In this document: positions 1-38,371 of the stretch, one piece after another
Position numbering within the stretch: the first letter of the stretch is position 1
Layout of the letters: every line of letters begins with the position of its first letter
Assembly (NCBI GenBank): GCA_944383035.1
Contig: CALWOE010000006.1
Coordinates: 1 to 38,371, forward strand
Direction of reading: 5' to 3'
From: an uncultured Clostridia bacterium
GTDB taxonomy: Bacteria > Bacillota > Clostridia > TANB77 > CAG-465
Length of the DNA stretch: 38,371 nt
The notes under the pieces: model-generated
The model's input: only the letters and a program-made list of their open reading frames with translations
Databases searched by the model: none
Told to the model about the DNA's origin: nothing
Translations under genes and position numbers: made by a program

Positions 1-158
1 CCTATATCTCCTATACTTGTTAATAAGAAACAATTACTAAACATATATGACATATCTGTTACATTTGATATATCCCACTTTCCTATATCTCTTATACTTG
101 TTAATGCGAAACAATTACTAAACACACTCCCCATATTAGTTACATTTGATGTATTCCA
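1..158. repeat. Exact 158-bp direct repeat, copy A
   Basis: Bases 1-158 are identical to 640-797 (offset 639); the first mismatch is a/g at 159/798. The repeat is in frame and covers about two DUF285 units of the surface protein. It may extend left of the window. Confidence 0.9.
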
Positions 159-3100
159 ATTTCCTATATCCAAGCTTGTTAACTTATTACAATTATAAAA
201 CATATATGACATATTTGTTACATTTGATGTATTCCAATTTCCTATATCCAAGCTTGTTAACTTATTACAATTATAAAACATATATGACATATTTGTTACA
301 TTTGATGTATTCCTATTCCCTATATTTCCTATACTTGTTAATGATCCACAACCATTAAACATATATGACATATTTGTTACATTTGAAGTATCCCAATTAC
401 TTAAATTAATGCTAACTAAATTATAACAATCATAGAACATATATTTCATATTTGTTACTTTTGATGTGTTCCAATTATTTAAATTCCCTATATATGTTAA
501 CTTACTACAACCACTAAACATATTACTCATACTTGTTACATTTGACGTATTCCAATTCCCTATATCTCCTATACTTGTTAATGAGAAACAATTACTAAAC
601 ATATATGACATATCTCTTACATTTGATGTATTCCAATTCCCTATATCTCCTATACTTGTTAATAAGAAACAATTACTAAACATATATGACATATCTGTTA
701 CATTTGATATATCCCACTTTCCTATATCTCTTATACTTGTTAATGCGAAACAATTACTAAACACACTCCCCATATTAGTTACATTTGATGTATTCCAGTT
801 TCCTATATCTTCTATACTTGTTAATGATTTACAATTAAAAAACATATCTTCCATATCCGTTACGTTTGATGTATCACAATTACTTAAATTAATGCTAACT
901 AAATTATAACACCCAAAGAACATTCTTGACATATCTGTTATATTTGATGTATCTAATAAATTAAAGTTTTCTATTTCTTTTAAATTGGTAAAACTATCAA
1001 ACATATAACTTGAATCTTCATTTGCTATTATATTTCCATCTCCTCCAATTGTTACAACATATCCACCATTATTATCATCTTCTACATATGCTATTACACT
1101 TCCGTTTTTGGCTTCTGATACATCCCATGATTCTATTGCACTACTTGGTATATTTATATCATTTTTAAATGTTACTTTTGTTATTCTAGATTGATATGGA
1201 CTTTTATGAAAATCTGTTGGCCAATTTTCCCCCCACGATTGTAATATTGGTTCTGGTTTTTCTAACGTAACATTTAAAGATTCTGATACTGTTATGTTTC
1301 CTGCTTTATCTGTTACTTGTGTCTTTATTTCATATGTTTTTCCTGCTGTTAATCCTTCAAATTTATTTGTTGTTTGTGTTTTCCATACTCCGTCTATATT
1401 TATAAGATAAATTGTTTTTGTGGTATCCAGTCCACTTGCTTCATAATTTTGTATTATTTGTTCTTTTTGATTTAAGATTACCGTTATACTATTTTGTGTT
1501 TTACTTTTTAATGTCGGAGCTGTCGTTGTTGGCGCTGTCTTATCTATATTTGTTACATCCTTTGTTACATGCTCTCCTTCTCTTAATTCTTCATCTACCA
1601 TTCTTGCTTCTATTTTACAGTTCCTATCCACTGTAAACTCTGCTGTGTAATCTGTCCAGTCCTTTGTCACACTTCCATCTGTTCCTACTATCCTATATTG
1701 CCCTTTTATTCCTGTTGGTGTCTTATATTCTATTTTTACACTCACATTTTGATTTGTCCATCCTGTTGGTGTTGTTGTTATTGTTATATTGTCTGGTCCT
1801 CCTGGTATTCCTATTAATACTACTCTTGTTGTCTCTGATTCTACATATCCATTTCCTACTTTATCTTTTGCTCTTGTTTTTACTTCATATGTTACATCTT
1901 CTTTTATATTCGTAAATACATTTGATTTTTGCCAACTACTCCATACTCCATTTTCCTTTATTGCATATTCTATACTTGTTTCTTCTATTCCTGTTTTTAT
2001 ATAGTCTACTGTTTCTTCTGCATCCTCTTGATTTGATGTTACTGTTATTCCTGCTTTTTTTACTTCTGTACTTGGGGCTGTTGCTGTTGGTCCTAATTTA
2101 TCTATATTTTTTATTTCTTTTGTTACTGCTTCCCCTGCTTCTTCTGATGTATTTACTATTCTTGCTTCTACTTTTCTATTTTTTTCTAATACCACATTTC
2201 CTGTATAATCTGTCCAATCTTTTTCTACACTTCCTTCACTTGTTACTATCCTATATTGCCCTCTTGTTGTATTATCTAGTTTATATGTTATACTTACTTC
2301 TACATTTCCATTTGTGTTTGTTGTTGGTGTCGCATTTATTGTTATATTACTACTTCCTCCTGGTACACCTGTTGTTCTTATTCTTACTATTTCTGATTCT
2401 GATACATTCCCTACTTTATCTGTTGCTTTTGTCCTTACTTCATATTCTGTATTTTGTTTTAAATATGTAAATTCATTACTTGTTTGATATACCCATGTTC
2501 CATCCTGATTTATTCCATATTCTGTTTTACTTGTATCTAGTCCACTTTTTCCATATTCTGTTGTTGCTGCTGCATCATCTTGTCTTAATGTTACTTTTAT
2601 ACTATTTGATGTTGCTGTAGCAGTTGGGGCTGTTGTTGTTGGTCCTAATTTATCTATATTTGTAACTGTTAGTGTACTTACTATTCCTGACTGATTACTT
2701 GTATCTATCATTCTTGCTTCTACTCTTCCATTTTTTTCTACTTCAAATACTCCTTTGTATTCTGTCCAATTTGTTATTACACTTCCATTATTTCCTACTA
2801 CTCTATACTGCCCTTTTGTATTTGTTGCTTGTTTATATGTTATTTCTATTTCTACATTTCCTTTTGTTAATGCTGTAGGTGTTGCTTTTATTGTTATATT
2901 ACTACTTCCTCCTGGTACTGTTCCTGTTTTTATACTTGCTATATTTGATTCTACATATCCATTTCCTGCTTTATCTTTTGCTCTTGTTTTTACTTGATAT
3001 GTTGTGTTTTGTGTTAGTCCTGTTAACTCACTTGTCTTTTGCCATACCCATGTTCCATTTTTATTTATTCCATATTCTATTGTTGCTTCATCTATTCCAC

Positions 3101-5771
3101 TTTTTCCATATTCTGTTGTTGCTGCTGCATCATCTTGTGCTATTTTTACTGTTATACTATTTGATGTTACTTCTCCTGTTGGTGCTGTATTGTTTGGTGC
3201 TAATTTATCTATATTTGTTATTTCTTTTCTTACTACTTCACCTGCTTGATTACTACTGTTTACTATTCTTCCTTCTATTACACAATTTTTATCTACTGTA
3301 AACTTACCTGTGTAATCTGTCCAGTCTTTTATTACGCTTCCATCGTTTCCTACTACTCTATACTGTCCTTTTGTTCCATCCATTAATACATAACTTATTT
3401 GTATTTCTACTGTTTTATTTGTGTATTCTTCTGGACTTTGGCTTATTTTGATATTTTCTTCTCCTCCTGGTAGACTTGTTGTTATTACTTCTAATTCTTT
3501 TGATTCTTTTGTGTTTCCTACTTTATCTGTTGCCTTTGTTTTTATTTTATATGTTACTCCTGGTGTTAAATTACTAAATACATTTGATTTTTGCCATGTA
3601 TATGCTCCTCTTGTGCTTATTCCATACTCTGTTTTACTTTCATCTAGTCCTGAACTTGCATATTCTGTTGTTACACTTGCATCTTTTTGGTTTAATGTTA
3701 CTGTTATTTCATTTTCTGTTGATAGTGCACTTGGTGTATCATCTGTTGGCGCTAGTTTATCTATATTTGCTATTTGCATTGTTACTACTGTTCCTGTTTG
3801 GCCTTTATCATCTATTATTCTTGCTTCTATTCTTCCATTTTTTGTTACACTAAATGCATTTTTATATTCTGTCCAATTTGTTATTACATTCCCATCATTT
3901 CCTATCACTCTATACTGTCCTTTTGTATTTTCTATTAATTTATATGTTATACTTACTGTTACATCTTTATTTGTGTTTGTTGTTGGGTTTGGACTTATTT
4001 TTATGTTTTCACTTCCTCCTGGTATTCCTTTTGTTCTTGTTTTTACTATTTCTGACTCTACATATCCATTTCCTACTTTATCTATTACTCTTGTTCTTAC
4101 TTCATATTCTCTGTTTTGTTCTAATCCCTCAAATATATTACTCTTTTGCCATACCCAACTTCCATTTAGATATATTCCATATTCTGTTTTGGTTTCATCT
4201 AGTCCTGAACTTGCATACTCACTTGTTGCTTGGGCATCTTTTTGATTTAATGTTAATTCTAAACTATTTATGTTTTCTTTTACACTTGGTCCTTCTTTTG
4301 TTGGATTTAATTTATCTATGTTTTCTATTTTATATTCTTTTTCTATTTTTCCTTCTATTCTTATATATATTGTTGCATTTTTATCTACTTCAAATTCTCC
4401 TTCATATTCTTTCCATCCACTTCCTGTTCCTGCTGTTTCTATTCTGTATTCTTTCTTTCCTTCTCCTACATATTCTATACTTACTTTTACATTTTCATTT
4501 GTCAAATTTGTTTTATCCACATTTATATTTATCTGGTATGTTTCTCCTTCTGTATTTACTAATATTTCTTTTTTATTTACATTTCCCGCTTTATCTTCTA
4601 CTTCTATTATTATTTTATATTCTTTTCCTGCTTCTAAATTTCCAAATTCATAACTATTTTCTTTTATCTTTCCTGTATCTTCTACTCCTTCTATATAATA
4701 TCTATAACTTTCTATTCCACTTAGTTTATCTTCTGTATTTACTTCTACTTTTATTTTTTCTTGCATTTTTTCTATCTTTGGTTCATATTCTTCTGGCTCT
4801 GTATTATCTATTCTTACATAATATGTCTCACTTACTTTTTCTCCTATTTTTGCTGTTATTCTTGTTTCTCCTTCTTTTGTTACACTTATACTACTTCCTC
4901 TATTTATCTCTTCATATTCTCCGTCATCTATTTTATACTCTATTTTACTTGTATTTCCTGTATTTTCTATCTTTAATACTTCTTCTCCTCTTATCCATTC
5001 TCCACTTTTATTTCCTTTTGTACTTACTACTTCTGGTCTTTCATTTTCTGCTACTTCTACTTCTTCTTTTTCTTTTGTCTTTATTTCTTTTTTATTTACT
5101 TCATATTCTTCTTTACTTTCTAATACTACTTTTCCTTCTAAATAATATACTGTTCCTTCTTTTAATCCCTCAAATGAAAAATTTGCACTTTTTTCACTTG
5201 TTGTTATTCTCTTTGTCTCTTTTTCTTCTTTATTTTCTTCTCTTATACTTACCTCAAAATATTCTACTTTTTCCCCTTCTTTTACTTCTGCTATTTCTAT
5301 TTTTCCTACTACATCTTCATATCCTACTTCTATCTCTTTTAATGCTACCATTTCTTCTTTTTTGGATACTTCTATTTCTTTTGCCCAGTTTTCTTCTTCT
5401 TTTTCATTTCCTATATATACTAACTTTCCATTTACTATTTCTACTTTTTGCAAGTAATCACTGTTTTCTATACTTGGCATTATTTTTTCTAGTTCTTCTC
5501 CTGAGGCATTAAATTCATCTCTTTTAAATTTTCCGTTTGTGTCTATTTCTTGTTGGGCTATATATGCTTCTAGCTCTGATTTTAACCCCGTTACCTCGTT
5601 TTTAAATGTTGCCTCTTTTGCTTTTCCTATTGGTGCATTTTGGCTTAATGATATTATTGTTATTCCTGCTAGTATTATCACTATTATTATTGTTATTACT
5701 AGTACTATTAAACTTACTCCTTTTTTTTCTTTTGCTTTTTTATTTAAACCTCTTATATTTATATTTTTCAT
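1..5771 (-). CDS. Giant repeat-rich surface protein with prepilin-like N-terminus, Ig/FN3-like repeats and DUF285 (BspA-like) repeats; 3' end beyond window
   Basis: The frame is open from an ATG at 5771 to the left edge, at least 1,923 codons; I checked the phase at both ends and at two internal points. A ribosome-binding site (AGAGGT) precedes the start. Residues 1-18 are basic and end in KKG; a hydrophobic helix follows (about 20-42), resembling a type IV prepilin leader, although the usual Glu at +5 is Val. Residues about 50-330 are rich in Glu and Lys. Six Ig/FN3-like repeats of about 185 residues follow (NIDKLAPT, TEYG, DKVGN and PGG motifs), then a linker, then at least 12 DUF285 units (TSNVTNMSYMF type). 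BspA-like proteins with these repeats are surface adhesins. The C-terminal anchor is not visible. A cell-surface adhesin is inferred; no ligand can be named. Confidence 0.9.
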   Translation of the reverse strand, partial: MKNINIRGLNKKAKEKKGVSLIVLVITIIIVIILAGITIISLSQNAPIGKAKEATFKNEVTGLKSELEAYIAQQEIDTNGKFKRDEFNASGEELEKIMPSIENSDYLQKVEIVNGKLVYIGNEKEEENWAKEIEVSKKEEMVALKEIEVGYEDVVGKIEIAEVKEGEKVEYFEVSIREENKEEKETKRITTSEKSANFSFEGLKEGTVYYLEGKVVLESKEEYEVNKKEIKTKEKEEVEVAENERPEVVSTKGNKSGEWIRGEEVLKIENTGNTSKIEYKIDDGEYEEINRGSSISVTKEGETRITAKIGEKVSETYYVRIDNTEPEEYEPKIEKMQEKIKVEVNTEDKLSGIESYRYYIEGVEDTGKIKENSYEFGNLEAGKEYKIIIEVEDKAGNVNKKEILVNTEGETYQININVDKTNLTNENVKVSIEYVGEGKKEYRIETAGTGSGWKEYEGEFEVDKNATIYIRIEGKIEKEYKIENIDKLNPTKEGPSVKENINSLELTLNQKDAQATSEYASSGLDETKTEYGIYLNGSWVWQKSNIFEGLEQNREYEVRTRVIDKVGNGYVESEIVKTRTKGIPGGSENIKISPNPTTNTNKDVTVSITYKLIENTKGQYRVIGNDGNVITNWTEYKNAFSVTKNGRIEARIIDDKGQTGTVVTMQIANIDKLAPTDDTPSALSTENEITVTLNQKDASVTTEYASSGLDESKTEYGISTRGAYTWQKSNVFSNLTPGVTYKIKTKATDKVGNTKESKELEVITTSLPGGEENIKISQSPEEYTNKTVEIQISYVLMDGTKGQYRVVGNDGSVIKDWTDYTGKFTVDKNCVIEGRIVNSSNQAGEVVRKEITNIDKLAPNNTAPTGEVTSNSITVKIAQDDAAATTEYGKSGIDEATIEYGINKNGTWVWQKTSELTGLTQNTTYQVKTRAKDKAGNGYVESNIASIKTGTVPGGSSNITIKATPTALTKGNVEIEITYKQATNTKGQYRVVGNNGSVITNWTEYKGVFEVEKNGRVEARMIDTSNQSGIVSTLTVTNIDKLGPTTTAPTATATSNSIKVTLRQDDAAATTEYGKSGLDTSKTEYGINQDGTWVYQTSNEFTYLKQNTEYEVRTKATDKVGNVSESEIVRIRTTGVPGGSSNITINATPTTNTNGNVEVSITYKLDNTTRGQYRIVTSEGSVEKDWTDYTGNVVLEKNRKVEARIVNTSEEAGEAVTKEIKNIDKLGPTATAPSTEVKKAGITVTSNQEDAEETVDYIKTGIEETSIEYAIKENGVWSSWQKSNVFTNIKEDVTYEVKTRAKDKVGNGYVESETTRVVLIGIPGGPDNITITTTPTGWTNQNVSVKIEYKTPTGIKGQYRIVGTDGSVTKDWTDYTAEFTVDRNCKIEARMVDEELREGEHVTKDVTNIDKTAPTTTAPTLKSKTQNSITVILNQKEQIIQNYEASGLDTTKTIYLINIDGVWKTQTTNKFEGLTAGKTYEIKTQVTDKAGNITVSESLNVTLEKPEPILQSWGENWPTDFHKSPYQSRITKVTFKNDINIPSSAIESWDVSEAKNGSVIAYVEDDNNGGYVVTIGGDGNIIANEDSSYMFDSFTNLKEIENFNLLDTSNITDMSRMFFGCYNLVSINLSNCDTSNVTDMEDMFFNCKSLTSIEDIGNWNTSNVTNMGSVFSNCFALTSIRDIGKWDISNVTDMSYMFSNCFLLTSIGDIGNWNTSNVRDMSYMFSNCFSLTSIGDIGNWNTSNVTSMSNMFSGCSKLTYIGNLNNWNTSKVTNMKYMFYDCYNLVSINLSNWDTSNVTNMSYMFNGCGSLTSIGNIGNRNTSNVTNMSYMFYNCNKLTSLDIGNWNTSNVTNMSYMFYNCNKLTSLDIGNWNTSNVTNMGSVFSNCFALTSIRDIGKWDISNVTDMSYMFSNCFLLTSIGDI
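141..296. repeat. Two tandem identical 78-bp units
   Basis: Units start at 141 and 219, and a diverging third begins at 297. Each unit is 26 codons, so gain or loss of a unit keeps the surface-protein frame. Identity at DNA level, not only protein level, points to recent duplication. Confidence 0.9.
640..797. repeat. Exact 158-bp direct repeat, copy B
   Basis: Second copy of bases 1-158, inside the same DUF285-encoding part of the surface-protein gene. The spacing of 639 bp is a multiple of three, so recombination between copies would delete 213 codons in frame. Confidence 0.9.
1539..4317 (-). repeat. Ig/FN3-like domain repeats, period 552-558 bp
   Basis: The codons for the NIDKL/NIDKT motif recur at 4311, 3756, 3204, 2649, 2097 and 1539, giving intervals of 555, 552, 555, 552 and 558 bp. 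Each unit encodes two sub-blocks: one with TEYG...TW/VWQKSN...DKVGN, and one with PGG..NI.I...QYRVVG.DGSV..WT.Y. Unlike the DUF285 units these copies differ throughout, so they are older duplications. Confidence 0.88.
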
Positions 5772-5818
5772 ATATACATTACCTCTCTTAATATTTTATA
5801 TCGTACACACAAAATATT

Positions 5819-5840
5819 AAAATGGAATATTTTCCATTTT
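5819..5840 (-). other. 9-bp hairpin in the surface-gene 5' leader
   Basis: Perfect inverted repeat 5819-5827 / 5832-5840 with a 4-base loop, between the predicted promoter and the surface-gene start. No U-run follows, so it is not a typical terminator; it could affect transcript stability. Confidence 0.4.
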
Positions 5841-5869
5841 GAGATTCTATATTATTATGTAATTTTACA

Positions 5870-5899
5870 ATAATACTTATACATATTTTTAGACGTCAA
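5870..5899 (-). promoter_or_regulatory. Candidate sigma-A promoter for the surface-protein gene
   Basis: On the minus strand TTGACG (5894-5899) is followed after 18 bases by TATTAT (5870-5875), predicting a leader of about 90 nt. The -35 box overlaps the end of the mini-ORF and abuts the palindrome at 5900-5933. Confidence 0.45.
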
Positions 5900-5999
5900 A
5901 AACCAATACTAGTTCAGTTACTAGTATTGGTTTACATTTTTTTCCAATCAATAGTTTATACAGTTCTCTCTGTTTGTGTGTGTGTGTAAGTTGTTTCAT
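5889..5999 (-). CDS. 36-residue mini-ORF upstream of the surface-protein gene
   Basis: ATG at 5999 lies 5 bases after a perfect GGAGG (6005-6009), and a good promoter lies about 50 bases upstream. The predicted peptide begins MKQLTHTHKQRELYK and ends in a hydrophobic stretch (PILVTELVLVFDV). The THTH codons come from a 13-bp TG tract (5975-5987), where slippage by one repeat would change the frame. The last third lies in a 14-bp palindrome. I recognise no family. It could be a small protein, a leader peptide or chance. Confidence 0.45.
   Translation of the reverse strand: MKQLTHTHKQRELYKLLIGKKCKPILVTELVLVFDV
5900..5933. terminator. 14-bp perfect palindrome, possible terminator or attenuator
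   Basis: Arms 5900-5913 and 5920-5933 with a 6-base loop. On the minus strand it ends in a short U-run (five U, then G); on the plus strand a T-rich run follows at 5936-5943. It sits at the end of the mini-ORF and just before the surface-gene promoter, so it may end the short upstream transcript. Confidence 0.5.
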
Positions 6000-6051
6000 G
6001 ATTTCCTCCATTCCGAAAAATTATGTATACTTTCATTTACAACCTAAGATA

Positions 6052-6080
6052 ATTATATATTTATTATAAACTTTTTTCAA
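6052..6080 (-). promoter_or_regulatory. Sigma-A promoter for the mini-ORF/leader transcript
   Basis: TTGAAA (6075-6080), a 17-base spacer, then a perfect TATAAT (6052-6057) on the minus strand. The predicted start near 6045 places GGAGG about 37 bases into the transcript. Confidence 0.65.
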
Positions 6081-6120
6081 CTGTTTTCGATTATTTTTTA
6101 TAAAATATAAAAAAATAAAT

Positions 6121-6146
6121 AAAAAAACCGAGTAAAATCTCGGCTT
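6121..6146 (-). terminator. Terminator of the M18 aminopeptidase operon
   Basis: The minus strand forms an 8-bp stem (6139-6146 with 6125-6132; GC core CCGAG/CTCGG) with the run of U at 6121-6127 closing and following it. It lies 16 bp past the stop. Confidence 0.8.
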
Positions 6147-6161
6147 AAATACTATTTAAAA

Positions 6162-7547
6162 TTAATTTTCAAAAAATACTTTATATGCTCTATATGTCAT
6201 ATACACATCATACTTTGAAGTTACTTCAAATGGCGAATGCATTGCAAGAACCGGTGTACCACAATCTATAACATCAACACCTTTTTGTGCTAATATATAT
6301 GCAATTGTGCCTCCACCACCTTTTCCAATCTTTCCTAAAGTTCCAAGTTGAAAAAATACATTATTTTTCTCAAATATTTGCATTACTTCAGATACATATT
6401 TTGCATTTGCATCACTTGCATTATATTTTCCACCACTACCAGTATATTTTTCAAGAGCAATACCACATCCAAGCATATTTCCATTTTGAATATCTGATAC
6501 TTCATCATGAACTGGATCAACGCAAGTAGATACATCAGCTGACAACATTTTAGAATTATAATATACTTCTAATAAATCTGCATCTTCACCAGTAAGTTTT
6601 AAAAGCTTATTCATAAACATATCAAATGTAAGTGAACTCATTGAAGTATTGCCAAAACTTCCAATTTCTTCTTTATCTACAAGTAAAGCAATAGATGTTT
6701 TGTTTAATTTTTTTGAATCAATTTCAGTTATTGCTTTTAATGTTGTATATGCACAAACTCTATCATCTTGACCATAAGCACCAATCATACTTTTATCAAA
6801 TCCAACATATTTTGCACTAAAAGCTGGTACAAAAGATATTTCACTTCTTGCAAAATCTATTTCAGTTATATTATATTTTTTATTTAATATTTTAAGAATA
6901 TTATTTTTTACAGTTTTATTTTTTGAATCTTTTTCTTCAATATCTTTGTTACTTCCAATTAAAATGCTCATTTTTTCTGGATCAATAAAATCATTTGCTT
7001 TAAGTTTCATTTGGTCATAAGATAAATGAGGTAATAAATCTGCTATTGTAAAGCATAATGTATCAGAAGTATCTCCTACTCTAATATTTATTTTATTACC
7101 ATCTTTATCATAAATAACTCCATACATTGCAAGTGGTATAGACATCCATTGATATTTTTTTATCCCACCATAAAATTGTGTTTTAAGTAAAGCTGCATTG
7201 TTCTTTTCATAAAGTGGCATTGGTTTTAAATCAAGTCTTGGACAATCAACATGAGCTCCTACCATGTTTACACCATTTACTAATTTATCTTTTCCAATTA
7301 CAGCAGCATATAACGATTTTTCTTTATTTACAAAATATACTTTCATAGACTTTTGTAGCTTATTTACTTCTTCTATATTTTTAAATCCATTTTTCTTTAA
7401 TATTTCTATTGCATTTTCTATACATAAATATTCTGTTTTAGATTTATCTACAAATTCTATATACTCATCAGCTAATTTATCTGCATTTTGTAATTCATCA
7501 TCTGTTAAATTACTATATATATCTTTTTTCTCATACTTTAAATTCAT
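6162..7547 (-). CDS. M18 family aminopeptidase
   Basis: At 461 residues the length is normal for the family. M18 enzymes are cytosolic di-zinc aminopeptidases that remove N-terminal residues from peptides. The metal and catalytic set is complete: H99 and D101 (GAHVDCPRLD), D261 (GQDDR), E293/E294 (DKEEIGS), D338 (SADVS) and H437 (AMHSPFE). ATG at 7547 follows a strong AGGAGG. It is the last gene of the operon, 50 bp after an M24 peptidase-like gene, and a terminator follows. Together with the solute-binding-like protein at the operon head this fits peptide use, an inference from context. It is the ApeA/Lap4 type by overall likeness. Confidence 0.92.
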   Translation of the reverse strand: MNLKYEKKDIYSNLTDDELQNADKLADEYIEFVDKSKTEYLCIENAIEILKKNGFKNIEEVNKLQKSMKVYFVNKEKSLYAAVIGKDKLVNGVNMVGAHVDCPRLDLKPMPLYEKNNAALLKTQFYGGIKKYQWMSIPLAMYGVIYDKDGNKINIRVGDTSDTLCFTIADLLPHLSYDQMKLKANDFIDPEKMSILIGSNKDIEEKDSKNKTVKNNILKILNKKYNITEIDFARSEISFVPAFSAKYVGFDKSMIGAYGQDDRVCAYTTLKAITEIDSKKLNKTSIALLVDKEEIGSFGNTSMSSLTFDMFMNKLLKLTGEDADLLEVYYNSKMLSADVSTCVDPVHDEVSDIQNGNMLGCGIALEKYTGSGGKYNASDANAKYVSEVMQIFEKNNVFFQLGTLGKIGKGGGGTIAYILAQKGVDVIDCGTPVLAMHSPFEVTSKYDVYMTYRAYKVFFEN

Positions 7548-7597
7548 ATATTTCCTCCTTTATTATTTTATGTTAATATTAATTTTTAATACATTCT

Positions 7598-8821
7598 TTA
7601 TTTTTGGTTTACGATATATAATTTATCTTGTACATTACATAAACTTACTCCACCATATTTTGTAACTTGTATCATTTCTTCAATAGATCCACCATTTTCT
7701 ATTGCAATTCTTGGTTCTAAAGTATATATTCCATTTTCAACTAAATCTAAATTTGATCTTTTTGAATTTCTAATTGATATTATTGCTCCTATATCATGCA
7801 CATTAAGACCAACAGGATGACCAGTCGCATGGTTATAGTCTGGATATTTCTTTCCAAGTATTTTACCTCTTACAATGTTATCAATTTTATATGCTTTTAT
7901 ACCAGGTTTCATTTTTTCCATTCCTTCTTCAATTGAATTCTTTAAAGTATTAAATACATCCATTACTTGAGATGGAACTTCATCTTTTTCTTTCTTTGAA
8001 TACCGCATTCGTTGAATATCTGTATATAACGTTTCATTATCTGAAAATGTAACTTTTAAACCAAAATCAAAATAAATTGTTTCATTAAGTCCTAATTTTT
8101 TGGAACTTGCAAGTGAATGCCCACCTTTTTTTAAATTTATTCCAGTTAAAACTATAGGTGCATTTTCCCAAGCAACATCAAAACTTATAATATCTTTATT
8201 ACACAACTTTTCTTTTTGCATAATCTCATCTGTTATTTTTAAAGTTTTATTTTTTATATCTATTTCTGTATCATTTATTCTTATTTTTGAAAAAGTTTTT
8301 TTCAAAATTTCATCTGTAAGAGAAGCTAAATATTTTAATCTTTTAATTTGTAAATTTGTTTTTTGAGAAGCTACCTCATATATTACTTTTTCTGCAGATG
8401 TAATTTTAACCTTTTTATTATATTTTTTATATGGACGTTTAACAAGCTTAGTTAAATAATTATACTGTCCATATGTTAATATATCAACATTTGAATCTGA
8501 CATAGTTGAATAATTAAAACATATATTTTTTGGAAACTTAAGATTTGCTATAATATCTTCTATATATGCATCTAAAGATCTACTATTATTATATACATAT
8601 ATTTCAATTTTTCTAGAATTATATTTTAATTTTGATACATTTTTACTATCAAGTTCATGAACAAGTACATAAACTTTATTTTTTGCTATAATACATATAC
8701 TAGATGTTGAAAGATGGCTTGATATATATTTTACAAAGAATTTATCACTATTTTCACTATTATACATTATATATAAATCTTTACCATACTTTACTAAAGC
8801 ATCTTGTATTGATTTTAGCAT
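7598..8821 (-). CDS. M24 family metallopeptidase (Xaa-Pro aminopeptidase-like)
   Basis: 407 residues. The C-terminal half (about 150-407) is a pita-bread M24 domain with all five metal ligands: D252 (YFDFG), D268 (TDIQR), H335 (HATGHPVG), E369 (TLEPR) and E381 (IEEMIQ). H331 and H342 match the extra catalytic histidines of aminopeptidase P. The N-terminal 140 residues resemble a divergent creatinase N-domain. M24 enzymes of this type cleave X-Pro bonds, although some relatives act on other substrates. Its ATG overlaps the end of ackA by 7 bp, so the two are probably translationally coupled. Confidence 0.85.
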   Translation of the reverse strand: MLKSIQDALVKYGKDLYIMYNSENSDKFFVKYISSHLSTSSICIIAKNKVYVLVHELDSKNVSKLKYNSRKIEIYVYNNSRSLDAYIEDIIANLKFPKNICFNYSTMSDSNVDILTYGQYNYLTKLVKRPYKKYNKKVKITSAEKVIYEVASQKTNLQIKRLKYLASLTDEILKKTFSKIRINDTEIDIKNKTLKITDEIMQKEKLCNKDIISFDVAWENAPIVLTGINLKKGGHSLASSKKLGLNETIYFDFGLKVTFSDNETLYTDIQRMRYSKKEKDEVPSQVMDVFNTLKNSIEEGMEKMKPGIKAYKIDNIVRGKILGKKYPDYNHATGHPVGLNVHDIGAIISIRNSKRSNLDLVENGIYTLEPRIAIENGGSIEEMIQVTKYGGVSLCNVQDKLYIVNQK

Positions 8822-10014
8822 CTTACCACATCCTCAGTTTGTTTTGCTATTTCTAATTCTTCATTTGTTGGGATAACATATAACTTTACCTTAGAAGTAT
8901 CCTTTGATATTAGAAGTTCGTCATCTTCTACTTTTATATTTTTTGATTTATCTAACTCAATACCTAAGTTATCCATATCAGATATTATCATTTCCACTTC
9001 ATCTGGATTATTTTCACATACCCCTGCAGTAAATACTATTGCATCTACTCTATTTAATTCAGCCATATATGCTCCAATATATTTTTTTGTTCTATTTGCT
9101 TGCATTTTCCTTGTAAGTTTAGCTATTTCGTTTCCTTTTAAGGCTGCTTCTTTTAATTGTCTGAAGTCGCCTATTCCCGCAAAACCAAGTCTGCCAGATT
9201 TTTTATTCATTAATGTATCCATTTCATCAGGAGTTAAATTTTCTTCTTTCATTATTTTGGTAACAACAGCAGGATCAATATCACCACATCTAGTTTCCAT
9301 TAAAAGTCCTTCTAGTGGTGTAAATCCCATTGAAGTATCATATGATTTACCATCTTTTATTGCACAAACACTTGCACCACCACCTATATGACATATAATT
9401 GCATTAATGTCTTTTTTATCTTTATTTAAAACTTTAGATAGTCTTTCTAAAATGTACATATATGATGTACCATGGAAACCATATCTTCTAATTTTATATT
9501 TTTCATAATATTTCCTATCAATTGCATATAAATAATTAAAATCAGGTATAGTTTGATGAAAGGCTGTATCAAATACTACAACATTTTTTAAGTCTTTTGC
9601 AACATCTTTTATAGCTTGAATACCCATTAAAGCACCAGGATTATGTAAAGGTGCTAAAGATGCTAAATTATTTATTTCATCAAATACTTCATCTGTAACA
9701 AGTTCTGCTTTTGAAAAACTTTCTCCACCATGCACAACTCTATGACCAACAGCACCAATTTCATTTAAATCTTTTATTACACCATATTCTTTATTCATAA
9801 GTGTATCTAATAATACTTCCATTCCTTCTTTATGTGTTGGCATTAAAACTTCATATTCTACATTTTTACCGGTAATCAAGTTTTTGTATAATATATTAGA
9901 CTCTTCATATCCTAACATATCACATCTTCCTTTAGCCATAACTTTTTTTTCTTCCATATCTATTAACTGGAACTTTATTGTAGAACTACCACAATTAATT
10001 ACTAAAATTTTCAT
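8815..10014 (-). CDS. ackA: Acetate kinase
   Basis: 399 residues, the usual length. It converts acetyl phosphate and ADP to acetate and ATP in the cytosol. The ASKHA-fold motifs are present: N7 in INCGSSTIKFQL, R92 in GHRVVHGG, D149 in VFDTAFHQ, H181 in FHGTSY, the GGGAS phosphate loop and an ETRCGDIDP segment. ATG at 10014 follows an AAGGGGG ribosome-binding site. It lies 82 bp after pta, the classic acetate-forming pair. Confidence 0.97.
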   Translation of the reverse strand: MKILVINCGSSTIKFQLIDMEEKKVMAKGRCDMLGYEESNILYKNLITGKNVEYEVLMPTHKEGMEVLLDTLMNKEYGVIKDLNEIGAVGHRVVHGGESFSKAELVTDEVFDEINNLASLAPLHNPGALMGIQAIKDVAKDLKNVVVFDTAFHQTIPDFNYLYAIDRKYYEKYKIRRYGFHGTSYMYILERLSKVLNKDKKDINAIICHIGGGASVCAIKDGKSYDTSMGFTPLEGLLMETRCGDIDPAVVTKIMKEENLTPDEMDTLMNKKSGRLGFAGIGDFRQLKEAALKGNEIAKLTRKMQANRTKKYIGAYMAELNRVDAIVFTAGVCENNPDEVEMIISDMDNLGIELDKSKNIKVEDDELLISKDTSKVKLYVIPTNEELEIAKQTEDVVRC

Positions 10015-10096
10015 AAACTATTATCCCCCTTCTTATATGTTTATTAATATTATATATATAAAAGTAAAGTACATAGTAAAATACTTTTATTAACTT

Positions 10097-11110
10097 TTAA
10101 TTATTGAAAGCTTGTATACATGTTATAGCAATAACTCCTATAATATCTTGTGTTTTACATCCTCGAGACAAGTCATTTACAGGATATTTTAATCCTTGAG
10201 TTATTGGGCCCAAAGCCACTGCATCAGAAAATCTTTGAACTAACTTATATCCAATATTTCCAGCATCTAAATTTGGAAAAATCAAAATATTAGCTTGTCC
10301 AGCAATTTTTGAAGATGGAGCTTTAAGAGCCGCTACATCTTTTTCTAATGCTGCATCTAATTGAAGCTCTCCATCAAAATCAAAATCTACATTTTCTTCC
10401 TCTAAAAGTTTAATCGCATTTTTTATTTTATCAATTTCTTCTCCTTTTGCACTACCATATGTAGAATATGATAAAAATGCTACTTTAGGTTCTTTATTTA
10501 AAAGTAATTTAAAAGAATTTGCAGACGAAATAGCAATATCTTTTAATTGTTCACTTGTTGGATTAGGAATAAGTCCACAATCTGCAAATATAAATGTACC
10601 ATCTTGACCATATTGCTTCTTTTTAGTATTCATCAAGAAAAATGATGATACAGATTTTATATTTTCCTTTGTTTTTACTATTTGTAAAGCTGGTCTTAAT
10701 GTATCTGCAGTTGAGTGTATAGCACCACTAACCATTCCATCAGCATCATGTTTATATACCATCATAGCAGCATAGTATGTTTCATCTTCTAAAAGTCTTT
10801 TTGCAGTTTCATAATCTACATTTTTGTTTTTTCTCAATTCATATAAAGTATTTATATATTCTTGCCTTTTGTTATCAGCCAGATTATCTACTATTTTTAT
10901 TTTATTAATATCCAAGTCTACACTATATTCTTTTATTTTTTTTACAATATCTTCTTTTTTCCCTATTAATATAATATCACATATATCATTATTTGTAATG
11001 TAACTTACAGCATTTAAAACTCTTTTATCAGTAGATTCAGGTAAAACAATCTTCTTTTTATACATTTTTGCTTTTTGTAATAACTCTAATTCAACTTTAC
11101 TAAAATCCAT
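10097..11110 (-). CDS. pta: Phosphate acetyltransferase (phosphotransacetylase)
   Basis: 337 residues, typical of the short single-domain Pta of Firmicutes without the N-terminal P-loop extension. It converts acetyl-CoA and phosphate to acetyl phosphate. Family motifs include the N-terminal KKIVLPESTDKRVL, FADCGLIPNPTSEQL, ELQLDAAL, FPNLDAGNIGYKLVQR, and a C-terminal LGPITQGLKYPVNDLSRGC. A strong GGGGG-type ribosome-binding site precedes ATG at 11110. It begins 10 bp after the upstream solute-binding-like gene, so the two are co-transcribed. Confidence 0.97.
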   Translation of the reverse strand: MDFSKVELELLQKAKMYKKKIVLPESTDKRVLNAVSYITNNDICDIILIGKKEDIVKKIKEYSVDLDINKIKIVDNLADNKRQEYINTLYELRKNKNVDYETAKRLLEDETYYAAMMVYKHDADGMVSGAIHSTADTLRPALQIVKTKENIKSVSSFFLMNTKKKQYGQDGTFIFADCGLIPNPTSEQLKDIAISSANSFKLLLNKEPKVAFLSYSTYGSAKGEEIDKIKNAIKLLEEENVDFDFDGELQLDAALEKDVAALKAPSSKIAGQANILIFPNLDAGNIGYKLVQRFSDAVALGPITQGLKYPVNDLSRGCKTQDIIGVIAITCIQAFNN

Positions 11111-11120
11111 AAATCCCCCT

Positions 11121-12833
11121 TTATTCTTCTTTTACTTTAACTATGCTACTAAAATCATTAAATATTTTCATATAATTTGTATCTTCTATACCTTGAATAT
11201 CTTTTTGATATACAATATTTGTATTTCTTGCCATTATTCCAATAACACAAACCTCTTCATAAATTGTATTTTGAAGGTCAAGTATATTTTTTTCTATATT
11301 CTCAGGTGTACTATTTTCAAGTTGTATTATTTTTTTATTTACTGTATCATTAATATTTACATATTGATTTAAAAAACTTATATCTGGATAATTATTAATA
11401 TATACATCAGCTAACACCAGATCAAAATCATTTTGAGCTATCTTTTCAGAAATTTGTTCTAACGTTAACTTTTCAATATTTATTCTTATACCATTTTTCT
11501 CGACTTGTTCTTTTATTTTTTCTGCCACTTTTACTTTATTCGTATCATTTACATTTACTAAAAGTTTTAATGTAAGTGATACATAACTTCCATTTACATT
11601 TTTACCATATATTCCACTTGTTTTTGTCCATCCGTTTGATAAAAGCACATTATCTGCTCCATAAACATCATATCTATACTTTATATCAGAATAAATATAT
11701 GGTATATCTATTTTATCATAAAATGTACTATTAGATACTTCATTTATAATTTCATCTCTATTTAAAGAAAAAGTTATCGCTTGTCTTACTTCTTTTATAC
11801 TATATTTATTTGAGTTTTTATTTCCAAACAAAAACAAACATTGACCATCTCGGTACTTTTTGACGTTATAATCATGTTTACCTATTAAAGTCATTATACT
11901 ATCAGAAGATGCAAAAAACATATCTATTTTATCATTTCTAAAATCAGTTACCATGTCATCTGTACTCTCATAACTTTTAAAATTAATGGATGAGATATTA
12001 TCTAAATCATTATTTCTTATAAAATTGATACTTGAAGATGAACTATCTGATATTTTAAAGGTTAAATTTTTAACATCTTTATTAATTGGAAAAACAAGTG
12101 TATAAACAAAATATGAATTTTTGTTTTTCAAAGTAAATTTGATCTTAGTATCATCTATTTGTTCAACATCGTTTATATTAAAAGCAAAATCATAATATAT
12201 ATTTGTATTCCCACTTTCAACTATTTTATTTATTTCATTTTTTATATCATTTGCTGTTATATCATATAACTTATTTAAGTTTGCAAGATATACTGTATCA
12301 GATACTTTTTCAACACTCTCCAAAGCAATATATTCAATTGAATAATCAGTTTTTACATCTAACATTTTAATGCTAGATAGTTTGTATAATTCATTTAAAA
12401 CAATATTATTTGTCTTATATTTATCTGTAGTATCAAGTTTTGAAATTCCTATTTTAAAAGAGTAATTTTTTTCATAATCAACATTTTTTATATCATTATT
12501 TGAGAAAACATTTTTTAGAGTAGAAGAATCAAAATTAATTACTATCTTTGATATATATCCAATTAAACCTATAACTAGAACAACAACAAAGATTTTAAAG
12601 GTTTTAGGTATATAAATTTGTTTTTTTACTTTTTCTTTAGATATATTTTTATTATTTAAATTTGAATTTTTGTATGTTTTATTTACATTACTAATTTTAT
12701 TTAATTTACTGTTCTTACTTTTTTTATACTTTTTTGAATAATTTTTTGAATTTTTTTTAGTATAATTTTTATTTTTAATATCTTTTCTAGATATTTTTTT
12801 ATATCTTTTTTCGTCTATAATTTTTGGCTTCAA
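11121..12833 (-). CDS. Membrane-anchored solute-binding protein family 5-like protein
   Basis: I place the start at the TTG at 12833, which has AAGGTGAG just upstream (570 residues); a TTG at 12872 lacks a ribosome-binding site. The first 75 residues are extremely Lys/Asn-rich and would be cytoplasmic. A membrane helix follows (about 79-99), then an outside domain that resembles peptide/nickel-binding SBP_bac_5 proteins: FSLNRDEII, VLLSNGWTK, and a C-terminal NDFDLVLADVYINNYPD. It lacks a lipobox and no transporter genes are adjacent. A peptide-binding or sensing role is a guess from family and operon. Confidence 0.72.
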   Translation of the reverse strand: MKPKIIDEKRYKKISRKDIKNKNYTKKNSKNYSKKYKKSKNSKLNKISNVNKTYKNSNLNNKNISKEKVKKQIYIPKTFKIFVVVLVIGLIGYISKIVINFDSSTLKNVFSNNDIKNVDYEKNYSFKIGISKLDTTDKYKTNNIVLNELYKLSSIKMLDVKTDYSIEYIALESVEKVSDTVYLANLNKLYDITANDIKNEINKIVESGNTNIYYDFAFNINDVEQIDDTKIKFTLKNKNSYFVYTLVFPINKDVKNLTFKISDSSSSSINFIRNNDLDNISSINFKSYESTDDMVTDFRNDKIDMFFASSDSIMTLIGKHDYNVKKYRDGQCLFLFGNKNSNKYSIKEVRQAITFSLNRDEIINEVSNSTFYDKIDIPYIYSDIKYRYDVYGADNVLLSNGWTKTSGIYGKNVNGSYVSLTLKLLVNVNDTNKVKVAEKIKEQVEKNGIRINIEKLTLEQISEKIAQNDFDLVLADVYINNYPDISFLNQYVNINDTVNKKIIQLENSTPENIEKNILDLQNTIYEEVCVIGIMARNTNIVYQKDIQGIEDTNYMKIFNDFSSIVKVKEE

Positions 12834-12876
12834 TAAACTCACCTTTCTTTTAGTATTATAGATAAAATTCAAATTA

Positions 12877-12885
12877 ATTATACCA
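12877..12885 (-). promoter_or_regulatory. Extended -10 promoter for the SBP-like/pta/ackA operon
   Basis: The minus strand reads TGG then TATAAT (12877-12882), a perfect extended -10; no clear -35 is seen. It lies between the spoVS terminator and the operon start. Confidence 0.5.
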
Positions 12886-12925
12886 TAAAAAAACTCAAAA
12901 AGATAGCATTTTTTCTTTTTGAGTT
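12885..12925 (-). terminator. Terminator of spoVS
   Basis: Perfect 12-bp stem (12892-12903 / 12914-12925), followed on the minus strand by a U-run, 16 bp after the spoVS stop. Confidence 0.85.
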
Positions 12926-12940
12926 AGTTTTATATAAATT

Positions 12941-13204
12941 TTATAATTTGGGTTCAACGACAAACTTAATACCTGTTTTATCCTCATCATCAATTTTAAC
13001 TTCTGTAAATGCTGGTGAACACACTAGTTCAACACCAGTTGGTGCAACAAAACCTCTTGCAATTGCTACTGCTTTTACTGCTTGATTTATTGCTCCTGCT
13101 CCTATTGCTTGCATTTCTGCCCTTCCATTTTCTTTAACAAGTCCTGCTATAGCTCCAGCAACAGAATTTGGACTAGATTTTGCTGAAATTTTTAATATAT
13201 CCAT
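12941..13204 (-). CDS. spoVS: Stage V sporulation protein S
   Basis: 87 residues, full length for the family. The nearly invariant SpoVS sequence is clear: MDILKISAKSSPNSVAGAIA at the start, then GAINQAVKA and a C-terminal KTGIKFVVEP. SpoVS is an Alba-like small protein needed in Bacillus for progress of spore coat and cortex formation; its molecular activity is not settled. A strong AGGAGG-type site precedes ATG. It is a single-gene unit bounded by its own terminator. Confidence 0.97.
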   Translation of the reverse strand: MDILKISAKSSPNSVAGAIAGLVKENGRAEMQAIGAGAINQAVKAVAIARGFVAPTGVELVCSPAFTEVKIDDEDKTGIKFVVEPKL

Positions 13205-13358
13205 TTATTATACCTCCTAGAAATTTATCTTTTGTTACACAAATTATACTTGTGTTCTACATTTAAGATTATATATAATCTATATAAAAAAATCAAGAAC
13301 TTTTAAAGTATTTTACAAAAAAAGACCGGTTAATACATAATATTACAAAATGTGACAA

Positions 13359-14327
13359 TTATTTAAATACAGTACCTACACTTATACTATTACCAGCAAG
13401 AAAAGCCGATATATCCATTCTTTTTGAATTAGTTGGCTGAATAGTTTTTATGCTAATAGCAGTATCTAAACATTTAATGTATAATTTCTTTTTAGATACA
13501 AAACATACTTCACCACATTTAAAATTATAATTATCATTATTTGTTATCATATTATTTTCATCTACTACTTCTACCTCATAAATTTTGTATCTTTTATCGT
13601 CTGATTGTATATATGTACAAGGAAAAGGATTAAGTCCTCTAACAAAATCATAAATTTCTTTAGCAGTTTTATTAAAATCAATTTTAGTCATATCTTTAGT
13701 TATTAATTTAGTATATGTGGCATCATCATCATTTTGTTTTTCTCTTTTTATACTACCATTAAATATTTTATCTAAAGTTTCAACTAAAAGATTTCCTCCA
13801 ATTACTTTTAATTTATCATGTAACGTTTCATAATTATCATTATCTTGTATTGGAATTTCACTTTTCAAAAGCATATCACCTGTATCCATTCCCTCATCCA
13901 TATACATAGTTGTAACACCAGTTGTCTTTTCACCATTTATAATTGCATATTGAATAGGTGCAGCTCCTCTATATTTAGGAAGTAATGAACCGTGTACATT
14001 AACACACCCATATTTTGGATAATTTATAATTTCACTAGGTAATATTTTCCCATATGCAACAACAGCTATTAAATCCGGATTTAATTTTTTTATAATTTCC
14101 ATTACTTCTTCGTTATTTCTTAATTTAGCTGGCTGAAAAACAGGTATATTTTTTGATATAGCATATTCTTTTACTTCAGAATATTTTAGTTTCATACCTC
14201 TACCATAAGGTTTATCTTTATTTGTAAATACACCTATTACGTTATATCCAGATTCTACTAAACATTTTAATGAATTTGCAGCAAAATCTGGTGTTCCCAT
14301 AAAAAGAATTTTTTTATCTTCTCTCAT
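13359..14327 (-). CDS. fmt: Methionyl-tRNA formyltransferase
   Basis: 322 residues from the ATG at 14327, preceded by AAGGATT. An in-frame ATG 51 bases earlier would add residues not seen in the family and has no ribosome-binding site. The enzyme formylates initiator Met-tRNA from 10-formyl-THF. Motifs: FMGTPDFAA at the start, the catalytic NVHGSLLPKYRGAAPIQYAI (Asn and His) and DEGMDTGDML (catalytic Asp); the C-terminal OB-like domain follows. It stands apart from the usual def or priA neighbours. Confidence 0.95.
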   Translation of the reverse strand: MREDKKILFMGTPDFAANSLKCLVESGYNVIGVFTNKDKPYGRGMKLKYSEVKEYAISKNIPVFQPAKLRNNEEVMEIIKKLNPDLIAVVAYGKILPSEIINYPKYGCVNVHGSLLPKYRGAAPIQYAIINGEKTTGVTTMYMDEGMDTGDMLLKSEIPIQDNDNYETLHDKLKVIGGNLLVETLDKIFNGSIKREKQNDDDATYTKLITKDMTKIDFNKTAKEIYDFVRGLNPFPCTYIQSDDKRYKIYEVEVVDENNMITNNDNYNFKCGEVCFVSKKKLYIKCLDTAISIKTIQPTNSKRMDISAFLAGNSISVGTVFK

Positions 14328-14452
14328 ATCATCAATCCTTTCAAAGATAATTATATACCAAAATATATATGATTTCAATATAATTTAAAAATACATAGAA
14401 TAGTTTTATTTAAATAATCAATAATATGTTAAATGTAATAATTTAATAAAGC

Positions 14453-14497
14453 AAAAAAATAACTATGAGTATATATTACTTAACCCATAGTTTTTCT
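14453..14497 (-). terminator. Terminator after the 71-residue orphan
   Basis: 7-bp stem (14461-14467 / 14486-14492) with a long loop; on the minus strand it is followed by seven U after one A. Confidence 0.5.
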
Positions 14498-14518
14498 CTA
14501 CGTTTTATAACCAAACTA

Positions 14519-14734
14519 TTACTCCCAGTTAAAAGGTTTTGTTTGAAGGAGCTTTTCAAAAAGTCCAGAATTCATATCAAACTCTTCATTATCTACTGGT
14601 TTTATACATGGTTCTACACAATCTTTTTTATCAACATAGGTGCTATTTATATCATTAATAGTTCGTAACTTACCAATTGGACGACATACACGTTTTAACC
14701 TTTTAGATTTTACAATAAAAGCTTGAATTTCCAT
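14519..14734 (-). CDS. Small protein of unknown function (71 residues)
   Basis: ATG at 14734 follows an excellent AAGGAGG, so this is a real gene. The protein is soluble, with a basic N-terminal third (VKSKRLKRVCRPIGKLR) and an acidic C-terminal half containing two Cys (DCVEPC). I recognise no family. It is monocistronic, with a long AT-rich region upstream and a terminator-like hairpin after it. Its size and place among spore genes would fit a small spore-associated protein, but nothing in the sequence shows this. Confidence 0.75.
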   Translation of the reverse strand: MEIQAFIVKSKRLKRVCRPIGKLRTINDINSTYVDKKDCVEPCIKPVDNEEFDMNSGLFEKLLQTKPFNWE

Positions 14735-15119
14735 AAAAATCCTCCTTGTTAAAATTATTAATAAATAATATTACTAATTTATAAATTAAAAGTTATAAAA
14801 AATGCAATATTAAAAATAAAAATATCAAATGAGAGTAATAAAATTAAACTATTATCTGAAAAATAATTTTTATCTTAAATTATAATTTAGTTAAAATGCT
14901 AAAACAATTCATCTCCTTTTTATAATAAATTTTAATATAAATAACTAAAATAATATAATTACTTTTCAAATTAAGTAATTTAAGCTCTCATAAACACTAA
15001 CCTACATATTTAATAGCTATTTTTTTATAATACATTTATATTATATCAAAATATTTTACTTTTTCAAGTAATATTATTTGTCTTTTACTTATAAACTAAT
15101 AATAAAAGTATTTTAGTAC
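14735..15119. other. Long AT-rich intergenic region without recognised genes
   Basis: About 385 bp between the pyk terminator and the 71-residue gene. A possible minus-strand promoter, TTGCAT (14802-14807), 18 bases, TATAAA (14778-14783), could serve the small gene. An AAGGAG at about 14912 is followed only by stop-rich frames. No RNA gene seen. Confidence 0.5.
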
Positions 15120-15152
15120 TAAAAAAGAATGTAGACATTTTTATCTACATTC
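15120..15152 (-). terminator. Terminator of pyk
   Basis: 9-bp perfect stem (15127-15135 / 15144-15152), then six U on the minus strand, shortly after the pyk stop. Confidence 0.85.
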
Positions 15153-15179
15153 CAAATATTTATATAAAGTCATTTATAT

Positions 15180-16652
15180 TTATATTTTAATTATTGTACC
15201 TGTTGCTTGATTTGATAAATAGTTTTTTGACTCAACTATTGATGGGAAACCACCACTTAATACAACAGTATCATTTTCAAATAATAAACCTTTTTGTTTT
15301 AAAACTTCAATTCCTTTATGTAATATTTCATCAAAGTTATGTTCATTTTCAATATATACAGCATAAACACCATTTTCCACTGACATTTGTCTATATGTAT
15401 GTTCATTAGCAGTTATAACAAAAATTGGACATTCAGGTTTAAAACTTGCAAGCATTGCAGGAGTTATAGCATGTTCAGATACAGCTATTATAGCGTCAGC
15501 ATTTGCAAACATTGCTGAACAGCATACTGCAAAATTAGCTTGTTTTTTAAATTCGTTTTCATCAGTTAATATATCTTCTGTTCCAACAGTATTTAATTTT
15601 TCAAAATTTCTCTTTTTAAATCTTTTCCAATAATTAATATGTTCTTCTGCTTCTTTTACAACTTTGGCCATAACTGTTACAGCTTCTACTGGATAATCAC
15701 CTTGTGCTGATTCACCAGACAACATAACAGCATCTGTACCATCATATACAGCATTTGCAACGTCAGAAACTTCAGCTCTAGTTGGTCTTGGATTATGTTG
15801 CATAGATTCTAACATTTGAGTTGCAGTTATAACTGGTTTTCCAGCAGCAACACATTTTTTTATCATCATTTTTTGATATGTTGGTACTTTTTCTTCTGGT
15901 ATTTCTACTCCTAAATCTCCACGAGCAACCATTATACCATCTGTAACTTTTAATATTTCATCAAAATTATCTAAACCTTCTTGATTTTCTATTTTAGATA
16001 TTATTTTTATACGATTTTCTCCACAAGAATTTAAATATTCTCTCATATCTATAACATCTTGTGCTTTTCTAATAAATGATGCTGCAACAAAATCAAAATC
16101 ATTTTCTACTGCAAATTTCAAATCTTCTTTATCTTTTTCAGTCATTGCTTTTAAATTCAATTTTGCTCCAGGAACATTTACTCCACGTCTACCTTTTATT
16201 ACTCCAGAATTTAATAATGTACATTCAATTTCATTACCTTCAATTTTATCTATTAATAGATCTAATTGACCATCATCGATAAGAATGTGACCACCAACTT
16301 CAACATCAGAAGGTAACTCTTTATAAGTTATTCCTAATTTTTCATCATTTCCTAAGAATCCTTCTTTTGTTGTTAACACTAATTTGTTACCTTTTTTGAA
16401 TTCATGTTTACCATTATCTTCAAAATCTGTAGTTCTAATTTCTGGACCTTTAGTATCTAACATAAATGCAACACTTGTACCAAGTTTTTTGTTGATAGCT
16501 CTTAAAGTTTCAACCTTAGCCAAGTGCTCTGAATGATCACCATGAGAAAAGTTTAATCTCATTACATTCATACCAGCTTTAATAAGTTGTTCTAAAACTT
16601 CTGGTTTTTCACTAGCTGGTCCGATTGTACAAACAATTTTAGTCTTTTTCAT
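15180..16652 (-). CDS. pyk: Pyruvate kinase
   Basis: 490 residues. It transfers phosphate from PEP to ADP, the last ATP-making step of glycolysis. Motifs: TKIVCTIGPAS, R32 in VMRLNFSHG, K220 and E222 in ISKIENQEG, D246 in VARGDLGVE, TATQMLESM and LSGESAQGDYP. It lacks the extra PEP-utilizer-like C-terminal domain found in Bacillus Pyk (about 585 residues). GGGAGTG precedes ATG. It is transcribed alone from a near-consensus promoter, divergent from spoIVA. Confidence 0.97.
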   Translation of the reverse strand: MKKTKIVCTIGPASEKPEVLEQLIKAGMNVMRLNFSHGDHSEHLAKVETLRAINKKLGTSVAFMLDTKGPEIRTTDFEDNGKHEFKKGNKLVLTTKEGFLGNDEKLGITYKELPSDVEVGGHILIDDGQLDLLIDKIEGNEIECTLLNSGVIKGRRGVNVPGAKLNLKAMTEKDKEDLKFAVENDFDFVAASFIRKAQDVIDMREYLNSCGENRIKIISKIENQEGLDNFDEILKVTDGIMVARGDLGVEIPEEKVPTYQKMMIKKCVAAGKPVITATQMLESMQHNPRPTRAEVSDVANAVYDGTDAVMLSGESAQGDYPVEAVTVMAKVVKEAEEHINYWKRFKKRNFEKLNTVGTEDILTDENEFKKQANFAVCCSAMFANADAIIAVSEHAITPAMLASFKPECPIFVITANEHTYRQMSVENGVYAVYIENEHNFDEILHKGIEVLKQKGLLFENDTVVLSGGFPSIVESKNYLSNQATGTIIKI

Positions 16653-16717
16653 AATTTCTACACTCCCTTTTTTGTATCGTAAAATACCTTATCTATATTT
16701 TACCTAATGCAATTAAT

Positions 16718-16746
16718 AGTATACCTTTTTTTATAAAAAAAGTCAA
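16718..16746 (-). promoter_or_regulatory. Sigma-A promoter of pyk
   Basis: TTGACT (16741-16746), exactly 17 bases, TATACT (16718-16723) on the minus strand, about 65 bp before the pyk start. Confidence 0.75.
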
Positions 16747-16919
16747 CAAATTAACACCATATTTTGTAAAAAAATGTCAAATAAGATTAAATAAACATCA
16801 CATATTATATTATTATTTTTTTTATTTGTTACAATTTTATATTTTTTTTAGAAAAGTTCTGCATAAATATTAATTATTCTAATATATTGATACTAAGAAA
16901 TATAACTTGGAGGTATAAA

Positions 16920-18401
16920 ATGAAAAAGTCAGATATTTACAAAGATATATCAAGTAGAACTAATGGTGATATATATATTGGTGTTGTTGGTCCTGTAAGA
17001 AGTGGTAAATCCACATTTATAAAAAACTTTATGGAAATGTTTGTTATTCCAAATATAGAAAATGAATACAGTAAAGATAGAGCTAAAGACGAATTACCGC
17101 AAAGCGCTGCCGGAAAAACAATTATGACTACTGAACCAAAATTTGTACCAAATGAATCTGTTGATATAAAATTAGATAATAATGTACATTTTAAAACTAG
17201 ACTAGTAGATTGTGTTGGATATCTTGTAAATGGTGCAGTTGGTCATTTAGAAAATGGTATGCCAAGAATGGTAAAAACTCCATGGTCAGATGAAGATATA
17301 CCATTTTCAAAAGCTGCAGAAATTGGTACAAAAAAAGTTATTTGTGATCACTCAACAATTGGTCTTGTAGTAACAACAGATGGAACTATTACCGACATAC
17401 CAAGACAAGACTATGTTACAGCTGAAGAACGAGTAATAGATGAATTAAAGGAGCTAGACAAACCATTTGTTGTAATACTTAATTCTACACATCCAGAAAA
17501 TGAAGAAACAATCGAACTTGCTCATGAACTGAGTGAAAAATATAATACATCAGTACTACCACTTGATATTAAAAATTTAGGTGAAAAAGATATTCAAAAT
17601 GTATTTGAAAGAGTTCTAGAAGAATTTCCAATAACAGAAATTGGATTTAAACTACCTGAATGGTTTAGTATATTAGATATAGACCATTGGCTAAAACAAG
17701 ATATCATCAAACTTATTAAAAATAATTTCATAGATGATTACTCACTAAGGCAAATAAACGAATTAATAGAAAAAATATCAAATGAAACTGATATTTTTGA
17801 TAAAATATATGTAGATAATGCTAAAATGGAAGATGGCAGTATAAAAATAAAAATGAATATTGCATCATCTATGTTCTACAAAATATTAAGCGAACTATCC
17901 AATTTTAATATCACATCAGATGGAGATATTTTTGAGCTATTAAAAGAATTTTCAAAAACAAAACAAGAATATGACAAAATAGCAATGGCCTTAGAAGAAG
18001 TTAAAGTTAAAGGTTATGGTATTGTTACTCCACAAATAGATGAGCTAACTTTAGAAGAACCTGAAATTGTTAAACAAGGCAATAAATATGGTGTTAAATT
18101 AAAAGCAAGTGCACCAAGTATTCATATGATAAGAGCTGATATTGAAACTGAAGTATCACCAATTGTTGGATCAGAAAAGCAATCTGAAGATTTAGTTAAA
18201 TATTTACTATCTGAATTTGAGAATGATCCTAAAAAAATATGGGAATCTAATATATTTGGTAAATCGTTACATGAACTTGTAAATGAAGGACTTCACAACA
18301 AACTATACAGAATGCCTGATGAAGCTCAAATGAAACTACAAGAAACATTACAAAAAATAATAAATGAAGGTTCTGGTGGGTTAATTTGTATTATATTATG
18401 A
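16920..18401 (+). CDS. spoIVA: Stage IV sporulation protein A (spore coat ATPase)
   Basis: 493 residues from the ATG at 16920, which follows TTGGAGG; an upstream in-frame TTG has no such site. SpoIVA is an ATPase that polymerises on the forespore surface as the coat base. The N-terminal sequence KKSDIYKDISSRTNGDIYIG leads to the Walker A motif GPVRSGKST (24-32). The protein ends in the family's hydrophobic glycine-containing tail (GSGGLICIIL). Length matches the family. It is a single-gene unit with its own terminator. A mother-cell (sigma-E) promoter is expected but I could not find a convincing one. Confidence 0.97.
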   Translation: MKKSDIYKDISSRTNGDIYIGVVGPVRSGKSTFIKNFMEMFVIPNIENEYSKDRAKDELPQSAAGKTIMTTEPKFVPNESVDIKLDNNVHFKTRLVDCVGYLVNGAVGHLENGMPRMVKTPWSDEDIPFSKAAEIGTKKVICDHSTIGLVVTTDGTITDIPRQDYVTAEERVIDELKELDKPFVVILNSTHPENEETIELAHELSEKYNTSVLPLDIKNLGEKDIQNVFERVLEEFPITEIGFKLPEWFSILDIDHWLKQDIIKLIKNNFIDDYSLRQINELIEKISNETDIFDKIYVDNAKMEDGSIKIKMNIASSMFYKILSELSNFNITSDGDIFELLKEFSKTKQEYDKIAMALEEVKVKGYGIVTPQIDELTLEEPEIVKQGNKYGVKLKASAPSIHMIRADIETEVSPIVGSEKQSEDLVKYLLSEFENDPKKIWESNIFGKSLHELVNEGLHNKLYRMPDEAQMKLQETLQKIINEGSGGLICIIL

Positions 18402-18417
18402 GAAAAAAATAAGAATT

Positions 18418-18453
18418 GAAGTAAACACAATGTTTGTGTTTATTTCTTTTTTG
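18418..18453 (+). terminator. Terminator of spoIVA
   Basis: 13-bp stem (18418-18430 / 18434-18446, one G-U pair) with a 3-base loop, then a T-rich run. Confidence 0.85.
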
Positions 18454-18482
18454 TAATTAAAAATACACTATTTATAAAAAAA

Positions 18483-18510
18483 CTGAGTGAAAAAACTTCA
18501 CTCAATTTTT
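18483..18510. terminator. Second, bidirectional terminator downstream of spoIVA
   Basis: 8-bp perfect stem (18484-18491 / 18497-18504), flanked by T-runs on both strands. On the minus strand it overlaps the stop of the 52-residue ORF. Confidence 0.7.
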
Positions 18511-18660
18511 AAAAAACACATCCCAAAAAAATTTAAAAACAAATGTTGATAAGTATAAAGCAAATATCCCGGGTAAAAATAAAGTTGAAAATCTTAAATG
18601 AAAAAACAAAAAATCAATTAAAACCAGCACAAACAGTATAAACAGAAAAAGCTTTTTCAT
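18502..18660 (-). CDS. Small membrane protein (52 residues)
   Basis: ATG at 18660 follows AGAGGG with an 8-base gap, and the TGA lies inside a terminator hairpin. The peptide starts MKKLFLFILFVLVLIDFLFF and has two hydrophobic stretches (about 4-20 and 25-50, with a PG at 30-31). It probably crosses the membrane twice. A promoter-like TTGATC (18708-18713), 18 bases, TATAAA (18684-18689) lies upstream. I recognise no family. Confidence 0.6.
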   Translation of the reverse strand: MKKLFLFILFVLVLIDFLFFHLRFSTLFLPGIFALYLSTFVFKFFWDVFFKN

Positions 18661-18716
18661 AATAACAACCCTCTCATATATTTTTTATAATAAAAGTACA
18701 AATTTTAGATCAATCT

Positions 18717-18815
18717 CTACATATCCAAAACACAAAATGCCAAAAATATATAAATATAATTTAAAAAAATTAAATTTTTTTGGGGATTAATAAACAAAAA
18801 AATATCACAACTCAT
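18717..18815 (-). CDS. Possible 32-residue hydrophobic peptide
   Basis: ATG at 18815 is preceded 9 bases earlier by GAGGAG (18825-18830). The peptide (starts MSCDIFLFINPQ, ends FLAFCVLDM) has one hydrophobic segment. It lies upstream of the 52-residue membrane-protein ORF on the same strand. Chance ORFs of this size are common in AT-rich DNA, so only the ribosome-binding site supports it. Confidence 0.35.
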   Translation of the reverse strand: MSCDIFLFINPQKNLIFLNYIYIFLAFCVLDM

Positions 18816-18943
18816 ATATCAAAACTCCTCACATATAAACTATGATATGAAAATGTTAATCTAAAATTTTAGAGTACTTATTATCCATATATAAATATTA
18901 TATCATATTTTTATGTAAATTACTAGTGATTTTAAAAATAATG

Positions 18944-18952
18944 TGATATAAT
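18944..18952 (+). promoter_or_regulatory. Extended -10 promoter for the KOW-Smr gene
   Basis: TGA then TATAAT (18947-18952); a weak -35 lies at about 18924. The predicted start is just before the GGAG site. Confidence 0.5.
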
Positions 18953-18975
18953 GATAAAAAGGAGATTTTTTTAAC

Positions 18976-19461
18976 ATGTTTAATATACGGGACTATGTAA
19001 AACTTAAAGATACAGATAGTATTGGAATAATAAAAAAAATTATTCAAAAAAATACTGATGAAATATATATTATAGAAATAAATAAGAAAAAAGTATCTAC
19101 ATCAAAAGATAATTTAATTTTATCTTCAAAAGAAGAATTAGAAAATACAAATTCTAGATATATAAAAAATAAAACAAGTAATGAGAATTTTTCATTATTA
19201 TATAATTATACTAAAGATTTTAGTAACGAAATAATGTTAAGACATCAAACATTAGATGAAGCAATGTTTAATCTAGAAAACTTTTTAGATCTTGCATATA
19301 TAAATGATATAAAAGTAGTAAGAATTGTTCATGGTAAACATGGTGGTGTTTTAAGGCATGGTGTTCATGAATTATTAAAAAAGGATAAAAGAATTAAAAG
19401 TTTTAGACTTGGCAATTATTTTGAAGGAAGTTATGGTGTAACCATTGCTTACTTTAAATAA
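18976..19461 (+). CDS. Stand-alone KOW-Smr protein (MutS2 C-terminus-like)
   Basis: 161 residues. Residues 4-50 resemble the small KOW-like barrel that precedes Smr in MutS2. Residues about 84-161 form an Smr domain: TLDEAM, VVRIVHGKHGGVLRHGV (HGK at 119-121) and a C-terminal FRLGNYFEGSYGVTIAYFK. Smr domains bind and cut nucleic acid; in MutS2 they help split stalled, collided ribosomes. The MutS ATPase and clamp parts are absent, and the usual LDLHG motif reads MLRHQ (87-91). GGAGAT precedes ATG. It could work with a separate partner, or be a degraded MutS2. Confidence 0.8.
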   Translation: MFNIRDYVKLKDTDSIGIIKKIIQKNTDEIYIIEINKKKVSTSKDNLILSSKEELENTNSRYIKNKTSNENFSLLYNYTKDFSNEIMLRHQTLDEAMFNLENFLDLAYINDIKVVRIVHGKHGGVLRHGVHELLKKDKRIKSFRLGNYFEGSYGVTIAYFK

Positions 19462-19511
19462 TATACAAACTAAAATACATATCAGTAATCTATATAACTT
19501 ATTTTAAAAGA

Positions 19512-19545
19512 GGATATGGCTTTTTAAAAACCATATCCCTTTAAA
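19512..19545. terminator. Hairpin downstream of the KOW-Smr gene
   Basis: 8-bp stem (19512-19519 / 19531-19538) with an A/T loop; T-rich but interrupted tails on both sides. A second hairpin (19567-19574 / 19579-19586) follows. Together they probably end the convergent transcripts. Confidence 0.5.
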
Positions 19546-19625
19546 ATAATAATAAAACCAAAACCTTAGAAACATAATTGTTTCTATATTTATTTTACTA
19601 TATCTTAAATATAAAATCAACTATA

Positions 19626-20654
19626 TTATACAATTACTTTTTTTATTTCAAATACTGCTTCATTATCATTTTGATAAAACTTAACATTTTCAAGTGATAA
19701 AGCAACTTTTTTTATCAAATAAATTTGTGATATTGACATTTTATTTACATATTCACTTTTAACCTTAAAATACCAATTATTTTCATCTTCAGTTAATACT
19801 ATTTCTAAATTTGTATTTATATCATGTAATTGTATAAGTTCTTTTGCGTATTCACATAGTGTAAAAATTGTATCATTAATATGACCATTAATATAACTAT
19901 TTGCTTTTAATGCTATTTTTGTTTTTAAATTTACATTATGTTCTTTCGCTTGATTTGTTAAAACAAGTTCTATAATATCCATAATATCTTTATCTGACAA
20001 AATATTCTCTGCTTTTTCTGATGATTGACCTATAACTGCTGTTAATACCTTATCTAATTTTTCTAAAGTTTCTTTATTTGATAAATATAGCTTATTTAAA
20101 GCTTCTTGATTTTCTAAACTACTACTTCTTGCTATCATATTTGAAAACTCAATTCCAGCGCTAATTGATAAAAGTGATGCCTTTATCTGCTTTGCAACAC
20201 CTGACATTAAGCTACCAAGAACATTTGTTTTGAAATTTGAAAGTTCGATTTCATTTTGTTGATTAAATATTTTTACTGCAGATATAAGTTCTAAGTTTAA
20301 TCTATCTATACCTTCAGTCTTGTCATGATAATTTTGTATATTTAACTTTTGCATTGTTTCTATTGGAGGCTTTTGACCTGAAAAACCTGTTTGCAAAATT
20401 ATAATTAACTCTTTATTAGTTTTTCTAATTTCTTTTATTACTTCTTCACCATTCATTTCTGGCATAAAATAATCTAGTAATAATATCTGATATTCTTTAC
20501 TATTTAATTTTTCTAATGCTTCTTTACCATCGGATACCATATCTACATTATATCCTATTTGTGTTAAAAAAGCATAAGTCATTGATAGATAATCTTCATC
20601 ATCATCTGCTATTAGTATATTTATATTTTTAATTAATTCTGTATAACTTAACAT
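19626..20654 (-). CDS. Receiver-domain protein with histidine-kinase-like C-terminus
   Basis: 342 residues. Residues 11-130 form a full receiver domain: acidic cluster D17-D19, phospho-acceptor D61 (LLLDYFMPEMNG), T89 and K112. Residues 140-342 look like a degenerate DHp/ATPase pair: a helical region (about 150-215) without a clear phospho-histidine motif, then a segment (about 225-342) without recognisable N, G1 or G2 ATP boxes. There is no DNA-binding domain. A phosphorylation-controlled interaction role is inferred. It is monocistronic, with GGTGA before ATG. Confidence 0.82.
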   Translation of the reverse strand: MLSYTELIKNINILIADDDEDYLSMTYAFLTQIGYNVDMVSDGKEALEKLNSKEYQILLLDYFMPEMNGEEVIKEIRKTNKELIIILQTGFSGQKPPIETMQKLNIQNYHDKTEGIDRLNLELISAVKIFNQQNEIELSNFKTNVLGSLMSGVAKQIKASLLSISAGIEFSNMIARSSSLENQEALNKLYLSNKETLEKLDKVLTAVIGQSSEKAENILSDKDIMDIIELVLTNQAKEHNVNLKTKIALKANSYINGHINDTIFTLCEYAKELIQLHDINTNLEIVLTEDENNWYFKVKSEYVNKMSISQIYLIKKVALSLENVKFYQNDNEAVFEIKKVIV

Positions 20655-20684
20655 TCTATCACCCTCGAAATTATTATAATATAA

Positions 20685-20723
20685 AATAAAAAAAAAGAAA
20701 AGTGTTTTTTCTCTTTTCTTTTT
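20685..20723 (-). terminator. Terminator of the glycosidase/uppP operon
   Basis: 11-bp stem (20692-20702 / 20713-20723), followed on the minus strand by nine U, just after uppP. Confidence 0.8.
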
Positions 20724-20729
20724 ATTTTT

Positions 20730-21542
20730 TTATTTAAATATAAATACTTTTGCTAAAACAATTAATGCAATTATTACTCTATAGTATGCAAAGACAGCAA
20801 AATCATTTTTCTTTACAAATTTAAGTAAGAATTTAATACTTAATATACCAACAATTGCAGATGTAACAATTCCAATAACAAGTGATAAATTAAATCCTGT
20901 TATAAGTTCTGGTAATTTAAGTAAAGTTGCTCCAAATATTATTGGAACAGACAACATAAATGTAAATTTTGCTGCACCTTCTCTTGATACTCCCATAAGT
21001 CTAGCTGTAAGAATTGTTGTTCCAGAACGTGAGAATCCAGGTATTACGGCAAGTGCCTGTGAAAGACCAATAATAAATGTTTGCTTTAAAGATAAATCTT
21101 TATATTCAGTTTCTTTTCCTTTATATTTTTTTTCTGCCCATTTATCCCCAATATAGATTAAAACTCCCATTACACCAAGTGCAATTGCTATTATATAATA
21201 TTTTGTTCTAAATATATTTTCTATTGGCTCCTCAAATAACTTACCAATTAAAGCTCCAGGTATTGTTGCAAGTACTAAATACCAAAACATTTTATTTTCA
21301 AAAGAATTTTTCTTATGAACAGCTTTATTATATACACCTTTTGCTAAATTTAACCAATCTTTTAAATATACAACTAATACTGCTATTAAAGTACCAAAAT
21401 GAAGTGCTACATCAAAAGCCAACCCCTTTTCTTCAAATCCAAATAAATATGGTACAAGAATTAAATGTGCTGAACTTGATATTGGTAAAAATTCTCCTAT
21501 TCCTTGTACAATACCAAGTATTATAGACTGTATAATTTCCAT
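20730..21542 (-). CDS. uppP: Undecaprenyl-diphosphatase (BacA/UppP)
   Basis: 270 residues, typical length for this polytopic membrane enzyme. It removes phosphate from undecaprenyl diphosphate so that the lipid carrier can be reused in wall synthesis. Both signature motifs are present: GEFLPISSSAHL (17-28) and PGFSRSGTT (168-176). GGGGG precedes ATG. It is the last gene of a three-gene operon, 19 bp after the unknown anchored protein. Confidence 0.95.
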   Translation of the reverse strand: MEIIQSIILGIVQGIGEFLPISSSAHLILVPYLFGFEEKGLAFDVALHFGTLIAVLVVYLKDWLNLAKGVYNKAVHKKNSFENKMFWYLVLATIPGALIGKLFEEPIENIFRTKYYIIAIALGVMGVLIYIGDKWAEKKYKGKETEYKDLSLKQTFIIGLSQALAVIPGFSRSGTTILTARLMGVSREGAAKFTFMLSVPIIFGATLLKLPELITGFNLSLVIGIVTSAIVGILSIKFLLKFVKKNDFAVFAYYRVIIALIVLAKVFIFK

Positions 21543-21561
21543 AATATCCCCCTAATCTTAC

Positions 21562-22593
21562 TTAATAACTTTCTATTATTTCTGTTTTTATTATTTGGTT
21601 ATTTTTTGTTTTTAGATACATCATATTATCTCTTATTGATAAAAATTCCACATAATTTGATAATTTACCTAATCTTTTATATGGCTCTTCTGACGCCACA
21701 TTTATAACATAATTTGGATAAACTATATAAACTCCAACATTATTTGTATATGTTTTTACTAAATTAGTATCACTAAGCTCTATTGTATCTACTATTTTAT
21801 CATTTTTTACTTTATACACTACATTTTTTTCTTCTTTAGATATAAAGTATAAATTATCATCATAATCGATTCCAATTAATACTACATCTTCATCAAATAT
21901 TCTTATTCTTGAATTACCTCTATATATATTTGAATCTTCATCTTCATAATATATCCTATCTTTATGTTGTAACATTATCATTTCGTTAATTATTATACCT
22001 GATTTAACACGTGACATACTATTAAATAAATCTATTCTATATATTATATTGTTAGTGTATGTTCCAGATTTTGTTTCCACATTAATATATAATATGTTTA
22101 CAACTGGTGACATATTCATATCTTTTATACAAGAAAAGTTTGATACATTAAATTTGTTATATTCACTTTTTCTTTTTGTTTCTATTTGATATGTTTTTAA
22201 TTGTAAACTTGTTGTTCTCCCATTGTCATTTTGTGTAAAATAAATTATTAAATTTTTGTCATAAAGCAATTTACAGTAACAAATTGGTAGTTCTTCTTCT
22301 ATTATATCTACATTTTTACCATCTTCTATATTATTAATATAGATTTTTGAATCTTTTAAATATGTATAATATTCATTATCATAAGAAAACTCTAAATTAG
22401 ATATATTTTCTTCTAATGTTATAGTAGAAGCTTTTTTTACTTGACTTTGAGATTCACTTTCACTTGCAAGTGGTGTTGTTGTACTTGATTGGTTAAGTGA
22501 ATATACAAAATTTTCAACTAATGTAAGTCCAGTAACTGTAAGTACTGTACCAATTGCAGCAAATATTATAAAGTATAATAAAAATTTTTTCAT
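21562..22593 (-). CDS. Membrane-anchored protein of unknown function (343 residues)
   Basis: An N-terminal helix (about 3-30) anchors or exports the protein; a Ser/Thr/Gln-rich linker follows (34-52). The rest, about 55-343, is made of short beta-strand-like blocks such as YYTYLKDSKIYINN, DRIYYEDEDSNIYRG and DDNLYFISKEEKNVVYKV, which resemble blades of a beta-propeller (DUF5050-like pattern). I cannot name a family with confidence. AGGAGGA precedes ATG. It lies between the phosphodiester glycosidase (17 bp upstream) and uppP, which suggests a cell-envelope role. Confidence 0.8.
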   Translation of the reverse strand: MKKFLLYFIIFAAIGTVLTVTGLTLVENFVYSLNQSSTTTPLASESESQSQVKKASTITLEENISNLEFSYDNEYYTYLKDSKIYINNIEDGKNVDIIEEELPICYCKLLYDKNLIIYFTQNDNGRTTSLQLKTYQIETKRKSEYNKFNVSNFSCIKDMNMSPVVNILYINVETKSGTYTNNIIYRIDLFNSMSRVKSGIIINEMIMLQHKDRIYYEDEDSNIYRGNSRIRIFDEDVVLIGIDYDDNLYFISKEEKNVVYKVKNDKIVDTIELSDTNLVKTYTNNVGVYIVYPNYVINVASEEPYKRLGKLSNYVEFLSIRDNMMYLKTKNNQIIKTEIIESY

Positions 22594-22610
22594 CTTATCC
22601 TCCTATAACA

Positions 22611-23651
22611 TTAATTATTTGTATTATCTGTAGTTTCTGTAGTTTGAGTACTTTCAGTATTTTGTGTGGTTGCTACAGGTTTTGTAATAATAAAGGCATT
22701 TGGTACGTATCTTTCTCCCATTATATCACTTGGACTATTTATAACTTTACCATCAAAGACCATTGTAGATGATGCGCCACCATCTAAATTAAATGCGTTA
22801 TATGCATCATATTGTAAAAAAATATCTTGTACATTTTTTAGTGTTGCTCCCAAACTTCCTGCTTGTCTACCATCTATTACAAGCATTAATATTGTTCCAT
22901 CTTTTCTTTGTCCAATTGCAGTTCTTGGTTGAATTCCCCATCCACCAGAACCACTACGTATTGTTGGATTACCATTTATTACTATAACTGGTCCAAAAGA
23001 TACTGCACTTTGTAAATTTAATTGTTTAGCTTTTTTATATGTCATAGAATTAGATACAACCATTTTACCCTCAGCATCTATTCCAACTACACTATATGCT
23101 TGATTTTTATTACCAGATACATATTCTCCATTTACAATTACAAGACCATCTGGCTTTCCTCCTGTACCCAAAGCATCGTCTGCAAATCCGCCAGCATTAA
23201 TTCCACCAATTGCATTATTATTGTCAACTATTTGTTTTACAGTTGAACCAACTGTTCCAATTCTTGGTGCACTAACAAGTTTTACTCTTTTTGGATCTTT
23301 TATTATTAATAAATAACCTTTATATGTACTTGTACTAACATCTACATATTCAATTCCTTCCTTTGGATTTGAAACATCTGATACTTGTACATCTTTAATA
23401 TCTATTTCTTCTAAATTTTGAGCATCTATTATCTCATCTGGTCTGTTTCTATCTAGAATATCTTGTATTTCTTCATCACTTAGAAACCATGTAGCAAAAT
23501 ATTGATGTGACATTGTTGTCATTGCTGTTGTTACTATCATTTCTCTTGTATATTGAAATGGTCCATAATATATAAGCACTATAGTAAGTGCTGGTATAAA
23601 TATTATTTGAAACAAAACAAATAGTAAAAATATCTTAAAAAATTTTTTCAT
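22611..23651 (-). CDS. Phosphodiester glycosidase (NAGPA domain) family protein, membrane-anchored
   Basis: 346 residues. An N-terminal helix (5-28) places the rest outside the cell. The NAGPA domain (about 105-325) has the family motifs INAGGF (151-156), SFGPVIVINGNP (218-229), QPRTAIGQ (241-248), LVIDGRQAGSLGAT (257-270) and NLDGGASSTM (288-297). The family includes the enzyme that uncovers mannose-6-phosphate in animals; bacterial members are thought to act on phosphodiester-linked sugars of wall polymers. A Thr/Glu/Asn-rich tail ends it. First gene of the operon ending with uppP; GGGG-type site before ATG. Confidence 0.9.
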   Translation of the reverse strand: MKKFFKIFLLFVLFQIIFIPALTIVLIYYGPFQYTREMIVTTAMTTMSHQYFATWFLSDEEIQDILDRNRPDEIIDAQNLEEIDIKDVQVSDVSNPKEGIEYVDVSTSTYKGYLLIIKDPKRVKLVSAPRIGTVGSTVKQIVDNNNAIGGINAGGFADDALGTGGKPDGLVIVNGEYVSGNKNQAYSVVGIDAEGKMVVSNSMTYKKAKQLNLQSAVSFGPVIVINGNPTIRSGSGGWGIQPRTAIGQRKDGTILMLVIDGRQAGSLGATLKNVQDIFLQYDAYNAFNLDGGASSTMVFDGKVINSPSDIMGERYVPNAFIITKPVATTQNTESTQTTETTDNTNN

Positions 23652-23681
23652 CTTTTTCCCCTTTAATTATACAACAAAATA

Positions 23682-23710
23682 ATTTTATCAAATTGCTATA
23701 ATTTTTTCAA
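23682..23710 (-). promoter_or_regulatory. Sigma-A promoter of the glycosidase/uppP operon
   Basis: TTGAAA (23705-23710), 17 bases, TAAAAT (23682-23687) on the minus strand, about 30 bp before the first gene. Confidence 0.6.
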
Positions 23711-23762
23711 CAATTTAATATATTTTTTTACAAATATATATATAATATAACTAAAAAAGTAT

Positions 23763-23790
23763 AAAAAAAATAACATCTATTAGATGCTAT
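23763..23790 (-). terminator. Terminator of the DUF1540 gene
   Basis: Short stem (23774-23778 / 23782-23786, extended past one mismatch), followed on the minus strand by eight U. Confidence 0.6.
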
Positions 23791-23792
23791 TT

Positions 23793-24014
23793 TTAATCTC
23801 TACCAGTTATTTCTGTTTTATTTAAATCACCACTATAATTGTACGATAAACAAGTTGTTTGCATGTGAGGATCATTTCTATCATTTTTTGTACTTTCTGT
23901 TTTACTTCCAACTTTTATTTTATCAAGTCTACAAGTAGAATTTTCAATACAATTATGCAAACAATTTGTTACATTACACATTATTTTTTGATTATTATAT
24001 TTTTCATCATTCAT
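23793..24014 (-). CDS. DUF1540 domain-containing small Cys-rich protein
   Basis: 73 residues. The DUF1540 pattern is clear: MCNVTNCLHNC, a second Cys-containing segment (STCRLDKIKV) and a final TTCLSYN, with six Cys in all. Such proteins are common in spore-forming Clostridia and probably bind a metal; their role is unknown. AGGAGAT precedes ATG. It is a single gene with a terminator. Confidence 0.88.
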   Translation of the reverse strand: MNDEKYNNQKIMCNVTNCLHNCIENSTCRLDKIKVGSKTESTKNDRNDPHMQTTCLSYNYSGDLNKTEITGRD

Positions 24015-24098
24015 AAAATCATCTCCTACAATTATTATTTGTAGAACTTGCTTTTTTATTTATTTTTTATTTTAAGTGTTATATATTATTTAAAATAA

Positions 24099-25748
24099 TT
24101 ATTTTTTCCTTTTATAAACTTTTCCATCTTTTAACTTAACAGTATCTCTTAATTTTCTATGATATGTAATTGTAAATCTATGTATTTCATCTTGCAAAAA
24201 TGTTAAAAAATTTAATATATTTTTATGATCTGTCAAATCAATTTCATTACCATCTTTATCCATTAAACCACGTGTTCTATGTTTATCGTTTTTAACCATA
24301 CCATATATATTAGTATACTCATTTTTTTCTTCAAAAGCTTTTTTTACCATATTTAACTGGGTCTTTCCACCATCAATTAAAATAAGGTCTGGGAGTGGCC
24401 ATTCTTCTGCATGATTTAGTCTTCTTGTTATAACTTCATACATACATTTCGGATCATCTTGAGTAAGTGTTGATTTTATTTTAAATTTTCTATACATTTT
24501 TTTATTTAACTTACCGTCTTCAAAACGTATCATACAACCAACTATATATTCATTTCTTAAATTTGAAATATCATAACATTCAATAGAATCAATACTATCT
24601 TTAAATTTTAATAAATAAGATAAATCATCTACCACGTTATTTTTATTATCTTCTATATTTATTTTAATATTGTTTTCTACCATATTAATTAATTTTAATT
24701 TTTCACCCTTTTTAGGACATATCACATCAATTTTTATATTCTTATATAAAAAATAATCATTTAATAAATTTTTCTTATCTTCATCAATTTTAACGTATAA
24801 TTTTTTTGGAATATCATTATTATCTAAATAATATGAAGAAATAATACTAGATAACGTATCTTCTACTTCACTTTCTATTATCTCATCTACTTTTATATTG
24901 TCGTGTAATACAACTTTATAATTTCTAATTTTAAATATTTGAATATGCAAAACATCTTTATATAATATATATCCAAAAATATCTGTACTATTCTCATTTA
25001 GATTTGCAACATGCTGTTTTTGACTAATTTTATCTATTTTTTCTATTCTTTCTTTTAACATAAGAGCTCGTTCAAAATCTAAATTTTCAATACATTTTTC
25101 AATATCTTGTTTTAACATTTCTTTAATTTTTGAATTTTTTCCCTGTAAAAAAAGTATTACCTGATCAATCATACTTTTATATTCTTGTAAATTTACATCA
25201 TTTATACATGGGCCAAGACATCTTCCTATGTGATAGTATAAGCAAGGAGAAGTAAGTTTCTTTTTTTCTAAATTATACTTACATCTTTTAATAGGAAATA
25301 TCTCTTTTATAGTATCAAGAGCTTCTCTCATTGCTCCTACATTAGTATATGGTCCAAAATACAAAGCTTTATCATCTTTTTTGGTTCTTGTAACAAATAT
25401 AGTAGGATATTTATTTTTAATGTTTATTTTTATATATGGATATGTTTTATCATCTTTTAACATTACATTAAATTTAGGCGAATTCTCTTTTATATAATTA
25501 CACTCTAAAACTAATGCTTCCACCTCATTATTTGTTACAATATATGAAATATCACGTATTAAAGTAACCATTTTTTCAATTCTTGGCGATTTATTATTTT
25601 TTTGAAAATATTGTCTTACTCTTTTTCTAAGTGATATTGCCTTACCAACATATATTATTTTACCATTTTCATCTTTCATCATATATATTCCTGGATTAAA
25701 TGGTATTTTTGATACTATTTCCTTTACATGTTCTGTTGGATATCCCAT
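24099..25748 (-). CDS. uvrC: UvrC excinuclease subunit lacking the C-terminal HhH domain
   Basis: 549 residues against about 600 usually. UvrC makes both cuts around DNA lesions in nucleotide excision repair. In order: GIY-YIG nuclease (about 15-95, GIYMMKD, YVGKA), four Cys matching the iron-sulfur site (C156, C169, C177, C181), a UVR motif that contacts UvrB (about 220-238, ENLDFERALMLKERI) and the RNase H-like nuclease with D393 (ECYDIS), D459 (LILIDGG) and H523 (HRFTITYHRK). The protein then ends in a Lys-rich tail; the usual tandem helix-hairpin-helix domain is absent, and the bases past the stop show no continuation. GGGGAG precedes ATG. uvrA and uvrB are not nearby. Confidence 0.95.
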   Translation of the reverse strand: MGYPTEHVKEIVSKIPFNPGIYMMKDENGKIIYVGKAISLRKRVRQYFQKNNKSPRIEKMVTLIRDISYIVTNNEVEALVLECNYIKENSPKFNVMLKDDKTYPYIKINIKNKYPTIFVTRTKKDDKALYFGPYTNVGAMREALDTIKEIFPIKRCKYNLEKKKLTSPCLYYHIGRCLGPCINDVNLQEYKSMIDQVILFLQGKNSKIKEMLKQDIEKCIENLDFERALMLKERIEKIDKISQKQHVANLNENSTDIFGYILYKDVLHIQIFKIRNYKVVLHDNIKVDEIIESEVEDTLSSIISSYYLDNNDIPKKLYVKIDEDKKNLLNDYFLYKNIKIDVICPKKGEKLKLINMVENNIKINIEDNKNNVVDDLSYLLKFKDSIDSIECYDISNLRNEYIVGCMIRFEDGKLNKKMYRKFKIKSTLTQDDPKCMYEVITRRLNHAEEWPLPDLILIDGGKTQLNMVKKAFEEKNEYTNIYGMVKNDKHRTRGLMDKDGNEIDLTDHKNILNFLTFLQDEIHRFTITYHRKLRDTVKLKDGKVYKRKK

Positions 25749-25770
25749 AAAATCTCCCCTCTTTTTGTAT

Positions 25771-25799
25771 ATATTAAAAGAGGGGCTTTTCCCCTCTTT
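25771..25799 (-). terminator. Terminator of spoVG
   Basis: 9-bp GC-rich stem (25777-25785 / 25791-25799) with a 5-base loop; a U-run follows on the minus strand. The uvrC start lies just beyond. Confidence 0.85.
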
Positions 25800-25821
25800 A
25801 TATTATATTCTAAATTTATGA

Positions 25822-26088
25822 TTATTCTGCGTCTTCGCCAGCCTCATTATATTTATCGATTATAGCTTTTTGTAACATTGCTCTTGTTTCTGTATTAATT
25901 GGATGAGCTATATCTTTAAATTCTCCGTTAGGAGTTTTTCTACTAGGCATAGCAATGAATAATCCTTTATCACTTTCGATAACTTTGATATCATGAACTA
26001 CGAAAACATCATCAATAGTTACAGAAGCGATAGCTTTCATTCTGTTTTGAGAATTTACTTTTCTTACTCTAACATCAGTTATTTGCAT
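25822..26088 (-). CDS. spoVG: Septation/sporulation regulator SpoVG
   Basis: 88 residues, normal length. The highly conserved sequence is complete: [55 protein letters not shown]. SpoVG is a small nucleic-acid-binding regulator acting in sporulation and, in other Firmicutes, in septation and virulence-gene control. A strong AAGGAAGG-type site precedes ATG. It is a single-gene unit with its own promoter, terminator and upstream Spo0A-box-like sites. Confidence 0.98.
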
Positions 26089-26120
26089 ATTTCACACCGC
26101 CTTCCTTAACTGTTAAATAT

Positions 26121-26149
26121 ATTATTACACAATAAAAATTTAAAGTCAA
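26121..26149 (-). promoter_or_regulatory. Sigma-A-type promoter of spoVG
   Basis: TTGACT (26144-26149), 17 bases, AATAAT (26121-26126) on the minus strand. No sigma-H pattern, as known for Bacillus spoVG, was recognised. Confidence 0.6.
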
Positions 26150-26204
26150 GTGTTAGTTTACCATAAACTGGCATTTTTTTATTAAACTTTATTATTTTTT
26201 TGTA

Positions 26205-26223
26205 TTCGACAAAATTCGACAAT
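26205..26223 (-). promoter_or_regulatory. Two tandem Spo0A-box-like sites upstream of spoVG
   Basis: On the minus strand TTTGTCGAA (26205-26213) matches the Spo0A box consensus exactly, and ATTGTCGAA (26215-26223) differs at one base. They start 10 bp apart, one helical turn, and lie about 55 bp upstream of the predicted -35 box of spoVG. Confidence 0.55.
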
Positions 26224-26224
26224 A

Positions 26225-26896
26225 CTAGTTATTATACAATATTTTTGTCCTTTTAGATTTATAATTCATTGGCTCATTTATGTATTCGCTATAACCATTC
26301 ATTATATCAGATGGTCTAATCTGTATATTTTTATTTGTAGCAACTGATATTTCAAGAGAACTATCAATTAAAAATTCATAAAATATAATATATGGCTTTA
26401 TATCGTCTCTTTCCATTCTATTATTAGTTTTCTTTAACACTTGTATTTCTCTTTGTTCTAAAAACTCTGCCATCTTTTCTTTATAGTATGCAATCATATT
26501 ATCTATTTGTTTTTGAGTTTTTCCAACTATTTTTTTCTCATCATACACAAAATCTATTAAATAAGTAGAACCATATACTCTACCTTCAACACTTGTATTA
26601 TCTCCTTTTAAATATTCAGCCGATAAAACTGTAATTCCGCTTGGAAGGACATTATTCATTTGCTTAATAAAATAACTTACTTGAATATGTTCAACAAGTG
26701 ATGTTTCTAAAATTTCACCTGTACTTTCTATTCCTATTGGAAGTGGATCTACAAATGTAAGGTCTGGCTTTTTACTAAAATATGCAATTTCAATTTTTGC
26801 GCGTTTAAATGCTTCTTCAAATATTTTTTCTAAATCTTCCTTTTCTACATATGTTGATTCCTTTGATTTGCTATATATAATTCTTAATTGCTCCAT
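26225..26896 (-). CDS. DUF2344 (TIGR03936 family, radical-SAM-linked) protein
   Basis: 223 residues. The N-terminal half carries the family pattern: RIIYSKS at the start, a helix LEKIFEEAFKRAKIEIAYF, then DLTFVDPLPIGIES (45-58) and NNVLPSGITVLSAEYL. The family normally sits directly downstream of, or fused to, a B12-binding radical SAM protein, often beside RNase G and rplU-rplT/rpmA genes. None of these is adjacent here. Molecular role unknown. GGTGGG precedes ATG; the next gene downstream is spoVG. Confidence 0.82.
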   Translation of the reverse strand: MEQLRIIYSKSKESTYVEKEDLEKIFEEAFKRAKIEIAYFSKKPDLTFVDPLPIGIESTGEILETSLVEHIQVSYFIKQMNNVLPSGITVLSAEYLKGDNTSVEGRVYGSTYLIDFVYDEKKIVGKTQKQIDNMIAYYKEKMAEFLEQREIQVLKKTNNRMERDDIKPYIIFYEFLIDSSLEISVATNKNIQIRPSDIMNGYSEYINEPMNYKSKRTKILYNN

Positions 26897-26961
26897 TTTC
26901 CCACCAACCTTTATAACTATTTATGATTATACCATAAGTTTAAAAAAAATGCAAAAAAATG

Positions 26962-26989
26962 TAAAAAAAAGCTACTAAATTAGTAGCTT
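26962..26989 (-). terminator. Terminator of the FAD oxidoreductase gene
   Basis: 9-bp stem (26969-26977 / 26981-26989) with a 3-base loop; eight U follow on the minus strand. It overlaps the stop codon. Confidence 0.85.
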
Positions 26990-28199
26990 ATCTTATAATC
27001 TTAAATAAATTCATATCTTTTGTATAAAATCCTTTTATAGCATCTTTCAGTATATTACCACCAATAGCAGAATATAATATTCCATTTACTCCAAATCCTA
27101 AATTGCAAAAACAGTTAGGCATACCTGGCATTTCATCTATTATTGGTAAATTATCTTTTGTATCTGCAATAATACTGTTAAAAGCATAATCAACACTTAA
27201 ATTTTGTGACATAGGTAATGTTTTTTGAATATAACTATATAGTTTTTTATATTTATCTTTAGCAACATTATTTAGGTATTTAGTGTCATTAAATTTATCT
27301 GTTAATTTTACATCTTCTCCACTACATATTACTCTGCCAGTATCAGTAAAACGAATATAATGACATGGCTCTTGCATATCTTTTGCTACAAATTTATGAT
27401 CTAAATTTTTAAGTTCATCTTTTTTACCAGATACAATTGTAAAGTTTCTATATAATTCTACAGGTGTTTTATCCATATACTTTAAAGTCTCAAAACCAGA
27501 TGAAAAAATAACATTTGAAGCAAGTATTAAAAAATCATTATTAGTTTTTGCTTCTACACCATCTATTGCTCCAGGATTAACATCTACAATATTTGTATTT
27601 TCATATATTCTAACATTTGGTAAATCGTACAAATATCTGATTAATTTTTGAGTAAATTCATAAGGATTTAGTACTATTGTTTTATCTTTTGCAATAATAC
27701 CACCATTTAAATTTACAAATTTATGATAATCTATATAATCTGTATCAATTCCTAGTTCTCTTCTTTTTTCACATTCTTTTTTTATATATGATTTTTGAAA
27801 TAATTTGTTTGTATAATAAATCATATCTTGTCTTTTTAAACTATCACTACTATTTATTACAACACTTATTTCTTCTATCTTGTTTATAGCATCATCACAT
27901 AATTTATATATTTTACTTGCAGAAGTTTTACCAACAGTTTTTTCAAGTTTTAATATATCATTACTTGCTTCATAATCTAAAAAAGCTGTAGATGCTAAAG
28001 TACTTCCATACCGCACTATATTTTTTTCAGCAATAATTACATTTACTCCTTCTTTTGCTAAAAAATATGCAGTTATTGCACCTGTTATCCCACCACCAAT
28101 AATTAATACATCACAATATGTATCATATGTTAAATATGGATATGTATTTTTTATTTGCGTCTTACTTTTCCAATAAGTTTTTCCATCTATATAGTTCAA
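26988..28199 (-). CDS. FAD-dependent oxidoreductase (DAO family)
   Basis: I choose the TTG at 28199, which has AGAGGTGA just upstream; an ATG at 28229 lacks a ribosome-binding site. This gives 403 residues. A Rossmann FAD site lies at about 30-40 (DVLIIGGGITG), with the ribose-binding Glu at 58. C-terminal DNLPIIDEMPGMPNCF and GFGVNGILYSAIGG match the second FAD-contact region of the DAO (glycine/D-amino acid oxidase) fold. No Rieske domain is present. These enzymes usually oxidise amines; substrate unknown. It is divergent from the SH3-CAP gene. Confidence 0.85.
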   Translation of the reverse strand: MNYIDGKTYWKSKTQIKNTYPYLTYDTYCDVLIIGGGITGAITAYFLAKEGVNVIIAEKNIVRYGSTLASTAFLDYEASNDILKLEKTVGKTSASKIYKLCDDAINKIEEISVVINSSDSLKRQDMIYYTNKLFQKSYIKKECEKRRELGIDTDYIDYHKFVNLNGGIIAKDKTIVLNPYEFTQKLIRYLYDLPNVRIYENTNIVDVNPGAIDGVEAKTNNDFLILASNVIFSSGFETLKYMDKTPVELYRNFTIVSGKKDELKNLDHKFVAKDMQEPCHYIRFTDTGRVICSGEDVKLTDKFNDTKYLNNVAKDKYKKLYSYIQKTLPMSQNLSVDYAFNSIIADTKDNLPIIDEMPGMPNCFCNLGFGVNGILYSAIGGNILKDAIKGFYTKDMNLFKIIR

Positions 28200-28307
28200 A
28201 ATTATCACCTCTTGTATTATTTTTATCATTTAATTACAAATTATACCAATTTTACTTTTCTTCTTATATTTTTCATAAATATTTCATATTATGTTATAGG
28301 TGATAAA

Positions 28308-29264
28308 ATGAAATCAAAAATCACATTTATTATTTTTTTTATTGTAATTTTTTTAATATTCTTATCTACTAGTATTTTATCTTATTCTACTACAAATCAT
28401 AAACCTACATATGGAATAGTAAATGCGACAAACGTAAATTTTAGAAAAAAAGCTTCTTTAAATTTATCAGATATTGTATCAAAATTAAATAAAAATACAA
28501 AAGTAAAAATACTTGGAAGTATTGATGATTTCTATATAGTACAACTTGAAAACTCTTCTGTTGGATTAATTTCAAAAAATTATATAACAAAGAGTGAAGA
28601 AAAATTAGAAAATTCTAAAACATCTGAAAATTTAGAAAAATTCTATGTATATGCAGATGGTGAAAATATTAATGTAAGGGGTGGTCCATCAACTAGTTAT
28701 CCTATTTATACCAAATTAAATAAAAATGAAATAGTTGAAGTAATTGGAAAAATCGAAAATTTTTATATGATTGTCACAAAAAATAAAATAGTTGGGATGG
28801 TAAAAGAAGATTTAGTAAAGAAAAGTAATAATTCTAACTTATCTTCAAACAACAATAATTTAGAACCAAATAACATATCTATACAAGAAATGAAAGAAAA
28901 AATGTTACAAATAATTAATAATAAAAGAATTGAAAATGGATTATTTAAATTTGTATCAAATGAAAGTTTAGAAAACTTAGCACAAGTCAAAGCTAATGAT
29001 ATGGTATCAAATAACTATTTTTCACATAATTCAAATACATATGGCTCTCCATTTGATATGTTAAAAAATGCTGGAATTATATATAAAAGTGCTGGTGAAA
29101 ATATTGCCGGAAATAATGATTTTAATGATGCAATTAATTCTTGGTTTGAATCTATAGATCATAGAAAAAATTTACTTTCAAATAAATTTAATAATATTGG
29201 TATTGGAATTACTAAATCAAATACTTATGGATATATATTTGTTATTTTATTTATAGAAAAATAA
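28308..29264 (+). CDS. Exported SH3b-SH3b-CAP domain protein
   Basis: 318 residues from the ATG at 28308 with AGGTGAT before it; longer upstream readings overlap the divergent gene. An N-terminal helix (5-26) directs export or anchoring. Two bacterial SH3 domains follow (about 36-95 and 112-170; NVNFRKKAS and NINVRGGPSTSYPIY). A Ser/Asn-rich linker (172-190) leads to a CAP/SCP domain (195-318) with H240 (YFSH), GENIA (263-267) and HRKNLL (285-290), as in YkwD. SH3b domains bind the cell wall; the CAP domain's activity is uncertain. Confidence 0.88.
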   Translation: MKSKITFIIFFIVIFLIFLSTSILSYSTTNHKPTYGIVNATNVNFRKKASLNLSDIVSKLNKNTKVKILGSIDDFYIVQLENSSVGLISKNYITKSEEKLENSKTSENLEKFYVYADGENINVRGGPSTSYPIYTKLNKNEIVEVIGKIENFYMIVTKNKIVGMVKEDLVKKSNNSNLSSNNNNLEPNNISIQEMKEKMLQIINNKRIENGLFKFVSNESLENLAQVKANDMVSNNYFSHNSNTYGSPFDMLKNAGIIYKSAGENIAGNNDFNDAINSWFESIDHRKNLLSNKFNNIGIGITKSNTYGYIFVILFIEK

Positions 29265-29295
29265 AAATAAAAGCTAATGCTTTTATTTTCTTAAC
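29264..29295. terminator. Bidirectional terminator between the SH3-CAP and patatin genes
   Basis: 11-bp perfect stem (29264-29274 / 29279-29289) with a 4-base loop and T-rich flanks on both strands. Confidence 0.8.
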
Positions 29296-30151
29296 ATAAA
29301 TTCTTTATATTTTTTATAGCATTTTTTGTAGCTATATATCCTTGCTTTGCAAGTAAATTTGTTTTACTACAATCAAGAATAGATGTTTTAAATGTTTTAG
29401 GAACAATATTTATATCAGCAAGTCTAATACTTTGCATATTTATATAATCAGACATTATATCAAAAGACTTCATAGCTACTGATATTATATTATTTTCAAC
29501 TCTACATTTATTATTTTCATCAAAATATACTGCAATTACTTTATCTGCACCCATCTTTTTTAATATATCAACAGGTGTATTTACCCTTATACCACCATCT
29601 ACTAATATATAATCTTTAAATGTAATTGGCTCAAAAACTACCGGTAAACTGCAACTTGCTCTTACAATTTTTGATATACTTCCAGTATAAAAATAAACAG
29701 AATCTTCATTATTGTTTAATATATTATTTAAATTTTTATTTAAAAAATACACCACTTTACCAGTCTTTAAATCAACACATGGGATAGCTAAATATTTATC
29801 TATACTACTAATATCAAAAATATTTTTCTTCATTGCATATGTATATATTAAATTTTCTAAATTATTACCTTTTGCTACACATTTTATATTTATTTTCCCT
29901 GTAAACATTGTACCAACAACTTTAAAAGGAAGCATCTTATCATAATCTGCAATATATTTACAATATGTATTAAATAAATTTAAAATTTCATTTGGTGTAT
30001 ATCCTATAGCATAAAGACTTGCTACTATACTTCCGCTACTTGTCCGGGATATATAGTCTATATTTATATTTTCTTCTAATAGTGCCTGTAATACACCTAT
30101 ATGTGCTGCACCTTTTGCACCTCCACCACTTAATGAAAGTCCAATTTTCAC
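29291..30151 (-). CDS. Patatin-like phospholipase with altered nucleophile elbow
   Basis: 286 residues from a GTG at 30151 with GAGGTGATG upstream. The oxyanion glycine loop SGGGAKGAAHIGVL (8-21) and the dyad Asp D185 (LVDGGIRVNTP) are present, as in RssA/YlbK-like bacterial patatins, which hydrolyse lipid acyl esters. The nucleophile S38, however, sits in RTSSG instead of GxSxG: the codon read is CGG, one base from GGG. Activity may be changed or lost. The neighbours give no clue to its substrate. Confidence 0.88.
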   Translation of the reverse strand: MKIGLSLSGGGAKGAAHIGVLQALLEENINIDYISRTSSGSIVASLYAIGYTPNEILNLFNTYCKYIADYDKMLPFKVVGTMFTGKINIKCVAKGNNLENLIYTYAMKKNIFDISSIDKYLAIPCVDLKTGKVVYFLNKNLNNILNNNEDSVYFYTGSISKIVRASCSLPVVFEPITFKDYILVDGGIRVNTPVDILKKMGADKVIAVYFDENNKCRVENNIISVAMKSFDIMSDYINMQSIRLADINIVPKTFKTSILDCSKTNLLAKQGYIATKNAIKNIKNLC

Positions 30152-30202
30152 TTACATCACCTCAATTTATTATATGAAAATATTAAATATTTGTTATTTT
30201 AT

Positions 30203-30233
30203 AAAAAAAGAGCTCTGATATACCACAGAACTC
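30203..30233 (-). terminator. Terminator of the 155-residue gene
   Basis: 8-bp stem with one mismatch (30210-30217 / 30226-30233), followed on the minus strand by seven U. It overlaps the stop codon. Confidence 0.7.
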
Positions 30234-30699
30234 ATTTTTCAAAATTTTTTAAATCTACAAATACAAAATCATCTAAATAGATGGTTAAACGATTTGTATC
30301 TTTTAAATTAGGAATGTTTTCTTTATTTACATTACATTCTTTATTATCAATTAAAACTTTTGGATTATATTTTAATTGATATTTTACAACATAACTAATT
30401 ACATATAAAGTTAATAAATTATAATTAGTTATTGTTTCTTCTTTTAAAGATGCTTTAAAAAGAAGCTTTTCATCTTTATAGAAAGATACATCATTTGCTT
30501 CTCCCAAACAAATAAGTGCTTTATCTAAAAAATTATTAACAAGATTTTCTTTATACTCTCGTACTGGAAAATCAAATTCCAATGGATTACCCGTATCAAA
30601 TTTTAATACGTATCTTCCATCATCAACTTTTGCAGCCATAAGAATTGATCTTAAGACTCCAAACAATGTTGTTAAAAAAGTGCTAAAAGTGCTATTCAT
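30232..30699 (-). CDS. Protein of unknown function (155 residues)
   Basis: Supported by AGGAGGA before ATG and a terminator at the stop. The first 22 residues are uncharged and amphipathic (STFSTFLTTLFGVLRSILMAA); the rest is a mixed alpha/beta soluble domain with an acidic C-terminus (RLTIYLDDFVFVDLKNFEK). I recognise no family. It is a single-gene unit, divergent from the 177-residue membrane protein. Confidence 0.8.
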   Translation of the reverse strand: MNSTFSTFLTTLFGVLRSILMAAKVDDGRYVLKFDTGNPLEFDFPVREYKENLVNNFLDKALICLGEANDVSFYKDEKLLFKASLKEETITNYNLLTLYVISYVVKYQLKYNPKVLIDNKECNVNKENIPNLKDTNRLTIYLDDFVFVDLKNFEK

Positions 30700-30893
30700 A
30701 CCTTTTTTCCTCCTATTTTTTAATTTAAAAATTATATTTATATATAAACAGTAGTATTATATCACATTTTTAAAATTATGTCAATTACTATACTTTTGAT
30801 TTTATAGTTATAGCTACTTTAAATATTATTTTAGATATATATATATTGATAATTTAATAAAAAAATGCTATAAATAATATAGGAGGGATTTTT

Positions 30894-31427
30894 ATGAGTT
30901 CTAATACTAAAAATTTTTTAATTGTTCTTGCGTTTATTATTGTACTAATTTTAATAGGAATTGGTGTTTACTATTTTTCTGTAATAAATGTAGAAAAAGT
31001 ACCTTTAAATGGTGATACTTTTACAAAAAAAATGCAAGAAATTGGTTATACCATAAAAGATATTAACGATATTTCTGAAGAAGATGATACACAAGAAAAA
31101 AATACTGAAAATCTAGATTATGATAGTTATTATAATAGTTATTTAGTTGCTACAAGTCCTGATCTTAAAATTACTATTACATTTGTAGATTACAAAGATG
31201 AATATGATGCAAAATACGCTTTTGAAAGTGATTTAATAAACCACAAGTTAGATGAAAATTCAAAAGTTACAAAATCAAGAGTTGATGGAAAAAACTATTC
31301 AAAAGTAGAATATAAAACTGAATTTGGAAAAGAAGCATACTCTAGAGTAAAAAACACATATATTAGAGTAACTGATTATGATGGGAATAGTAATATACAA
31401 AAAATATTAAAAAATATAGGATATTAA
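30894..31427 (+). CDS. Single-pass membrane protein of unknown function (177 residues)
   Basis: AGGAGGG precedes ATG. One membrane helix (about 8-28) is followed by an outside domain of about 145 residues with an acidic, Asn-rich stretch (60-75) and several beta-strand-like segments (LKITITFVDYKDEYDAKYAF; YSKVEYKTEFGKEAYSRV). No lipobox, no Cys. I recognise no family. A possible promoter TTGATA (30846-30851), 17 bases, TATAAA (30869-30874) would give a very short leader. Confidence 0.8.
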   Translation: MSSNTKNFLIVLAFIIVLILIGIGVYYFSVINVEKVPLNGDTFTKKMQEIGYTIKDINDISEEDDTQEKNTENLDYDSYYNSYLVATSPDLKITITFVDYKDEYDAKYAFESDLINHKLDENSKVTKSRVDGKNYSKVEYKTEFGKEAYSRVKNTYIRVTDYDGNSNIQKILKNIGY

Positions 31428-31455
31428 AAAAGTCCACCTGTTTGGTGGATTTTAT
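31426..31455. terminator. Bidirectional terminator between the 177-residue gene and ruvC
   Basis: Stem with core TCCACC/GGTGGA (31433-31438 / 31444-31449) extended by one G-U and several A-T pairs, loop of 5, with T-runs on both strands. Confidence 0.85.
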
Positions 31456-31946
31456 TTTACTTTTGCAAAAGATTCAAATCTTCGATGATGAGTATGACAT
31501 ATTGCTATTGCAAGTGCATCTGTTGTATCATCAAGTTTTGGCATTTTTTCTAAATGCAAAAATTCTTTTACCATATTTTTAACTTGAATTTTTTCAGCTC
31601 TTCCATATCCAACTATTGCAAGTTTAGCTTGAAGTGGTGTATATTCAAATATAGGAATATTTTCTTTATATAAAGTATTTAATATAACACCTCTAGCTTC
31701 TGCAACTTTAATTGCAGTTTTAGAGTTTGTGTTAAAATATAAGTCTTCTATAGAAGATGCATCAATTTTATACCTTGATATAATTTCTTTTAAATCAAGT
31801 TCTATTTTATATAATCTTTCAACAAAATTGCTATTTGCCTCTGTTGTTATACTCCCATACTCAAGTGCTCTATATCTATTTTTCTTATATTCTATTACTC
31901 CATAGCCCACTCTTCCGTATCCTGGATCAATACCTAATACAATCAT
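31452..31946 (-). CDS. ruvC: Holliday junction resolvase RuvC
   Basis: 164 residues, normal length. RuvC cuts four-way DNA junctions with the RuvAB motor. The four catalytic acids are present: D7 (LGIDPG), E67 (SIEDLYF), D140 and D143 (KLDDTTDALA). AGAGGT precedes ATG. It is the last gene of the ftsY-murB-yvcK operon and is not next to ruvA or ruvB. Confidence 0.95.
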   Translation of the reverse strand: MIVLGIDPGYGRVGYGVIEYKKNRYRALEYGSITTEANSNFVERLYKIELDLKEIISRYKIDASSIEDLYFNTNSKTAIKVAEARGVILNTLYKENIPIFEYTPLQAKLAIVGYGRAEKIQVKNMVKEFLHLEKMPKLDDTTDALAIAICHTHHRRFESFAKVK

Positions 31947-31964
31947 ATATTACCTCTTATTCTT

Positions 31965-33788
31965 TTAAGTTAACATATCATATAATCTTATAACTTCTGC
32001 ATTAGTTAAAAGATCATATCCTACATTATCAACTTTAATTCCTTTTTCATGATATACTTTTTTTATTCCACCATTTTCATACTTTGATATATCTTGTAAA
32101 AGCTCCCTTACTAAATTATATGCTATTTTTTGTGAAGCTCTTGTAACCCCATTTTGTCTTAAGTTTGCTTTAACAAAATGTGCCATATATCTGGGGTAAA
32201 TAAGTCCTTTATTTTTACTACTACTCTTTGGAGATATTCTAAGTCCATATGGAGTATATAGTTCCTTAAATATTGTATCTAAAAGCTTAAATGGTATACT
32301 ATTTTGATATACACATGGATATGATAAACTAAGTGCATACATCATATCTATATTTGCTTCAAAGTCTTTATCATCTAAATTCCTTTTTAAAATTCTTTTT
32401 TCTTCTATCCAAAAATTATTTACTATAAAATCTGGAATTTCACTTATTTTTTCATATAATTTTAAATTTGTTTCTTTTTTATTTATAAGTATATTTTCAT
32501 ATATTTTTAATGCATTAAAAGATAAAGCCACTATCTTTATGTATTTAAAATATTTTTCTTCAAATTTTTCATCTAATATTTCATCCACTACTTTTTTAAT
32601 AAAATCCAAAAATAAATCTAATGATTGTTTTTTTGATATTAATTTATTCATTGTTTCAACACACCATAATTTAAGTAATATTAAAAGTATTTTAAAATCT
32701 TCATCTTCTATTTTAAGTTCTTCCATGACTTTTATATATTTAATAAGTTTTAATAGAGCAAGCCTTGCCTCATCTATTTTATTAAACACTATATATTGAC
32801 CTTCAAGAGATCTTACTATATTTGTCATTTTTTTGATATCATCAATAAATAACTTTATATTTTCTTCTTTATCTTTTGAAACAACTATTTGATTATAATC
32901 TTTTTTATATGGAAGTGAAGGAACAAGTAACCCATTCATATTTAAATTAGATATAGAATACGATAAATCTTTTAACTCAATATATTCATCTGGAATATTA
33001 CTTGTTAAAATTTTTATTTTATTATTTAAATTATCTTGTATATTTATTTTATTTAACATATCTATATCATATTTTTTAGATGAAATATATAACCTTATAT
33101 TTAAATTTTCTTCTGGTTTTAAAACCATCTCAAATTCGCCCGGTATTACTAAATCTTCAACATATATATTTTTCTCTAGCATTTTTGATATATACTCATG
33201 TCTTACATCATAAAGATATTTGTATTCTTCTGTATATTCCATAATATCTGATTGTAAAATAATATTTTCATCTTTTGATATATTTAAATTTATTAATGTT
33301 GATTTTGCTTTACTTCTTTGGTTAAATTTTAATAAATTTTCTTTTTTCATACAAAAAAGATCTCTATAAGTTACTAGAGGAATTACTTTAAATATTGTTT
33401 TCATATTTGTTTTATTTTTTAAGTTATAATCAATTATTAGTAATTCTTGTCCCTCTTCAAAATAAATCCTTTTTTTCATATATGCAGTTTTAGTATCATA
33501 TTCAAAAATATTATTTCTAAGATCTATACTTGTAAGATATTCACTAGATGATATATTAGTAGATATTGTATTAATATTACAAATTTTACAAACATCATCT
33601 TTATTTTCAAATTTTTCTACTAAATTTTCTAAAATTACTTTTCCATTTTTTATATATAAACCATTATATGGCTTTTTCATATCTAATATTGCAGATGAGC
33701 AAAGGCAAATATCTAGATTGTTAGACATAACAAATTCTACATTCTTTGCCTTTTTTATATCATCCATTCCTCTTTTGTATGTATACAT
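31965..33788 (-). CDS. Degenerate glycogen-debranching-enzyme-like protein
   Basis: 607 residues; AAGGA precedes ATG at 33788. Residues about 38-145 resemble the N-terminal domain of bacterial glycogen debranching enzymes (PYNGLYI; YLTSIDLRNNIFEYD; KRIYFEEGQELLIIDYNL; PLVTYRDLF). The C-terminal part has the (alpha/alpha)6-type ending (TPYGLR at 512-517, then SP; GLIYPRYMAHFVKANL; a final AEVIRLYDML). The catalytic hallmarks of that family, such as GRDT, the NSVDA acid and the HQGTVWPW motif, are not found in the expected places. I infer a non-catalytic relative that may bind a glycan. It starts 6 bp after yvcK. Confidence 0.6.
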   Translation of the reverse strand: MYTYKRGMDDIKKAKNVEFVMSNNLDICLCSSAILDMKKPYNGLYIKNGKVILENLVEKFENKDDVCKICNINTISTNISSSEYLTSIDLRNNIFEYDTKTAYMKKRIYFEEGQELLIIDYNLKNKTNMKTIFKVIPLVTYRDLFCMKKENLLKFNQRSKAKSTLINLNISKDENIILQSDIMEYTEEYKYLYDVRHEYISKMLEKNIYVEDLVIPGEFEMVLKPEENLNIRLYISSKKYDIDMLNKINIQDNLNNKIKILTSNIPDEYIELKDLSYSISNLNMNGLLVPSLPYKKDYNQIVVSKDKEENIKLFIDDIKKMTNIVRSLEGQYIVFNKIDEARLALLKLIKYIKVMEELKIEDEDFKILLILLKLWCVETMNKLISKKQSLDLFLDFIKKVVDEILDEKFEEKYFKYIKIVALSFNALKIYENILINKKETNLKLYEKISEIPDFIVNNFWIEEKRILKRNLDDKDFEANIDMMYALSLSYPCVYQNSIPFKLLDTIFKELYTPYGLRISPKSSSKNKGLIYPRYMAHFVKANLRQNGVTRASQKIAYNLVRELLQDISKYENGGIKKVYHEKGIKVDNVGYDLLTNAEVIRLYDMLT

Positions 33789-33794
33789 AAAGTA

Positions 33795-35270
33795 CTATCC
33801 TTTCATAACTTTACTTTTAATTTTATCAACTGTCTTTTTGGTACTTTTTTTCATTTTTACTTCTGTTTGTTTTTTTGGTCTTTTTATCTTATTTTTTGAT
33901 TTTAATTCTTCAGATTTTTTTGAATTATTATTCATTTTTGTTTTTAAATTTTTCTTAAATTCTCCAATTTTTTTCTTCTTCATCTGCTTTTTGTTTACTT
34001 TTACAATATTTAGCTTTCCATTTTTCTTTGATTTTGCAATAGACATTATTATATCTGCAACTCTATCACTATCATGTATAAGAGAATCTGTAGCAGTAAG
34101 TACAATATCATCTTTTACTACTGAAATAGCTCTATTTTGTATGTTTTCTAAGTCTATTCTAACTGGAGTTGAATCTTTTTGATTAAAATCTTTTATCATT
34201 TCATCAGTTATTTTACCATTATTTACAATTGCATAATCTAAAACATGTTTACCGATATATCTTTCTATTTCATTAATATATTTTGCAAGTGTATATCCAT
34301 CTGTTTGTCCAGGTTGATTCATAATATTTGCAATATACACTTTTTTTGCTTTTGAATGTATTATAGCTTTAGATACATCTTCTATAAGTAAATTTGAAGC
34401 AACTGATGTGTATAAATTACCAGGTCCAAGTATAATTACATTTGCATTTTTTATAGCATCAATAACTTCTGGATATGCTCTAATAGTACCTTCTTTCAAA
34501 AATATTTGTTTTATTGGCGTTTTTAATTCTTTTACTCTTTCAACTATATTTTCTTTACCAACAACTACTTCGCCATTTTTTAGTCCAGCGCATAAAACAA
34601 TATTATCTGTTGTAACTGGATAAATATTTCCTTGCATTTTAAATAGATCTGATATTTTTGCAATACCTTTTGCAAAACTACCATTTGTTTTTACTAAACC
34701 TTTTATTATTTCATTTCCAACACTTAAATTTTCATCATCTGATTTATATGTAAGAAGTTTATTTATCTCAGATTCTGATGTTGAAAGTGCAGCAATACAT
34801 TTTCTTATATCTCCTGATGATAAATAATCTCCACCTTTAACTGTAGACGATAAAGTTGCATCATCTTCTGAAACATTTACTACTGCTGTTATATTAGCAG
34901 TATATTCTTTTAAACCTTTTAATATATTAGGTAGACCACTTCCTCCACCAATTACAACTATTTTTGGTCCTTTTTTTAATTTAGGATCATTATATAATAG
35001 TTTCCTAACTCTTATACTTTTGTTTTTTCTAGCTATATTTTTCAAAGATATAAAAAGTATATTTTTTTGTGCAAGTATAAATGAAAATATCATACCAAAT
35101 ACAGATAGTGTTATAAGTACAATATATGCAAGTAACATTTTTTGATTTAAATCATATACATTTTTTAATGTTACAATACAAAAAATAAGTACTGCAACCG
35201 ACACTATTTGTAATAAAATATATCTTTTTACTCTAGCTCCTGGTTTTAACCATTCTAAAATTGTTCTCAT
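33795..35270 (-). CDS. yvcK: YvcK/CofD-like protein with membrane helices and a Lys-rich tail
   Basis: 491 residues against about 320 in Bacillus. Two membrane helices (17-37, 46-68) precede the YvcK domain (about 100-410: KIVVIGGGSGLPNILKGLKEYTANITAVV; GDIRK; ILGPGNLYTS; NQPGQTDGYT). YvcK binds UDP-GlcNAc and affects carbon flux and wall synthesis. The usual DDGGSSGRLR loop reads EDDATLSSTV, and the GHSLGNL segment is diverged (SVGNEI). A tail of about 77 residues is very Lys-rich. Its ATG overlaps the murB stop (TAATG), so it is coupled to murB. rapZ and whiA, the usual partners, are absent. Confidence 0.85.
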   Translation of the reverse strand: MRTILEWLKPGARVKRYILLQIVSVAVLIFCIVTLKNVYDLNQKMLLAYIVLITLSVFGMIFSFILAQKNILFISLKNIARKNKSIRVRKLLYNDPKLKKGPKIVVIGGGSGLPNILKGLKEYTANITAVVNVSEDDATLSSTVKGGDYLSSGDIRKCIAALSTSESEINKLLTYKSDDENLSVGNEIIKGLVKTNGSFAKGIAKISDLFKMQGNIYPVTTDNIVLCAGLKNGEVVVGKENIVERVKELKTPIKQIFLKEGTIRAYPEVIDAIKNANVIILGPGNLYTSVASNLLIEDVSKAIIHSKAKKVYIANIMNQPGQTDGYTLAKYINEIERYIGKHVLDYAIVNNGKITDEMIKDFNQKDSTPVRIDLENIQNRAISVVKDDIVLTATDSLIHDSDRVADIIMSIAKSKKNGKLNIVKVNKKQMKKKKIGEFKKNLKTKMNNNSKKSEELKSKNKIKRPKKQTEVKMKKSTKKTVDKIKSKVMKG

Positions 35271-36190
35271 TATTTAAACTCTCCTCCAATTAATTTTACT
35301 TCAGGAGTTAACATTACTCCAAAGTTTTTATTTACTGTATCTTGAATATATTTAATAAGTGATAAAATATCATTACATGTAGCATTGCCTATATTTACAA
35401 TAAATCCAGCATGTTTTTTTGATATTTCTGCTCCACCAATTCTATATCCTTTAAGATTACAATCGCTTATAAGTTTTCCAACAAAATATCCTTCTGGTCT
35501 TTTAAAAACGGATCCAAAGTTTGGATATTCTAATGGCTGTTTTTCTTTTCTTGCTGTATTGTTTTTCAACATTTTTTCTTCTATTTCTTTTGTATCTGCT
35601 ACTTTCTTTAATTTTAATTTACAGCTAAGTATAACACAATCTGGATGATTTGCAAAATAACTTTTTCTGTATGAAAATTCTAATTTATCATTATCAAATG
35701 TAACAATATTATCATTTTCATCTAAAAATGTTACATTTACTATAACATCTTTTATTTCTCCACCATATGCACCAGCGTTCATAAAAATTCCGCCACCAAT
35801 TGTACCTGGTATTCCACATGCAAATTCAAAGCCAGATAAGAAGTTATTTTTTGCAATTACTGCTATTTTTGGCATACTAGTTCCAGCCAAAACTTCCATA
35901 TATTCTCCATCAATTTTTATATCATCAAAATCATTTGAGATTTTAATTACTATCATATTAATTCCTTTATCTGCAACAAGTAAATTACTTCCTTTACCCA
36001 TAACAAAATATGGAATATTATTTTTTTTTGCATATGATATAACTTGCTTTATTTCATCTATTGATTTTGGAAATACCATTACATCACATGGGCCACCTAC
36101 TCTAGCTGTTATATGATTTTTCATTGGTTCGTTATATCTTATTCTTGATTTATCTTTAATTATGTTTTCAAGTTCAATATATTTATTCAT
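35270..36190 (-). CDS. murB: UDP-N-acetylmuramate dehydrogenase (type II MurB)
   Basis: 306 residues, typical of the short Gram-positive type. It reduces enolpyruvyl-UDP-GlcNAc to UDP-MurNAc with FAD and NADPH. FAD-domain motifs: GGPCDVMVFP, VMGKGSNLLVADKG, GFEFACGIPGTIGGGIFMNAGAYGG; active-site R175 (SYRKS), S227 (GSVFKRP) and E297 (LTPEVKLIG). It lies 29 bp after ftsY and overlaps yvcK by one base. Confidence 0.96.
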   Translation of the reverse strand: MNKYIELENIIKDKSRIRYNEPMKNHITARVGGPCDVMVFPKSIDEIKQVISYAKKNNIPYFVMGKGSNLLVADKGINMIVIKISNDFDDIKIDGEYMEVLAGTSMPKIAVIAKNNFLSGFEFACGIPGTIGGGIFMNAGAYGGEIKDVIVNVTFLDENDNIVTFDNDKLEFSYRKSYFANHPDCVILSCKLKLKKVADTKEIEEKMLKNNTARKEKQPLEYPNFGSVFKRPEGYFVGKLISDCNLKGYRIGGAEISKKHAGFIVNIGNATCNDILSLIKYIQDTVNKNFGVMLTPEVKLIGGEFK

Positions 36191-36219
36191 AAATATTCAC
36201 CTGCCTATTATAATATATG

Positions 36220-37122
36220 CTACACAATGGCATCTACAAACTCTTTTGCATCAAATTTTTCAATATCATCAATAGTTTCACCTGTACCAATATATTTAAT
36301 AGGAATATTTAAATCATTTACTATACTAAATACAACTCCACCTTTTGCAGTAGAATCTAGTTTTGTTAATATAATTCCATCAACATTTGTTTTATCAAAA
36401 AAACTTTTAGCTTGTATTGCACCATTTTGACCAGTTGTTGCATCAAGTACCATAAGTACTTCTTTTTTTATATCCTTTAAATTTTTATCCAAAATTCTTT
36501 TCATTTTTGACAATTCATCCATTAAATTCTTTTTGTTATGTAATCTACCAGCTGTATCACAAATTAATAGATCGTAATCTGATGATTCAAATTTTTTTGT
36601 AGCATCATATATAACAGAGGAAGGATCTTGCATTGGTTTTCCAAGAACAATATCTACTCCTACTCTATTTGCCCAAACTTCTAATTGATCTATTGCGCCG
36701 GCTCTAAATGTATCTGCAGCAGCAAGCAATATTTTTTTACCTTGTTTTTTGTACATATTACTAATTTTACCAATAGATGTTGTTTTTCCAACTCCATTTA
36801 CTCCAACGATTAGCAACACTTTTTTTTCATCATCCTCTAAATCATTATATGCTGAATTTTTACTTAAAATATCTTCCATTTGTTTTTTTAATAACATTTT
36901 TATTGCATGTTCTGATTTATCTGTTTGTTTTTTTAAATCTTCCCTTAAATTATCACATATTTTTGTTGATGTATTAACTCCAATATCTGATAATATTAAA
37001 GTTTCTTCCAAATCGTCTATTATTTCTTCAATATCTTTTTTACTTGCAAAAACGTTGCTAATTTTTATATCTAAATTCTCTTTTGTTTTCTTTAAATTTT
37101 CTTTTATTTTTGAAAAAAACAT
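36220..37122 (-). CDS. ftsY: Signal recognition particle receptor FtsY
   Basis: 300 residues, the NG core without a long acidic A domain. FtsY is the GTPase that docks SRP-bound ribosomes at the membrane. Motifs: G1 GVNGVGKTT (107-115), DTFRAGAIDQLE (137-148), G3 DTAGRLHNK (189-197), G4 TKLD and a C-terminal YIGTGE. GGAGG precedes ATG. It heads the operon, just after a strong promoter, divergent from the aspartokinase gene. ffh and ylxM are not adjacent. Confidence 0.96.
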   Translation of the reverse strand: MFFSKIKENLKKTKENLDIKISNVFASKKDIEEIIDDLEETLILSDIGVNTSTKICDNLREDLKKQTDKSEHAIKMLLKKQMEDILSKNSAYNDLEDDEKKVLLIVGVNGVGKTTSIGKISNMYKKQGKKILLAAADTFRAGAIDQLEVWANRVGVDIVLGKPMQDPSSVIYDATKKFESSDYDLLICDTAGRLHNKKNLMDELSKMKRILDKNLKDIKKEVLMVLDATTGQNGAIQAKSFFDKTNVDGIILTKLDSTAKGGVVFSIVNDLNIPIKYIGTGETIDDIEKFDAKEFVDAIV

Positions 37123-37163
37123 AATTCCTCCATTTTCGTCAAATTATTCATTTAACATATATA

Positions 37164-37191
37164 ATTATACCATATTTTAATATTTTTTCAA
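37164..37191 (-). promoter_or_regulatory. Sigma-A promoter of the ftsY-murB-yvcK operon
   Basis: TTGAAA (37186-37191), 16 bases ending in TGG (extended -10), then perfect TATAAT (37164-37169) on the minus strand, about 42 bp before ftsY. Confidence 0.7.
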
Positions 37192-37273
37192 CTACACTTT
37201 AAAATATAAAACTAAAAAAAGTATGTAGCATCTAGTTTAATATACACATAGAATATAAAAGGAGGGGAAAAAA

Positions 37274-38275
37274 TTGAATATAGTAGTTCAAAAATATGGT
37301 GGTAGCTCTGTTTCAAACAAAGAAAAACTTGAAGTCGTTTGTGAAAAAATTATAAAATGCAAACAAGATCAAAATCATATTGTAGCTATAGTTTCAGCAC
37401 AAGGAAAAACTACAGATAGACTTTTAAAACTTGCTCATGAATATTCAAAAAATCCATCAAAAAAAGAACTTGACTTTCTACTAAATACAGGTGAAATGCA
37501 AACTGCTTCTCTTTTATCTTTAATGTTAAATGATATGGGATATAAATCTACTTGTCTTACTGGTGCACAAGCAGGGATAATATCCGATTCTACTTTTGGA
37601 AATGCAAAAATTAAATGTATATATAATGAAAACATTTTAAATTTATTAAAAAATAACTATATAGTTATAGTATCTGGATTTCAAGCAATAGATAAACTAG
37701 GAAACTTAACTACTCTAGGTAGAGGTGGTAGTGATCTTAGTGCTGTTGCTATTGCATCTTCTCTTAAAGCAAAAAGATGTGAAATATATAGTGATATTGA
37801 TGGAATATATACTGCAGATCCAAGAATAATACATAAAGCAAAACTTTTACAAGATATTTCTTATGATGAGATGTTAGAAGCAGCAACTGCTGGGGCTAAA
37901 GTATTACATAATAGGAGTGTAAACGTTGCTAAAAAATACAACACTGAAGTTGTTGTAAAAAATACTTTAAATGATTCTGATGGTACACGACTTACAAACT
38001 TATATTATAAAAATAATCTAAATTTAAAAAATTGTAGTTTTGAGGATTTTAACGTTAAATTTATTACTAAAAAAGATGATATATCAAAAATATCATTAAT
38101 TGGTAATATGATAATGTCAAATAAAGAAATTATAACTGAAATTTTTAATTTAGCATATAAAGAAAATATAAATATATATATGATAACTTTTAGCGAACTA
38201 TCTATAAACATAATTATAGATCAAAATAGAGCTTACGATTTTATGAATAAATTACACGATATTTTAATAAAATAA
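37274..38275 (+). CDS. Aspartokinase with a single ACT domain
   Basis: 333 residues from a TTG at 37274 with GGAGGGG upstream; about 400 is usual. It phosphorylates aspartate, the first step toward lysine, threonine, methionine and dipicolinate. The kinase domain (1-240) is intact: VQKYGGSSVSN, a TGE segment (72-74), GFQAID, TTLGRGGSDLSAVAIA, YSDIDGIYTADPR, AATAGAKVLHNRSV. Only one ACT domain remains (about 270-333; KISLIGNMIM, INIYMI, SELSINIIID), matching the second ACT of the family; the first is replaced by about 25 divergent residues. No lysine riboswitch or T-box fits the short region upstream. Confidence 0.9.
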   Translation: MNIVVQKYGGSSVSNKEKLEVVCEKIIKCKQDQNHIVAIVSAQGKTTDRLLKLAHEYSKNPSKKELDFLLNTGEMQTASLLSLMLNDMGYKSTCLTGAQAGIISDSTFGNAKIKCIYNENILNLLKNNYIVIVSGFQAIDKLGNLTTLGRGGSDLSAVAIASSLKAKRCEIYSDIDGIYTADPRIIHKAKLLQDISYDEMLEAATAGAKVLHNRSVNVAKKYNTEVVVKNTLNDSDGTRLTNLYYKNNLNLKNCSFEDFNVKFITKKDDISKISLIGNMIMSNKEIITEIFNLAYKENINIYMITFSELSINIIIDQNRAYDFMNKLHDILIK

Positions 38276-38301
38276 ATTATTTAAACAATAAAAATAATCA
38301 T

Positions 38302-38371
38302 AACCACCAGTAAAACTGGTGGTTTGCTCTAAGCCTAGAAGGCTTTTGTACTGGCACTTCTGGGCTTAAGC
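38302..38371. mobile_element. GC-richer structured sequence at the right edge, possible mobile-element end
   Basis: A 9-bp perfect hairpin (38302-38310 / 38316-38324, loop TAAAA) has no U-run, so it is not a standard terminator for the aspartokinase gene. Directly after it a 12-bp stem (38330-38341 / 38357-38368, one G-U) competes with a smaller 5-bp hairpin (38331-38335 / 38341-38345). The stretch is far richer in G and C than its surroundings. Serial hairpins of this kind occur at IS200/IS605 ends and in TnpB-associated RNAs; no transposase is visible, so this identification is tentative. Confidence 0.35.

Follow-up and report, generated by a model that had tools for sequence, protein, structure and literature searches.

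The left end of the window, by which we mean the whole of contig C6 (38,371 nt) from the small genome of an uncultured, gut-type Clostridia bacterium (G000; 1.28 Mb in 71 contigs), carries a very long gene whose product begins like a prepilin and ends in a repeat array typical of surface proteins. The question is whether such a protein can be a type IV pilin when the residue normally needed for assembly, Glu5, is absent. An acidic residue at +5 was once considered near-universal in type IV pilins, and Glu5 is seen as central to pilus assembly through a salt bridge with the neighbouring N-terminus. Our analysis suggests that the product is probably a modular type IV pilin of giant size, which would be cleaved by an A24 peptidase, displayed on type IV pili (T4P) and used as an adhesive arm.

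The gene occupies positions 3..5771 of the minus strand. The ATG-started frame runs through 1,923 codons with no internal stops, as the preliminary description had claimed for a single minus-strand gene of more than 1,900 codons, and is preceded by a ribosome binding site (AGAGAGG, within 5772..5790 on the minus strand) that is a good Shine–Dalgarno match by sequence. The left end is open and the 3′ end is missing at the contig boundary; the visible product is approximately 214 kDa with a pI of 4.85. Positions 1..158 are an exact 158-bp repeat of positions 640–797, inside the gene's own DUF285 array, and this duplication is probably the reason why the contig breaks here. The C-terminus is not recoverable from this assembly. 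Contig C5 opens with a DUF285 fragment; it was considered as the continuation and ruled out, having no overlap and a stop upstream.

The N-terminus consists of a hydrophilic, basic leader (residues 1–18; 5718..5771, minus strand) with Gly at -1 and predicted cleavage after G18, reading KEKKG/VSLIVLVITIII (the slash marks the predicted cut), followed by a hydrophobic helix (residues 19–44; 5640..5717, minus strand) in which Val takes the place of Glu at +5, in agreement with the earlier claim of a leader helix without this residue. A hydrophobic stretch of about 21 residues forms helix α1. Leader and helix belong to a pilin module (residues 1–135; 5367..5771, minus strand) of helix α1, β-hairpin and short helix that is common to paralogues and to relatives in other genera. 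The region that follows (residues 136–393; 4593..5366, minus strand) is rich in Glu and Lys, shows weak Ig/FN3-like similarity and ends in DKAGN; across residues 120–260, Glu and Lys make up 44 % of positions. The Glu/Lys stalk of the preliminary description does not directly follow the helix; a conserved pilin module of about 140 residues intervenes. Six tandem Ig+FN3 bimodules of about 171–185 aa each then span residues 394–1492 (1296..4592, minus strand), delimited by seven DKxGN ends at residues 393, 564, 749, 933, 1118, 1303 and 1488, which bears out the six Ig/FN3-like repeats previously read. Five of the six units share 47–57 % mutual identity. The last visible domain (residues 1502–1923; 3..1268, minus strand) has an N-cap and about 12 repeats of 26–27 aa that run past the contig end. 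It matched DUF285 (PF03382; 1.3e-85, 283.5 bits) and PARCEL (TIGR02167; 6.4e-92, 300.3 bits), both above the curated cut-offs, and no match to LRR_5 (PF13306) was found on the protein. The array is of the DUF285/PARCEL kind, and not the LRR_5 repeat that the former label 'BspA-type' would imply.

The machinery for a pilin is encoded elsewhere in the genome. A T4P operon on contig C3 comprises a PilN-like gene, PilB, PilT, PilC, an A24_N gene and a further minor pilin, with three small genes that lack clear family matches in the PilN/PilO position. Two pilins of this operon carry the same Glu5-less leader, here reading KKG/ISLIVLVVTII. A separate A24 peptidase gene lies on contig C45, with the D...PD and GMGFGD motifs intact and both catalytic aspartates present; the search of this genome with PF01478 gave no second match at the operon 'PilD'. 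The prepilin-like reading had been made to depend on a prepilin peptidase being present in the genome. Because an A24 enzyme with an intact site exists, and the T4P-operon pilins have the same Glu5-less leader, this reading is supported. Under the proposed mechanism, residues 1–18 would be a class III leader cut after Gly18 by the C45 peptidase, and the helix with its small pilin module, together reaching about residue 135, would insert into T4P built by the C3 operon. The remaining >1,700 residues (Glu/Lys linker, Ig/FN3 and DUF285/PARCEL domains) would reach outward, forming an arm for adhesion or ligand binding. By analogy with Streptococcus sanguinis PilB/PilC (PMC8179133), the head may serve as a filament or tip subunit and the remainder as a display arm.

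The leader is not an oddity of one gene. When the first 87 residues were used as a query, 30 matches were found in the same genome, and a profile built from 16 of those matches retrieved 32. Among 24 distinct leaders collected by a strict finder in the examined part of the genome, position +5 was V (14), I (6), A (2), S (1) or T (1) and never acidic. The C-terminal modules of the paralogues (BspA LRR_5, DUF285, fn3, Laminin_G_3, Flg_new and HYR) are unrelated to one another. About 10 near-identical Glu5-less modular pilins with one head are scattered over contigs (L044, L043:140-2044, L045, L049, L050, L054, L056 and L057), with complete copies of about 640 aa; an LRR_5 (PF13306) module was found on L043:143-2044, the near-identical copy scanned. 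Several of these copies lie at contig ends and have probably broken the assembly there. The match at L049:785-874 contains an in-frame stop. A second class of Glu5-less pilins occurs three per stretch in L046:3548-9502 and L047:2457-7556, with a YYxxNxxxP-like motif behind the helix that is reminiscent of GspG-type pseudopilins.

Beyond this genome, comparison loci were contigs found via their A24_N protein, comprising 23 near relatives (uncultured Clostridia and Clostridium sp.; L066-L084, L086, L088, L089 and L092) and 57 farther loci. The near relatives encode 32 small pilins with Ala5 and the leader KG/ITLVALVVTIIVLLILAGV, and an acidic +5 is almost confined to the pilin after PilD (Asp5 or Glu5). 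At the farther loci Glu5 is present in 99/114 leaders, showing that the leader finder is not blind to it. Judged from the leaders compared, with about 30 proteins in this genome alone, the Glu5-less leader is the norm among pilins of this clade. It is present in 130/143 genomes of the order.

These observations bear on the alternative that survives best, namely that the protein is processed by A24 but is not drawn into filaments for want of Glu5, remaining a membrane-anchored, pilin-like surface protein whose stalk spans the wall. A C-terminal arm of such length would be hard to accommodate in the body of a filament and well suited to crossing the wall from a membrane anchor. The in-operon pilins and the small Ala5 pilins of the relatives are Glu5-less too, however, so that the absence of this residue cannot separate filament from non-filament subunits in the clade. 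The number of leaders also tracks the presence of T4P, and on balance we regard this alternative as unlikely.

That distribution was scored in a family sample of 36 genomes, with T4P defined as A24_N plus a PilC-type T2SSF protein. All 19 T4P-bearing genomes had 7–56 leader proteins each, and 15 of the 17 genomes without T4P had 1–3. The two exceptions, G023 (88 % complete) and G026, had 29 and 35 leaders with no T4P-type PilC or A24_N in the assembly, reflecting either an assembly gap or loss of T4P with leader genes retained. Fisher's test gave 2e-8 across the 36 genomes, a value uncorrected for kinship. When both traits were mapped onto a UvrC tree, three changes were counted for T4P and two for leader expansion, a number of independent events too small for significance. 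With kinship and only two to three changes of state, the co-occurrence carries limited weight and the Fisher value is not proof.

A further alternative is that the N-terminus is an ordinary, uncleaved signal anchor and that its likeness to a prepilin amounts to basic residues and a hydrophobic helix. The lack of an acid at +5 fits this, as does a paralogue at L058:4534-5946, in which a related, pilin-like module is combined with a plain hydrophobic helix that lacks the KKG leader motif. Pfam N_methyl (PF07963) is likewise weak at best, with no match to the module in the window and weak matches in 3/20 modules (best E 0.027). Against a mere anchor, the -1 Gly is invariant in 23/23 aligned members and several helix positions are also conserved, and the leader is shared with the pilins of the T4P operon. 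When PDB sequences were searched with the module profile, solved pilins ranked first, headed by Geobacter PilA (6e-6) and followed by PilE1 and MshA. We therefore consider a signal anchor improbable. Most paralogues have the module, which is some 140 residues long and closes with a G-x-L-x-Y-x-G hairpin. Its predicted model, with pLDDT above 90 for most of residues 51–130, has a long helix, a β-hairpin and a short helix; behind α1 a single β-hairpin is predicted where a pilin head has an antiparallel sheet, and comparison of the model with the PDB by Foldseek and VIA-align gave no match. Pilin identity of the module is supported by the profile search, the operon context and the co-occurrence; N_methyl and Foldseek give it none.

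That the great length is an assembly artefact fusing separate repeat genes is suggested by a contig terminating in the 158-bp repeat and by a fragmented assembly, but is highly improbable given a frame unbroken across non-identical repeat units of 47–57 % identity, closed genes of 1,636–2,221 aa with the same head in G017, and a pilin–DUF285 join seen again on contig C2 of this genome and, in similar form, in G026 (L163).

The closed relatives with the same head (2,221, 1,852, 1,676 and 1,636 aa, from G017) also inform on attachment. No LPXTG motif or hydrophobic tail was found in the C-terminal ends read, leaving the N-terminal helix as the only visible means of attachment.

The probable giant pilin resembles the modular type IV pilins of S. 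sanguinis (PilB/PilC) in joining a small N-terminal pilin module to a large, grafted adhesive module, and in both groups fn3 and concanavalin A-like lectin domains are among those found at the C-terminus. The survey of modular pilins was gathered with the Glu5 motif IPR012902, and its most extreme named case has 860 residues (PMC8179133). The class described here differs in lacking Glu5, in reaching 1,900–2,200 residues and in numbering dozens per small genome, and it lay outside the reach of that survey because the Glu5 motif was used. It is a variant that is ordinary in its own clade yet unrecognised by the standard motif. Surveys based on N_methyl or IPR012902 consequently overlook a large class of gut-bacterial surface proteins, the largest modular pilins of this study among them. 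The C-terminal array has the same 25–27 aa repeat, recognised by PF03382 and TIGR02167, as PARCEL/DUF285 surface proteins of Mollicutes and others (PMC2996958). In the passages of that survey consulted, targeting is attributed to a lipobox, a signal peptide or a transmembrane anchor, and the paper nowhere uses the word 'pilin'.

The same T4P system has two further oddities, the Glu5-less in-operon pilins and a fusion of A24_N to a pilin. Its PilN-like, PilB, PilT, PilC, A24 and A24_N components are those of monoderm T4aP (Clostridium, S. sanguinis); it differs in that the in-operon pilins lack Glu5 and the operon peptidase lacks its protease half, its A24_N being fused to a GspI-like pilin that has Glu5. 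Elsewhere, Glu5-less subunits have been located at the pilus tip (PMC10191384, PMC9934059), and by comparison the pattern here looks inverted. A lineage with complete T4P operons and Glu5-less in-operon pilins makes the Glu5 rule directly testable.

In the genome studied, the operon A24_N gene (L048:7285-8109, contig C3) has at its end, in place of an A24 protease domain, a prepilin with Glu at +5 (KKRG/VFISEIVVGM). The fusion recurs in 18/19 T4P-bearing genomes of five genera (orthologues in L185-L203), with four cysteines invariant in its A24_N part, and in G015 the A24_N and pilin are adjacent separate genes. An error was ruled out by this recurrence and by the separate adjacent halves. The operon PilD of 21/23 near relatives has likewise kept A24_N and lost the GxGD protease motif, which is kept in 51/54 PilD at the farther loci. 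The protease half of this split peptidase is the separate A24 gene, and an A24 match was found in 31/36 family genomes. As modelled, the pilin half resembles a minor pseudopilin of the GspI/EpsI kind: Foldseek TMt values reach 0.70, and XcpGHIJK and EpsI/EpsJ are among the best-ranked matches (E 0.02–0.2, probability ~1). Like GspI, EpsI and XcpI it keeps Glu at +5, and unlike them it stands covalently behind a polytopic A24_N domain. From positive-inside topology, the leader of the fused pilin would face the cytoplasm, the site of A24 action, and A24 cleavage would therefore release the pilin from its methylase. The split peptidase is a natural separation of methylation and proteolysis and could help to explain pilin methylation. 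No description of the leader sequence or of the A24_N fusion was found in the literature searched, for which journal coverage was partial.

Taken jointly, these features allow a tentative reading of the lineage, which we hold at slightly under even: small-genome Clostridia whose T4P are made of Glu5-less pilins, whose sole pilin with an acidic +5 would be GspI-like and fused to A24_N, and whose modular repertoire, from small proteins to more than 200 kDa, would in some cases be diversified by retroelements. As part of that reading it is possible, with similar reserve, that the A24_N methylase domain acts in effect as the leader peptide of the GspI-like pilin.

Retroelement diversification was seen in a sister species (G003, contig C5) by sequence comparison. 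The gene at L254:2356-4146 encodes a modular pilin with this type of leader and has a variable repeat of 140 nt at its 3′ end (4004-4143); a template repeat lies 3′ of the gene (4360-4499), near a reverse transcriptase with an IGNYTSQ motif (5661-6707). All 13 mismatches between the variable and template repeats fall at template adenines (13/13). Mismatches of this kind are characteristic of diversity-generating retroelements, and their location in a pilin C-terminus points to ligand binding for at least the G003 member. No reverse transcriptase was found in the genome of the window, and the sole one found in G017 looks to be of the group II intron type. Three stretches of G017 (L204, L205 and L206) encode giant modular pilins with a C-terminal variable domain bearing a GFRAV motif, and the differences between them are concentrated in the last 60 or so residues.
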